A DNA stretch of 53,679 bases, taken from positions 1 to 53,679 of the forward strand of contig JAKLKA010000038.1 in assembly GCA_023150915.1 (NCBI GenBank). Direction: 5' to 3'. The notes below the pieces were generated by a model. The model made no database searches, was not told the origin of the DNA, and saw only the letters and a program-made list of their open reading frames with translations. Source of the stretch: Polyangiaceae bacterium. Lineage in GTDB: Bacteria > Myxococcota_A > Polyangia > Polyangiales > Polyangiaceae. The position numbers and the translations under genes are program-made. Positions 1 to 53,679 of this stretch are shown piece by piece (within the stretch, counting starts at the first letter, position 1; each line of letters opens with the position of its first letter).

Positions 1-167
1 GCCGTGCTGCTGTAACCGCGCTGGCGCGCGTACTGCTTCATCGCGTCGTTGATCAGGTAGTCCACCGAGCACTCGAGCTCGCGGGCCATCTGCTCGAACT
101 TCTGCCAGAGCGATTCGCGACACTGGAAGGTGCGCGGGGCTTTCTTGTTCGGATCCGACGATTCCAT
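1..167 (-). CDS. RHH-like N-terminal segment of a larger protein (partial)
   Basis: The first 55 codons of a minus-strand gene whose 3' part lies outside the window. The product begins MESSDPNKKAPRTFQ and continues with an amphipathic stretch (SLWQKFEQMARELECSVDYL, then INDAMKQYARQRGY) that resembles a ribbon-helix-helix-type DNA-binding unit. Similar openings occur, as I recall, on myxobacterial proteins that carry an FHA domain further on, but the domain itself is not visible here. The ATG overlaps the TGA of the upstream HEAT-like lipoprotein gene by one base (TGATG), so the two are probably translationally coupled. The strand and start are well supported; the function is a guess. Confidence 0.6.
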   Translation of the reverse strand, partial: MESSDPNKKAPRTFQCRESLWQKFEQMARELECSVDYLINDAMKQYARQRGYSST

Positions 168-1816
168 CACTTGCCCTTGGCTTCGTCCTTCTTGCCCACG
201 GCGCGCTTCTCCATCGCCGGCTTGACGCAGTACTGGGCGAAATCTCCGAGCGTCTTGATGTCTTTCAGCTCTTGGCTCTTGCCCTCGCCCACCGCGCACT
301 TCCACTCGCAGTCTTCGGCGCCTTCCTTGCAGTCGGGCACCTTGCTGCGATCGCCGAGCGCCGATTCGACCTTGCCGAGGTCGGGCTTGCCGCCCCACTC
401 GTAATAGAAGCCCAGGGCAGCGAGCCGGACCGACACCGCCTGGTCGCGACCCAGGAACTTCTGCAGGGCGGCCTCGGGCTTGTCTTTGCCCTTCATCTCG
501 CCGAACAGCGCCCCGTAGCGGAGCGGCTCGGTGATGGCCATGTGGCGCACGTTCGCCAGCTTGCCCATGAACTCGTCGAGCTGGTTCGTCTCGCTCATCT
601 TGATCACGAGCTCGGCGGCCACCCAGCGGATCTTCCAGTTGTCGTTCGAGAACAGGCCGAACATGCGCTCGACGACCTGCTTGCGCGGCAGCTCGCCCAC
701 GCGCCTGAGGGCGATGTCCCGCACCGTGAGCGGCGTGTCTGCCGCCGACGCGATGTCGAGGATGCTCGAAACGTGCTTCGAGTTGTTCTTGTCGAGGTTG
801 CCTTCGAGCGCGGCCAGGGCAGCCGCACGGCGCTTCTCGTTCTTGTCGGTCTTGGCAAAATCGAGCAAGAACTCGACGGCCGGGGCCTGCCCGATCTTCT
901 TCATCGAGGCGAACGACCGCAGCAGCTCTTCTTCTTGGTACTGGTCGAGCTGCGCCGCGAACTGCTCTTTCGTGGGGTTCAGCTTGCTGGCCTTGTTGGC
1001 GGCGTCCACCAGCGGTGATTTCTGCTGAATCCAGTGGTCCGAGGCGATGTCTTTTCCGACCGCCACCAGGGCCTTGCTGGCGGCTTCTTTGGTCTTCGCG
1101 TCCCCCAGCTCGGCGACCAGATCGGCCATCCGATCCAGCTTCTTCGCCCCCGGAAGGATCTGCGCCGGCAGCCGCACCACGCTCTCGGCGCCCAGGTGGC
1201 GCAGCACCTGCTCCACACCATAGAGCTGCGACGACTCTTCCAGCCGCTCGGCGAAGTTGGTCATCGACCAGTCGATGAGCGCGGCGCGCAGACGCTGCTT
1301 GCTCTCTTCGCTCTGGACCAACACACCCTCGTTGTGGGTGAGCAGCGCATACGCGGCGTCCTTGAAGTCGAAGCTCGGATCGGCCGGAGCCGGTTGCCCG
1401 GCTTGGGCCTTCGGAGGCTCCTTCTTCATCTCGGCCTCGAGCCGCGGGACCATCTTGTTGACGATCTTCTCGCGGGTGGCCGGCGCCAGCGTCTCGAGCG
1501 ACGCCACCAGCCCCGGCTGGTCGTCTTGCCCGATGATGCCGATGCGGCGGCCGCCTCGCGCCTTCATCCGCACCATGCCCATCGCGGCTTCGACGCGCAG
1601 ATCGATGGGATACTTGTCGTGGATCAGCACCGCGACCAACTTGCGTGGTCCCTGTGCTGTGGTCGTCCACCTGTCGATGTCATCGTTGGTGGTGCGGCAT
1701 CCCGTCGAGGCCACTCCCAATCCGATCGCCAAGCCGATGGTGGCGACCCGGATCGAGCGCCCGAGGCGCCCGTCGAGTTTCCCCGAGAACCTTTTCGTTT
1801 TCGCGTACCTTGCCAT
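167..1816 (-). CDS. HEAT-like repeat lipoprotein
   Basis: A 549-residue protein. A basic N-terminus, a hydrophobic stretch around residues 22-38 and a lipobox-like ASTGC near residue 40 indicate a lipoprotein signal. The rest is rich in short paired alpha-helices with alternating Leu/Ala and Lys/Glu, for example near residues 315-345 (EKRRAAALAALEGN) and 385-400 (NWKIRWVAAELVIKM), in the style of HEAT or ARM repeats, which are usually protein-binding scaffolds. Four Cys occur near the C-terminus around a CKEGAEDCEWKC segment. It ends by overlapping the next minus-strand gene by one base and is divergent from ftsK, with a 181-bp gap between them. The specific function is unknown. Confidence 0.75.
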   Translation of the reverse strand: MARYAKTKRFSGKLDGRLGRSIRVATIGLAIGLGVASTGCRTTNDDIDRWTTTAQGPRKLVAVLIHDKYPIDLRVEAAMGMVRMKARGGRRIGIIGQDDQPGLVASLETLAPATREKIVNKMVPRLEAEMKKEPPKAQAGQPAPADPSFDFKDAAYALLTHNEGVLVQSEESKQRLRAALIDWSMTNFAERLEESSQLYGVEQVLRHLGAESVVRLPAQILPGAKKLDRMADLVAELGDAKTKEAASKALVAVGKDIASDHWIQQKSPLVDAANKASKLNPTKEQFAAQLDQYQEEELLRSFASMKKIGQAPAVEFLLDFAKTDKNEKRRAAALAALEGNLDKNNSKHVSSILDIASAADTPLTVRDIALRRVGELPRKQVVERMFGLFSNDNWKIRWVAAELVIKMSETNQLDEFMGKLANVRHMAITEPLRYGALFGEMKGKDKPEAALQKFLGRDQAVSVRLAALGFYYEWGGKPDLGKVESALGDRSKVPDCKEGAEDCEWKCAVGEGKSQELKDIKTLGDFAQYCVKPAMEKRAVGKKDEAKGK

Positions 1817-1997
1817 TCGAGGGCCCGCCCAGTTCCTTTGGGAACGAAGAGGCAGGAGTGTACAGGCTCGGCTGAACCCGACTCAAGCGAACGGCAGCCT
1901 TCTGTCGCGGAGGCAACACGAGCTGAACGGACGTCCGGTGGCCGCGGGCGCAGCTTATTTTCCCGGCCCGGCCAGCTGATGTAGGTCAGTACCTTAC

Positions 1998-4589
1998 ATG
2001 GGTGCCCGACCCTTTTCGCCTCGCCGCGCCCCGGCGTCGGAGCCTCTGCCCGCCGTCACGGCAACCCCCAGCTCGCCGCCCGCGGTCGCGGGGCGTGGGC
2101 GCGAGGCCGCCGCGCTCTTGCTGTTCGCCGTGTCGTGCTTCCTGTGCCTGGCCCTGGGCAGCTTCCGGCTCGACATGAACGACCCAAGTGTCGTGGGGCG
2201 CGACTGGGTCGGCCCGGTCGGCGCGCTGGTCGCCGGCGTTCTGGTCCGGGCGTTCGGCATCGTGGCCTGGCTGGTGCCGCTCGAGATCGCCCTGATCGGG
2301 TTGCCGCTGCTCCGCCGGAAGGACATCGGCTCGGCCAGCCTGCGCGTCGCGGGCGACCTGATCCTGGCCATCGTGCTGGCGTCGCTGGTGCGCGTGGCCG
2401 CGCCCGAGGTGATGGTGTTCGGGCGCGTGCCGTCCGGGGGCAACGTGGGGCTGGTGTTCGGCGAGCTGGCCCGCGGGCTGTTCTCGGCGGTGGGCTCGTT
2501 CCTGGTCGGCGGCACGATCGTCGGTCTGATCCTCATCGGGCGCAGCAGCTTCTCGTTCATCGGGCTGGTGCAGCGGGCGCTCGCGATCTCGGCGCTGCTC
2601 GCGGCGCGGGCCCGCGGTCTGTCCCAGCGCCTGGGCATTGCCTGGGTCCAGGCCCACCAGCTGCGCAAAGAAGAGCGCCAGCAGCGACGCGAGGCGGCCG
2701 TCCCCCCCATCACCTCGCACGAGACCGACGAGGCGATCATCGCGCAGCTGGTGGACGACGAGCCCTTCGCACCGTTCGAGACCACCGGGACCCCGCCGCT
2801 GGCCGTGTCCACGGCCCTGCGGGCTGCCGAAGCCGGGGGGCCGATCGAGGCGCTGCTGGTGGCCACGCCGCCGGCGACGCCCGAGCCGCTGCCGGAGCCG
2901 GCTGCGCCGACCCCGGAGCTGTCGGCGGTGGCTCTGGAGAGCGCCCCCTCGCCGCCGCTTCCGCCGGTCGAGAAGAAGCGCCCGCGCAAGTCGGCCGAGC
3001 CCGATCTGGTCATCGTCGAGACCTGCGAAGCGAAGATCGTCAAGCGCGGCGACGGCCCGTCGCCGCGCAACATCGCGGGCTATGCGTTCCCATCGCCCGA
3101 GCTTCTGGCGCCGTCCAGCCACGTCCAGAGCGACGTGGATCGCGAACGCATCCGGCAGAACGCCACCCTGCTCGAGAAGACGCTGGCCGACTATGGCGTG
3201 ACCGCGCGAGTGGAAGAAGTCCACCCCGGCCCGACCGTCACCATGTACGAAGTCGCGCCCGAGGCCGGGACCAAGGTCAGCAAGGTGGCGAGCCTGGCCG
3301 ACGACCTGGCGCTGGGCCTTTCGCGTACCGTGCGCATCGTGGCGCCGATCCCCGGCAAGAGCCGCATTGGCTTCGAGATCCCGAACGACGAGCGCATTCC
3401 GGTCAACCTGCGCGAGCTGATCGAGGACAAGCACTTCGCCAAGCTGGCCGAGAAGGCCCCGCTGCCCGTGGTGCTGGGTCGCGACATCGTGGGCGTGCCG
3501 TTCTACGCCGACCTGGCGTCCATGCCCCACGTGATCGTGGCGGGTGCCACCGGCGCCGGCAAGAGCGTGGGCTTGAACGTGATGCTCTCGAGCCTGCTGT
3601 TCTGTCGCACCCCCGACGAGCTGCGCTTCTTGATGATCGACCCCAAGGTGGTCGAGCTGGCGCCGTTCGACGGCATTCCGCACATGCTGTTGCCGGTGGT
3701 GACCGACATGAAGAAGGCCGCCACCGCCCTGAAATGGGCGGTCGACGAGATGGAGCGGCGCTATCAGATGTTCGCCAACGCCGGCACCAAGAACATCGCC
3801 ACCTACAACGCCTGGGTGAAGCGCGTGGTCAGCGGCGAGATCCCGGCGCCCTCGCCCGAGGTGGTCCAAGCCCTGGCGCCCGACGGCTCGATGGTCAGCG
3901 TGGCGCCGGCGAAGGACGGCACCGACGGCAAGAGCTTGCCGCACGCGCTGCCTTACATCGTGATCGTGGTCGACGAGTTCGCCGATCTGATGATGCAACA
4001 GGGCAAAGAGGTCGAGGTCAGCGTGGCGCGCCTGGCGCAGAAGGCGCGCGCGGCCGGCATGCACGTGGTGGTCGCCACCCAGCGGCCGAGCGTGGACGTG
4101 ATCACCGGGATGATCAAGGCGAACTTCCCGTCGCGCATCGGGTTCCGGGTGGCCCAGAAGGTCGACAGTCGGACCATCCTCGACGAGCAGGGCGCCGAGC
4201 TCTTGCTGGGGCGGGGGGACATGCTGGTCAAGCTCAACGGCTCGACCGACACCCGGCGCGTCCAGTGCCCGTTCGTGAGCGAAGAAGAGGTCGCGGCGCT
4301 CACCGACTTCGTGCGCAAGCAGGGCACGCCGAACTACCACGAAGAGATCCTGGCCGCCGCCGACGAGTCGGACGAGGACCAGGACGCCGACGAGGCCATC
4401 GACGCCCGCTTCGAAGAGGCGGTCCGAATCGTCCAGGAGACGCGTCGCTGCTCCACCAGCTGGCTGCAGCGGAAGATGACGATCGGCTACAACCGTGCAG
4501 CGAAGATCGTCGAGGTCATGGAGCGGCGGGGCTTCGTGGGGCCGCCGAATGGGGCGAAGGATCGCGAGATCCTGATGCCCCCGCCCTGA
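1998..4589 (+). CDS. ftsK: FtsK/SpoIIIE-type DNA translocase
   Basis: An 863-residue membrane-anchored, ATP-driven DNA pump that clears chromosomes from the division septum and directs them to the dif site. Four hydrophobic segments lie at about residues 34-57, 73-108, 115-136 and 153-181. A low-complexity Pro/Ala linker follows to about residue 330. The RecA-type motor has a Walker A GATGAGKS near residue 517 and a Walker B IVIVVDEFADLM near residue 653. The C-terminal winged-helix gamma domain (CSTSWLQRKMTIGYNRAAKI, around residues 813-835) is the part that reads polar chromosomal sequences. All expected parts are present and the length is typical for a short-linker FtsK. The ATG lies 10 bases after an imperfect palindrome, near the start of the probable transcript. 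Confidence 0.96.
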   Translation: MGARPFSPRRAPASEPLPAVTATPSSPPAVAGRGREAAALLLFAVSCFLCLALGSFRLDMNDPSVVGRDWVGPVGALVAGVLVRAFGIVAWLVPLEIALIGLPLLRRKDIGSASLRVAGDLILAIVLASLVRVAAPEVMVFGRVPSGGNVGLVFGELARGLFSAVGSFLVGGTIVGLILIGRSSFSFIGLVQRALAISALLAARARGLSQRLGIAWVQAHQLRKEERQQRREAAVPPITSHETDEAIIAQLVDDEPFAPFETTGTPPLAVSTALRAAEAGGPIEALLVATPPATPEPLPEPAAPTPELSAVALESAPSPPLPPVEKKRPRKSAEPDLVIVETCEAKIVKRGDGPSPRNIAGYAFPSPELLAPSSHVQSDVDRERIRQNATLLEKTLADYGVTARVEEVHPGPTVTMYEVAPEAGTKVSKVASLADDLALGLSRTVRIVAPIPGKSRIGFEIPNDERIPVNLRELIEDKHFAKLAEKAPLPVVLGRDIVGVPFYADLASMPHVIVAGATGAGKSVGLNVMLSSLLFCRTPDELRFLMIDPKVVELAPFDGIPHMLLPVVTDMKKAATALKWAVDEMERRYQMFANAGTKNIATYNAWVKRVVSGEIPAPSPEVVQALAPDGSMVSVAPAKDGTDGKSLPHALPYIVIVVDEFADLMMQQGKEVEVSVARLAQKARAAGMHVVVATQRPSVDVITGMIKANFPSRIGFRVAQKVDSRTILDEQGAELLLGRGDMLVKLNGSTDTRRVQCPFVSEEEVAALTDFVRKQGTPNYHEEILAAADESDEDQDADEAIDARFEEAVRIVQETRRCSTSWLQRKMTIGYNRAAKIVEVMERRGFVGPPNGAKDREILMPPP

Positions 4590-4648
4590 AACTGGTCGCT
4601 GGTTTTGCCGGCGGTGGCGCGCTCGGCCTATGATTCCGTAGCCCGAAG

Positions 4649-6208
4649 ATGTCCGCGCCGGACGACGTGATTCCGCTTCCGCTCGACGACGACGATGACG
4701 ACGTCGCGTGGGCGCTCCAGACGGCTGCCGTTCAGTGGCGCCGCGGCGCGAAACCGGACGCCGTGCTCTGGCTGCGCCGGGCGGTCGAGTCCGCCATGGA
4801 GGTGGGGCACACCCCCCGGGCGATGCAGATCAATGCGCTGATTGCCGGGGTCGAAGAGCGGATCGTCAACGACGTCTTCTCGTCGCCGCCGCCGCCGGCC
4901 GATGAGCCCACCACCGTGGACAACCTGCTCGAGAGCACGGTGTCCACGGGCCGCGCCAGCATCGACGTCGAGTTCGAAGAGGAAGTCCCCACCGACATCG
5001 TCGCGCCGCCCGACGCGTTCGCGCGGCCGCCGATGGAGGTGCCGCCCGAGCCAGCGGCAGTGGCCCCCGCGACCATCCCGGCCGAGGGCCGCAAGCGACG
5101 CGCCCGGCCGCCCCCCGCGCCCTCGAAGCTCGCCAAGGGGTCCGCGCCGCCGCCGCCCCACCTGCCGCAGCCGGTCGGTGCCGCTCCCCGCGACGTTCCG
5201 GCGCAGGTGTTCGAGGCGCCCACCGTCACGCCGACCAGAGACCCCGAGGCCGAGCCGCCCGAGAGCGTGTCGCCGGACTCGGCCCCCACGCTCAGCACGA
5301 GCGAAGCCGAGATCTTGGGCACCCTGGCGTTCGCACCGCCGAGCGTCGAGCCCGACATCGACGCGCTGCTCACTGCGGCCGCTCACCCCAGCACCGATCC
5401 GGCGCGCAGCACCGAAGCGGCGCCGCCGCTGCCAGCGCCCGAATCCGAGCCCGCCGACGCCGAGCCCTGCATCCGCGGGGTGAGCCTTGCCAACGTCGCC
5501 GGCCTGCAAGACCTGCCGCCGGAAGCCCAGGCCGAGCTGGTCCGAAGCGCGCGGATAGAGACCCTGGACATCGACGAAGAGGTGAGCGCGTTCGCCGTCG
5601 CGTTGGTGGTCGAGGGCTGGACCAGCGTGATGCCCTCGATCGCAGACGTTGCCTGCGCGTTCGCCCAGGTCGGCGACGTGGTCTTCACCCACGGCACGCT
5701 GGAAGAGAGCGTCGCGTTGCGCGTGGTTGCCGGCGAAACCGATACCCGGGTGGCGGTCTGGGACCAGGCCGCCCTGGAGCACGCCACCTCGGCTTGCCCC
5801 TGGGTGGCCGACGAGCTGCGGCTGGTGGCCGATCGCTTCCAGGCCCTGGCCGGCGCGACCATGGGGCCGCTCGGCGACCGGCTCGACGATACGCTTCGGC
5901 AGATGGTCACGAGTCGATGCGAGGTGCGCGCGTTCGCTGGCGGTGAGGGCATCGTCACCTCGGGCAGCCCCGTCCCGGGCATGTTCATCGTCGGTGCCGG
6001 CGCCGTGGAGCTGATCAGCGGCCAGGACGTGGTCGGCGAGCTGGGGCCCGGCGAATTCCTGTTCGCCACCTCGGTGATGTCTGCTTCGATGGCTCCGATG
6101 GGGGCTCGGGCCGGATCGAACGGCGCCCTGCTCTTGTTCGCGGAGCGGCACGCGGCCCACGAGCTGATGCTCAGCGTGCCGCCGCTGCTCGAGATCCTCG
6201 CAGGCTGA
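4649..6208 (+). CDS. cyclic-nucleotide-binding-fold protein with low-complexity middle
   Basis: A 519-residue protein that follows ftsK in the same direction after a 59-bp gap. An acidic start (LPLDDDDDDV) leads into a helical region around residues 18-75, then roughly 200 residues rich in Pro, Ala and Glu that are probably disordered. The C-terminal region from about residue 415 has the beta-roll look of a cNMP-binding/CRP-like domain: VRAFAGGEGIVTSGSPVPGM, then FIVGAGAVELISG and ELGPGEFLF. The phosphate-binding Arg/Ala signature of true cAMP binders is not obvious, so it may only be a cupin-like sensor. There is no DNA-binding domain and no signal peptide. Its role and any link to FtsK are unknown. 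The last 38 bases overlap the convergent gene on the minus strand. Confidence 0.7.
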   Translation: MSAPDDVIPLPLDDDDDDVAWALQTAAVQWRRGAKPDAVLWLRRAVESAMEVGHTPRAMQINALIAGVEERIVNDVFSSPPPPADEPTTVDNLLESTVSTGRASIDVEFEEEVPTDIVAPPDAFARPPMEVPPEPAAVAPATIPAEGRKRRARPPPAPSKLAKGSAPPPPHLPQPVGAAPRDVPAQVFEAPTVTPTRDPEAEPPESVSPDSAPTLSTSEAEILGTLAFAPPSVEPDIDALLTAAAHPSTDPARSTEAAPPLPAPESEPADAEPCIRGVSLANVAGLQDLPPEAQAELVRSARIETLDIDEEVSAFAVALVVEGWTSVMPSIADVACAFAQVGDVVFTHGTLEESVALRVVAGETDTRVAVWDQAALEHATSACPWVADELRLVADRFQALAGATMGPLGDRLDDTLRQMVTSRCEVRAFAGGEGIVTSGSPVPGMFIVGAGAVELISGQDVVGELGPGEFLFATSVMSASMAPMGARAGSNGALLLFAERHAAHELMLSVPPLLEILAG

Positions 6209-6854
6209 CCGCGCGATCGTCGGGCCGCTCGATCGCCCAGACCAAGGCCTGGTTGCCCTGCGCGCCGGCGAACCGCAGCCCGATCCACCGGGCGCTCGCC
6301 GCAATGGTGGGGCGCCCGTCGCCCCGGGCCTTCGGGAAGCGAATGCGATAAGCGCTGCGCCACGGCGTGGTGTAGGGGAAGTACGTGCGCTCGATGGCGC
6401 CGGGCTTCTTGATGGGCTCGATCTCGGCGGGGGCGGTCTCGCTGCCCTGGTCGTCGATCAGGCGCACGATCCACGCGGGGCTCTCGGCGCTCAGGTCACC
6501 CCACTTGTGGCGCTGGGCATAGAGCGCCACGTAAAATGTGTGGGAAGACCGGCTTTCGGCCAGCGAGCGCTCGAGCAGCGTGCGCCGTTGGTCGACGGTC
6601 AAGCGGTAGTCGTCGGCGTATCGCACCACGTACGCCCAGCGAAAGTCCCACGACTCGTAGGTGGCCGTCACGCTGAGGACGTTGTCCATCTCGGTCGCGG
6701 TCACCAGATCGTCGCTGCGCGTCCAGCGGTCGAGCACGATCTCGTAGTCGGTCGGCGCGTATTCACGGGGCCCTTCGCTCAGCGGCACTTTCGGCTCGGC
6801 GCAAGCGCCGAGCACGCAAGCTGCCAGGGCAAACAGAGCGGTGCGGGGCGCCAT
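6171..6854 (-). CDS. lipoprotein of unknown function
   Basis: A 227-residue protein starting at the Met of MAPRTALFALAACVLGACAEP. Longer upstream starts are possible but would precede the signal peptide. The lipobox VLGAC near residue 18 marks it as a lipoprotein. The mature part is rich in Trp, Tyr and Arg and contains WDFRWAYVVRYADDYRLTVDQ-like segments and two short beta-strand-rich stretches. I recognise no family. It starts 10 bases after lpxC and probably closes the rseP-lpxC transcription unit, which suggests an envelope role. Its 3' end runs 38 bases into the convergent plus-strand gene. Confidence 0.75.
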   Translation of the reverse strand: MAPRTALFALAACVLGACAEPKVPLSEGPREYAPTDYEIVLDRWTRSDDLVTATEMDNVLSVTATYESWDFRWAYVVRYADDYRLTVDQRRTLLERSLAESRSSHTFYVALYAQRHKWGDLSAESPAWIVRLIDDQGSETAPAEIEPIKKPGAIERTYFPYTTPWRSAYRIRFPKARGDGRPTIAASARWIGLRFAGAQGNQALVWAIERPDDRAVSLRGSRAAAAR

Positions 6855-6864
6855 TGCCCTCAGC

Positions 6865-7698
6865 CTAGCGCTCAAGGTCGCCGGTTTGTAGTTTGCGGAC
6901 GACGCCGGCCTCGAGCGCACGCTGCATCACCCGGTGCGAGGCCGCGTGCCCCGGCCGGACCGCCGAGACCCGTCCCAGCGGCGGCCCGCCGTACAGGAAC
7001 AGATCACCCATCAGGTCGAGGAGCTTGTGGCGGGCGGCTTCTTCTGCGGAAAACGGGGCAGACGGCGGCAGGGCGCAGCCCCCTTCGTCGAGCGCCACGA
7101 CCGCCGCCGGATCCACGTGCAGCGCCCGACCCCGTGCGCGAAGCTCGTCGGCCTGGGCCAAGAAGCCGAAAGTGCGCGCGGTGGCGATCGTCGCCAGATA
7201 TGCCTCGGTGTCGTCGGCCCCATGCTCGGCGCTGGCCCGCCCGAGCGCCCCGGGGAAGTCGACCTCGACGGCGACCCGAGCGGCGTCACCCGGCTCGAAG
7301 GTGTAGCGACTCGCGCCGTCGACCAGCACCTCGGTCCGGGTGACGCGCAGCCTCGACGGCTCGCGTCGGAGCGGCAGGATCCGGAGCGCCCGCGCGAGCT
7401 CCCGCGATCCGCCGTCGAGCAGCGGAACCTCGGGGCCGGGCACGCTCACCGTGAGCCCGCTCCGAACGTTCAGCCCCGCCAGGGCCGAGAGCAAGTGCTC
7501 GCACAGATCCACTTCGACGCCGCCCTGCCGCGGCCGCAGGCAGACGCCCTGGTCGGCGCGGACCAGCTCCAGCTGCTCGAGGCTGGCCTCGCTCTGCCCC
7601 ATGCGAAACAGCAGCGGCCCAGGCCGCGCATCCAGGCGAACGCTGCAGCGCTTGCCGCTGTGCAGTCCCCGCCCGTGGAGCTCGACCCAGCCGCTCAC
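6865..7698 (-). CDS. lpxC: UDP-3-O-acyl-N-acetylglucosamine deacetylase
   Basis: LpxC is the zinc enzyme of the committed step of lipid A synthesis, deacetylating UDP-3-O-acyl-GlcNAc in the cytoplasm. Visible motifs are HGRGLHSG (residues 8-15), CEHLLSALAGL with Glu67 and His68, ARTFGF near 175, ARHKLLDLMGD with His224 and Asp228, and GHAASH with His251. The expected zinc ligands (two His, one Asp) and the catalytic Glu are all present. At 277 residues it is about 25 shorter than the E. coli enzyme. Its start overlaps the rseP stop by four bases, so translation is likely coupled. Pairing lpxC directly with rseP is not the E. coli arrangement. Confidence 0.93.
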   Translation of the reverse strand: MSGWVELHGRGLHSGKRCSVRLDARPGPLLFRMGQSEASLEQLELVRADQGVCLRPRQGGVEVDLCEHLLSALAGLNVRSGLTVSVPGPEVPLLDGGSRELARALRILPLRREPSRLRVTRTEVLVDGASRYTFEPGDAARVAVEVDFPGALGRASAEHGADDTEAYLATIATARTFGFLAQADELRARGRALHVDPAAVVALDEGGCALPPSAPFSAEEAARHKLLDLMGDLFLYGGPPLGRVSAVRPGHAASHRVMQRALEAGVVRKLQTGDLER

Positions 7699-8708
7699 CG
7701 CCCACGAATGTCGAACACGCTGACGACCGCGATCAGCGCCAGCAGCATCAGCAGCCCCACCGCATGGACGTGGGCCTCGATCTTGGCGTTGGGGCGTCGC
7801 CGCGTGATCGCCTCGTACGACAAGAACATCAGCCGCCCGCCGTCCAGCGCCGGGAACGGCAGCAGGTTGAAACCCCCGAGATACGCGCTCAGAAGCCCGA
7901 GCAAGAACAGGTATTCGGCAGCGCCCTGCTCGGCGGCGCGGCTGGTCTCGCGGACGATGCCGACCGGTCCGGAGACCTCGGGCTTCTCACGCCCGGTGAT
8001 CATTCGCCCCAGGCCCACCACCAGCGCCTCTACCACCTTGGCGGGGTGAATCACCGACTCGATGGCTGCCTCTTTCACGCCCAGGGCCGGAACGGCCGAC
8101 ACCGGTCGCACCCCGATCTGCCCGCCACCGCCCTTGGCCTTGGGTTCGGGCGTGAGCTCGATGGTCTTCTGCTCGCCGCCGCGCTGCACGACCACGCTCA
8201 TCTTCTGGTTCGCGCGCGGCAGAACCAGCTCCGGGATCTGCTCCCAGCGCTCGATCTTGGTGCCGTCGATGCTCACCACCTTGTCGCCGTTCATCAGGCC
8301 GGCGCGCTCGGCGGCGCCGTCTTTCATGACCTGCACCTTGGTGGCCTCGCCGCCGATCAAGAACGCGACGAAGAAGAACACCGACGCGAACAGGTAGTTC
8401 GCCAGGGGCCCGGCGACGATGGCCGAGATGCGGCCCAGGAGCGAGGCGTTGGCGTAGCTGCCCTTGTCGTCGGGGTCGACCTCTTCCAGCGGGTTCATCC
8501 CCGCGATCTGGACGTAGGCCAAGAACGGGATCAGCGCGACCTGATAGACGGTGTCGCTGCCGCGAGGCTGGTGTCGCCACAGCGCGGGGCCGAAACCGAT
8601 GCTGAAGCGGATCACCCGCATGCCGAAGGCGCGGGCTGCCAAGAGGTGGCCGGCCTCGTGGATGACCATCAAGAGGGCCAGACCGAGAATGCTGACGAGG
8701 ATGGTCAC
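7695..8708 (-). CDS. rseP: site-2 zinc metalloprotease, RseP family
   Basis: A 337-residue intramembrane protease of the RseP/YaeL family, which cleaves membrane anchors of regulators such as anti-sigma factors. The zinc-binding HEAGH is at residues 17-21 in the first membrane segment. A single PDZ domain lies at about residues 120-200 (AAERAGLMNGDKVVSIDG), and the second catalytic motif NLLPFPALDGGRL is near residue 285. There are about four membrane segments. The start is GTG. A TATAGA hexamer about 17 bases upstream of it on the minus strand could be a -10 element, with no clear -35. It heads the minus-strand group rseP-lpxC-lipoprotein. Confidence 0.93.
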   Translation of the reverse strand: MTILVSILGLALLMVIHEAGHLLAARAFGMRVIRFSIGFGPALWRHQPRGSDTVYQVALIPFLAYVQIAGMNPLEEVDPDDKGSYANASLLGRISAIVAGPLANYLFASVFFFVAFLIGGEATKVQVMKDGAAERAGLMNGDKVVSIDGTKIERWEQIPELVLPRANQKMSVVVQRGGEQKTIELTPEPKAKGGGGQIGVRPVSAVPALGVKEAAIESVIHPAKVVEALVVGLGRMITGREKPEVSGPVGIVRETSRAAEQGAAEYLFLLGLLSAYLGGFNLLPFPALDGGRLMFLSYEAITRRRPNAKIEAHVHAVGLLMLLALIAVVSVFDIRGR

Positions 8709-8797
8709 CGGAGTCTTTTCTATAGCCTTCCCGGCCGGGGCCTGCCACGGGGCGGCGATTTTCGGCCGACCCGGGGGCTCGGGCGTTCAGGCCGCCG

Positions 8798-9310
8798 TCA
8801 GAACGCGAACGAAGCGCCCAGGCTCATGGCCGGGAACCCGACGCGCGCGGTCAACGCGATCTTGTCGCTGAAGTGGAAGCGCGCGCCGCCGTACACCGCC
8901 GGGCGAAGCCCCTTGGCGTTGCCCAGCCACATGCCGAAGCCCGGCTCGCCGAACACACTGAAGCTTCGGCTGAGCCAGAAGTTCCACTGCATCACGATCG
9001 GGACCCACAGCGCCTGGTGCTTGCTCTCGAAGGCGATCCAGTCGAAGCCGAATCCCAGGCCGACGGTGTTGTTGATCTTGCGAATGAACCCGTTGTCGAC
9101 CAGCTCGAACGTGCCCCGGAAGCCCGGCCCGTACCCCTTGCCGGCCTTGTCCCCGGGCGGGTCGAAGCCGAAGAAGAAGTGCGGCTCGGCCTCGAAGACA
9201 TAGTCCGGGTGCCGACCGGGCTGCTTGATGACCATCTCGGCGTGCGCCGGCGCGGGCCAGGCGAGCACGGCCGAGAAGGCGACGACGGCGAACGCGGCTG
9301 ATTTCCCCAT
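8798..9310 (-). CDS. small outer-membrane beta-barrel protein
   Basis: A 170-residue secreted protein with a clear Sec signal peptide (MGKSAAFAVVAFSAVLAWPAPAHA, cleavage after AHA). The mature chain alternates aromatic and small residues in strands such as YVFEAEPHFFFGFDP and GLGFGFDWIAF, and ends in Phe (SLGASFAF), the usual terminal signature for outer-membrane assembly by the Bam machinery. The size would suit an eight-stranded barrel. It is transcribed toward rseP with an 89-bp gap and is divergent from the TPR gene. No specific family is recognised. Confidence 0.75.
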   Translation of the reverse strand: MGKSAAFAVVAFSAVLAWPAPAHAEMVIKQPGRHPDYVFEAEPHFFFGFDPPGDKAGKGYGPGFRGTFELVDNGFIRKINNTVGLGFGFDWIAFESKHQALWVPIVMQWNFWLSRSFSVFGEPGFGMWLGNAKGLRPAVYGGARFHFSDKIALTARVGFPAMSLGASFAF

Positions 9311-9467
9311 CGAGTCCTTTTTCTTCTTGCAGGACTTCCGCGGCTTGTCGAGCCCCGTTGCTCGGGGCGAGCCCCGCTGCTAGTTTCCGCGCCCCCGAAC
9401 CGGGGAGCCGACGGTCACGGCCGCGGCTCGGGTCGAGCGCTCAGCCGACCCCAGAAGAGGTGTTCCA

Positions 9468-10610
9468 ATGACTCAGCCCAATCCGCCCGGCGCCGGCGAA
9501 CAGCCCACCAACCTCCAGCTTCAAGGCGGTGCCGCCATCGTTGCACCGGTCAGCGCGTTCCCGGGCGGCGTGCCCGCCAACGCCATGGTGGTGTTGCCCC
9601 TCTCCAAGCCCAGCGACGAGCTGCTCGAGTCGATCAAGAAGGGCCCCTTCGCGATCGAGGTCGACGACATGTGGAAGCTGCTCGGCTTCAACGGTCCCGC
9701 GGTGCAGGTGCAAGACGGCGAAGGCAGGCCCATCGCCATCGGCCTGGAAGATCTGCTCTCGGGTCTCGAGAAGCACTGGGGCGAGAACAAAGACGACCTG
9801 AATCGCGGGCGGCTCTTGGCGCAAGAGCTGATGAAGTACAGTCGCTTCGAGCGCGCGGAGAAGGTGCTGGCGAAGGTCGTCGCCTCGGGCGGCACCGGCG
9901 AAGACTGGCTGGGCCTGGGCGTGGCGCAGATGCAGCAAGAGAAGTGGGACAAGGCCGAAGCCACGCTCAAGGGCGCGCAGAACCTGATGGCCGACAACCC
10001 CTACCCCGCGCTGCACCTGGCCAAGGTCGCCAAGGGCAAGGGCGACGCCGCGGCAGAGCGCGAGTGGATTCAGCGCGCCATCAACATCGACACCGGCTGC
10101 GTGGACGCCTGGGCTTACCTCTATGCACAGGTGCGCGAGAGCGAGAACGAAGAGGCGGCGCTGGCGGCGGTGGCCACGCTGGCCGACGCCGAGACGCACA
10201 AGCGGTCGGCCGCGCCCTACGTGGCCCTGCAGGGCTTCTATTCGGGGGACGAGGCCACGCGCGACAAGGCGGTGGAGCTGGCCAAGAAGGCCGTTGCCCG
10301 CAACGACAAGGACACGCTCGCGCTGATCTCGCTGTCGGCGCTGTACGGCCAGGCCGGCAACCTCGACGAGGTCATCGGCCTGCTCTCGAAGCACGAGAAC
10401 TCGATGATGGGTGACGTGCGGCTGGCCAACAACTACTTCGAGGCCCTGTTCCAGGCCCGCCAGATCGACAAGGTGACCAAGCTGCTCAACGCGCTCGCCG
10501 GTTCGTCGAACCGCGAAGTGAAGCAGTTCGCCATCGAGCGCTCGCGGGCGGTCGCGCAGTTCCTGCAGCAGCAGCAGCAGCAGCTGGCGGGCGCCGCCGC
10601 GCGCGCCTGA
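9468..10610 (+). CDS. TPR-repeat protein
   Basis: A 380-residue soluble protein without signal peptide or membrane segments. After a Pro/Gly-rich first 60 residues there are tandem helix-turn-helix units with the TPR pattern (Trp/Leu-Gly-Tyr/Ala-Pro), for example around residues 120-150 (SRFERAEKVLAKVVASGGTG) and 160-190 (EKWDKAEATLKGAQNLM). TPR arrays bind other proteins. It ends with a run of seven Gln before an Ala-rich tail. The start ATG is 14 bases after an AGAAGAGG stretch that could be a ribosome-binding site at long spacing. A kinase gene follows 61 bases downstream, so it could be a partner or substrate, but this is inference. Confidence 0.8.
   Translation: MTQPNPPGAGEQPTNLQLQGGAAIVAPVSAFPGGVPANAMVVLPLSKPSDELLESIKKGPFAIEVDDMWKLLGFNGPAVQVQDGEGRPIAIGLEDLLSGLEKHWGENKDDLNRGRLLAQELMKYSRFERAEKVLAKVVASGGTGEDWLGLGVAQMQQEKWDKAEATLKGAQNLMADNPYPALHLAKVAKGKGDAAAEREWIQRAINIDTGCVDAWAYLYAQVRESENEEAALAAVATLADAETHKRSAAPYVALQGFYSGDEATRDKAVELAKKAVARNDKDTLALISLSALYGQAGNLDEVIGLLSKHENSMMGDVRLANNYFEALFQARQIDKVTKLLNALAGSSNREVKQFAIERSRAVAQFLQQQQQQLAGAAARA
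10566..10586 (+). repeat. CAG trinucleotide tract
   Basis: Seven uninterrupted CAG codons code for the polyglutamine run near the C-terminus of the TPR protein. A pure trinucleotide tract of this kind may vary in copy number by slippage without breaking the frame. Confidence 0.8.
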
Positions 10611-10671
10611 GCGCACCTGCCTCCGCACGAGGATCTTGGCCGCGCTGCCGGCGCTCCGCTGAAATCATCGC

Positions 10672-11997
10672 GTGGATCCGGGAGACCTGGTTTCTGGCAA
10701 GTACCGTCTGGTTCGGCGCCTGGGCATGGGCGGCATGGCCGAGGTGTGGGCGGCGACCAACGTGCTGATGCAGCGGGACTTCGCCGTCAAATTCATCCTG
10801 CCCGCCCTGGCGGACAACGCGGAGGCCGTGGACCGCTTCTTTCAAGAGGCGCAGGCGGCAGGCCGCGTGCGTCACCCCAGCATCGTCGACGTGGTCGACG
10901 TCGGGCACGGTCCCGACGGTCAGCCCTTTCTGGTGATGGAGCTGCTGGCCGGCGAGAGCCTCGAGTCGCGCCTGACCCGTGAGGGCACGCTGGGCGATCT
11001 GGTCACCAGCGTCATCCTCTCGCAGATCGCCCGGGCCCTCGACCTGGCTCACCGGGCCGGCGTGGTCCACCGCGATCTGTCGAGCGCCAACGTGTTCTTG
11101 ACCACGGACGCCCAGGGCAGCGAGCCGCTGCCGAAGATCTTGGACTTCGGCGTCAGCAAGATCCTGACGCCGGGGCTGGAAGCCCGGGTCAAGACCGGGA
11201 ACGGGGCGGTGCTGGGGTCGCCGGCGTACATGAGCCCCGAGCAGGCCCGGGGCGCCGAGAACGTGGACGCGCGCACCGACGTCTGGACGCTGGGCGTGCT
11301 GATGTACGAGTGCCTGACCGGTCGCCCGCCCTTCCGCGCCTCGAACTACAACGCGCTGATGCTGGCCATCGTCGCCGCGCCGCACCAGCCGGTGCTGCAG
11401 AAGGCGCCGCGGGTCGACGTCGAGCTCGCTGGCTTGGTCGAGAGCTGCCTGGTCAAGGACCGCGAGGCTCGCGTGCAGACTGCGCTCGAAGTGGCCGAGG
11501 GGCTCGAGGCCGTGGCCCGTCGCCTGTCTCACCCGGGGAGGGTCGGTGGGCAGAAGCGCCGCGCCACCGATCGGCTTTCGCGCGACCTGCCCCGCGTCTC
11601 CATCGGTACGCTGCCGGCGGGGGCCAGGCTGCCGACGGCGGCCTTCCCGGTCGGGGTGCGCTGCTGGCAGTTTCTCACGCGGCGCGCGCCCCCCGGCGGG
11701 CTGATGGTCGGCGGCGCGCTGGGCGGCACTGCCGTGGGCCTTGCCATGGGTGTCGCGATCGCCGCAAGCTCGGCCCCCGAGCGCCGCGCCGAGGCGCCCG
11801 GCGTCGCCCTGGTCGATCCGGTCCACGTTGCCGAGCCGCAGGGGAGCCCGGCGCCGGCGCCCGAGCCCACGCCCGAGGCGGACGTCGATCTGGTGCGCGC
11901 GACCGCACGCGCGCTGGGGGTCAAGAAGAAGACGGCGGCCGTCCCGCGCGGAGTGGCCACGGCGGTCGCCGAGGCCCCGCGCAAGAATCCGTATTGA
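10672..11997 (+). CDS. Hanks-type Ser/Thr protein kinase with C-terminal hydrophobic segment
   Basis: A 441-residue kinase with a GTG start. The glycine loop is LGMGGMAEV at about residues 18-26, the ATP-anchoring Lys is Lys40 in FAVKFI, the catalytic loop is HRDLSSAN at 133-140, DFG is at 158-160 and the APE-region motif is MSPEQ. In the catalytic loop the usual Lys of HRDLKxxN is replaced by Ser. Asp135 and Asn140 remain, so activity may be altered rather than lost. A single hydrophobic segment (GGLMVGGALGGTAVGLAMG, around residue 345) suggests a membrane anchor with a short Ala/Pro tail outside. It is followed 38 bases later by a lipoprotein gene. Substrates are unknown. Confidence 0.9.
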   Translation: MDPGDLVSGKYRLVRRLGMGGMAEVWAATNVLMQRDFAVKFILPALADNAEAVDRFFQEAQAAGRVRHPSIVDVVDVGHGPDGQPFLVMELLAGESLESRLTREGTLGDLVTSVILSQIARALDLAHRAGVVHRDLSSANVFLTTDAQGSEPLPKILDFGVSKILTPGLEARVKTGNGAVLGSPAYMSPEQARGAENVDARTDVWTLGVLMYECLTGRPPFRASNYNALMLAIVAAPHQPVLQKAPRVDVELAGLVESCLVKDREARVQTALEVAEGLEAVARRLSHPGRVGGQKRRATDRLSRDLPRVSIGTLPAGARLPTAAFPVGVRCWQFLTRRAPPGGLMVGGALGGTAVGLAMGVAIAASSAPERRAEAPGVALVDPVHVAEPQGSPAPAPEPTPEADVDLVRATARALGVKKKTAAVPRGVATAVAEAPRKNPY

Positions 11998-12035
11998 CGC
12001 TCGGGTCCCGTTGACAACTCCGGATCCGGGGCACC

Positions 12036-12677
12036 ATGCTCCGTGGGATGCGAGGTACGTACTCGATTTGGGGTGCCGTCGTGTCGATCGGTCTCTTGCT
12101 GGCTGCCGGCAGCGGATGTGGCGATGACGGCGGGGACAGCGGGGGTTCCAGCAGCACCGGCGGCGCCGCGGGTGCTGGGGGCGGTGGCGGATCGGGGGGC
12201 GGCGCGCCCGCGACCTGCAGCGCTTACTGCACCACGATCATGGCGGCGTGCACCGGCGACGCCGCGCAGTACGGCGACAACGACTCGTGCCTGGCCAGCT
12301 GCAGCTCGTTCCCGCTGGGCGCGCCCGGCGATCAGAAGGACAACAGCCTCGAGTGCCGCGCGTATCACGCGAACGCCGCCAAGAGCGGCGCGACGCATTG
12401 CCCGCACGCCGGCCCCGCCGGCGACGGCGTGTGCGGCACCAACTGCGACGGCTACTGCAGCCTGATGATGAAGCACTGCAGCGGCGCGTATCCCAGCGCG
12501 GGCGACTGCGTCACTGCGTGCGCGAACATCACCGGCGCCAGCGAGAAGGGCTTCGACACCGGCACCACCACCGGCGACAGCCTGTTTTGCCGCATCTATC
12601 ACGCCACGGCTGCGTCGGTGGATCCCACGACCCACTGCAACCACGCCAAGCTCAATCCTTCTTCGGCCTGTTTGTGA
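12036..12677 (+). CDS. Cys-rich lipoprotein
   Basis: A 213-residue protein with a signal sequence and lipobox (LLLAAGSGC). A second in-frame ATG four codons on could also be the start. A Gly/Ser linker follows, then two similar Cys-rich modules: CSAYCTTIMAACTGDAAQYG...CLASC...CRAYHANAA and CDGYCSLMMKHCSGAYPSAG...CVTAC...CRIYHATAA. This is an internal duplication of about 70 residues, each copy with paired Cys that probably form disulfides in the periplasm or on the surface. The family is not recognised. Its stop overlaps the GTG of the next gene by four bases. Confidence 0.78.
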   Translation: MLRGMRGTYSIWGAVVSIGLLLAAGSGCGDDGGDSGGSSSTGGAAGAGGGGGSGGGAPATCSAYCTTIMAACTGDAAQYGDNDSCLASCSSFPLGAPGDQKDNSLECRAYHANAAKSGATHCPHAGPAGDGVCGTNCDGYCSLMMKHCSGAYPSAGDCVTACANITGASEKGFDTGTTTGDSLFCRIYHATAASVDPTTHCNHAKLNPSSACL

Positions 12678-13123
12678 GACCCCTCCACCTGATCCACGTT
12701 GCTCTGATCTCGCTCACCGCGTGCGCGGACCACGATGCAGACGTCGATCGGGTGGGGCCCGGTCCCATTCCGGACGCCGGCCAGAGCTGCAACGTCGAGC
12801 CCGATCCCAAGGCCCAGCTGCCGTGCGACATCGCCGAGATCCTGGCGACCCGTTGCCAGCGCTGCCACCAGAGCCCGCAGAAGAACGGCGCGCCGTTCCC
12901 CTTGCTCGGCTATCAAGACCTGCTCGGCGACTATGGCGGGCCGATCTACGAGGCGGCCTACAAGGCCGTGAAGGTCGACTTCATGCCGTACTGCGCCGAG
13001 GGCACCGCGTGTGCGGGCTCGGTCCCCGACGGTCCGGTTCAGCCGCTCTCGGCCCAGCAAAAGGCCGCGTTGCTCGCCTATCTGAAGTGCCCCCAGCCGG
13101 CCTATGGCCAGAGCTGCCCATGA
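12674..13123 (+). CDS. small lipoprotein with a c-type heme motif (CxxCH)
   Basis: A 149-residue gene nested in a longer open frame. Its GTG overlaps the TGA of the upstream lipoprotein gene (GTGA), and the product opens with a signal sequence ending SLTAC, a plausible lipobox. The mature part contains [11 protein letters not shown], a CxxCH heme-attachment motif, followed by a segment of the type seen in cytochrome-like domains of planctomycetes and myxobacteria ([16 protein letters not shown]) and [16 protein letters not shown] near the end. It could be a monoheme lipoprotein electron carrier. The distal Met ligand is not certain; a Met in DFMPYC is one candidate. The overlapping start makes it likely to be co-translated with its neighbour. 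Confidence 0.65.
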
Positions 13124-13158
13124 GGGTCAGGCAACGTCCGACCCGATCCAGCGATCAG

Positions 13159-13187
13159 TTGACATCTGAACAGCCGCACAGTATCAG
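13159..13187 (+). promoter_or_regulatory. candidate recA promoter
   Basis: A perfect -35 TTGACA (13159-13164) is followed after exactly 17 bases by TATCAG (13182-13187), a four-of-six match to the -10 consensus. It points at recA and would leave a leader of about 100 bases. Confidence 0.6.
13166..13181. promoter_or_regulatory. LexA-box-like site in the recA promoter
   Basis: CTGAACAGCCGCACAG lies between the -35 and -10 hexamers. It fits the gamma-proteobacterial CTG-N10-CAG outline. Read on the other strand it matches the published Myxococcus xanthus LexA motif (CTRHAMRYBYGTTCAGS, from memory) at 14 of 17 positions, including the whole GTTCAG end. A repressor bound here would block RNA polymerase, as expected for DNA-damage control of recA. 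Confidence 0.55.
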
Positions 13188-13293
13188 TCGCACATCGATG
13201 CTCGGCGCGGTGCCGAGACCAACCTTCGGCGGAGGCTCGCGGCTTCCGACCGCAGGGAGCAGTGTCTGAAGCGAGCAGGTTCGGGAGGCGCAG

Positions 13294-14457
<1,164 letters not shown>

Positions 14458-14467
14458 GGCCCCTGCA

Positions 14468-14485
14468 TCCACAGCCTGTGGATAA
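14468..14485. promoter_or_regulatory. palindrome with a perfect DnaA-box sequence
   Basis: TCCACAG-C-CTGTGGA (14468-14482) lies 11 bases after the recA stop. Its right half is part of TGTGGATAA (14477-14485), the exact reverse complement of the DnaA box TTATCCACA. It could be a lone DnaA site or a short hairpin at the end of the recA transcript, but no run of T follows. The rest of the 230-base gap before the next gene shows nothing clear. Confidence 0.35.
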
Positions 14486-14689
14486 CCGGTTGAGAAGGTC
14501 CGGACGACCCGGGGACGCCTCAGTGCGAATCACGGCCGAGTTGACCGCTCGGCCACCCGGATCCCGAGGCCCGGCGCCTACTTAGGACGACTCCGCAAGC
14601 AGGGGGCGCGCCTGACGGTAAGCGATTGTAAAGACAGTTGAAATCTCCGTTCCTTGACGCGCTGGATCGTGCCTCTTACCGGTAGATCA

Positions 14690-15553
14690 GTGACTGCCCG
14701 CCGCGCCCTCAGCTTCCCCTGGATCGTCGCCCCCGCGCGGCTGGCCAAGGGCCGTCCCTCGGTCGGCCCTGCGCCCCGCATGGCGCCCTCGGCGGTGCGC
14801 ATCCCGCACCCGGAGCAGGTCGCGCTGCCGCTCCGCTTCACCGGCACGGGCCCCCAGATCTTCGTCCACGAGGGGGCCCGCCAGGCGCTCGAGCGGCGCC
14901 TGCACGTGGCGTTCGGCGGCATGGTCCAGCTCTCGGTCACCGACAACCGTCGGCGGATGGTGAGCCGCACGCAAGAAGACGGGGTGCTCAAGGTCCGCGT
15001 CCACATGATGTTCCTCGACGCCTCGGAGCGGGTCGTCGACGCGCTGGTTCGCTACGTGGTCGACGGCGATCGCGACGCCTCCGAGGTCGTCGGGTCGTTC
15101 ATCGAGTCGAACTCGCACCGGATCCGCGCCGTCCAGCGCACCCGGGGCCGGCTCCGGCCGCGCGGTCGGGTGCACGACCTGTACGCCATCTTGACCGAGG
15201 TGAGCCAGCGCTACCTGGGGTCGTCGGTGCCGCCCGACGTGCTCATCACCTGGGGTCGCCACAGCCACCCCGGCGCGGGCCCGCGCAAGACCATCAAGCT
15301 CGGCAGCTACAGCGCCACCGAGCGGTTGATTCGCGTGCACCCGGCGATCGACAAAGAGTGGGTGCCTCGGTACTTCATCTCGTACATCGTGTACCACGAG
15401 CTCTTGCATCACGTGGTTCCCAGCGTGAAAGAGGGCGGCCGCGCGCTGCTCCACTCGGCCGAGTTCCTGCGGCGCGAGCGGCAGTTCCGACACTACGAGC
15501 GCGCGATGGAGTGGGAGCAGAAGCACATCCACCGCCTGCTCAAGACGCGGTGA
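14690..15553 (+). CDS. SprT/YgjP-like zinc metallopeptidase-fold protein
   Basis: The product carries YHELLHH near its centre-right, a zinc-binding HExxH in a long helix, and then HSAEFLRRERQFRHYERAMEW, where the downstream His could be the third ligand. This layout resembles the SprT/YgjP (DUF45-like) group. I place the start at GTG 14690 because codons upstream of it (AGA, TCA, CTT) do not fit the strong G/C third-position bias that begins there. TTG 14654 and ATG 14780 are alternatives. It has no signal peptide. It lies downstream of recA, but a link to DNA repair, as for human SPRTN, is only suggested by the neighbour. Confidence 0.7.
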   Translation: MTARRALSFPWIVAPARLAKGRPSVGPAPRMAPSAVRIPHPEQVALPLRFTGTGPQIFVHEGARQALERRLHVAFGGMVQLSVTDNRRRMVSRTQEDGVLKVRVHMMFLDASERVVDALVRYVVDGDRDASEVVGSFIESNSHRIRAVQRTRGRLRPRGRVHDLYAILTEVSQRYLGSSVPPDVLITWGRHSHPGAGPRKTIKLGSYSATERLIRVHPAIDKEWVPRYFISYIVYHELLHHVVPSVKEGGRALLHSAEFLRRERQFRHYERAMEWEQKHIHRLLKTR

Positions 15554-15557
15554 GCGT

Positions 15558-16319
15558 TCAGATCTCGAGCGCCAGCCCCAGCATCCAGGTGTTGGTCCCC
15601 ACGCGCATCTGGTCGCTCGTGCCGAGCTGGCTTCGGTACCATTCCACGAAGAAATAGCTGTTGTTCACCCCGGTCTGGGCGTCCATCGAGAGCGCGCTCG
15701 AGCGGTCGATCACGTCGAGCAAGAACATGCCGCCCAGGGCCCACTGCGGGCCGTACGACGAGCCACGACCGAGCGTGCCGTCATCGCCATGAGCAGTGCC
15801 TTCGCCGTCGCTCGACCACCACAGGGCGTACCCCACGCCGAGCTTGGCATAGGGAACCAGCGGCACGAACGTCTCGCGGGCGAGCACGTCGACGCGCAGC
15901 ACGCCGACCAGATACATCGGCATGATGCCGAGGGTGGTCTCTTGGGCAGAGCGATTGCCGCTGCCGTCGGCGAGCAGCGCATCGGCCGTGAACTTGGTGT
16001 ACCCCCAGCCAATGCCCGGGCCAAAGCTGCCGAAGTGGGGGATGCGCAGCGCCTGCCAGTCCACCTCGAGACCGATCAGATAGCGGTTGTCGTTGCCGAA
16101 GGTGTCGGCGAAGGGCTTGGCACCGCCGAACTCGGAGTCGACCTCGGGGCGATAGCGGCCGAAGCGCAGCTCGAAGGCAGCGTTCTGTGGCGACTCGGCC
16201 TGGTGGCGGCTCTCGAGCCCGCCATACGGGCCCAGGGCGTCGGTGCCTTGGGCTCGCGCCACCGCGGGCGCGCCCAGCGTGCCCAGCACCAGGGCCGCCG
16301 GAACGAGACGCTTCATCAT
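15558..16319 (-). CDS. outer-membrane beta-barrel protein (MXAN_2562-like)
   Basis: A 253-residue protein starting MMKRLVPAALVLGTLGAPAV with signal cleavage after ARA. The mature chain has repeated amphipathic strands such as AFELRFGRYRPEVDSEFG, PHFGSFGPGIGWGYTKFT, PYAKLGVGYALWWS and TNTWMLGLALEI, consistent with a beta-barrel that ends in a hydrophobic residue. Its first ATG overlaps the stop of the MYXO-CTERM gene by four bases. As I recall, the same adjacent pair of families is known in Myxococcus as MXAN_2561/2562, so the two probably work together at the cell surface. It is convergent with the metallopeptidase gene, only four bases apart. Confidence 0.75.
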   Translation of the reverse strand: MMKRLVPAALVLGTLGAPAVARAQGTDALGPYGGLESRHQAESPQNAAFELRFGRYRPEVDSEFGGAKPFADTFGNDNRYLIGLEVDWQALRIPHFGSFGPGIGWGYTKFTADALLADGSGNRSAQETTLGIMPMYLVGVLRVDVLARETFVPLVPYAKLGVGYALWWSSDGEGTAHGDDGTLGRGSSYGPQWALGGMFLLDVIDRSSALSMDAQTGVNNSYFFVEWYRSQLGTSDQMRVGTNTWMLGLALEI

Positions 16320-17512
16320 GACCGCCTCCGACGCAGAGCGAAGGCGAGCAGCGCGACCCCCAGCGCCGCCAGGCCTGCGCGGCTCGGGTCGGCGCCGATC
16401 GCGCAGAACCCGCCGCCACCCTTGCCGCCGGCGCGGCGATAGAGCTCGAAGAAGTCGTCGACCGGCTGGGGGCTGCCACACGCGACCGACGAGAGCGGCC
16501 CCGAGTTGCCGACGCGGTCCACGCCGGCGACGGCCACGGCGTAGTTCACGCCGTTGGTCAGATCCCCGGCGTTCGCGCTGGTTTCCAGCTTTCCGGTGAC
16601 CGAACCGCACTGGTAGGCCGAGTCGGGCCTGAGGCCCGGCGTGAGCGCCGCCGACGGGCAGCTGGCGTTGCCTGCGCTGCCGCCATCGGAGCCGCCGGTG
16701 CCGCCCGTTCCGGCGGCTGCCGCGTCGCTGGCGGCGTCGCTGCTGGCGTCGCTGCTTCCGTCGGTGGCTGCGTCGTTGCTGGCACCTGCCGCGCCGCCCG
16801 AGCCGGCCGCGCCCGCGTCTGCCATGGGGCCGTTGGCGGGCGCCGTGGCGCCGGGCTTCGGATCGCAATACACGCGGTATCCGATCAAGTCCGAAGCGGT
16901 AGAGGCGTCCCAGCTCACGACCAAGAGGTCTTCGCCCACGCCCGCGCTGACGCCCTCGGGTGCCGGCGGGCCCACCACGTCGAACTTCGTCGGGTAGTTG
17001 CTGCCGGTTCCCTTCGGTTGGCCCGTGCCGTCGACCAGCATGAAATAGAGCGTGATCTGCTGGCCCTCGCTCGCGGCGCCGCTAACGTCGCAATCGGCGG
17101 CGGTGCCGGTCCCGGGCCCCCACGTGCCGTCGGTGGTCTTGTTCTGCGCGATGATGTCTTGCGCGCGGATCTTGACCTTCTGGGTCGTGGCCTGGGGGTT
17201 GGTCTTGTAGACCTGCCAGCACGTGGGCGAGCTGCCCTGTCGGGCCTCGTAGGGGTTGCAGTCGGAGCCGCTGCCGACCCACACCTCGAGCGAGAGCCCC
17301 ACCGCGCTCACCAGCGTGGTCTCGAAGCTGAGCTCGTCGTTGCCCGTGCAGTCCGAGTAGCTGAGCCAGGTGGGCTCTTGGTCGCTCTTCCGGAAGCCGA
17401 GCTTCCGCTCCAGGCTCTGCGCGCTGACGGTCACCGACTGCGCGACGGCCGGCAAGGCGACCGCCCAGAGGGCCCCGCCCACGAGCGCCGCGGTCCATCG
17501 TCTGGAAGCCAT
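16316..17512 (-). CDS. fibronectin-like protein with MYXO-CTERM tail (MXAN_2561-like)
   Basis: A 398-residue exported protein with a signal peptide (MASRRWTAALVGGALWAVAL, cleavage near AVAQS). A fibronectin type III-like stretch (PEGVSAGVGEDLLVVSWDAS, then DLIGYRVYCDPKPG) is interrupted by about 60 residues of Gly/Ala/Ser/Asp low-complexity sequence before it resumes with YAVAVAGVDRVGNSGP. The C-terminus GFCAIGADPSRAG, then LAALGVALLAFALRRRRS has a Cys, one hydrophobic helix and an Arg cluster, the form of the MYXO-CTERM surface-sorting signal. Such proteins are thought to be cut and anchored at the surface. It overlaps the downstream barrel gene by four bases. Confidence 0.8.
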   Translation of the reverse strand: MASRRWTAALVGGALWAVALPAVAQSVTVSAQSLERKLGFRKSDQEPTWLSYSDCTGNDELSFETTLVSAVGLSLEVWVGSGSDCNPYEARQGSSPTCWQVYKTNPQATTQKVKIRAQDIIAQNKTTDGTWGPGTGTAADCDVSGAASEGQQITLYFMLVDGTGQPKGTGSNYPTKFDVVGPPAPEGVSAGVGEDLLVVSWDASTASDLIGYRVYCDPKPGATAPANGPMADAGAAGSGGAAGASNDAATDGSSDASSDAASDAAAAGTGGTGGSDGGSAGNASCPSAALTPGLRPDSAYQCGSVTGKLETSANAGDLTNGVNYAVAVAGVDRVGNSGPLSSVACGSPQPVDDFFELYRRAGGKGGGGFCAIGADPSRAGLAALGVALLAFALRRRRS

Positions 17513-17659
17513 GTGGGTGCCCTTTGAGCACACAGCGTGCCACGCTGCAAACCCCGCGACACGCACCCTTTCCGCCGGCTCCGGGGAAATGCCGCGCGAC
17601 AGTCTGGCGGAGGCCCAGGGTGGGCTGCCAAACTGGCAGGCAGTGTTACCGTGTGCGGC

Positions 17660-20098
17660 GTGTCGCTGAGCGTCGGCCAGACGGTCCTCGGGCGCTATCG
17701 CGTCGAGTCGCAGCGCGAGCTCGGACCCGGAGTCGTGATCGGGCACGGCGTCGGCGAGGGCGCCGAGGTGACCCTGGTGGCGGTCGCTGGCGTCGACGCG
17801 CGGGACGGCGCGCAGGAAAGCTGCGAGCGAGCGCTCGAGGCCCACCAGCGCTACCGCATCGGCGCCGCCGGCATCGCCCGCCCGGTGGGCGTGGGCATCG
17901 AAGCCGGCGCGCTCGTCCTCGTCTACGAGCGCAAGCTGCCGGCCACCGTCGCCGAGCGGCTGGGAGCGTCACCCGCCGACATCGGCAACATGCTCACCCA
18001 GATCGCTGCGGCCCTTGGCCCGCTGCACGACCAGGGGATCGCCTTCGGGTTGCTCGACGCCAGCCTGATCCGCGTGGGCGCCGACGGCGTGAGCCTGGAA
18101 GGGTTCGCGCTCGAGCCACTGGTGCGCGAGCTCTCGGGCGCCCGGGCGTCGATCATTCCTCCCGGGCATCGCGCACCCGAGCACGAGGGCGCCAGCCCCG
18201 AGCCCGCATCGCCGGCTTCCGACGTATTCGCGCTGGGGGTCATCGCCACCGAGCTGATCATCGGCAGACCGCTGCGACCCGCTGACGCGCGGCCCACGCC
18301 GCGAGCCTGCGGGACCGACGTGAGCGATGACGTCGAGGCGCTGATCGGCAAGGCCGTGGCCCGATCCCCGGCGGCTCGGCCGATGGACGTCGCGGCCTTT
18401 GCGCAGGCGCTCGCCGAGACCCTGCTTCGGCCCCACGCTCCGCTCGGATCTGCGCCGGACGCGTCGCCGCCCGTAGGCGACGCCCCTCCGCCCTGGGTGG
18501 CCCCGCCGCCGGTCGCGCCGCCGCCGCCGCCCGCGGCGCCCGCACCCTTGCCCCGCCCGCCGCCGCGCGACTCCCTTCCCCCCGGAGCACTGAAGGGCGG
18601 AAGTGCGCTCTCGCTCTTGGCGCTGATCGGCGGCGGACTGGTGATCTTGCTGGGGGTGGGCGGCCTGTTCGCCTACTCGCTGCTGCGGCCGCCGCCGCCC
18701 GCCACCCCCGCGACCGCCACCGCCGTCGCGACTCTGCCGCCCCCCCCGCCTGCGGCGCCACCGGAGCCAACGGCGCCCGACGCTGCTCTGCCCGCCGAGC
18801 CCGACGCGGGTGAGCCGACGACCGAGCCCGACGCGGCGCTGCCGCCGCCCAGCACCGGTCCGCGTCTGGCGCTGAGCGGCGACACCCAGTCGCCACTGCC
18901 CGTGACCCCCGACGTGCCGGTGTGGGGCAGCGACAAGGCGCTGGTCACGCTGGTGGTGTTCGGAGATCTCGAGTGCCCCCACACGCGGCGCGCCTATCGC
19001 GGCATCGAATCGATCCTGCGCACGTACCCGAGCGAGGTCCGCGTCGCGTTCCGGCATCGACCCCTGGCCATCCATTCGCGGGCGCGCGATGCCGCGAAGG
19101 TCGCCGTGGGGCTGCGTCGCGAGCTGGGCGAGGCAGCGTTCTGGCGCTTCATGGCGCAGGCGGCGGCCACCACCCATGACGCCAACAAGATCGAGCTCGC
19201 CAAGTGGGTCACCGCCGCCGGTGGCCGTGAGGCCCGGATCGAAGGCTGGCTGGCCGATGCCGACGTCGACAGCGAGGTCGGTCGCGATCTGGTCCTGGCG
19301 GCGCTGTTCGACGTGCGCCAGACGCCGACCTTCTTCGTCAACGGTCTGCGCGCGGAGGGCTTCTCGACCCACGATGACCTGCGGCGCGTGGTCGAGAAAG
19401 AGCTGGCCTCGACCCGAAGCCTGCTGGCGCTGGGCACCGCCCCGAGCGAGCTGTACGCCGCGCGCGTGCGCAAGAACCTGATGGGTCTCGGGAAAGACGT
19501 CGCCGAGCGCAGCTGCCCCGCCGTGGGGTCGTCTCCGGTGCGGGGGGCGCCCGACGCGCTGGTGACCGTGGTCGAGTTCTCGGAGTTCGAGTGCCCGTTC
19601 TGCAAGCGCGCCCAGCCCACGCTCGACACGCTGCTCGCCCGACACGGTGGCGACCTGCGCATCGTCTGGAAGAACTTCCCGCTCGATCACCACACGCGCG
19701 CGCGGCCCGCCGCAGCCTTTGCCCTCGAGGTGTTCGAGCGCGGCGGCCCGACCAAGTTCTGGAAGGCCCACGACTTGCTGTTCGGCACCCAGAGTGACCT
19801 GGGCGACCCGGCGCTGCAGTCGCTGGCGGGTCAGCTGGGCATGCCGGCGGGCCCGCTGCTCGACGCCGCCAAGGCCCGGGTGAACGATCCGAAGATCGAC
19901 GCCGACGCGCGCCTCGGTCACAAGCTGGGGGTGCGCGGGACCCCGGCGTTCTTCATCAACGGCCGGTCGCTCAGCGGGGCGCAGCCCCTGGAGAAATTCG
20001 AAGCCGTGATCAAGGAAGAGCTCGAGAGTGCCCGCGGGCTGGTTTCGGGCGGCACGCCGCGGGCCCGGGTGTACGACGCGCTGTGCGGCGTTCGCTGA
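17660..20098 (+). CDS. pseudokinase-membrane-tandem DsbA-like fusion protein
   Basis: An 812-residue protein. Residues 1 to about 260 align by eye with a Ser/Thr kinase (QTVLGRYRVESQ, then RAPEHEG...SDVFALGVIATELIIGRPL), but the VAIK Lys, HRD and DFG motifs are missing (IAFGLLDASLIRV stands in for the catalytic loop), so it is a pseudokinase. A Pro-rich linker and one membrane helix (about 312-341) lead to two thioredoxin-fold domains of the DsbA type. The first has CPHT near residue 438, with the second Cys lost; the second has an intact CPFC near 645. Both have a cis-Pro loop (QTPTFFVNG, RGTPAFFING). Topology suggests the DsbA domains lie outside the inner membrane. GTG 17651 is an alternative start. 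Confidence 0.85.
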   Translation: MSLSVGQTVLGRYRVESQRELGPGVVIGHGVGEGAEVTLVAVAGVDARDGAQESCERALEAHQRYRIGAAGIARPVGVGIEAGALVLVYERKLPATVAERLGASPADIGNMLTQIAAALGPLHDQGIAFGLLDASLIRVGADGVSLEGFALEPLVRELSGARASIIPPGHRAPEHEGASPEPASPASDVFALGVIATELIIGRPLRPADARPTPRACGTDVSDDVEALIGKAVARSPAARPMDVAAFAQALAETLLRPHAPLGSAPDASPPVGDAPPPWVAPPPVAPPPPPAAPAPLPRPPPRDSLPPGALKGGSALSLLALIGGGLVILLGVGGLFAYSLLRPPPPATPATATAVATLPPPPPAAPPEPTAPDAALPAEPDAGEPTTEPDAALPPPSTGPRLALSGDTQSPLPVTPDVPVWGSDKALVTLVVFGDLECPHTRRAYRGIESILRTYPSEVRVAFRHRPLAIHSRARDAAKVAVGLRRELGEAAFWRFMAQAAATTHDANKIELAKWVTAAGGREARIEGWLADADVDSEVGRDLVLAALFDVRQTPTFFVNGLRAEGFSTHDDLRRVVEKELASTRSLLALGTAPSELYAARVRKNLMGLGKDVAERSCPAVGSSPVRGAPDALVTVVEFSEFECPFCKRAQPTLDTLLARHGGDLRIVWKNFPLDHHTRARPAAAFALEVFERGGPTKFWKAHDLLFGTQSDLGDPALQSLAGQLGMPAGPLLDAAKARVNDPKIDADARLGHKLGVRGTPAFFINGRSLSGAQPLEKFEAVIKEELESARGLVSGGTPRARVYDALCGVR

Positions 20099-20134
20099 CG
20101 GCCGAGCCGTGGTAAGAGCGGCACCGAGGGCCCC

Positions 20135-21754
20135 GTGTCGAGTGAAGCGGTTCAGCGCGCGTCGGTGCCGCCGGCCGCTCGTTCTCTCGGGCCCATCGAC
20201 GCGGTGATGCAGGCCGAAGAGGCCGCCCGCGCCCGGGTGTTCTTCCGAAGCCTGGCCGTGATCATGGTGGTGCTCGAGGCGGCGCTGCCGTTCTTGCCCG
20301 GGGCTGACTGGCTTCGGGCCACCACCTCGGTGCTCGCCGGCGCGGTCTTGCTGGTGTCGCTGGTCACACTCTACGTGCTCCGCCACGACGCGCGGTGGAC
20401 GCCGCGCTTGATGGCCACGGTGGGCGTCGTCGACGCCCTGCTCGGCGTCGGCATCATCTACTACCTCGGGACCTTCTCGGCGGCCGCGGCGGTGTTCACC
20501 GTCGGTGTCTACTTCTTCGGGCTGGGCAGCAGTCGCGGCGCGGCGTTCGCCGTCTACCTGGTCGGCGCGCTGCTCTACTTCGCCGTGTCGGCGGCCATCG
20601 CGCTCGGCATCTTGCCCGACGAGAGCCTGTTCTCTGCCAGCCACGCCGGTGCCGCCTCGCGCTGGTACCGCGTGGCGATGATGCAGCTGGTGTTCGGTAT
20701 GACGTTCTACCTGGCGCGCAGCAGCCGGCGTGCCACCGAGACCGCGGTGTCGCGGGCGCAGCAGGTGCGCCACACGCTGAAGCAGCGTGACGCGCAGTTG
20801 AACGAGGCGCGTCACGAGCTGGACTGGGCCCTGCGCACCGGCGAGGGCTACATGTCGGGCCAGGCCCTGGGCAAGTACCAGATCGACGAGCTGGTCGGCC
20901 GCGGCGGCATGGGCGAGGTCTACGCGGCGCGCGACAGCGCCACGGGGCGAAAGGTCGCGCTCAAGCTGCTGCACCCGAACATGGTGGAAAACCAGGAATA
21001 TGTGCAGCGTTTCATGCGTGAGGCGCAGGCGGCGGCGGCCGTGCCCAGTGAGCACGTGGCCGAGGTGTTCGAGGTCGGCCTCACGCCCTATGGCGGCCCG
21101 TTCATCGCCATGGAGCTGCTCGAGGGGCACGACCTGGCGTGGTACCTGCGTCGCACGCCCAGCCTGCCGCTGGACACCGTGGTCACCATGGTCGAGCACG
21201 CGGCCCGCGCGCTCGCTGCCGTCCGGCAAGCGGGCGTCGTGCACCGCGACCTGAAGCCCGCGAACCTGTTCTTGGTGGACTCGCTTCCGCAGAAGTGGAA
21301 GGTGCTCGACTTCGGCCTGTCCAAGATCCAGGGCGGGGTCGCGCTGACCCGCGAGGTCGCGGTGGGCACCCCGCAGTACATGCCGCCCGAGCAGGCCCAG
21401 GGGCTGCCGGTCGACCACCGCGCGGATCTGTATGCGCTGGCAGCCATTGCCTATCGCGGGATCACCGGCCAGCCGCCCTTCGTGGGGGACGACATCGGTC
21501 CGCTGTTGCTCGACGTGATCTACACCCAGCCGCAACAGCCCGGGGCCTTCACCAAGATCCCGGTCGAGGTCGAGCTGGTGCTGGCCATTGCCCTGGCCAA
21601 GAAGCCGGAAGATCGCTTCGCCAAGGTCGAGGACTTCGCGGCTGCGATGCGCGCGGCCAGCGCCGGCGCCTTGGACGACGCGACCTCGGCCAAGGGCTGG
21701 CAGCTGGTGAAGCTTCACCCCTGGGGCTCCACGCGGCGGCGAAGCGCCCGCTGA
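20135..21754 (+). CDS. polytopic membrane Ser/Thr protein kinase
   Basis: A 539-residue kinase, GTG start, with the kinase domain at the C-terminus. About six hydrophobic segments fill residues 37-195, followed by a short coiled coil (RAQQVRHTLKQRDAQLNEAR). The kinase has GRGGMGEV (255-262), the ATP Lys277, HRDLKPAN (370-377), DFG (392-394) and PPEQ, so it should be active. The membrane part could sense a signal in the envelope, although no ligand-binding domain is recognised. It starts 36 bases after the pseudokinase-DsbA gene in the same direction, so the two may be co-transcribed and act on one pathway. Confidence 0.9.
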   Translation: MSSEAVQRASVPPAARSLGPIDAVMQAEEAARARVFFRSLAVIMVVLEAALPFLPGADWLRATTSVLAGAVLLVSLVTLYVLRHDARWTPRLMATVGVVDALLGVGIIYYLGTFSAAAAVFTVGVYFFGLGSSRGAAFAVYLVGALLYFAVSAAIALGILPDESLFSASHAGAASRWYRVAMMQLVFGMTFYLARSSRRATETAVSRAQQVRHTLKQRDAQLNEARHELDWALRTGEGYMSGQALGKYQIDELVGRGGMGEVYAARDSATGRKVALKLLHPNMVENQEYVQRFMREAQAAAAVPSEHVAEVFEVGLTPYGGPFIAMELLEGHDLAWYLRRTPSLPLDTVVTMVEHAARALAAVRQAGVVHRDLKPANLFLVDSLPQKWKVLDFGLSKIQGGVALTREVAVGTPQYMPPEQAQGLPVDHRADLYALAAIAYRGITGQPPFVGDDIGPLLLDVIYTQPQQPGAFTKIPVEVELVLAIALAKKPEDRFAKVEDFAAAMRAASAGALDDATSAKGWQLVKLHPWGSTRRRSAR

Positions 21755-21769
21755 GCGGGAAGCGCCGGT

Positions 21770-22741
21770 TCAGAGCCGGATTTCGACGTGGGTCTGGCGG
21801 CGCAGGCTGTCGAGCCAGCTCTTGCGCGCCTTGCCCATCTTCTCGAGGTACACCCGCTCGCCCAGCTCGTTCTTCGCCTCTTCGAAGCTGGGCAGCTCGG
21901 TCTCGTCGCGCGCCATCAGCTTCAGCACGAAGTACGAGTCCCCCACCCGCACCGCGCTCGAGACCTGCCCCGGCTCGAGGTTCATCAGCGCGGCGTCCAG
22001 CGGCGGCGCCAGCCGACCCGGGCTCAGCGGGCCCAGCTCGCCGCCGCGGTGGCGCGTGCCCGCGTCGTCGGACTTGTCGATGGCCAGCGCGCGAAAGTCG
22101 GCTCCGGACCGAGCCTGTGCGGCGACGGACTCGGCGAGCGCACGCTTCTCTTTGGCAGCGGCCTTGTCGCCCGTCGGGACGTCGATGCGGATCCAGGCGG
22201 CGCGAAAGCCGAGCCGCTTGCGCTCGTCCATCACCAGCCGGCGATACATGGTGCGCACGTCTTCGTCGGTGACGCGAATGCGGCCCTGGACGCGCAGGTT
22301 GAGCAGCTTGGCCTCGAGCACCTGGCGGCGGATCTCGGTCCGGTAGGCCTTCTCGTCCAGTCCGCTCTTGGCGGCCTCGGCCACCAGCTTGTCCACGCTG
22401 ATGCCGTTTTGCGAGGCCACGCGCCCGATGGCGTCGTCGACCTCTTTGGGGTCCACCACCAGCTTCGACCGGTTCGCCGCCCGAGCCTGCAGCTCTTCGT
22501 CGACCATGCGCTCGAGCACGTTCTTGTAGGTCTGCGAGATGGCGGCGTTGCGCTGCGCGCCCGCCGGCACCTCAGAGTGGATCTTCACCAGGAACGGCCG
22601 CGCGCGGGTCACGACGTCGCTCAGCAAGATGGCCCGCTCACCCACCACCGCCACCACCTTCTCGATCACGGTGGCGTTCGCCGCCGGCGCCAGGGTGGCG
22701 ACGGCGCAGGCGAAGAGCGTGGTGCTGAGCAGGCGACGCAT
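21770..22741 (-). CDS. surA: SurA-like periplasmic peptidyl-prolyl isomerase
   Basis: A 323-residue periplasmic chaperone. The start is the Met of MRRLLSTTLFACAVATLAPA, giving a signal peptide cut near ANA-TVIEK. The N-terminal chaperone region VIEKVVAVVGERAILLSDV and the ERMVDEELQARAANR helix are typical of SurA. One parvulin-type isomerase domain lies at about residues 190-290 (DKSDDAGTRHRGGELGPLSP, then NLEPGQVSSAVRVGDSYFVL). E. coli SurA has two such domains, so this is a shorter version. It would assist outer-membrane protein folding. It is convergent with the kinase gene. Confidence 0.88.
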   Translation of the reverse strand: MRRLLSTTLFACAVATLAPAANATVIEKVVAVVGERAILLSDVVTRARPFLVKIHSEVPAGAQRNAAISQTYKNVLERMVDEELQARAANRSKLVVDPKEVDDAIGRVASQNGISVDKLVAEAAKSGLDEKAYRTEIRRQVLEAKLLNLRVQGRIRVTDEDVRTMYRRLVMDERKRLGFRAAWIRIDVPTGDKAAAKEKRALAESVAAQARSGADFRALAIDKSDDAGTRHRGGELGPLSPGRLAPPLDAALMNLEPGQVSSAVRVGDSYFVLKLMARDETELPSFEEAKNELGERVYLEKMGKARKSWLDSLRRQTHVEIRL

Positions 22742-22836
22742 GCGAGCCGCGGACGAATACCATGGCCCGCGCGGGGTGAAAGTGGAATCTGCCTTGCCGT
22801 CCGCACCGCTGCCAGAGAGTGAACCGCCAAGGCGCA

Positions 22837-22877
22837 AAGGGCGCCAAGGAATGAAGGGTGTGGAGCTTGGCGCCCTT
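22837..22877. repeat. perfect 12-bp inverted repeat, possible dispersed element or terminator
   Basis: AAGGGCGCCAAG (22837-22848) and CTTGGCGCCCTT (22866-22877) form a perfect 12-bp stem with a 17-base loop. It sits 45 bases after the stop of the minus-strand lipoprotein gene and could end its transcript. Just to the left GCCAAGGCG repeats part of the same motif. Sequences of this GCCAAGG type are, as I recall, scattered in the intergenic DNA of several bacterial phyla. Confidence 0.5.
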
Positions 22878-22922
22878 GGCTCTTTTGCTCTTGGTCCGCT
22901 TCGGCCGTTGCCGGAAGCAGCG

Positions 22923-23462
22923 CTACCGCCGCATGTGCTCGCGATCGGTGGTCAGCACGTAGAAGTCCCGCGGCCAGTGCCGGACGTAAGTCACGCGCAC
23001 GACCTGGGCGCCATCGTCCGGATCCACGCTGTCACTCAGCGTGCCGACGACCCGCACCAGCGAGCCGGCGCCCACGCTCTTCGGGCCGATGTCGTCGTCC
23101 CCGCTCAGCCGGGCAAGCGCGTGGACCACCGCGTGCTCGCGATCGCTGACCGTGACTCGACAGGTGTCTTCGTCGGACGTGTCGCACAGGTTTCGCGGCT
23201 CGAGGGCGCGCACGCTCAGCGTCAGGTCGGCGTTGCCCCCGGGCCCCGGGTGCCGGGTCTTGACCACGCCGAACAGCGTCACCGCCTTGCCCTTCCACTC
23301 GTCGGGCGTGCGCTGCGCCATCACCGGGTCGTATTCCTTCGCGCGGGCGACTGCCGCTTCTTCGTCGCTGAGTGGTGAATAGACCCGCGAGTGGCCGTAG
23401 AGACCCGGCGAGTGACAACCGGCGAGAGCGAGACCGAGAAGGCAAAGACCGCGAACGCTCAT
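22923..23462 (-). CDS. lipoprotein of unknown function
   Basis: A 179-residue protein starting MSVRGLCLLGLALAGCHSPG, with lipobox LALAGC. The body (EWKGKAVTLFGVVKTRHPGP, then VGAGSLVRVVGTLSDSVDP) suggests a small beta-barrel of the OB type, as in Slp-like or nucleic-acid-binding-like lipoproteins, but I cannot name a family. It has two Cys in CDTSDEDTC that could form a disulfide. The start six codons upstream would precede the signal peptide and is less likely. Confidence 0.72.
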   Translation of the reverse strand: MSVRGLCLLGLALAGCHSPGLYGHSRVYSPLSDEEAAVARAKEYDPVMAQRTPDEWKGKAVTLFGVVKTRHPGPGGNADLTLSVRALEPRNLCDTSDEDTCRVTVSDREHAVVHALARLSGDDDIGPKSVGAGSLVRVVGTLSDSVDPDDGAQVVRVTYVRHWPRDFYVLTTDREHMRR

Positions 23463-23496
23463 GGAGCCTGGAAGTATCACGACGCATCGAAGGGAG

Positions 23497-25518
23497 CTAG
23501 CGCGCCAGAGCGGCGGGCCGGTCGTCGCGGCGCCGTCGTCGCCGGGGGGCGAGGCGGCCGAACGCGCGCAAGCCGAGCTCGATCGCGAGCAGCCCGAGCA
23601 ACACCAGCGCGATCTCCGACGAGGCGTCCACCTGACTCTCGACGCCGCTGGTGACGACGCGCTCGTCGCTCTGGTCGGGTTCGCGTGGGGCGGTGGTGAT
23701 CTCGGCGGGGTCCAGGGTCACGATGCGCTGCTCGGCGGCGCCCTCGACCAGCACGCGGTAGCGACCGACCAGGCCCGGAACGAACGCGCGCTCCGCATCG
23801 CGTCCCGCAACGGTCTCGTGCGCCAGCGGTCCGCGTGGGCCCTCGACCTCGACCCGTGTGCCGGGCGGAAACGACCAAGGGGTGCCCGCGACGCTGCGCC
23901 GCGGACCGGCGCGACGCTCGGCTTGCTCGATCACGTGCTCGAGCAGCGCCAGGAAACCCGGACGCAGCCCGAAGTCACTGTGGTCCGGCGACGCCGGCAC
24001 TGAAACCGTGAGCGCAAGCCCGCGCCCCAGGCTCTTTTCGAGCATGAACGGCTGCCCGTCGTCCCACCGCGCCAGCACCTTGGCGCCGGGGGGCAGCGCT
24101 GCCTCGAGCCGCACGCGCCCGCGGGGTGCAAGGCTCGACAAGCTTGCTCCGGGCGCGCCCAACCACGCAACGCTCGCCGCGTCCACGCCGCTCGACTTGG
24201 TCGTGGTCCAAGACAGGGCGCCGCTGACGAACGGTTCGAGCGAGGTGCCCAGCTGAACGCTCTCGGCGCGCGGACCGAGCAAGGCCAGCGCCACGCCGCC
24301 GTGCTCGAGCCATTCGACCAGCGCCGCGCGCGCTTCGGGGCCGAGACCTCCGGGGTCGTCGAGCACCAGCGCCGAGAAGCGCTCGAGCTCTTTGCGATCG
24401 TCGGGCAGGCTGGGCAGTGGCTTCACGCCCACGTCGAGCGCCAGCGCTTCGAGCGCTTGCTCGACGACCGTGGCGCCGCCAGTGGTGGCGCTCGAGGTTG
24501 CCATGTCGGACAGCACCGCCAGGCCCAGGCTCTGAGTCTCGGGCGCGACCGGCGCTCGGTCGTCTTCCGCGATGGCGTCTTTTCCCGAGAGCTGAGCGTC
24601 CAGGCCGGCACCGAGGATCGACGGCTCGAGCGAGACGCTCTGCTCACCCGCGCGGGCGTCGAGCTTGGCGCTGGCGACCACCTCTCCCGTCTTTGCCGGG
24701 GGAGCGCCCGCGTCGGGCAGAGGCGCGGCTTTGGTGCTCACAGCGAGCTCGAGCGAGCGCCCGCGCGCCGCCTGGGCCGACGAACAGGCAATGGTGGCGC
24801 TGACTCGCCGACCGTGGCTCACCGCCGAGACCACCGCGCAGTCGTCGACGGCCTTGCGCAGCGCGGCCAGGGGCGCCCAGACAGCGGGCTCACCGCTCGG
24901 AATCGAAGCGCCGGCGAAGTCGCTCAGCAGCACGACCCTGCGGTCCACGTGGGGCAGCGGCGTCACCGACGAGCGGGCCAGCTGGACCGCGCCCACCAGA
25001 TCCGTGGGCCGATCCGAGACCTCGAGCGAAGCCAGGGCCCGGCGCGCCGCGTCCAGATCGGTGGTGGCCGACAGGGCGAGCCGCGCCGGCGCGCCGGCCA
25101 GCACCACCGCCACCGCGTCGCCTTCGCGGGCAGCCGCCAAGAGGTCGCGGGCGCCGCTGCGGGCCAGCTCGAAGCGCGATCGTCCCGAGGGGCTCAGGCT
25201 GCGCATGCTGAGCGAGTCGTCGATCACGATCGCCAGCGCCACCGAGCCCCCGCTCTGGCGTGCGATGGACAGCCGCGAGCAGCGCACCAGGGGCGTCGCT
25301 CCGAGCAGGGCGAGCGCCACGATCATCGCCGCCCGAACGCCGAACAGCGCGCGATCTTCCAGCCGGCTACGCTGCCGAGCCACGGGCTCGACCGCCGGGA
25401 CCAGGTGAGCGGGCGGGAACTCGCGCTCGTCGGCGCGCGAGCGGCGCAAGAGGTGCGCCATGAGCGGGGCGACCACGAACACCGCCACGGCCAGGGCCAG
25501 CCCCACCGCGAAGCTCAT
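23497..25518 (-). CDS. BatA-like membrane protein with von Willebrand A domain
   Basis: A 673-residue protein. The start MSFAVGLALAVAVFVVAPLM gives the BatA-type N-terminal membrane segment, then a second one at about residues 60-80. A VWA domain follows, with the metal-site motif DDSLS at 101-104 (IVIDDSLSM) and LSDFAG further on. The middle and C-terminal regions are beta-rich and contain a glutamine amidotransferase-like stretch (SALVLDDPGGLGPEARAALV). A last membrane helix is near the C-terminus, then an Arg-rich tail. Such proteins usually work with a DUF58 protein and a MoxR ATPase. The ATG overlaps the DUF58 stop by four bases. No MoxR gene is nearby. Confidence 0.85.
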   Translation of the reverse strand: MSFAVGLALAVAVFVVAPLMAHLLRRSRADEREFPPAHLVPAVEPVARQRSRLEDRALFGVRAAMIVALALLGATPLVRCSRLSIARQSGGSVALAIVIDDSLSMRSLSPSGRSRFELARSGARDLLAAAREGDAVAVVLAGAPARLALSATTDLDAARRALASLEVSDRPTDLVGAVQLARSSVTPLPHVDRRVVLLSDFAGASIPSGEPAVWAPLAALRKAVDDCAVVSAVSHGRRVSATIACSSAQAARGRSLELAVSTKAAPLPDAGAPPAKTGEVVASAKLDARAGEQSVSLEPSILGAGLDAQLSGKDAIAEDDRAPVAPETQSLGLAVLSDMATSSATTGGATVVEQALEALALDVGVKPLPSLPDDRKELERFSALVLDDPGGLGPEARAALVEWLEHGGVALALLGPRAESVQLGTSLEPFVSGALSWTTTKSSGVDAASVAWLGAPGASLSSLAPRGRVRLEAALPPGAKVLARWDDGQPFMLEKSLGRGLALTVSVPASPDHSDFGLRPGFLALLEHVIEQAERRAGPRRSVAGTPWSFPPGTRVEVEGPRGPLAHETVAGRDAERAFVPGLVGRYRVLVEGAAEQRIVTLDPAEITTAPREPDQSDERVVTSGVESQVDASSEIALVLLGLLAIELGLRAFGRLAPRRRRRRDDRPAALAR

Positions 25519-26447
25519 CGTCCGCCCCCGCCGGCGCCGAGCACGATCTCGCGCACCGTGTTCACGGGCGGCTGGCTGGTCACGCTGTCGATCAGCGTGC
25601 CGCCGCTCTCGGCCAGGCGCTGCTGCCACGCGCTGGCGATGGCCCCAAGGCGCGCGAGGTAGCCCTGCTTGACCAGGCTGGCGTCGGTCTCGACGTGGAA
25701 GTTCCCCTCGCTGGCGAAGAGCCGAACGGGGCCCTCGAGGGCGAAGGTTGCCTCGAGGGGGTCGAGCACGCGCACCGCAATCAGCGTGCGCCCCAGGGAC
25801 GAGAGCGCAGCGAAGCGATCGAGGGTGTGCTCGGGCAAGTCGAGCAGATCGCTGAGCAGCACCACCACCGAGCCGCGGCGGGCGTGGCGCGCCACGCCGG
25901 CAAACGCCCGCTCGGTCGCTGCGCCGTCCAGGCGGAGGTCGCCGCCGGGGCGCACTGTCTCGAGCGCTGCGACCACCCGCTCGAAGGCCTCGCGGCCCCC
26001 CAGCGCGGGCAGGGGCTGTCGCGCGTCGCCGCCGATCCAGTCCAGCGCCACCGGGTCGCCGTTCGAAATCGCGATCCGCGCCAGGGCCGCGGCCACCACC
26101 GCGGCGTACGCCAGCTTGGCCCCGGGGGCGCCCTTGCTGCGAAACGCCATCGAGGCACTGGCGTCCACCACCAGCCGCAGCGTGCGGTCGGTCTCGGTCT
26201 CGAACTGCCGCACCATCAACCGACCGTGTCGCATCAGTGCGTGGCGGTCGATGAAGCGGAGGTCGTCGCCAGGCACATAGGCCCGGTGGCCGCCGAACTC
26301 GACGCCGGCCCCGCGCCGTTGGCTGCGATGGCTGCCGGCGTACACACCGTCGGCCGCCGCGCGCGCGCTGATCCGCAGCGGGGCGAGCTCTCCCCAGTCG
26401 AGCGTCTGCTCGAGGGTGAGCGGCGACTCAGGGCCGGAAGCGCTCAC
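25515..26447 (-). CDS. DUF58 protein with VWA-type metal site
   Basis: A 310-residue protein, GTG start, beginning VSASGPESPLTLEQTLDW. The DUF58 signature is clear: GVEFGGHRAYVPGDDLRFID followed by RHALMRHGRLMVRQFE (residues 48-82). The VWA metal-site motif is DASAS (95-99). DUF58 proteins are partners of MoxR ATPases in envelope or metallochelatase-like chaperone systems. The gene starts 20 bases inside the end of the kelch lipoprotein gene and ends overlapping the BatA-like gene, so the three are likely one transcription unit. Confidence 0.88.
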   Translation of the reverse strand: MSASGPESPLTLEQTLDWGELAPLRISARAAADGVYAGSHRSQRRGAGVEFGGHRAYVPGDDLRFIDRHALMRHGRLMVRQFETETDRTLRLVVDASASMAFRSKGAPGAKLAYAAVVAAALARIAISNGDPVALDWIGGDARQPLPALGGREAFERVVAALETVRPGGDLRLDGAATERAFAGVARHARRGSVVVLLSDLLDLPEHTLDRFAALSSLGRTLIAVRVLDPLEATFALEGPVRLFASEGNFHVETDASLVKQGYLARLGAIASAWQQRLAESGGTLIDSVTSQPPVNTVREIVLGAGGGGR

Positions 26448-29049
26448 CCGTCGCCGTTGGGGCGGTGCCGTGGAGCCCGCCGAAGACCACCAGCTCGCCC
26501 CCCGTGAACGCGTACACCGGCCACAGGTGGTCCTCACCCGAAGGCCACGCCGGCACCGGCGTCCAGGCGTTCGTGCCCGAGGCGTAGATGGCGCCGTCTT
26601 TCAGGGCTGCGGTGGCGAAGCCGCCGATCAGCAGCGTGGTGCCGGAGGCGATGCGGGCGCTGAAGCCGCTCTGCCGGTGCAGTGCGTAGCGGCCCGATGG
26701 CGCGCCGGTGGTCTGGATGGCGCTCCACGCCGTGCCGTCGAAGCGCTTTCCGTCGGCGAAGTTGGTGGGCGGCTTGCGACCGCCCCACGCGACCAGGAAG
26801 CTGCCGTCCCACGTCCCAAACGCGCCGAAACGCTGGCTGGGGCCCTTGCCCATGCCCGCCCAGGCGTCGGTCGAGAGTCGGTAACGATAGGTGTCGTCCG
26901 CGTAGCCGCCACCCACCTTGCCGCCGTAGACGAAGAAATCGGCGCCGGTGAAGCCGGTGGTGGCGTCGATGCGCGCCGTCGGCTGCCCGCCCGAGCTCGC
27001 GGTGGTCCACTTGTCCGCAGTCGGATCGTAGCGGAACGTGCCGGCGACCCCGCCGCCCGCTGCGTCTTGCCCAGCCCAGAGCAGCACTTCCGAACCGGTC
27101 CACACCAGATAGGGAGCACGACGCGCGCTGGGCGCGCCGGTCGCGCTCACCGGGCTCCACGCCTTGGCCACCGGGTCGTAGAGCGCGCCGCTGGCGAGAT
27201 CGGCGCTGCCGTTCGTGCCGCCCCAGACGAAGACGCGGTCACCGGTCCAGACCGCCGACGCCAAGCTGCGCGCCGAAGGCGTGTTCGCGTCTTTGACCAC
27301 GGGGGCCCAGCTGTCGGTGGCCACGTCGTAGACCGCGCCGCTGTCGAGCACCGCCGCGGCGGCGTCTTGCCCGCCCCACACGAAGACCTGCCCCGAGCTG
27401 CTGATGGCGGCGTAGGCGGCCCGACTGCGCGCGCTGGGCGCGCCCGCGGTGCTCATGCTCACCCACGGCGGGGTGCACGCGCCGACCGTGCAGCTGCGGC
27501 CCGCCCCGCACGAGTTGCCGCAGCCACCGCAGTGCGTCGCGTTGGTGTTCGGGTCGACGCAGGCGCCGCCGCACAGCACCTGGGGGGGGGTGCAGGTCGG
27601 GGTCACGCAGCTGTTGCCGCTGCACACCTTGCCGCCGGTGCAGTCCCCGTCGGCGCAGCACTCGAAGCAGCCGGTGGCGCAGCACTTGGTTCCGGTGCCG
27701 CAGCCCGAGTGCGAGCACGTACCGGCCGCGCTGCAGCTGTCGGTGGTGCAAGGGTCCGAGTCGCCACACTGGCTGCCCGAGCAGCACTCGCGGCACTCGC
27801 TGCCGCAGTCGTTGGGCGTGAGGGTCGCGCATTGGCAGCTCGACGCCGAGCAGATGGCGCCGGGCTTGCACACCGTGCTGCACCCGCCGCAGTGCTTCGG
27901 GTCGGTGGTCAGATCCACCTCGCAGCCGTCCGCTGCCTGGGTGTTGCAGTTGGCGAACCCCGTCAGGCAGCTGGGCATCCCGTTCACGCACTGCTGATTG
28001 GCGGCCACCGGCTGCGCGCACCCGCCGCAGTGCTGTGGGTCGGACTTGGTGTCCACGCACGAGGTGCCACACAGCGTCTCTCCCGTGCCACAGCTCGAGA
28101 CGCAGGCGGCGCCGTCGCACGCCGGGGTCGGCGCCGCGCACTTCACCCCGCACGCGCCGCAGTTCTGTGCGTCGGTCAGCGCGGCCTCGCAGCCCACGCT
28201 GGCGTCGCAGTTCTGAAAGCCCGTGAGGCAGCCGCACTTGCCGGCCGAGCACGAGCCGTTCACCCCGCACGCGGCGTTGCACGCGCCGCAGTGTTTCTCG
28301 TCGCTGGAAAGGGTGGCCTCGCAGCCGTCGTTCTTGTCGGCGTTGCAGTCGCCGAAGCCCACGGCGCACTCGCACTTGCCGGCCGTGCACACCTGATTCG
28401 CGCCGCAGGCGTTGCCACACGCCCCGCAGTGCTTCGGGTCCGTACCCAGTTTGGCTTCGCAGCCGTTGGCGCCCTGCGCGTCGCAGTTGGCCGTGCCGGC
28501 CGGGCAGGTGCACTTACCGGCCACGCAACTCTGATCGAAGCTGCACTCGACGCCGCAGTTGCCGCAGTTGGCGGGATCGACCGCCGAGTCCACCTCACAA
28601 CCGCTGACCACGTTCTTGTCGCAGTCGAGGTGGCCGAGCAGGCAGGTGTTGGTGCAGTTGCCCGAGCTGCAGCTGGTGCCGGGGCAGCCTTTGCCACACG
28701 CGCCGCAGTTGGAAGGGCTGCTGGTGGTGTTCACGCACTTGTCCTCGCAACACACCTCGCCGGTGGGGCAATTGCTGCACGGCCCGGCGTCTCCGCCGCT
28801 GCCCCCCGTGCCGCCGGTTGCGCCCAGGCCCCCGGTGCCGCCGCCGCCGGTGCCCGAGGTGCCCCCGGTGCCGCCGCCGCCGGCCCCGCCCACGCTGGCG
28901 TCGCCGCCCACACCGCCTGCGCCCCCCGAGCCGGCTGCACCGCCGCTGGCCGGCGCGGTGCTGAAATCGTCGTCCAAGAGCTGCGGGCACCCTGCGGCCG
29001 CAAGGCCGAGCAGGGCGACAGCGAAGCCGTGGCGTGGCCGAAGGCGCAT
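26428..29049 (-). CDS. Cys-rich and kelch-repeat lipoprotein
   Basis: An 873-residue surface lipoprotein. The start MRLRPRHGFAVALLGLAAAGC gives a signal with lipobox. A Gly-rich linker (about 35-90) is followed by about ten Cys-rich units (about 90-480) built around CxxCGxxC and CEVDLxTDPKHCGGC motifs, similar to the MXAN_6577-like Cys-rich domain, and then by about six kelch-type blades (GQVFVWGGQDAAA, RVFVWGGTNGSAD, EVLLWAGQDAAGG, DFFVYGGKVGGGY, LVVFGGLHG) that would form a beta-propeller. Propellers of this kind usually bind ligands or proteins. It overlaps the upstream TPR gene by one base (TGATG). Confidence 0.87.
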   Translation of the reverse strand: MRLRPRHGFAVALLGLAAAGCPQLLDDDFSTAPASGGAAGSGGAGGVGGDASVGGAGGGGTGGTSGTGGGGTGGLGATGGTGGSGGDAGPCSNCPTGEVCCEDKCVNTTSSPSNCGACGKGCPGTSCSSGNCTNTCLLGHLDCDKNVVSGCEVDSAVDPANCGNCGVECSFDQSCVAGKCTCPAGTANCDAQGANGCEAKLGTDPKHCGACGNACGANQVCTAGKCECAVGFGDCNADKNDGCEATLSSDEKHCGACNAACGVNGSCSAGKCGCLTGFQNCDASVGCEAALTDAQNCGACGVKCAAPTPACDGAACVSSCGTGETLCGTSCVDTKSDPQHCGGCAQPVAANQQCVNGMPSCLTGFANCNTQAADGCEVDLTTDPKHCGGCSTVCKPGAICSASSCQCATLTPNDCGSECRECCSGSQCGDSDPCTTDSCSAAGTCSHSGCGTGTKCCATGCFECCADGDCTGGKVCSGNSCVTPTCTPPQVLCGGACVDPNTNATHCGGCGNSCGAGRSCTVGACTPPWVSMSTAGAPSARSRAAYAAISSSGQVFVWGGQDAAAAVLDSGAVYDVATDSWAPVVKDANTPSARSLASAVWTGDRVFVWGGTNGSADLASGALYDPVAKAWSPVSATGAPSARRAPYLVWTGSEVLLWAGQDAAGGGVAGTFRYDPTADKWTTASSGGQPTARIDATTGFTGADFFVYGGKVGGGYADDTYRYRLSTDAWAGMGKGPSQRFGAFGTWDGSFLVAWGGRKPPTNFADGKRFDGTAWSAIQTTGAPSGRYALHRQSGFSARIASGTTLLIGGFATAALKDGAIYASGTNAWTPVPAWPSGEDHLWPVYAFTGGELVVFGGLHGTAPTATGERFRP

Positions 29050-30056
29050 CAGAACGCCCCCCGAAGGCCGGCGCTCGCTGGCCCGACCCAGGCGCCGACT
29101 CGCGCCGCTTCGGTCTTCTTGGGCGCGGTGAGCCAGAGCGTGACTCCGGCGCCCACGCCCAGAGCGCCGACGACGTAGCCGATGGTCGAGACCGTGCGCA
29201 GGCTGCGGAACGATTCGGCGTCGTCCGCGCCGCTCGACCCCTCTCTGCACACGCCCTTCGGGCACGCGTCTTCTGCGCTCTGGTGCTTGCTGGTCGCCAT
29301 CAGACCGGTGGTGACCCCCACGCCCAGGCCCACCGCGCCCACTCCGAGCGCGACGAAGGCCCAGGTCTTTTGTGACGAGTCGGCGGTGGACAGCTTCGCC
29401 TCCTCCGATTTCGGGGGCTCGCCGGTGGCGGCACCCTCGGCCGCCGGAGGCAGCTCGAGCTCGATCGACTTCTCTTCCTTCTCTTGGATCTCGAGGGTCG
29501 CCCGTGCCTCGCGCCCGTCGGTGGTCTTGGCCACGACCGGGTGGGTGCCCGGGTCCATCGGCGCGGCGACGCCGATCAGCGCCGGTGCGATCACCCTGCC
29601 TCCCACGGTCACGCTCAGCGCACGGCTCTTCCTATCGATGCCTTTGACGACGATCGTCGCCTTCGGCACCCGTGGTCTGAGCTCGGCCAGCTCGGCCTGA
29701 GCCTGCTCCACGGCCTCGCGGAACGCCGCGGGCGACTTGTCGTCCAGCCGGGTGCGGGTCGTGCGAACGTAGGCCTCCAGCGCTTCGACCCAGCGCCCAC
29801 CCTTGGCCAGCGCGCGTGCATGCCGCAGCGAAAGGGTCGGCGCGGGCACCAGCGCATACGCGCGCTGGTAGAGGTCCTGGGCAGTGGCGAAGTCCTCGGC
29901 GGTCATCGCCTTGGCCGCTTGCTCGGCCAGCTCTCGGGCCGCGTTCTTGTCCGAGTCGTTCTCTTCTTGTGCTGCGGCGGCACAGGTGAAAAGCGTGAGC
30001 AGCGACCCGGCGGCCAGGCCGACGAAGCGTCGCTCAGAACCCCAGGTCTTCGGCAT
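29049..30056 (-). CDS. TPR/PEGA-like kinase-partner protein
   Basis: A 335-residue exported protein. I choose ATG 30056, preceded by AAGGG at five bases, over GTG 30062. Signal peptide: VGLAAGSLLTLFTCAAAAQ. A TPR-like helical part (about 35-125) ends in LAELRPRVPKATIVVKG and is followed by a PEGA-like beta domain (about 125-200). Two hydrophobic helices lie near 230-250 and 285-305, with a DDAES motif and four of the last residues LRGAF. It overlaps the kinase gene upstream by 23 bases, so it is almost surely co-expressed with it. A paralogue with the same architecture is at 38486-39487, again beside a kinase. Confidence 0.82.
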   Translation of the reverse strand: MPKTWGSERRFVGLAAGSLLTLFTCAAAAQEENDSDKNAARELAEQAAKAMTAEDFATAQDLYQRAYALVPAPTLSLRHARALAKGGRWVEALEAYVRTTRTRLDDKSPAAFREAVEQAQAELAELRPRVPKATIVVKGIDRKSRALSVTVGGRVIAPALIGVAAPMDPGTHPVVAKTTDGREARATLEIQEKEEKSIELELPPAAEGAATGEPPKSEEAKLSTADSSQKTWAFVALGVGAVGLGVGVTTGLMATSKHQSAEDACPKGVCREGSSGADDAESFRSLRTVSTIGYVVGALGVGAGVTLWLTAPKKTEAARVGAWVGPASAGLRGAF

Positions 30057-31518
30057 AGCCACCCTTGGGTTTAGCCGGTGTCGGGGCCCCAGGGGAGGGA
30101 GATTTTGCGCTGGCCTCGGGCTTGGCAGGCAAAGCGGTGACCTTCTTCTTCGGGCGCGAGCCGCTCGCCTCGGGCGCGGTCGCCGCTTCGGCGCCGGGGG
30201 CCGAGGGCGGCACCACCGCGGGCGCCGCCGCGGCGGCCGGGGAAGCCCCGCGCGCGCCCTCCGACGGACTCGGCCCGCTTGCCTCGGGGCTCGAGCCCGC
30301 GCGGATCAGCAAGAAGCCGACGACCACCAGGGCGGCGAACGCGATGGCCGCGACCACCATCAGCTTCTTCTTCGGGTTTGGGGCCGGCAGGGGTGCGACG
30401 ACCTCGTCGGCCATCAGAACCGGGGCGGGCTTCGGCTGCTCGGCGGGCTTCGGTTGCTCGGCGGGCGTTGCCTTCACCGGCAACATGGGCGGGGGCGGGG
30501 TCGAGGCGCGGAACGAGGCCAAGGAAAGGCGACCCACCGGCACCGGATCGACCCAGGTGGCCCGCAGCGAGTGGCCGCTCACGTCTTCCATCACGCCGCG
30601 GGCCATCAGCCAGGCGGCCAGCGCCTCGCCCAGCTCGCGCATGCTCTGGTAGCGCTTCTCGCGGTCTTTCTCGAGCCCTTTGCGCATCGCTGCCCAGAGC
30701 TCGTCGTCGCCCGCGCCAAATTCGAGGATCGGGCGGATCTCGTCCTCGATGATGTGACGCAAGAGCGCGTTGTAGTTCGCGTCTTCGAACGGGACGCGTC
30801 CGGTGACGCACTCGTAGAGCAGCACGCACAGCTCCCACACGTCGGCACGGTGGTCGATGTCCTCGACGCCGCGCGCTTGCTCGGGTGCCATGTAGTCGGG
30901 GCTGCCGACCACCGTTCCCGCCTGGGTGATGCGGTGGCTGGTGACCGCTGACGTTGCCAGCTTGGCGATGCCGAAGTCCAAGATCTTGGGCTGCAAGCGC
31001 CCGTCGGCGTCCGCCAGGAAGATGTTGTCCGGCTTCAGGTCGCGGTGGATCACTCCCTTGGCGTGGGCGGTTCCGAGCGCGTCGACGATGGGCAGCAGGA
31101 TCTGCACGGCCTGGATGGCGGGGAGTCGGCTCTCGCGGTCCAGCACCTCGCCCAGGGTCTCGCCCTGCAAGAGCTCCATGACCATGAAGGGCTCGTCGTG
31201 TCGGGTCCGGCCGAAGTCGAACACGCGGCAGATGGCCGGGTGCTTGAGCCGCGCGGCGGCCCGCGCCTCGGTCAAGAAGCGGTCCTCGTTGGGCTTCGAG
31301 GCCATGTCGCCGCGGATCAGCTTGAGCGCCACCTGGGCATCGAGCGCCAGGTTCTTCGCGACCCACACCGCGCCCATGCCCCCCTCGCCCAGAAGGCTGA
31401 TGAGCTTGTACTTGTCGGCGACGATCTCCCCGACCACATAGCGCGAGCGCGGCTCCGGCGCGACAGCCTCTTCGAGGCTGTCGACGCTCGCCAGACCTGC
31501 GCGGACCACGCGAGACAC
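30034..31518 (-). CDS. Hanks-type Ser/Thr protein kinase with one membrane helix
   Basis: A 494-residue kinase, GTG start. Motifs: GEGGMGAV (44-51), Lys66 in VALKLI, HRDLKPDN, KILDFGIAKL and MAPEQ. All catalytic residues are present, so it should be active. The WELCVLLYECVTG segment replaces the more usual SLGV with ELCV. After the kinase domain come a Pro-rich linker (PAEQPKPAEQPKPAP), a membrane helix (LMVVAAIAFAALVVVGFLLI, near 395) and a Pro/Ala/Ser-rich tail. The tail ends in AEDLGF inside the next gene. The next gene downstream is its probable partner. Confidence 0.93.
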   Translation of the reverse strand: MSRVVRAGLASVDSLEEAVAPEPRSRYVVGEIVADKYKLISLLGEGGMGAVWVAKNLALDAQVALKLIRGDMASKPNEDRFLTEARAAARLKHPAICRVFDFGRTRHDEPFMVMELLQGETLGEVLDRESRLPAIQAVQILLPIVDALGTAHAKGVIHRDLKPDNIFLADADGRLQPKILDFGIAKLATSAVTSHRITQAGTVVGSPDYMAPEQARGVEDIDHRADVWELCVLLYECVTGRVPFEDANYNALLRHIIEDEIRPILEFGAGDDELWAAMRKGLEKDREKRYQSMRELGEALAAWLMARGVMEDVSGHSLRATWVDPVPVGRLSLASFRASTPPPPMLPVKATPAEQPKPAEQPKPAPVLMADEVVAPLPAPNPKKKLMVVAAIAFAALVVVGFLLIRAGSSPEASGPSPSEGARGASPAAAAAPAVVPPSAPGAEAATAPEASGSRPKKKVTALPAKPEASAKSPSPGAPTPAKPKGGYAEDLGF

Positions 31519-31553
31519 GACAGGGCAATTGTGCCCGTGCTCACCCGCGAACG

Positions 31554-32696
31554 CTAGCTACCGGTCAGGCTGAGCGCGACGCCCGCTGCAATTCCGAGCA
31601 GGGCGGCCAGCACCGCCACCAGCCAGAACCAGCTTTTCTCGGGCCGGGCCGGGCCCGCCGGAGGCAATTGTTTCCCGGTGGGCTCCGGGGCGCCCAGTGA
31701 CAGCTCGGTGTCTCGGCTGCCCAGCTCGTGGTCCGACGAGGGGGGCGGTCGGGTCGAGGCGACGTCCCGCGGCGAACGCAGGGCGAGCGAGAGCGCCGAG
31801 GCCATGGCGTTCGCCGACGGGTAGCGCTCTCGAGGCTTCTTCGCCAGGGCGTGCATCACCACCGCGTCCAGCGCCGGCGTGATGCCCGCGTCGGGGGCAC
31901 GCTCCGACGGCGCCACGGCGGCATCGGTCAGGTGTGCCGTCATGGTGGCGATCGGATTGTTGGACTCGAACGGCACCGAGCCGGTGATCAGCTCGTACAG
32001 GATGATGCCTGCGGCGTACACGTCGCTGCGGGCATCGACCTCGTCGCCCCGCGCTGCCTCGGGCGCCATGTACTCGGGCGTGCCGAAGACCATGTTCTGC
32101 TGGGTCAGCGCCGTCAGCGACTGACCGGCGTCGCCCCGCAGCACCTTGGCCAGGCCGAAGTCCAGCACCCGGGCGGTCTCGGCGGCGTCTTCATCGTCGC
32201 GTTCGATGATCACGTTGCCCGGCTTCAAATCACGGTGCACCACGCCCTCGCCGTGCGCCACGTCGAGCGCGACGCAGATCTGTCGGACGATCTCCACCGC
32301 GCGCGGTGGCGCCAACCTGCCAGCCTTGACCAGCACGTCGAGGGGCGTGCCTTGCACGTGCTCGAGCGCCATGAACAACAGCCCGTCGGCCTCGCCGAAG
32401 TCGAGCAGCCGCACCAGGTTGGGGCCACGCAGCTTGCGCAATATCCGCGCTTCACGGTGGAAGCGCCGGCTGATCTGATGATCGCGCGCCAGGTGCCGGT
32501 GGATGACCTTCAGCGCCACGCGCTGGCCGGCATGCACCGGCACGGACTCTCCGCTGTCGGGCGGCGCGATGCACTCGGCCCGAAACACGATGCCGCTGGC
32601 GCCGTCGCCCAGCACCGTTTCGATGCGGTAGCGCTGGGCCACCACCACCCCGGGCCCCAGGGCCCCCGCCGCCACGGGCTCGGAGACTTCGCTCAC
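31554..32696 (-). CDS. Hanks-type Ser/Thr protein kinase
   Basis: A 380-residue kinase. The open frame runs much further upstream, but the kinase begins at GTG 32696, which overlaps the TGA of the LysM gene (GTGA). Motifs: GDGASGIV (30-37), Lys63 in VALKVI, HRDLKPGN, VLDFGLAKV and MAPEAARG. Catalytic residues are intact. A single membrane helix near the C-terminus (WFWLVAVLAALLGIAAGVAL) ends the protein almost at once, so only a few residues would lie outside. Coupling to a LysM gene hints at a link with peptidoglycan, but the kinase itself has no wall-binding domain. Confidence 0.92.
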   Translation of the reverse strand: MSEVSEPVAAGALGPGVVVAQRYRIETVLGDGASGIVFRAECIAPPDSGESVPVHAGQRVALKVIHRHLARDHQISRRFHREARILRKLRGPNLVRLLDFGEADGLLFMALEHVQGTPLDVLVKAGRLAPPRAVEIVRQICVALDVAHGEGVVHRDLKPGNVIIERDDEDAAETARVLDFGLAKVLRGDAGQSLTALTQQNMVFGTPEYMAPEAARGDEVDARSDVYAAGIILYELITGSVPFESNNPIATMTAHLTDAAVAPSERAPDAGITPALDAVVMHALAKKPRERYPSANAMASALSLALRSPRDVASTRPPPSSDHELGSRDTELSLGAPEPTGKQLPPAGPARPEKSWFWLVAVLAALLGIAAGVALSLTGS

Positions 32697-33607
32697 GGTG
32701 CCGGCTCCGCACAGGCTTCGCGTAGCTTGGGGCTCATGGTCACCGGATCGAGCACCGCCTTGCCGTCCAGCTTGCGCCACTCGGCGCAGGCGGCCCGGGC
32801 CAGGCCGGGCGCCTCGAGTGCGGCGTAGGCCTCGAGCAGCTGGCGGTGCACGCTCGCCAGTTGCTCGGTGGTGAGCTGCGCGCTGGCCGACAAGAAGCGG
32901 TTGCCGCGGGCTACCGCGTCGACATAGCGCCCACCCTTCACGTCGGCTGTCAGCGCCGGCAGCTCGGCCTGGACCTTGCGCTGCCGATCGCGGGTGTCGC
33001 CCGCCGCTTGCGAGCAGACCAGCGGGTTCGACTCGGCGACGGCCTTCTTGCCGTCCTCGGTCAGCGGTAGCTCGGTCAGCGGAACGAGCAAGATGTCGCC
33101 GGGGGCGAGCTTCTTGCCCTTCAGCCCGTTGTAGTGGTCGAGGACCCAAGCCTTGTTGGGGTCGCCCATGTACTTCTGTGCGATGCTCACGATGCTGTCG
33201 GCATTCGTGACCATCACGGGCAGGTTGTAGGGGATGACGATCTCTGCTCCGTCGGCCGGGGGCAACCACGGGCTCGACCCGTTGGCCATGCTGAGCACGT
33301 CGGCTCTATGGGCTGCCCCCAGGTGCTGGGTGGCCAGGTCCGCCCAGTTGTCGCTCTTCTTGATGCGCCGGTGCGACAGCGCTGGGACCTCGAGCCGCAT
33401 CCCGAGCACGATCGACGACCCGCCCCGCGCGTCCAGCCCGTTGGCGGCGACCAGCAGCTTCTCGTGTTGAATCAGCCCGTAATAGCGCTCGGCGATGGAC
33501 GCCAGCGTGTCGCCCTTCTGCACCACGTGGGTCAGCGCCCCCGAATCCGAAGCCAGGGCCACCACGGCCGTGGCTCCGAGCAGAGTGACCAGCCGGGACG
33601 CGCGCAT
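32693..33607 (-). CDS. LysM-domain exported protein
   Basis: A 304-residue protein with a signal peptide (MRASRLVTLLGATAVVALAS). At least one clear LysM unit (THVVQKGDTLASIAERYYGL, then EKLLVAANGLDARGGSSIVL) and two weaker ones (SDNWADLATQHLGAAHRADV and NADSIVSIAQKYMGDPNKAW) suggest it binds peptidoglycan or related glycans in the periplasm. The C-terminal 100 residues are helical and contain three Cys. Its stop overlaps the start of the kinase gene by four bases, the tightest pairing of a wall-binding protein with a kinase in this window. Confidence 0.87.
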   Translation of the reverse strand: MRASRLVTLLGATAVVALASDSGALTHVVQKGDTLASIAERYYGLIQHEKLLVAANGLDARGGSSIVLGMRLEVPALSHRRIKKSDNWADLATQHLGAAHRADVLSMANGSSPWLPPADGAEIVIPYNLPVMVTNADSIVSIAQKYMGDPNKAWVLDHYNGLKGKKLAPGDILLVPLTELPLTEDGKKAVAESNPLVCSQAAGDTRDRQRKVQAELPALTADVKGGRYVDAVARGNRFLSASAQLTTEQLASVHRQLLEAYAALEAPGLARAACAEWRKLDGKAVLDPVTMSPKLREACAEPAP

Positions 33608-33629
33608 CGGGGGCAGAGCTTAACCCGGA

Positions 33630-33668
33630 CCGGGGCCCTGGGCAGCTGTCAACGCCGCTCGGCCCCGG
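33630..33668. terminator. GC-rich stem next to the M3 peptidase stop
   Basis: CCGGGGCC (33630-33637) and GGCCCCGG (33661-33668) form an 8-bp stem with a 23-base loop directly after the minus-strand stop codon of the peptidase gene. No strong T-run follows, so termination here is only possible. Confidence 0.3.
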
Positions 33669-35852
33669 TCACTTGGTCGGAAACCCGCGGTTCTCGAGCA
33701 GCGCTTCCACCTTGGGATCGCGACCACGGAACTGCCGGTACGCCTCCGCGCGATCGACGGCGTCGCCGTTGGCCAAGATCAGCTCCTTGAACTTCTTGGC
33801 GGTCTCGGGGTGAAACGGGTCCTTGGTCTCTTCGAAGGCCTTCCAGGCGTCGGCCGCCATCACGTCGGACCAGAGGTAAGAGTAGTAGCCGGCCGAGTAA
33901 GCGTCCGAGGTGAACAGGTGCTGGAACTGCGGCAGCCGGTGCCGCATCACGATCTCTTTGGGCATGCCCAGCGCCTTCAGCGTGTCGGCCTCGAACTTCT
34001 TGGGGTCGACTTCGCCCTTCGGGTCGGTGTGCAGCAACATGTCCACCAAGGCAGCGCTGAGGTATTCGACGGTGGCGAAGCCCTGATTGAAGGTGCTGGC
34101 CTTCTTCATCTTGTCGATCAGCGCCTGCGGCATCTTCTGCTTGGTCTCGTTGTGCAGCGCATACGTGTCGAGGATCTCACGAGTCAGCACCCAGTTCTCG
34201 TGCACCTGGCTCGGGAACTCGACGAAGTCGCGCGGGGTGTTGTTCAGCGAGGGATAGGTGACGTCGCTCGACAGGGCGTGCAGCGCGTGGCCGAACTCGT
34301 GGAACAGGGTCTCGGCGTCGTCCAGACTGATCAGCACCGGCTTGCCCTTGCCGCCCTTGGTGAAGTTGTTGTTGTTCGAGACAATGGGGAAGATCTTGCC
34401 GTCGGCCTTCTGCTGGTCGCGATAGGTCTGCGCCCACGCGCCCGAGCCCTTGTGCGTCCGGGCGAAGTCGTCGCGATACAGGTAGCCCACGTGGCTGCCG
34501 TCGGCCTTCTTGGTCACGTGATAGACGCGCACGTCGGGGTGGAACACCGGCACCGTGCCGCTGACCTCTTGGAACGCGAAGCCGTACAGCTTCTCGGCCA
34601 TGAAGTAAGACGCGCGGATCATGTTCTCGAGCTCGAAGTAGCTCTTGAACTCGTTCTGATCGAGGTCGTAGCGCTCTTTCCGTACCTTCTCGGCGTAGTA
34701 GCGATAGTCCCACGGCTCGATGGTGATCTTGTGCCCGAGCTTGGTCGCCAGCTTCTGCATGTCGGCGACCTCTTGCTTCACGCGCTTCACCGCCGCAGGC
34801 CAGACCCGCATCATCAGCTTCTCGGCGGCGGCTGGCTCTTTGGCCATGGTGTCGCTCATGCGCCAGTGTGCGTGGCTGGCGAAGCCCAAGAGCTTGGCGC
34901 GCTCGGCCCGCAGCTTCACGATCTGGGTGATCAGCTGGTTGGTGTCGTTCTTGTTCCCGTGGTTGCCGCGCTCGACGAACGCGCGCCACACCTTCTCGCG
35001 CAGCTCGCGCTTGTCGCTGAAGGTCAAGAACGGGTCCACCGCCGAGCGGGTGTTGACCACGGCGAAGCCCTCGACCTTCTTCTCTTCGGCCGCGGCCTTG
35101 TAGCTCTGGACCAGCGACGCCGGCAGGCCCAAGAGGTCGTCTTTGCTCAGCACCACCCAGGTGTCTTCGTCGGCCTGCACGTGGTTGCCGAAGTCGGTGT
35201 AAAGCTTGGCCAGGGTCTGGTTGATCTCGCCCACGCGCTTCTTCGCGTCGGCGTTCAAGTTGGCGCCGCGACGCACGAAGTCGTCGTACACCTTCTTCGC
35301 CAGCCGCTTCTGCTCGGCGTTCAGTTTGCCTTGCTCACGCGCGTCGTACACCGCCTTCACGCGTGCGAAGAGCTTCGCGTCGAACTTCACCTCGTCGGAC
35401 ACCTTGCTCAGCTTCGGCTCGATCACCTCGGCCAGCTTCTGGACCTCGGGGGTGTTCAGGTTGGCGGTGGTGACCCCGAACAAGGTGACCACGCGATCGA
35501 GGGGTTTTCCTGCTCGTTCCAGCGCCACCAGGGTGTTGTCGAAGGTCGCCGCGTCGGTCCGGTCGGCGATCGTCTTCACCTCGGCCAGGTAGGCCGCCGA
35601 GGCCTTGTCGATCGCCGCGGTGAACAGCTTGTGATCGAGCTTGTCCCACGGCGGAAGCCCGCCGTGCGGCCCCTTCCACTCGGCCAGAAGCACGTCGGCG
35701 GGGTCGCCGGGCGACGCGGGTGAGCTGGCGCCGCCGCTGCTGGCCGGGGGCGCCTTGGGCGGGGTGCCGGGCGGCGCGGCCCCACCCGACGAAGGCCCAC
35801 ACGAAGCCAGAGTCAGCGCCAACGTGCAGCCACAAGCCGAGGTGCGATTCAT
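33669..35852 (-). CDS. M3-family metallopeptidase lipoprotein (peptidyl-dipeptidase/oligopeptidase type)
   Basis: A 727-residue enzyme of the thimet oligopeptidase/Dcp family, which cleaves short peptides. The zinc motif FHEFGHALHAL is near residue 515. Further family features are the region around YPSLNNTPRDFVEFPSQVHE and the C-terminal SDAYSAGYYSYLWSDVMAADAW. Unlike the cytoplasmic E. coli Dcp, it begins with a signal and lipobox-like LASCGPSSGG after TSACGCTLALT, so it is probably exported as a lipoprotein and acts in the periplasm or outside, fitting a predatory lifestyle. The start MNRTSACG is the only one that keeps the signal. Confidence 0.92.
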   Translation of the reverse strand: MNRTSACGCTLALTLASCGPSSGGAAPPGTPPKAPPASSGGASSPASPGDPADVLLAEWKGPHGGLPPWDKLDHKLFTAAIDKASAAYLAEVKTIADRTDAATFDNTLVALERAGKPLDRVVTLFGVTTANLNTPEVQKLAEVIEPKLSKVSDEVKFDAKLFARVKAVYDAREQGKLNAEQKRLAKKVYDDFVRRGANLNADAKKRVGEINQTLAKLYTDFGNHVQADEDTWVVLSKDDLLGLPASLVQSYKAAAEEKKVEGFAVVNTRSAVDPFLTFSDKRELREKVWRAFVERGNHGNKNDTNQLITQIVKLRAERAKLLGFASHAHWRMSDTMAKEPAAAEKLMMRVWPAAVKRVKQEVADMQKLATKLGHKITIEPWDYRYYAEKVRKERYDLDQNEFKSYFELENMIRASYFMAEKLYGFAFQEVSGTVPVFHPDVRVYHVTKKADGSHVGYLYRDDFARTHKGSGAWAQTYRDQQKADGKIFPIVSNNNNFTKGGKGKPVLISLDDAETLFHEFGHALHALSSDVTYPSLNNTPRDFVEFPSQVHENWVLTREILDTYALHNETKQKMPQALIDKMKKASTFNQGFATVEYLSAALVDMLLHTDPKGEVDPKKFEADTLKALGMPKEIVMRHRLPQFQHLFTSDAYSAGYYSYLWSDVMAADAWKAFEETKDPFHPETAKKFKELILANGDAVDRAEAYRQFRGRDPKVEALLENRGFPTK

Positions 35853-35911
35853 GCGCGGCAGCCTCGCGCGCGGGGCCGGGCCGAGTCAAACGGGATCAGC
35901 AAATACACGAA

Positions 35912-35939
35912 CGCCCGCGACACCGTGGCGTCGCGGGCG
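35912..35939 (-). terminator. intrinsic-type terminator after the lipoprotein gene
   Basis: A perfect 10-bp stem with arms CGCCCGCGAC and GTCGCGGGCG and an 8-base loop lies 26 bases after the stop of the minus-strand lipoprotein gene. On the minus strand it is followed by TTCGTGTATTTGC, moderately T-rich. Confidence 0.65.
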
Positions 35940-35965
35940 CGCGTGGGGATGACGCTGTCGCCCGA

Positions 35966-36517
35966 TCAGTCGGTCGAAGCGTCGCCGGTGCCGCCGCCGC
36001 CACCGTCGGTGCCGCCGCCGTCCAACTTGACGCAGTCGTTGAGGCACTTGTTCATGGCGCTATACGGAGCAGTGCCGCCGCCGAGGCAGGCGGTCTCACA
36101 CCCGCCCGCGCAAGTCGTGTCGCCCTTGCAGGCGATGATGCAGGCGATGGCCGACGAGCAGTCTTTGTCGGCCAAGCAGGCCGCGGTCTGCGTGCAGCAC
36201 GTCTTCTGAATGCAATCGTTTGCGACCGGGTTGCTGGAACCGAGCGCCTCGCACTTCTGTCCTTGCAACGTCGACGGGCACTGCGTTCCGCCGCCCGAGC
36301 CGCCGGTGGCGCCCGAGCCGCCGGTGGCGCCCGAGCCGCCGCCGCCCATCGCGCCCATGCCGCCCATCGCACCCGAGCCGCCCATCGCGCCCGTGCCGCC
36401 GGATGCGGTCGCGCCGCTCCCGCCAGTACCGCCGCCGCTGGAGTCGTCGCTCGAGCAACCTGCGACCACGCCCAAACCCAAACCAGTGACAACGAACAAG
36501 CACGTAGAAAGCTTCAT
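35966..36517 (-). CDS. Cys-rich lipoprotein with Gly/Ala repeat linker
   Basis: A 183-residue lipoprotein: MKLSTCLFVVTGLGLGVVAGC gives the signal and lipobox. Residues 25-80 are nearly pure Gly/Ala/Ser/Thr with MGG repeats, probably an extended stalk. The folded part (about 80-160) has about eleven Cys in spacings such as CIQKTCCTQTAACLADKDC and CIIACKGDTTCAGGCETAC, like the Cys-rich domains of the other lipoproteins in this window. Function unknown. It is monocistronic by its terminator and its divergent upstream neighbour. Confidence 0.78.
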   Translation of the reverse strand: MKLSTCLFVVTGLGLGVVAGCSSDDSSGGGTGGSGATASGGTGAMGGSGAMGGMGAMGGGGSGATGGSGATGGSGGGTQCPSTLQGQKCEALGSSNPVANDCIQKTCCTQTAACLADKDCSSAIACIIACKGDTTCAGGCETACLGGGTAPYSAMNKCLNDCVKLDGGGTDGGGGGTGDASTD

Positions 36518-36618
36518 CGGTGGACCTCCGTCTTCGCGGCGGGAAGTTCAGCCGAGGACCGGCCTCGGGTCAAGGCGGGAACTTGACGGACCGGTGACGC
36601 TCTCCCACGCTGCCAGCC

Positions 36619-37080
36619 GTGACTGGACAATACTGGCCTTTTTGGGCCGGGGCGCTGGCCCTGGGCGGAATCGCCACCCTCCACGCGGTGTGGCTCGGTC
36701 GCCCGCTCGGGGTCTCGGGCAGCCTGGCTCGGGTCGCTCGCCCGTCGGATCCGGCAGGGGTCGGCTCGGTCTGGGTCCACGTCGCGTTTCTGTGTGCGAT
36801 TGCGGCGGGTGCGCTGGCCGCGGCGATGATCCGCGGCACCTTCCGGATCGAGCTCGCGCCCGGTCCGAGCTTGCGCCAGCTGTACGGGCCGTGGGCGCTG
36901 GTGGCGCTCGCGCTGGGCGGCGCGCTGGTCGGTGCCGGCACGCGCATGGCCGGGGGCTGCACCTCGGGCCACGGCTTGTCCGGTTGCGCACGGCTCGTGC
37001 CGTCGAGCCTGATCGCCACCGGTTGCTTCATGGCGGCGGCCGTGGCCACGTCACTTCTGCTGAAAGGGCTGGCCCCGTGA
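36619..37080 (+). CDS. YeeE/YedE-type sulfur transporter, first half
   Basis: A 153-residue membrane protein, GTG start, with about four hydrophobic helices. The motif GGCTSGHGLSGCA near residue 113 is a hallmark of the YeeE/YedE (TsuA-like) family, whose Cys residues are thought to pass thiosulfate or related sulfur compounds through the membrane. The next gene encodes the matching second half and overlaps by four bases (GTGA), so the two probably form one transporter. Confidence 0.85.
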   Translation: MTGQYWPFWAGALALGGIATLHAVWLGRPLGVSGSLARVARPSDPAGVGSVWVHVAFLCAIAAGALAAAMIRGTFRIELAPGPSLRQLYGPWALVALALGGALVGAGTRMAGGCTSGHGLSGCARLVPSSLIATGCFMAAAVATSLLLKGLAP

Positions 37081-37484
37081 AAGGCTGGGCCGTGGTGCTG
37101 GGGCTGGGGTTCGCGCTGGGGCTCGCCCTGGGCTTCATCGGCTTCGGTGACTTCACCGAGGTCCACCGGATGTTCACGCTGCAAGACGCGCGGCTGTATC
37201 TGACCTTCGCGGGCGCGGTGGGCGTCACCGCGCTGGGGCTTCGGTTGTTCGTCAGGGTTCCGCTCGAGAGCACGCGCCTGCATCGCTCCGTTCCCCTCGG
37301 TTCGGTGCTGTTCGGGGTGGGTTGGGCGCTGTGCGGCGCATGTCCCGGCATTGGCATGGTGGGTGTGGGGCAGGGCGCGTTGCCCGTGGCGGTCGCGCTG
37401 GGCGGCATGATCGTGGGGATCCGCGCCTTCGACTTCGTGAACGCGCGCTGGCTTCGCTGGCACTCCACGCCCTGCGGAATGTGA
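37077..37484 (+). CDS. YeeE/YedE-type sulfur transporter, second half (DUF6691-like)
   Basis: A 135-residue membrane protein hidden inside a longer open frame. It starts at GTG 37077 overlapping the stop of the first half. It has about four hydrophobic segments and the second Cys motif of the family, GWALCGACPGIGMVGVGQG, near residue 85. Splitting of the family into two short proteins is common in proteobacteria. The last residues (WHSTPCGM) hold one further Cys. Confidence 0.83.
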   Translation: MKGWAVVLGLGFALGLALGFIGFGDFTEVHRMFTLQDARLYLTFAGAVGVTALGLRLFVRVPLESTRLHRSVPLGSVLFGVGWALCGACPGIGMVGVGQGALPVAVALGGMIVGIRAFDFVNARWLRWHSTPCGM

Positions 37485-37519
37485 CAGTCGCGGCGGGCGC
37501 GGTGTATACCTGCCTCGCA

Positions 37520-38473
37520 ATGCGTCGTGTCTGGGTCGCGATCTTCGGGGTGGGGCTCGTGGGGTGCTTTCCCGACTACGAGCTCGAGGCTGACGCGCAG
37601 CCCTACATGGCGCGCATGCGCAGCAACGGTCGCACGGTCGAGTTCGACCTGGCCACCGACGCTGGCAATCGGCGCAGTGCCGTGAGCTTCAGCTACGACT
37701 TCGACATCGACCAGAACGAGGTCACGGTCCAGCGCTTCAACACCTGGTGGAATGGCGACCGCGAGCTGCCGCCCGACCTGGCATCGCTCGACGACGGCGG
37801 CGTCTACGAGGACGCAATGCGGTGGCGCGCGAACTGGAACACCGTCGTCGTGACCGATGCCTTCGTCTGGGCCAACCCCGACGTGGACACCGAGCTGACC
37901 TGCACCGGGCCCAGCAACACCCCCTTCGGCCAGGCACCCTGGACCACGTGGATGATGGACAAGAACGGGGTGGCCGACGCCGGCGACTTCCCCATGACCT
38001 GCGTGACGTGGATGCAAGCCGCGGCGTTCTGCGCCTCGGAGGGCAAGCGCCTGCCCACGGCCGCCGAGTGGACCTTCGCGCGTACCCAAGGTGGGGATGC
38101 GCCCGCCTTCCCCTGGGGCAACCAGCCCCCCACGCAGTGCGTGGACGCGATCGTGAACGCCGACGGCGACGCCTGCGGCTTTCCGACTGCCGTCTCGACC
38201 ACGGCTCGCGACCGGACCAAGGCCGGCGTCGACGACCTGGTCGGCAGCGTGTTCGAGTGGCTGTGGGAGGCCTCCTGGCCCGACGCGGTCGACGAAACGG
38301 ACTGGGTCGGCGCCACGGACAACCTCGACTCGCCCGACCGCGAGCACCTGCGCGCCGGCGGCGCGTTCATCTCGGATCCGAGCGAGCCGCGGGTGTCCGG
38401 CCTGGTCGAGAAGTTCGGCGCCAACCAGCAGTACTACGACGCTGGCTTCCGCTGCGCGCGCAGCGTGAAGTGA
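37520..38473 (+). CDS. sulfatase-modifying-factor (FGE-like) domain lipoprotein
   Basis: A 317-residue lipoprotein. The start MRRVWVAIFGVGLVGCFPDY has a lipobox (GLVGC); the open frame upstream of it is not coding. The body follows the FGE-sulfatase fold: FDIDQNEVTVQRFNTWW, CVTWMQAAAFCASEGKRLPT, AEWTFA, VGSVFEWLWE, HLRAGGAF and a closing DAGFRCARSV. True formylglycine-generating enzymes act on sulfatases, but many bacterial members with this fold are binding or structural lipoproteins. The active-site Cys pair cannot be assigned with certainty. No sulfatase gene lies in the window. Confidence 0.85.
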   Translation: MRRVWVAIFGVGLVGCFPDYELEADAQPYMARMRSNGRTVEFDLATDAGNRRSAVSFSYDFDIDQNEVTVQRFNTWWNGDRELPPDLASLDDGGVYEDAMRWRANWNTVVVTDAFVWANPDVDTELTCTGPSNTPFGQAPWTTWMMDKNGVADAGDFPMTCVTWMQAAAFCASEGKRLPTAAEWTFARTQGGDAPAFPWGNQPPTQCVDAIVNADGDACGFPTAVSTTARDRTKAGVDDLVGSVFEWLWEASWPDAVDETDWVGATDNLDSPDREHLRAGGAFISDPSEPRVSGLVEKFGANQQYYDAGFRCARSVK

Positions 38474-38485
38474 CTCGGACCCAGA

Positions 38486-39487
38486 TCAGAACCGGCCGCG
38501 CAGGCTGGCGCCCGAGAAGCCCGGTCCGATCACCGGGCTGACGTGGGCGCTCGCCCGCTCTTTCGTAGAGGAACCGAGCAGCATCACCGTGCCAGTGCCG
38601 AGCGCAGCGGCGCCGATGCCCCACGACACGAACGACAGCGTGGTGTACGTCCTGCCCTTGCTCTCGGCGTCGTCCACGTCGCCGGCGTGCTCCACCGGGC
38701 AGTCGTCCTTGGCTGGGCACATCGCGTCCAGCTCGTCGATCTGATCACCCCGCAGCTTCCACGTGTAGAAACCCGCTGCGGCGAACACCACGCCGCCGCC
38801 GATCAGCACCCAGGGCACCACCGAAGGCGAGGCCGCTGGCGGCGCGGCGGGTGTGGGCTCGGGCGTGGGTGCCGGTTTCGGTCCGGGCGGCGTGCCGGCC
38901 GCGACCGGCGTGGCCGCGGGCTGCTTACCCGGCGCCGGCGGGGTGAGCTCGACCTTGCCCTTGCCGCGCTCGGCGACGCTCACCCGCTGCTTCACCGTGC
39001 CGTCGTCGAACTCGGCGATCACCTCGTGGGCGCCGGGGTTCACCGGCATGGCGGTGCCCAGCGTTGCGCCGGCGATCTCGGTGCCGTCGAGCAGCACGCG
39101 CCTCGGCGCAGCCTGCCCCACGATCACGATCTCGAGCGTCGGCACGCGCGGCCTGAGGGTGGTCAGCTCGGCGGTGGCCGCGGACTCGACCTGCGCGTTC
39201 CCTTCGGTCTTGGAAAGCTCCACCGCGCGCTCGAAGCTGACCAGGGCTTCGACCAAGGCGCCGGTTCGCAGCTCGCACAGCCCCACGTGGAACACGATCT
39301 GCGGGGTCTTCTTGACCGCCATCGCCTTCTTGAACCGCGCCAGCGCTTCGGCGAACTGGCCCTTTTCCTCGAGCGCCATGCCCTCGGAAAACCACTGCTT
39401 GGCCGCGGCGATCTCCGACGCCGTCTGCCCCCACGCGGGCAGCGCCAGACACAGCGAAAAGGGGACCACCCAGCGAACCTTCGACAT
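38486..39487 (-). CDS. TPR/PEGA-like kinase-partner protein (paralogue)
   Basis: A 333-residue exported protein with signal peptide MSKVRWVVPFSLCLALPAWG. It mirrors the protein at 29049-30056: a TPR-like helical part, the same junction motif (TTLRPRVPTLEIVIVG), a PEGA-like beta domain, two hydrophobic helices, a DDAES motif between them (CPVEHAGDVDDAESKGRTY) and an LRGRF ending. It is divergent from a kinase gene with only 51 bases between the starts. The repeated partnership suggests the two families work together, for example as an envelope-side sensor or target of the kinase. Confidence 0.83.
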   Translation of the reverse strand: MSKVRWVVPFSLCLALPAWGQTASEIAAAKQWFSEGMALEEKGQFAEALARFKKAMAVKKTPQIVFHVGLCELRTGALVEALVSFERAVELSKTEGNAQVESAATAELTTLRPRVPTLEIVIVGQAAPRRVLLDGTEIAGATLGTAMPVNPGAHEVIAEFDDGTVKQRVSVAERGKGKVELTPPAPGKQPAATPVAAGTPPGPKPAPTPEPTPAAPPAASPSVVPWVLIGGGVVFAAAGFYTWKLRGDQIDELDAMCPAKDDCPVEHAGDVDDAESKGRTYTTLSFVSWGIGAAALGTGTVMLLGSSTKERASAHVSPVIGPGFSGASLRGRF

Positions 39488-39538
39488 TTCTGCCGAGCCT
39501 AGCTCAACGGCCGATGGAATGCGCTACGCTCCGGGGGC

Positions 39539-40972
39539 TTGAAAGAGGGCGCGCTCGTCGCTGGGAAGTACCGCATCCTTCGCAAGTTGGGCGAGGGCGG
39601 CATGGGCTCGGTCTGGCTGGCGAAGAACGAGGTCACCGAGCGCGACTTCGCCATCAAGTTCTTGCACCCCAGCGCCGAGCGCACGGAAGACCAGCTCGCG
39701 CGCTTCTTCCAAGAGGCCAAGGTCGCCGGCCGGCTGCGTCACCCCAGCATCGTCGAGATCTTCGACGCGGGCTCCGACCCGGGCCTGAATGGCGCCCCCT
39801 ACCTGGTGATGGAGGTCCTCGACGGCGTCGGGCTCGACGAGGCGATTGCCCGGGCCGGCGCGCTTCCGCTGGGCGTGGCCCTCGAGATCATGCTCGACGT
39901 GTGTCGGGCGCTCGCCCTGGCCCACGAAAAGGGCATCATCCACCGCGATCTGAAGCCCTCGAACGTGTTCCTTCATCGCGTGGGCAACGGCACGCTGGTT
40001 CCGAAGGTGCTCGACTTCGGCATCAGCAAGGTGCTGGTGGCCGACAAGACCGGTCGCCACGTGACCGGCATGACTCGCACCGGCGCCATCCTCGGCTCGC
40101 CGCTCTACATGAGCCCCGAACAGGCCGCCGGCGACAAGGGCATCGACGCGCGAAGCGACGTGCACTCGCTGGGCGTGCTGCTCTGGGAGTGCCTTGCGGG
40201 TCGCGCGCCGTTCGTGGCCGAGACCTACGGCCTGCTGATGGTCGAGATTATCCAAGGCGAGCGGCCGCATCTCGGAGCGGTGCTCCCCGGCATCCCCGCG
40301 AGCGTGGATCAGCTCATGCAGTGCGCCATCGCCCGCGATCGCAGCCAGCGCTATGCCACCGCCGCCGCCATGGCCGACGCCATCGAGGGCGCGCTGGCCG
40401 AGATCGGACACGTTCCGGTGCTCGGTGCCCGAAACGGCGCGGACGACTTCATGGCGCTGCTCGGTGCCCCGGCCCACGGCCGCGCGAGCGAGGCCACCAG
40501 CACCACGGCCGCCATCGAGCTTCCCAGCGCAGCCACCGTGGCCCAGCCCGCCGCCACGGGGCCATCGCCTTCGCCCACTTCCACGCCGAGCCCGGCCAGC
40601 CAGCAAGCGGCCCCCCGGCGCCGGTCGGCGCTGGCGTGGGTCGCAGGGCTGGGGGTGCTGGTCATCGGCGGCGTGGGCATTGCCATCGCGCTCTCGCGTC
40701 CGAGCGTCGACCCCGCCGCCCCCGAGCCCAGCCAGGCGCCGGCCGTTCTGGGCGCCGGCGTCCCGACGCCCGAGCGACCCACCGTGGCGCCGGCGCTTCC
40801 CAGCGAGGCCGCGCCGCCTGCGGCCTCGTCCGCGGCGCCGGCCCCGGCCCCGTCCGCTTCTGCGCCGGTGGCCAAGGCCAGGCTCAAGCCCACACCGAAA
40901 GCTCCCGGCACCGCGAAACCAGCGCCCAGCTCGGGCGTAGTTCATCACGGCGTGACGAGCTCGGGCCTCTGA
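39539..40972 (+). CDS. Hanks-type Ser/Thr protein kinase with one membrane helix
   Basis: A 477-residue kinase with a TTG start. Motifs: GEGGMGSV (18-25), Lys40 in FAIKFL, HRDLKPSN, VLDFGISKV and MSPEQAAG, all intact. A membrane helix (ALAWVAGLGVLVIGGVGIAIAL, near 365) separates the kinase from a long Pro/Ala/Ser tail that would lie outside. It shares the layout of the kinase at 30034-31518, whose neighbour is the paralogue of this gene's divergent neighbour. A DUF2141 gene follows 50 bases downstream. Confidence 0.92.
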   Translation: MKEGALVAGKYRILRKLGEGGMGSVWLAKNEVTERDFAIKFLHPSAERTEDQLARFFQEAKVAGRLRHPSIVEIFDAGSDPGLNGAPYLVMEVLDGVGLDEAIARAGALPLGVALEIMLDVCRALALAHEKGIIHRDLKPSNVFLHRVGNGTLVPKVLDFGISKVLVADKTGRHVTGMTRTGAILGSPLYMSPEQAAGDKGIDARSDVHSLGVLLWECLAGRAPFVAETYGLLMVEIIQGERPHLGAVLPGIPASVDQLMQCAIARDRSQRYATAAAMADAIEGALAEIGHVPVLGARNGADDFMALLGAPAHGRASEATSTTAAIELPSAATVAQPAATGPSPSPTSTPSPASQQAAPRRRSALAWVAGLGVLVIGGVGIAIALSRPSVDPAAPEPSQAPAVLGAGVPTPERPTVAPALPSEAAPPAASSAAPAPAPSASAPVAKARLKPTPKAPGTAKPAPSSGVVHHGVTSSGL

Positions 40973-41022
40973 CGGTTGACGAAGGGCAGGTTCGACTCGA
41001 CACATCTCGCGTGAGTCGAACC

Positions 41023-41475
41023 ATGGCAGCCTCCACGATCCGGTTTCACACCTTCGCGCTGGTCGTCGCCGCCGGGCTGCTCGCCGTGCCGGCCAGCGCC
41101 CAGAGCACCAGCGTGGTCACCGTGGCCGCCGGTGGGCTCAAGAACGACGACGGCCAGGTGGTCTGCGCGCTGTTCGATTCGGGCAAGGGCTTTCCGGATG
41201 GCAAGCACGCGCTGAAGGGCGACATTGCTCCGGTGCAGAGCCGCGGGGGCGTGTGCCGTTTCACCGGCGTCGCTCCAGGCACCTACGCCGTCGCGCTGTT
41301 CCACGACGAGAACAAAGACAAGGTGCTGAATACCTTCCTCGGGATCCCGCGCGAGGGATTCGGGTTCTCGCGCAACGCGCCGCCGTCCACCTTCGGCCCG
41401 CCGAAGTTCTCGGCAGCGTCGTTCCGCGTGGTGAAGGGGGACTACACGCTGCGCGTCTCGATGCGTTACCTGTGA
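41023..41475 (+). CDS. DUF2141 exported protein
   Basis: A 150-residue protein found inside a longer open frame. It starts at ATG 41023 (GTG 41011 is possible) and has a signal peptide (FALVVAAGLLAVPASA). The mature part matches the DUF2141 pattern: GQVVCALFDSGKGFPDG, GVCRFTGVAPGTYAVALFHD, ENKDKVLNTFLGIPREGFGF and SRNA. The family is a small beta-sandwich of unknown function secreted to the periplasm or outside. A strong hairpin lies 17 bases after the stop. Confidence 0.85.
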   Translation: MAASTIRFHTFALVVAAGLLAVPASAQSTSVVTVAAGGLKNDDGQVVCALFDSGKGFPDGKHALKGDIAPVQSRGGVCRFTGVAPGTYAVALFHDENKDKVLNTFLGIPREGFGFSRNAPPSTFGPPKFSAASFRVVKGDYTLRVSMRYL

Positions 41476-41492
41476 CGGCCCTGCACCTTCCA

Positions 41493-41515
41493 AGCGCCAA
41501 CCGGCGGTTGGCGCT
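41493..41515 (+). terminator. hairpin after the DUF2141 gene
   Basis: A perfect 10-bp stem (AGCGCCAACC / GGTTGGCGCT) with loop GGC. It is well placed to end the transcript, although GCGGGG rather than a T-run follows. Confidence 0.5.
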
Positions 41516-41593
41516 GCGGGGTCACGGCGTGACGCATTCCCGCAGAGCCAAGGCCTTTTTGTCGCTGGCCCGGGTCGTGCTCTTGCCCCCAGC

Positions 41594-43165
41594 ATGCTCG
41601 GCGCACTTCGGCTCTCGCTCTGCCTGCTCATGGTTCTGATCGCCGGCTGCGCTGCCGAGAGCGGCGACCACTTCGACCACGATGAGCGCGAGGAACACGA
41701 CCTGGGCGTGGTCAGCGAAGAGCTGTCGACGCTGTCGTGCAGCATGTCCACCGCCACCGGCTACAAGAGCGGCTCGGCGTTCAGCATTCAGGTGGTCACC
41801 GTCGACGGCAAGAAGGTCGAGTGGAAGACCGCCAACGCGTACATGAAGATGGCCAAGGCCGCCGCCGCGGCCGGCGTGCAGATCCGCGTGGTCAGCGGCT
41901 TCCGCACCATGGATCAGCAGAAGTACCTCTACAGCTGCTACGTGAACTGCAATTGCAACAGCTGCAACCTGGCGGCCAAGCCCGGCTACAGCAACCACCA
42001 GAGCGGGCACGCGCTCGACCTGAACACGTCAGCGTCCGGTGTGTACTCGTGGCTATCGAAGCACGCCGGAAGCTATGGCTTCAAGCGCACCGTCCCCAGC
42101 GAGAACTGGCACTGGGAGTGGTGGGGCACCGATCCGGGCACCGGGCCGTGCAACGATCAGGACAAGGACGACGACGGCGTCAGCGACGCGAAGGACAACT
42201 GCCCGAGCACCAAGAACGCCAACCAGACCGACACCGACAAGGACGGCAAGGGCGACAGTTGCGACACCGACGACGACGCCGACGGCGTGACCGACGCGAA
42301 GGACAACTGCCCGACCGCGAAGAACGCCACGCAGACCGACACCGACCAGGACGCCAAGGGCGACAGCTGCGACACCGACGACGACGGCGACAAGGTGGCC
42401 GACACCAAAGACAACTGTCCCAAAGAGAAGAACGCGAGCCAGACCGACACCGACAAGGACGGCAAGGGCGACGCCTGCGACGACGATGACGATGCCGACG
42501 GGGTGGCCGACGCGAAGGACAACTGCCCGACCACGAAGAACACCACGCAGCTCGACACCGACAAGGACGGCAAGGGCGACGTCTGCGAGGCCGACGACGA
42601 CGGGGACGGGTTCGACGACACCGCCGACGTCTGCCCCACCGCGTCGGACCCCGATCAGAAGGACGGCGACGGCGACGGGAAGGGCGACGCTTGCGACGAC
42701 GACGACGACGGCGACGGCGTGCCGGACGCGACGGACGTGTGCCCAGGCGCCGCCGATCCGAACCAGGCCGATCAGGATCACGACGGCGTGGGCGACGCCT
42801 GCGAGACCGACTCGGACGGCGACGGGACCGACGACGGCGACGACGTCTGCCCCGAGGTGGCCGACGCCGACCAGAAGGACGGCGACGCGGACGGCGTGGG
42901 CGACGCCTGCGACGACGACGACGACGGCGACGGCGTGAGCGACGCGCTCGATCAGTGCCCGGGCAAACCCGACTCCGATCTCGACGCCTGCAGCGACCAG
43001 AGCGAATCCGACGTGCCGCCGGAGACGGGCGGCAGCGTGGAGGCCGAGAGCGGCGCGTGCAGCACGGGCGGTCCGCGTGGGGCGGGCGCGTTTGCGTGGC
43101 TCGTCGCGCTGGGGGCGGCGGCGGCCTGCGCGCGCCGCCGTCGGCGGCTCACTTCGGCACGCTGA
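41594..43165 (+). CDS. M15 (VanY-like) peptidase with thrombospondin type 3 repeats and MYXO-CTERM tail
   Basis: A 523-residue protein. A lipobox-like VLIAGCAAES follows the signal. The peptidase domain (about 50-180) has the M15 motifs SNHQSGHALDL (zinc His and Asp) and WHWEWWG (third ligand), the family of D,D- and L,D-carboxypeptidases acting on peptidoglycan. Residues about 185-460 are eight or more thrombospondin type 3 repeats (DxDxDGVxDAxDNCPxxxNxxQ), which bind calcium. The C-terminus SGACSTGGPRGAG, helix, RRRRR is a MYXO-CTERM sorting tail. Both a lipoprotein signal and a C-terminal sorting signal appear, which is unusual. Its end overlaps the convergent gene by 17 bases. Confidence 0.87.
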   Translation: MLGALRLSLCLLMVLIAGCAAESGDHFDHDEREEHDLGVVSEELSTLSCSMSTATGYKSGSAFSIQVVTVDGKKVEWKTANAYMKMAKAAAAAGVQIRVVSGFRTMDQQKYLYSCYVNCNCNSCNLAAKPGYSNHQSGHALDLNTSASGVYSWLSKHAGSYGFKRTVPSENWHWEWWGTDPGTGPCNDQDKDDDGVSDAKDNCPSTKNANQTDTDKDGKGDSCDTDDDADGVTDAKDNCPTAKNATQTDTDQDAKGDSCDTDDDGDKVADTKDNCPKEKNASQTDTDKDGKGDACDDDDDADGVADAKDNCPTTKNTTQLDTDKDGKGDVCEADDDGDGFDDTADVCPTASDPDQKDGDGDGKGDACDDDDDGDGVPDATDVCPGAADPNQADQDHDGVGDACETDSDGDGTDDGDDVCPEVADADQKDGDADGVGDACDDDDDGDGVSDALDQCPGKPDSDLDACSDQSESDVPPETGGSVEAESGACSTGGPRGAGAFAWLVALGAAAACARRRRRLTSAR

Positions 43166-44339
43166 GGGTGGCGCACCCGAACAGCACGTCCACCTTGGCG
43201 CTCGGGTCGCCCTTGATGATCTGACAGGTGGCCGGGCAGACCAGCACCTGCTTCGGCTGCGTCTTGTCGTCGTAGTACCACCCGCCCTGGGGACCGCAGT
43301 CCGCTGCGGACGCCACGTGGTAGATGGGCTGCTTGGCGCCGCTCCCGCCCGGGTAGTAGTTCACGTTGACCATCGCCGAATCGAAGCTCTGCCCCGCCGG
43401 CGGCGATGGGATGGCCCAGGCGCAGTCGACGGTCTTGGCCTGCACCACCGCCTGCGACATCGCGGTGAACACCGGCGCAAAGTTCTGGTTGTTCCCGCAG
43501 AGATCTCCGCCGACCCCGCCGGTCTGCGCCACCAGCGCCTGGTACACCTTCCCGGTCGCGGCGCAGGCCAGCGGCGTGCCGCACGAGCCGGTGCAGTAGA
43601 TCCCGAACACGCGCCAGTCGTCGAACCAGCCGGGGTCCAGCTTGTTCACGGCTTGCGTGAACGCCGCCGCCGAGTTGTGGGGTGCGTCCTTGGCCTCGTC
43701 GTCCGTCAGCACCACGAAGTACTTCACGGCGCTCTGGCGCAGTGACTTCTTGTACTGCGGATAGGTCTCGACCAACCGATTGAGCGCGTTGTGGCTGCCG
43801 ACCCCGACCTCGACATGCTGGAAGGTCGGCGCCTTCGATCCGCCCGGGCACACGCCCTTGCCCAGCGGTGGGTCCATACACACCCCGGGGTTGGGGTTGA
43901 AGAGCGAGCCGTCGGTGGGGTTCCCCGGGTTGGCGATCAGCACGATGTGCACGTCGATGCCGCTCTGGGCGATGGCGTTGGCGAACGCGTTCATGTTCGC
44001 CTCGACCTGCTGCAGCTCGCCCACCATGCTGTCGGACGTGTCGAGCGCCCAGATGATGTCGACCGGTCGCGGCTTGTTCACCGCGGTCTGCGACACCGCC
44101 TGGCAGACGTCGGCGTCGGCGAGCCCGCCGCCGCCCGCGCCCTGACCCGAGTCCCAGCCGAAGCCGCCACCCCCGCCGCCGCCCAACGCCAGGCCTCCAC
44201 CGCTGGCCGCGCTGCCCACGCTTGCGCCGCTGCCGCCGGCCCCGCTCGCGGGCTCATCCGGCTCGCCGCCGGCCGCTGCGGAGCACGCCGCGACGAGCAC
44301 CAACCCGGCCCCGAGCCCGAAACGGTGATGCCATGCCAC
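43149..44339 (-). CDS. von Willebrand A-domain lipoprotein
   Basis: A 396-residue lipoprotein with signal MAWHHRFGLGAGLVLVAAC, a Gly/Ala/Ser linker, then a VWA domain from about residue 90 with the metal-site motif DTSDSM. It has about a dozen Cys. The family of such surface VWA lipoproteins is common in myxobacteria and is thought to take part in adhesion or protein binding, but no partner is visible. It lies 43 bases after sodC on the same strand. Confidence 0.83.
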   Translation of the reverse strand: MAWHHRFGLGAGLVLVAACSAAAGGEPDEPASGAGGSGASVGSAASGGGLALGGGGGGGFGWDSGQGAGGGGLADADVCQAVSQTAVNKPRPVDIIWALDTSDSMVGELQQVEANMNAFANAIAQSGIDVHIVLIANPGNPTDGSLFNPNPGVCMDPPLGKGVCPGGSKAPTFQHVEVGVGSHNALNRLVETYPQYKKSLRQSAVKYFVVLTDDEAKDAPHNSAAAFTQAVNKLDPGWFDDWRVFGIYCTGSCGTPLACAATGKVYQALVAQTGGVGGDLCGNNQNFAPVFTAMSQAVVQAKTVDCAWAIPSPPAGQSFDSAMVNVNYYPGGSGAKQPIYHVASAADCGPQGGWYYDDKTQPKQVLVCPATCQIIKGDPSAKVDVLFGCATLSVPK

Positions 44340-44382
44340 GACCCGTTGACACGGCCGAGGCCGCGACCTTGCAGCGCAGCGC

Positions 44383-44985
44383 TCAGCGCTGGATCACGCC
44401 GCAACCGATGCGCCCGCCCGCGTTACCGGTCGGCTGCCCGCCGTCGTCGGTCTTCTCGTGGACGATGATGGCGCGACCGAGGAACGAGCTCTTGTCGCCC
44501 GGCTTCAGGTTGGCGCCGGCCACCGTGATCTCGAGCTTGCCCTCGCCGCTGTCGGCGACCTCCAGGTTGCCCAGGTCGCCCAGGTGTCGCTCGGCGCCCG
44601 GCGGCATGCCGTGCTTGTGGCCGCCGGGGTTGAAGTGGTCCCCGGCGCTCTTGCCGTCGGCCGAGCTGCAGTCGCCCAACTCGTGCACGTGCGCGCCATG
44701 CTTGCCCTTCGAGATGCCGCTCACCGCGAGCGTGACCTTCACGCCCTCCGGCGTCTCTTCGAGCAGCGCCTTGCCAGCGAGCTTGCTCCCGCTCTTGGCC
44801 TCCAGCGTCACTTTGATGGGCGCCGGCGCCGGGGCAGGCTTGTCTTCCGGCTCGGCGGCGGGGCTGGCCTCCGGCGCGGCGCTCGGCGCGGCGGGCGCGG
44901 GATCGGGCGCGGCCGGCGGCGGCGCTGCGCCCCCGCAAGCTGACAGCAAGAGCAGGCCCAAGAACGAGAGCGCGCGCGTCTTCAT
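44383..44985 (-). CDS. sodC: Cu/Zn superoxide dismutase lipoprotein
   Basis: A 200-residue enzyme that disproportionates superoxide. The start MKTRALSFLGLLLLSACGGA gives a lipobox (LLSAC). After an Ala/Pro-rich linker, the SodC core has AHVHELGDC (copper His pair and disulfide Cys), AGDHFNPGGHKHG, RHLGDLGNL, GRAIIVHEK (copper His) and GGRIGCGVI (second disulfide Cys). All metal and disulfide residues are present. It would protect the envelope from external superoxide. The open frame extends 45 codons upstream, but the signal fixes the start. Confidence 0.94.
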   Translation of the reverse strand: MKTRALSFLGLLLLSACGGAAPPPAAPDPAPAAPSAAPEASPAAEPEDKPAPAPAPIKVTLEAKSGSKLAGKALLEETPEGVKVTLAVSGISKGKHGAHVHELGDCSSADGKSAGDHFNPGGHKHGMPPGAERHLGDLGNLEVADSGEGKLEITVAGANLKPGDKSSFLGRAIIVHEKTDDGGQPTGNAGGRIGCGVIQR

Positions 44986-45113
44986 GCGCCGACGCTTAGT
45001 GCCCGAAGAGTGGAGTCGCCAGTCGACCCCGGTCCGGTCGCCTCGCTGCTGAGCCGGACGCTGCAGGTCGCCCTGACGAGAACCGATCGGGAGTGGTAGG
45101 GCTGGACCGCGCC

Positions 45114-45142
45114 TTGACAAGCATCGCGTTCGCGTCTAGATC
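45114..45142 (+). promoter_or_regulatory. candidate promoter for the structured-RNA region
   Basis: TTGACA (45114-45119), a perfect -35, then 17 bases and TAGATC (45137-45142), a weak three-of-six -10. It points into the gene-free block. The spacing is ideal but the -10 is poor. Confidence 0.35.
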
Positions 45143-45463
45143 ACCGCGCGTCATGAACCCCGCTGTCGCCGCCAGCTGCTCTCACCGCGAGGCAGTCACC
45201 CCATAGCGGTCGCGCTGCCCTCGGCACGCGGCGGCCGCTCGTGACCCGAGCGGCCGTTGTGCATTTGAGGCAATTGTCGGGGGTTTCCCCGGGGATTTTC
45301 CCGCGAAGAACCCGAAGTTCTACCAGCCGGAAATAAAACCTTTCGCTCATACGTCTGAAAGCCGACCCATGTTCGACCTCCCCAGCGATTCGCGGCGCCC
45401 GCTCGGCGCAGCACCAGGAGCAAGCGCGCGGTAGCGCACGCCCGACACGTCGGTGTTCGGTGT

Positions 45464-45486
45464 GAGGCCGCCCGCGAGGCGGCCTC
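45464..45486. other. strong 9-bp hairpin
   Basis: GAGGCCGCC (45464-45472) and GGCGGCCTC (45478-45486) pair perfectly around CGCGA. No T-run follows on the plus strand. It could be a terminator, a transcript-end stabiliser or part of the downstream RNA. Confidence 0.5.
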
Positions 45487-45563
45487 TGTCGTTCCATGGG
45501 CGCGGTCATCACGCAGCTCACCCAAAGGAGAAAATTAAAGATCCTTCGTCACAAGATCGGACT

Positions 45564-45714
45564 CGCCAAGCCCCGAAGGGCTCTGGCGTGAGCCGCATGT
45601 CAGTCAACCGCCGCTGAGCAGCGGCATGGCCCCCACGCGGGGCACCAGGAGGGACTCTGCCACGCTCGTCGTGCAGCGACTGCTGCGCGCGGGCCGGCAG
45701 AGATCCGCCTTTTT
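45564..45714 (+). ncRNA. candidate structured RNA of about 150 nt
   Basis: Four consecutive stems are visible: CGCCA-AGCCC/GGGCT-C-TGGCG with a CGAA tetraloop (45564-45588); CCGCT/AGCGG with loop GAGC (45611-45624), flanked by CATG pairs; GCCCC/GGGGC (45630-45643); and a long stem CTCTGCC/GGCAGAG (45655-45661 with 45696-45702), extended by GGG/TCC and holding GCAGC/GCTGC inside. It ends in TTTTT (45710-45714) directly before the linear tRNA-like element. I do not recognise a known RNA family. It could be a separate small RNA with its own terminator or the 5' part of a longer transcript. Confidence 0.45.
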
Positions 45715-45785
45715 GGGGCGATCGTCCAACAGCAGGGCGTCGGCGCTCAGTGCCGAAGATCCGGGTGCAAGTCCCGGTCGTCTCC
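45715..45785 (+). ncRNA. linear tRNA-like element lacking conserved loop bases
   Basis: All four tRNA helices form with standard lengths: acceptor GGGGCGA/TCGTCTC (7 bp, two G-U), D stem GTCC/GGGC, anticodon stem TCGGC/GCCGA, T stem CCGGG/CCCGG, with variable loop AGAT and position 73 C. The loops are not those of a translating tRNA. The D loop AACAGCA lacks the G18-G19 pair, the T loop TGCAAGT has G where U55 is expected, and the anticodon loop GCTCAGT has C in place of U33. The formal anticodon would be UCA. The paired loss of G18-G19 and U55, which contact each other, suggests a mimic or a decayed tRNA. Confidence 0.6.
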
Positions 45786-45899
45786 ACCGGTCTTTCGGCC
45801 TACGGCGCACGTCCGCGCGCTCGGAACCGTTTCGGTCTTCCGTTCGCGTTCGGCTCGTCGCGTTCCGCGAAATACCGACCCGGGTCACCCGACCCGAAC

Positions 45900-45970
45900 G
45901 CTGAAAGTCGCGGGTTCGACTCCCGTGGAGTGCCCACCGGCGCTTCTAGCTCAGTGGTCAGAGCATCAGC
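45900..45970 (+). tRNA. circularly permuted tRNA or tRNA-like module
   Basis: Read in order, this is the 3' half of a tRNA followed by the 5' half: GCTGA (positions 39-43), AAGTC (44-48), T arm GCGGG-TTCGACT-CCCGT, GGAGTGC (66-72), C73, CACC, G-1, GCGCTTC (1-7), TA (8-9), D arm GCTC-AGTGGTCA-GAGC, A26, TCAGC (27-31). The two ends pair: acceptor 7 of 7 (two wobbles), anticodon stem 5 of 5. U8, A14, G15-C48, G18-G19, T54, U55, C56 and A58 are all canonical. G-1 opposite C73 is the histidine-tRNA signature. The anticodon loop is open and no anticodon can be read. Outward, GACCC (45891-45895) pairs with GGGTC (45982-45986). Confidence 0.65.
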
Positions 45971-46372
45971 CGACCTCGAAAGGGTCCGACAGCCAGAGAG
46001 AGAAGAGAAGAGATCACGGCGGGGGCAGCTCGTCGACTTCGCCAACGGTGCGCGAGAGCGCACGGCGGCGGACTCGCCCGCGGCCGCGCCATCGAACCTC
46101 GCGTCCAATGCCGGCCTCGAGCCATCGTCCTCGGTGACGGCCGCTCGAGCTCCGCACGGAACGCGCTTCGACGGCGCGCGTGGCGGGCGAGCGCCCCTCG
46201 AGGGCGCTGCACGACCGAGCTCGGGGTCGCCTGGACGGACCCCGGCGCGAGGTCGCCCACCCCCCTCGACTCGAAGGCGGTCTTCGCCGTGATCGATTCC
46301 CCACACAGCGTCCTTGCGACCTTCGCGGTCGCCCGCGCGCCGGCGGTTCCGGCAGAAAGAGGCCCCAGAGCC

Positions 46373-47512
46373 ATGTTCAAGATCATCCACGTTCGTCTCG
46401 AAGAGCGCGCCGTCGTGCTGCGCGGCGGCCTGCCGGTCCGCGCCTTGGGCCCGGGCCGCCACTTGGTTTTCGGTTTTCACCTGTCGACGCTGTCGTGGAA
46501 CACCGGCGAGCTCGTGTTCCGCGCGCCGCCGGCAGTGCGCGCCATCTTGCCGCGCGACTGGTTCGGCGAGATCGAGCTCGGTCCGCGCGAGCGCGCCATC
46601 GTGATCGAGGACGGCCGTCCGAAGGTCTTCCTGCGTCCCGGCGTGCATCGCTTCTGGAGCGTCGATCCGTCGGTTCGCGTTCGCCGCTTCGACGTGACCG
46701 AGCCGCTTCCGGCCCTCACCGACGAGCTCCGCGCGCTCATTCCGAAGCACGAAATCGCCGAGGCGGTCGTGCGCGAGAGCGAGCGCGGCCTGTTGTTCGT
46801 CCAGGGCAAGCTGGTGCGCGTGCTCGACCCGGGCCGTCACGCCTTCTGGACCCACCCGGAGGCCGAGGTCAGCGTCGACAAGCTCGACATGCGCGCCGAT
46901 CAAGACGCCATCGTCGGCCAAGAGCTGATGACGCGCGACAAGGTGACGCTGCGCCTCACCCTCACGGTGGAGCACGCCGTCGCCGATCCGATCTTGGCGG
47001 CGACGACCGTCGCCAACGTGAAGAGCGCCGTCTACTTGCTGGTCCAGCTCGCTGCTCGCGACTTCGTCGCGGGTGCGACGCTCGACGAGCTGCTCGAGGG
47101 CCGCGACGCCATGAGCCGCCAGCTGATGGCGGACGTGGCGCCCAAGGCTCTGGCCTTCGGCGTGCGCGTCGAGCGCGTGGGCGTGAAGGACATCGTCCTT
47201 CCGGGCGAGATGAAGACCCTGCTCAACCGCGTGATCGAGGCCGAGAAGGCGGCCGCGGCCAACATCATCCTCCGTCGTGAGGAGGTGCTGGCCACGCGTC
47301 AGCTGGCCAACACCGCGCGCGTGATGGCAGAAAGCCCCATCCTGCTCCGCCTGAAGGAGCTGGACGCGATGAAGGAGATCGCCGAGCGCATCGGCGAGCT
47401 GCGCATCGTGGTTGGCGCCGACAACATGCAGTCGCTCTTGCCGGCCGAGCTCTTGGGTCGCGGGCTCTCCGCGCCCCGGGGCAAGACGGGTGATGGCACC
47501 ACGGTAGAATGA
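46373..47512 (+). CDS. SPFH/slipin-family protein
   Basis: A 379-residue protein. ATG 46373 is preceded by AAAGAGG; the open frame upstream is RNA-like. Three copies of a 23-residue unit lead the protein: ERAVVLRGG...LGPGRHLVF (about 11-33), ERAIVIEDG...LRPGVHRFW (77-99) and ERGLLFVQG...LDPGRHAFW (142-164). A Band-7/SPFH domain follows (about 165-300), then a long helix (EAEKAAAANIILRREEVLAT, then RQLANTARVMAES). There is no strong membrane segment. Slipins of this type recur, as established for bacterial RNA-repair operons, beside the RtcB ligase; none is in the window. The structured RNA block directly upstream fits such a context. Confidence 0.87.
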   Translation: MFKIIHVRLEERAVVLRGGLPVRALGPGRHLVFGFHLSTLSWNTGELVFRAPPAVRAILPRDWFGEIELGPRERAIVIEDGRPKVFLRPGVHRFWSVDPSVRVRRFDVTEPLPALTDELRALIPKHEIAEAVVRESERGLLFVQGKLVRVLDPGRHAFWTHPEAEVSVDKLDMRADQDAIVGQELMTRDKVTLRLTLTVEHAVADPILAATTVANVKSAVYLLVQLAARDFVAGATLDELLEGRDAMSRQLMADVAPKALAFGVRVERVGVKDIVLPGEMKTLLNRVIEAEKAAAANIILRREEVLATRQLANTARVMAESPILLRLKELDAMKEIAERIGELRIVVGADNMQSLLPAELLGRGLSAPRGKTGDGTTVE

Positions 47513-47518
47513 ACCGAG

Positions 47519-47551
47519 GGCCCCCGCATCGCACGACGGCGATCGGGGGCC
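47519..47551. terminator. long hairpin between convergent genes
   Basis: GGCCCCCG/CGGGGGCC with an inner ATCGC/GCGAT stem, seven bases after the slipin stop. A weak CACCTTTG follows. It probably ends slipin transcription and may also serve the convergent ATPase gene. Confidence 0.65.
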
Positions 47552-47584
47552 GTCACCTTTGAAGGGGCAGGGGGTGGCGGCGGG

Positions 47585-48772
47585 TCAGCGCTCGACCTCC
47601 CACGGCCATGCCCCACCCGCCGGGCCGCGCCACACGACCCCATCGCGCTCGTGGGAGTCACGTCGCGCGGTCACCACGCAGCGAGACGCGATGCGCGCGT
47701 CGCCGACGGCGGACGCGACCTGTTTGAAGCCCTTCGGCAATGCCGCCCGCTCCTGGTATTTGACCTCGATCAGGTGCAACCGATCGGCCTCTGGGATCAC
47801 GAAGTCGACCTCGACCCCCGCGTGATCCCGGTAGAAGTGGATGCGCGGCCGGGCGCCGCGGTTGGTGAACGACTTGACCAGCTCGGCGTGAACCAGGTTC
47901 TCGAACACGGCGCCACGCAGCGAAGTTTTCGCCAGCGCTCGCTGGGACTCGATGGACAAGAGCGCGCACAAGAGCCCCGTGTCGAGGAAGTACACCTTCG
48001 GCGACTTGACCAGCCGCTTGCCGATGTTCTCGAACCACGGGGGCGTCAGCAGAAGGACGCCAGACGCCTCGAGGACGCCGAGCCACGCCTTGGCCGTGTT
48101 CACGCTGATCCCCGTGTCGGAGGCCAGCGCACCGATCTCCAGGAGCGAACCAGCGCGCACGGCGAGCAGCCGTAAGAAGCGCTCGAAGTCGCGCAAGTTC
48201 CTCACCGCCAACAGCGACCGCACGTCGCGTTCCAGGTAGGTTGCGATGAGACTCGCATGGAACTCGGCGGCGTCGAGATCACGAGCGTGGAGCTCCGGGA
48301 ACGCGCCTTGCCACATCCACTCGAGCAGACGGTCGCCCTCGGCGCGCTGCCCGCGCGCGGCTTCGATCTCAGCCAGGGACAACGGCGAGAGCTCCAGGAT
48401 GGCCGCTCGCCCGGCCAGGCTCTCCGTGACGCCCTTCATGAGAACGAAGCGCTGCGACCCCGTCAGCAGGTAGGCTCCTGAACGATCGCGCGTGCGGTCG
48501 ATCGCGACCTTCAAGTTCCGGAACAGCGCTGGCGCGTACTGCACTTCGTCGATCACGCACGGCGCCGGATGCTGCTCCAGGAAGCGCTGCCCGGAACCCT
48601 CGGCTTGTTCAGCGACCGACGGCAGGTCCAGGGTCACGTAGGTCGCGTGCGGCAGGACCGAACGCGCCAGCCACGTCTTGCCCGTCTGGCGGCAGCCCGT
48701 GAGCACGACGCAGGGGCGCTGCGCCAGCAGGCGGCGCAGGACTGGCTCGATTTCTCGGGAGATCCCCGTCAC
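47585..48772 (-). CDS. DUF4143 AAA-type ATPase
   Basis: A 395-residue ATPase. Walker A GCRQTGKTWL is near residue 27, Walker B is CVIDEVQYAP, then LLTGSQRF (sensor). The C-terminal DUF4143 part includes KVYFLDTGLLCALL and HAGVEVDFVIPEADRLHLIE, similar to a nuclease-like fold with an E-V-D/E-V-K motif (VEVDFVI...LIEVKYQ). Start: GTG 48772. The nearby ATG 48780 is out of frame and closes after three codons. A promoter-like pair places the transcript start on or next to the GTG, so it may be leaderless. The family is widespread; its role is unknown, and some members have been proposed in toxin-like or defence contexts. Confidence 0.87.
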   Translation of the reverse strand: MTGISREIEPVLRRLLAQRPCVVLTGCRQTGKTWLARSVLPHATYVTLDLPSVAEQAEGSGQRFLEQHPAPCVIDEVQYAPALFRNLKVAIDRTRDRSGAYLLTGSQRFVLMKGVTESLAGRAAILELSPLSLAEIEAARGQRAEGDRLLEWMWQGAFPELHARDLDAAEFHASLIATYLERDVRSLLAVRNLRDFERFLRLLAVRAGSLLEIGALASDTGISVNTAKAWLGVLEASGVLLLTPPWFENIGKRLVKSPKVYFLDTGLLCALLSIESQRALAKTSLRGAVFENLVHAELVKSFTNRGARPRIHFYRDHAGVEVDFVIPEADRLHLIEVKYQERAALPKGFKQVASAVGDARIASRCVVTARRDSHERDGVVWRGPAGGAWPWEVER

Positions 48773-48802
48773 CAAGCCATGTTAGTGCTACTGATGAAAA
48801 AT

Positions 48803-48819
48803 CGTCAATGGAATTGACG
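48803..48819. promoter_or_regulatory. perfect inverted repeat, probable operator
   Basis: CGTCAAT-GGA-ATTGACG: 7-bp arms with a 3-base spacer. On the minus strand the left arm holds TTGACG, a -35-like hexamer, with TAACAT (48779-48784 on the plus strand) 18 bases on as a possible -10 for the 47585-48772 gene. A dimeric regulator bound here would compete with RNA polymerase. Confidence 0.55.
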
Positions 48820-48927
48820 CATGGGCAGTGGCGCTGACTGGCCCTCGCTTCCGCCCTCGTCTCCTCAGTGATCGGACTCCAGTGCCGGCGCTAGCTCGCG
48901 GGCAGAATACGCGGTATATTGCCCACG

Positions 48928-50091
48928 ATGTATCCGAGGCGCCTCGCGAAGCTGCTCGGCCGAGGGACGAAGTCGTTCCTCCTGCTCGGCCCGCGCCAGG
49001 TGGGAAAGTCCACGTTGGTCCGCCAGCTCGCGCCGGCGCTGTCCATCAATCTGGCGAACGAGCAGGAGTTCCTGGCCCACGCGTCCGACCCCGGCCTGCT
49101 CGAACAGCGCCTCGCTTCGGCCAGGCCCAAGACCGTGTTCATCGACGAGGTGCAACGACTGCCACGGACGTTGAACACCATTCAGAGCATCCTCGACGAC
49201 CGGCCTCGCCCGCCCAGGTTCTTCCTGACCGGCTCGAGCGCGCGCAAGCTGCGACGGGGCCGCGCGAATCTGCTGCCGGGTCGGGTGAACACGTACAGCC
49301 TGGGGCCGCTCACGCTGAGCGAGATCGGCGATGACTTCGACGAACAGCGGCTGTTTGCCACCGGCGCGTTGCCGGGCGTGTACGCAACACGCGTGGAGCT
49401 CGAGCGGAAGAAGACCTTGCGTTCGTACGTGTCGAGTTACTTGAGGGAGGAAGTCCAAGCCGAGGCCCTGACGCGGAACGTGGAAGGCTTTGCTCGCTTT
49501 CTGCGCGTCGCGGCCGTCGACTCGGGGCACTTCCTGGACCAGAACCGGCTCGCGAGGGAAGCCGCAGTTCCGCGCGCGACCGTCCAGCGCTTCTTCGAGA
49601 TCTTGGAGGACACCCTGCTGGCCCATCGTTTCGACGCCTTCGCCAAGAGCGAGCGGCGGCGCTTGGTGCAGCACCCGCGTTACTTCTTCTTCGACGTCGG
49701 CGTCTACAACGCGCTCGTGGGCAACTTCCGGGTGTCCGGGGATCGCGCCGGGATGGTCTTCGAGCACCTGATCGCGTCACAAGTCATTGCCATGGCTCAA
49801 GCCTCGGACGTCGAGGTTCGAGTGAGCTCGTATCGTACCGAGCACGGAGCCGAGGTCGACTTCATCGTCGAGGTGGGGGGTGAGACCTGGGCCATCGAAG
49901 CCAAGGCATCGCGGCAGGTGGGCGCCGGAGACGTCTCGGGGCTCACCAGCTTCGCGAGCTACTTCGGACCCAAGCACCGCAGCGTGATTTTGTACTTGGG
50001 CACCCACGCGAGGAAGATCGGGGGCGTGGACGTGCTGCCGTATCGGAGGGGCCTCGCCGAGCTAGAGCAGGTCCTCGCGCGCTCCCACTAA
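48928..50091 (+). CDS. DUF4143 AAA-type ATPase (second, divergent)
   Basis: A 387-residue ATPase starting MYPRRLAKLLG. Walker A is GPRQVGKST, Walker B TVFIDEVQRLP, then FLTGSSARKL, and the C-terminal DUF4143 region contains YFFFDVGVYNALVG and HGAEVDFIVEVGGETWAIEAK with the E-V-D...E-A-K nuclease-like motif. The upstream TATATT (48915-48920) lies seven to eight bases before the ATG, so the transcript may start at the ATG itself. It is divergent from a second member of the family, though sequence similarity between the two is modest by eye. The ATG is preferred over TTG 48919 because the latter lies within the -10-like element. Confidence 0.87.
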   Translation: MYPRRLAKLLGRGTKSFLLLGPRQVGKSTLVRQLAPALSINLANEQEFLAHASDPGLLEQRLASARPKTVFIDEVQRLPRTLNTIQSILDDRPRPPRFFLTGSSARKLRRGRANLLPGRVNTYSLGPLTLSEIGDDFDEQRLFATGALPGVYATRVELERKKTLRSYVSSYLREEVQAEALTRNVEGFARFLRVAAVDSGHFLDQNRLAREAAVPRATVQRFFEILEDTLLAHRFDAFAKSERRRLVQHPRYFFFDVGVYNALVGNFRVSGDRAGMVFEHLIASQVIAMAQASDVEVRVSSYRTEHGAEVDFIVEVGGETWAIEAKASRQVGAGDVSGLTSFASYFGPKHRSVILYLGTHARKIGGVDVLPYRRGLAELEQVLARSH

Positions 50092-50103
50092 CGGAGCGCG
50101 CAG

Positions 50104-51972
50104 TCACTTCGTCTTCCGAAGCAGCGCGCCGCCTTCACCCGCGATGAGCACGTTCTTGTCGCTGCTGCCCCAGACCGCGTTCAGCGTCTCGCCGACCGCC
50201 GTCTGTTGTTCGGTCCAGGTCGAACCGTCGAAGTGGAGCACCGTGCCATCCGAGCCCACGGCATACACGTCGCTGGCCGAGCTGCCCCAAATGTCGTTCA
50301 ACGAATAGAGCTCACCGGAACGCGTGACCGTCCACACGCTGCCGTCGTAGCGCGCCACGGTGCCGTTCAGGCCCACGGCCCATACGTCTTTCGCGCCCGC
50401 GCCCCAGACCGCGCGCAGCGTGGGCACCGCGCCGGCCTCGCTGCTGATGGGGTAGGGGCCCCAAGCCGCGCCGTCCCAGTGCATCAGCGTGCCGTTCGCC
50501 CCCACCGCCCAGGCGTCCGACCCACTGGTGATCCACACGTCGTTGAGATCGGCGCTGGTGTTGCTGGGCGTGGCGATCCAGCTGGTGCCGTTGATCATGG
50601 CGAACAGCGTGCCCTTCTCGCCCACGATCCAGCCGCCGGTGCTGGTGACCGCAATGCCCCGCAGCCAGGCCAGGGACTTCACCTCGACCGGTTCGAAGCC
50701 CGTCACCTTGCCCTTCCAGTGCAGCACGGTGCCCCCGGTGCCCACCGCCCAGGCGTCGTCGGCCCCGACCGCCGCCACGTCGTACAGCGCCCGCGGCGTC
50801 TTCGGGTCGACCACCTGCCAGCCGCTGCCCTGATCGTGCAGCACCTCGTCGCCCACGGCCCACACGTCCTTGCTGCCCGATCCGGCCAGCGCCAGCCGGT
50901 TCTCCGACGAGCCGTTCGAGATCAACGAGCGCGCGTCGCCGTCCCAGCGCATGATGATGCCGTTCTCACCGGCCACCAGCACGCTGTCGGCGTCGAGCCC
51001 ATCGGCGGTCAGGAAGGCGCGCGTGGTGTTGCTGGCCAGCTTGGTCCAGGTCTTGGTTGCCTCGTCGAAGCGGAACAGCACGCCGCCGTCGCCGAACACC
51101 CACGGGCGGTTCGGGCTCTCGAGCCAAACCCCGCGCAGGTGGGTGGTGCCGGGGACCTGCTCGCCCTTCCAGGCGCCGGAGGCGTTCGAGATGAAGTAGC
51201 CCGCCTGGCCGCTGGCGACGACGATGGCCGCGTCGGCGGTGCCGTCGAGCGCGAGGAACCCTGGGCCTCCGGTCGTGGCCACCGTCCACTCGGCTCCGTC
51301 CCACCCCAAGAGCACGCCGCCATCGCCAGCCGCCCAGGCCTTGCCCGTGGTCCCCGCGAAGACGGCTCGCAGCGTCTGCGGGTTCGGGTTGCTCTTGGTC
51401 GTCCAGCTCGAGCCGTCGAAGTGCCAGATGGCTCCACCCTCGCCCACCACCCAGACGTCGCTCTCGCTCGCGCCGTACACGTCCAGGAAGTTGGTGGCGA
51501 CGCTGGCGTCGGCGCCTGCTTCGGCGCCCACCGGAAGGGTGGCCTTCGCCCAGCCCTTGCCGTCCCACGCCACGATGGTGCCGGCCAGGCCCACGGCCCA
51601 CAGCTTGCTCGCGCTCGCGCCCCAGATCGCCGTCAGATCTTCGGTGACGCCGGAGTCGAGCCCCTCCCAGCCCTTACCGTCGAAGTGGATGATGGTCCCG
51701 CGATCACCGACGGCCCAGATGTCCTTCTCGCTGGTGGCCCACACCCCCCGCAGCGTGTTGCCCTGCGGGCGGGGCAGCTCCCAGCACCAGCCGTCGCTCG
51801 AGCACGACGCATAAGTCTTGGGGGGTGGCCCGGCGTCGCCGCCATCGCCGTCGGCGCCGGCATCGCTGCCGGCGTCGCTCTTCTTCTTCGAGTCGCCGTC
51901 GTCGTCACCGCAGGCGATGGCGAGCGACAGCGACGCGCAAACCGCGGCCTTTATCAAGAAAGCTGAACGCAT
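50104..51972 (-). CDS. beta-propeller (YCF48/WD-like repeat) lipoprotein
   Basis: A 622-residue lipoprotein: signal and lipobox MRSAFLIKAAVCASLSLAIAC, then an Asp/Gly-rich linker. About a dozen repeats follow, each with a motif of the form TLRGVWATSEKDIWAVGDRG, then TIIHFDGKGW. The last is SDKNVLIAGEGGALLRK. This pattern builds a multi-bladed beta-propeller, typical of the YCF48-like/photosystem-stability-like group, often used to bind proteins or ligands at the surface. It stops 18 bases before the next minus-strand gene upstream starts counting down toward it. Function unknown. Confidence 0.85.
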   Translation of the reverse strand: MRSAFLIKAAVCASLSLAIACGDDDGDSKKKSDAGSDAGADGDGGDAGPPPKTYASCSSDGWCWELPRPQGNTLRGVWATSEKDIWAVGDRGTIIHFDGKGWEGLDSGVTEDLTAIWGASASKLWAVGLAGTIVAWDGKGWAKATLPVGAEAGADASVATNFLDVYGASESDVWVVGEGGAIWHFDGSSWTTKSNPNPQTLRAVFAGTTGKAWAAGDGGVLLGWDGAEWTVATTGGPGFLALDGTADAAIVVASGQAGYFISNASGAWKGEQVPGTTHLRGVWLESPNRPWVFGDGGVLFRFDEATKTWTKLASNTTRAFLTADGLDADSVLVAGENGIIMRWDGDARSLISNGSSENRLALAGSGSKDVWAVGDEVLHDQGSGWQVVDPKTPRALYDVAAVGADDAWAVGTGGTVLHWKGKVTGFEPVEVKSLAWLRGIAVTSTGGWIVGEKGTLFAMINGTSWIATPSNTSADLNDVWITSGSDAWAVGANGTLMHWDGAAWGPYPISSEAGAVPTLRAVWGAGAKDVWAVGLNGTVARYDGSVWTVTRSGELYSLNDIWGSSASDVYAVGSDGTVLHFDGSTWTEQQTAVGETLNAVWGSSDKNVLIAGEGGALLRKTK

Positions 51973-51990
51973 GGGGTGTGAATCTCGACC

Positions 51991-53679
51991 TCAACAGGGC
52001 GGGCAGGTGACCGTGCCACCGCAGCCGTCCGAGCCGCTGTAGCCGCACTTGCCCGAGCAGCTCAGGGGAATGCAGCAGGTCCCGTTGGTCAGGCACACTT
52101 GGCCGCCGGGGCACGGCCCGCAGCCGATCTGACCGCCGCAGCCATTGGGCCAGCTGCCGCACTGCTTGCCGACCTCGGTGCAGGTCTTGGGCTGGCAGCA
52201 CTGGTTGCCCTGACAGACCTGACCGCTCGGGCACGGGCCGCAGTCCAGCTGCGCGCCGCAACCGTCGCTGGTGTTGCCGCACTGCGCGCCCTTCGCCGTG
52301 CAAGTGGTGGGCGAGCAGCACTGGTTGTTGTGGCAAGTCTGACCGCTGGGGCATGGCCCGCAGTCGACCTGACCCCCGCAGCCGTTGCTGGTGGTCCCGC
52401 ACTGCTTGCCGAGTTGCGTGCAGGTCTTGGGCGTGCACGGCGCGCACACGTTGGCAGTGCCCGAGCCGCCACACACCTCGCCGTTGGAGCAGGTGCCGCA
52501 GTCGAGCTGTGCGCCGCACCCGTCGGAGATCTTGCCGCAGTTCTTGCCCTGGGCAGCGCAGGTGGTGGGCTTGCAGCACTTGCCATCGTTGGTGCACGTC
52601 TCGTTGGTGGTGCAGGTGCCGCAGCTCACCTTGCCGCCGCAGCCGTCACTGTGGTCGCCGCAGTCTTTGCCCATGCCCGTGCAGGTCTTGGGCACGCAGG
52701 GGGCGCACACGTTGGCGGTGCCGCCGCCGCCACACTTCTGGTTGCTGGGGCAGTCGCCGCAGCTGAGCTGACCGCCGCAGCCGTCGGCGATGGTTCCGCA
52801 GTTCTTGCCCTGGGCCGCACAGGTGGTCGGCGTGCAGCAGTTGCCGCCGTAGCACTTTTGGTTGGTGGTGCAGTCACCACACTGAAGCTGGCCGCCGCAG
52901 CCGTCGTCGGCGGGGCCGCACGTCTTCTTCAGCTCGGCACAGGTCTTGGGGATGCACGACACACACACGTTGTTCGAGCAGATCTCGCCCGGCAGGCAGT
53001 TGCCGCAGACCACCGGCTGCCCGGTGCAGCTGTTGGTGATGGTTCCGCAGTTCTTTCCCTGGTTCTTGCACTCGGTGGGGGGCGGGGGCGGAAGGCACTG
53101 CCCGTTCGTGCACTGGAAGCCGCTCTGGCAGGTGCCACAGCTCAGCACGGCGCCGCACTTGTCGCTGATCGTGCCGCACTCCACCTTCTCGGCCTGGCAG
53201 GTGGTCTTCGCGCAGGTGATGCACTTGTTGCTGACCGCGTCGCACACCTGACCGGTGCCGCAGGCGGTGCAGGTGATGGTGCCGCCGCAGCCGTCGGGCA
53301 GCGTGCCGCACTTGTCGCCCTCGCATTTGGCCGGCACGCAGGGGCCGCACTTGCGCGTGGCGCCGTTGCACACCTGCCCGGCCGGGCACGAGCCGCAATC
53401 CACCGACCCGCCGCAGGCGTCGTTGATGATGCCGCACTCGGCGCCGGCTGCTTTGCACTCGCTCGCCGGGGGCGCACAGGTCTGAGTGGTGTTCGAGCAC
53501 ACTTGACCGCCCGGGCACGTGCCGCACGCCACCGTGCCGCCGCACTCGTCGTCGACGGTGCCGCAAGTGGCCTTCTTGTCGGCGCAGCTCTTCGGCACGC
53601 AGCCCGACCCGCCACTGCCGCCGCCGGCGCCCGAGCCGCCGCTGCCGGTGCTGGACCCCGTGCCGCTGCCGCCGCTGGC
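51991..53679 (-). CDS. tandem Cys-rich repeat protein (5' end outside the window)
   Basis: An open frame of 562 codons that runs off the right edge, so the start is not seen. The visible part begins in a Gly/Ser/Thr linker, then holds about 13 repeats of about 40 residues with the form CxPKTCxxxGKxCGxxxDGCGGxxxCGxCxxGxxC. Each repeat has about eight Cys and a central DGCGG. The final repeat ends SDGCGGTVTCPPC. The linker suggests a surface lipoprotein stalk, as in neighbouring genes. The DNA shows matching imperfect tandem repeats of about 120 bases, a likely place for copy-number change. Function unknown. Confidence 0.85.
   Translation of the reverse strand, partial: ASGGSGTGSSTGSGGSGAGGGSGGSGCVPKSCADKKATCGTVDDECGGTVACGTCPGGQVCSNTTQTCAPPASECKAAGAECGIINDACGGSVDCGSCPAGQVCNGATRKCGPCVPAKCEGDKCGTLPDGCGGTITCTACGTGQVCDAVSNKCITCAKTTCQAEKVECGTISDKCGAVLSCGTCQSGFQCTNGQCLPPPPPTECKNQGKNCGTITNSCTGQPVVCGNCLPGEICSNNVCVSCIPKTCAELKKTCGPADDGCGGQLQCGDCTTNQKCYGGNCCTPTTCAAQGKNCGTIADGCGGQLSCGDCPSNQKCGGGGTANVCAPCVPKTCTGMGKDCGDHSDGCGGKVSCGTCTTNETCTNDGKCCKPTTCAAQGKNCGKISDGCGAQLDCGTCSNGEVCGGSGTANVCAPCTPKTCTQLGKQCGTTSNGCGGQVDCGPCPSGQTCHNNQCCSPTTCTAKGAQCGNTSDGCGAQLDCGPCPSGQVCQGNQCCQPKTCTEVGKQCGSWPNGCGGQIGCGPCPGGQVCLTNGTCCIPLSCSGKCGYSGSDGCGGTVTCPPC

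Follow-up and report, generated by a model that had tools for sequence, protein, structure and literature searches.

What kind of RNA is encoded where both halves of a bacterial tRNA body are present but stand in the reverse of their usual order? The question is raised by positions 45900 to 45970 of a contig from a Polyangiaceae bacterium, which was analyzed over a whole stretch of 53,679 nucleotides (the window). The segment, hereafter the module, comprises a complete tRNA body whose T arm comes first, followed by the capped acceptor stem and then the D arm. Its parts, read from the sequence directly, are listed here together with a hairpin on the 5′ side.

45881 to 45896, plus strand: hairpin 5′ of the module, CGGGTC-ACCC-GACCCG (GGGCC-ATCT-GGCCC in the sister genome G002, a compensatory change between the two genomes compared)
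45900 to 45904, plus strand: 5′ strand of the lower helix H1, tRNA positions 39-43, GCTGA
45905 to 45909, plus strand: variable region, tRNA positions 44-48, AAGTC
45910 to 45926, plus strand: T arm, GCGGG-TTCGACT-CCCGT
45927 to 45933, plus strand: 3′ strand of the acceptor stem, tRNA positions 66-72, GGAGTGC
45934, plus strand: C73, the end of the 3′ tRNA half (45905 to 45934)
45935 to 45938, plus strand: acceptor-stem cap CACC (AGGA in G002)
45939, plus strand: G-1, the start of the 5′ tRNA half (45939 to 45970)
45940 to 45946, plus strand: 5′ strand of the acceptor stem, tRNA positions 1-7, GCGCTTC
45947 to 45948, plus strand: U8 and A9
45949 to 45964, plus strand: D arm
45965, plus strand: A26
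45966 to 45970, plus strand: 3′ strand of H1, tRNA positions 27-31, TCAGC

The initial annotation of this locus had described a 3′ tRNA half, then CACC, then a 5′ half pairing with the first, and this is borne out: the halves pair at 7 of 7 acceptor positions (8 when G-1:C73 is counted) and at 5 of 5 positions of H1. The conserved tertiary bases which it had claimed are likewise found in the sequence, namely, U8, A9, A14, G15, G18, G19, C48, and the TTCGA of the T loop. There is no CCA at positions 74-76, positions 73-76 reading CCAC; CCA could nevertheless be added to the module, since an encoded CCA is also absent from most of the 30 tRNAs that we looked at in the window's genome.

A chance origin of the module is ruled out, since a strict layout scan of the window returned this single site with 21 of 21 pairs, whereas 60 dinucleotide shuffles of the window, scanned on both strands, gave 19 matches with at most 19 pairs. 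ARAGORN called neither a tRNA nor a tmRNA in the window, and Rfam called no tmRNA. The best non-tRNA Rfam match at the module was the Y RNA family YrlA, which aligned to 45902 to 45968 with 27.2 bits against a gathering score of 69 and through model positions 23-85 alone. The other Rfam candidates between 45400 and 46400 (L2 leader, P9, tRNA-Sec, and plastid ycf2) were all far under their own cutoffs and were discarded. Free folding of the region includes the module as drawn, with an energy moderately below that of shuffled sequences (z = −1.9; 6 of 200 shuffles were equally good). The expectation that the anticodon stem continues into a larger RNA did not hold in the predicted fold, where H1 is not extended into a longer stem and separate hairpins are drawn instead, of which one resembling an anticodon arm follows the module; in the predicted fold of G002, an outer pairing is drawn.

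When 97 related genomes were searched with the DNA of positions 45700 to 46010, the sister genome G002 matched most of this segment (82%), and its module has TCTGA/TCAGA in H1 where the window has GCTGA/TCAGC. A conserved neighbor of the module is a gene downstream of it.

46373 to 47512, plus strand: slipin-type SPFH/Band-7 protein of 379 amino acids (Pfam Band_7, 5.3e-30, with the longer frame from 46289)

This protein matches stomatin structures at 2.6e-24, and the ATG at 46373 was chosen as its start since aligned relatives begin there. GTDB genomes were scanned with the slipin alignment, and the best 80 of 216 loci were kept; 34 of them, with a slipin at least 50% identical, form together with the window a close set of 35 loci, while the distant set comprises 46. 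A relaxed module scan, covering up to 1 kb upstream and with a maximum score of 23, detected the module in 29 of the 35 close-slipin loci at a score of at least 19 (opposite strand: 6/35, scores 19 to 20) and in 21 of 35 at a score of at least 21 (opposite strand: 0/35). The same order, which the initial annotation had proposed to look for in related genomes, is thus found both in G002 and in most of the close-slipin loci. In the 29 scan-positive loci the module lies 262 to 479 nt upstream of the slipin match; in the window, 318 nt separate it from the start of the match and about 400 nt from the ATG. The loci missed by the scan include L103, with its module about 3.5 kb away, L119, whose module seems by eye to be split by a long insertion in the cap, and L130, where we see by eye the 5′ half alone; caps otherwise range among members from 3 to more than 30 nt. 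As a separate observation, L114 to L121, L119, L123, L127, and L130 have a strongly conserved tail 3′ of the module, composed of CACTGGGCTTGCTCATCCCA, a hairpin, and AAAAAACCTGAGC, in which TGCTCA could pair with a downstream TGAGCA (in L119, TGCACA with TGTGCA), forming a possible pseudoknot.

The pairing between the halves was then weighed across species. A covariance model, R1, was built from five modules picked by the scan for pairing; among them, 98.1% of 105 pair cells are standard, 13 of 21 pairs are changed on both sides, and two-sided cells number 26, against 8.8 in shuffles. Since these five modules were chosen by their pairing, the two tests that follow weigh more. In a pairing-blind test, where members were selected solely from their T and D arms and 19 of the 35 loci gave one, a mean of 6.74 of 7 acceptor pairs was found, against 4.42 with halves exchanged between species (maximum of 5.37 in 1000 exchanges), and a mean of 4.05 of 5 H1 pairs, against 3.00 (maximum of 3.63 in 1000). 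When 21 R1 matches were aligned by fitting them to the model, 95.9% of cells were paired and two-sided change was present in 17 of 21 pairs, with 120 two-sided cells against 31.9 in shuffles (0 of 500 as high); all 12 pairs which join the halves (7/7 in the acceptor stem and 5/5 in H1) are two-sided, and 9 of the 21 members lack pairing at the outermost position of H1. These rows take in L103, L201, and L080, which are not before a slipin, L105 6303, which is beside the gene of the RNA ligase RtcB, and L142, from a distant slipin. R1 also adds L111 (55.6 bits) to the close-slipin loci with a module and, weakly, L156 (23.5 bits) and L110 (26.5 bits, at a contig edge and, by eye, with the 5′ half alone), and it gives many matches 200 to 400 nt upstream of the slipin in the 46 distant loci.

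The model also matches tandem normal tRNAs, such that 183 of 183 genomes have a match at an E value of ≤0.01, and R1 matches overlapping ARAGORN tRNAs were left out of the count (e.g., L076 to L078, L085, L088, and L089). Also left uncounted were the matches L079, L081 to L084, and L091, which lie in tRNA arrays, have no slipin within 1.5 kb, and combine good acceptor pairing with weak or different lower helices. Permuted-looking modules within tRNA arrays, some sharing flanks and with no slipin within 1.5 kb, were seen at L192 (8461-8531), L079, L081, L082, and L091.

These false matches, together with the tRNA arrays which relatives have at the same place, might suggest a functionless remnant of a tRNA array, that is, two broken neighbors or a decayed duplication. 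The initial annotation had itself considered that pairing might be lost in close relatives or that a sister genome might hold two truncated tRNA genes; what we found is pairing kept in the relatives by compensatory changes on both sides, and the same module in G002. Moreover, whereas arrays appear and disappear, the order stays constant across the slipin clade. Two neighboring broken tRNAs are disfavored by the covariation, and we deem a remnant of any kind hardly credible. The module is very probably a slipin-linked permuted tRNA mimic.

The link to the slipin could have a different basis if the module were a cis-acting leader, situated in the 5′ region of the slipin mRNA and controlling how the slipin is expressed, for example, by being bound, cut, or modified by tRNA enzymes, and not acting as a free RNA. 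Module and slipin share the strand and the narrow range of distances given above, and simple consensus scans of the window detected neither a sigma-70-type promoter nor a terminator-like site between the module and the slipin start. However, the module and the tRNAs of the arrays can sit elsewhere, as the distance of about 3.5 kb in L103 illustrates, and no slipin lies within 1.5 kb at 17 of the 30 loci with strong covariance model matches, several of these being tandem-tRNA artifacts. Since an elaborate tRNA body and an anticodon-like loop also exceed the needs of a simple leader, we regard this explanation as fairly unlikely.

The order of the parts is not the same before all slipins. At 19 distant loci, nearly all of Myxococcaceae or Archangiaceae, the sequence is better read as a tRNA-like cloverleaf in normal order, and at L147, from Myxococcus xanthus, this element is called a Leu tRNA by ARAGORN. 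Since the slipins of Myxococcaceae have a normal-order tRNA-like RNA at the same place, the order has changed in evolution. The slipin tree, with 81 rows of which 28 are unlabeled, has one branch (100/100) that separates 34 permuted rows from 19 in normal order, with L142 and L145 falling outside the main permuted clade of this unrooted tree. Normal labels were given to 19 of 24 candidate loci (L162, L172, L174, L175, and L176 were left unlabeled), while permuted labels were given by eye to L119 and L145, from R1 to L111 and L156, and from the distant-locus R1 matches and order comparison to L142. Related bacteria differ, therefore, in the part order of a tRNA-like RNA while its place beside the slipin stays. 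Some further layouts were read by eye. In the betaproteobacterial loci L172, L174, and L176 to L179, an apparent T arm, a D arm, a short anticodon hairpin, and a second T arm stand 5′ of the slipin, which might be a link between normal and permuted order; the layout of a Paenibacillus locus, L167, was also read by eye alone. L132, from a record titled Comamonas sp. KCTC 72670, has a slipin which groups within Myxococcaceae and an upstream tRNA-like element like theirs, and it is probably a mislabeled record or a transfer.

A hairpin overlooked in the initial annotation stands directly 3′ of the module.

45971 to 45987, plus strand: anticodon-arm-like hairpin, CGACC-TCGAAAG-GGTCC (4 bp and a 7-nt loop, from the fold)

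In the window it makes a poor anticodon arm, with 4 bp and a loop, TCGAAAG, without U33. In a search of 28 members, covering 55 nt that begin with the 27-31 strand, all 28 showed a hairpin with a 7-nt loop and a stem of 4 bp or more, against 9.6 expected from shuffled flanks, and 15 showed a Y-U-N-N-N-A loop (Y32, U33, and A37), against 0.3 expected; the other 13 are without such a loop, and several of them (e.g., L109, L122, L125, and L129) have hairpins unlike anticodon arms. Type A, with the hairpin placed after H1, accounts for most of the 15, whereas in L105, L106, L112, and L131 (in this list a Labilithrix record) the hairpin uses the 27-31 strand and stands where an anticodon arm normally would (type B). 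One copy, L072, seems by eye to have two such hairpins.

Type B hairpins are what would be expected of a permuted tRNA gene, in which RtcB would join the ends between anticodon arm and variable loop, RNase P and other nucleases would open the cap, and CCA would be added to give a working tRNA. R-C-C is present at positions 73-75 in 12 of 28 members, and when bodies were rejoined in silico, ARAGORN called 13 of 13 when they were given an invented loop and 11 of 13 when the bases that natively follow were kept, the latter calls including Tyr GTA (L131), Leu CAA (L106), Asn GTT (L112), and Leu TAA (L166). In silico rejoining is weak evidence, though, since the invented loop and the ACCA were supplied by us, and neither the window nor L102 gave a call with native bases. 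The module of the window has no CCA at 74-76, caps are short, and a hairpin placed as in the window, outside the 5-bp helix, would leave an anticodon arm of the wrong length. We know of no bacterial tRNA-splicing endonuclease, which also counts against this explanation, and altogether a permuted tRNA gene is unlikely here, although a minority of relatives, those of type B, may have one. Joining would leave no usable anticodon arm in the window, whereas it may give one in L106, L112, L131, and L166. It is very improbable that, as a family, the slipin-linked RNAs represent true permuted tRNAs, the first in bacteria, with RtcB closing the molecule between anticodon arm and variable loop and RNase P opening the cap. 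Were they so, a real tRNA would arise solely where an active ligase is present, the molecule would report or restore repair capacity, and the betaproteobacterial layouts described above would represent a duplication step between normal and permuted order. According to the accessible text of the relevant reports, the permuted tRNA genes of algae and archaea also have the 3′ half before the 5′ half and a complete body (PMC3978253, PMC3218864); they differ from our module, whose acceptor is closed by a short cap and which gives no sign of maturation, and from most members in that the hairpin of the latter lies outside the paired lower helix. Two-piece permuted tmRNA is likewise described there as a bacterial tRNA-like RNA with permuted gene order (PMC3978253), unlike which the module is not called a tmRNA by the programs used.

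The initial annotation knew of no standard bacterial example of such a permutation. One is already in print, since the tRNA-like RNA of YrlA superposes on tRNA with circular permutation, according to the part of the article accessible to us (PMC11472068). The comparison with Y RNAs made in the initial annotation is supported as to architecture, in that the order is that of YrlA, the cap has 4 nt, and positions 74-76 lack CCA, and unsupported as to membership, given the score, the part of the model matched, and the failure to find Ro60. YrlA (RF02553; PDB 6CU1) shares with the module the T arm, capped acceptor stem, and D arm in permuted order, as well as an RNA-repair setting, with RtcB in some bacteria, as the accessible portions of three articles indicate (PMC7790460, PMC8394870, PMC11472068). 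Could the module be a classical YrlA, binding Ro60 and PNPase? Ro60 is present in 9 of 22 module genomes by Pfam, in 10 of 22 by search with a relative's protein, and in 11 of 22 when both are combined, and in G154 and G147 it shares a contig with the module. YrlA matches of nearly full length are found on the Ro60 contig of G030 (65.9 bits) and beside RtcB in G073 (62.4 bits), in each case besides a weaker slipin-linked module; since both genomes hold the two, a single system seems to employ permuted RNAs of two kinds. However, the YrlA gathering score is reached in none of 23 genomes, and weak matches at a loose limit occur also in 11 of 14 control genomes. No Ro60/TROVE protein was detected in the window's genome (G000, a 98.8% complete draft) with either PF05731 or a relative's Ro60 protein, nor was Ro60 found by these searches in 10 other module genomes. 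The module of the window further lacks the Y stem, both by the extent of the match and by the fold, adjoins a slipin, and has an attached anticodon-like hairpin. YrlA proper, failing the tests of score, basal stem, and Ro60, was rejected for the module of the window, and we consider a classical Y RNA an unlikely explanation overall.

As regards the neighborhood, at least three ARAGORN tRNAs lie within 6 kb upstream in 10 of the 35 close-slipin loci and none in 24, in loci which end at 6 kb or at contig ends; the larger stretches L046, L049, and L052 hold 17, 30, and 23 tRNAs, respectively. RtcB is present in 22 of 23 genomes and lies within the locus in 3 of 35 close-slipin and 12 of 46 distant slipin loci, whereas Ro60 lies within 2 of the 35. 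Neither RtcB nor other repair genes were seen at the window's own locus, and RtcB is on another contig of that genome.

With these findings in mind, we favor the module as a noncoding, uncharged permuted tRNA mimic tied to the slipin and acting as bait and scaffold in RNA repair, an explanation to which, with its mechanism included, we give a probability of about 0.5. The module probably belongs to an RNA-repair system, a role which we infer from the neighbors seen in some relatives and by analogy with YrlA. The RNA would fold into a tRNA elbow and, since its acceptor end is closed, would not normally be charged. The slipin would be a membrane scaffold and would join the RNA in a membrane-bound particle for RNA repair or tRNA surveillance. 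The elbow may hold a tRNA-recognizing partner, as the tRNA-like domain of YrlA holds PNPase according to the accessible part of one report (PMC8394870). The anticodon-like hairpin could be a bait or sensor for anticodon nucleases; YrlA has been proposed as a competitive inhibitor of an anticodon nuclease, Salmonella YrlA itself not being cut, in the accessible text of another (PMC7790460). RtcB would rejoin cut tRNAs, and the tRNA arrays would replace them. The variability of hairpins and caps, the poor hairpin of the window, the uncut Salmonella YrlA, and the low counts of RtcB, Ro60, and tRNA arrays within the close-slipin loci all speak against this bait and scaffold mechanism. The findings connect the slipin of RNA-repair loci, about which little is understood, with one definite RNA whose anticodon-like hairpin can be tested, and R1 lets the family be mapped; should the hairpin be a nuclease bait, the host itself would encode a decoy for conflicts in which tRNA is at stake.

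Burroughs and Aravind reportedly described in 2016 a "novel tRNA-like molecule" as a partner of Band-7 modules in bacterial RNA-repair loci. Our RNA is alike in being tRNA-like, next to a Band-7/SPFH gene, and in an RNA-repair setting, while the permutation, the covariation, the anticodon-like hairpin, and the order change were measured here. The repressor TrcR of Anabaena has both a tRNA array and rtcB under its control, and the same expression table includes a slipin gene (PMC10272220); this stress-induced system is that of a cyanobacterium, and the accessible part of the article does not mention a permuted RNA. Elsewhere, rtcB and a slipin gene were changed together, perhaps by erythromycin, as far as the accessible text indicates (PMC9938897). 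No permuted slipin-linked RNA was found in the literature searched, which covered accessible portions of articles and few subscription papers. As far as that literature shows, what is new is that the slipin-linked RNA is permuted, covaries, carries an attached hairpin, and changes its order between sister groups.

Another tRNA-like element stands upstream of the module, from which it is possibly separate.

45715 to 45785, plus strand: second tRNA-like element, in normal order (Rfam tRNA, 38.8 bits; no ARAGORN call)

Its D loop has A18 G19 and its T loop is TGCAAGT, with G55, an A18/G55 type. In a survey of 326 distinct cloverleaves near slipins, obtained with our own finder from 117 sources, the T loop began with TTC in 268 and with TGC (G55) in 53. 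The TGC cloverleaves had A18 G19 in 52 cases, G18 G19 in none, and an unclear D loop in 1, while those with TTC had A18 G19 in 2, G18 G19 in 249, and an unclear D loop in 17; positions 18 and 55 apparently covary in slipin-near tRNAs. The swapped elbow, A18 G19 with G55 and a T loop of TGCRANY, was seen in the window at 45715 to 45785 and in the arrays of L046, L103, L111, L112, L128, L131, L192, L198, and L208. In the window's genome, each of the best 30 of 43 tRNA matches belongs to the ordinary TTC type, and a literature search with the single spelling "A18-G55" found no paper.

Farther upstream, positions 45538 to 45591 hold a short conserved frame, about KILRHKIGLAKPRRALA plus a stop, after a Shine-Dalgarno-like AAGGAG. 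It reads TTA at the start position in the window, GTG in G002, and TTG in G001, the changes in these two genomes being mostly synonymous, and in G001 the block precedes, by eye, an ornithine-carbamoyltransferase-like gene. Downstream of the slipin, two ATPases lie side by side, which we list as defense candidates.

47585 to 48775, minus strand: AAA_14/DUF4143 ATPase (PADLOC PDC-S01 match)
48919 to 50091, plus strand: AAA_14/DUF4143 ATPase (PADLOC PDC-S01 match)
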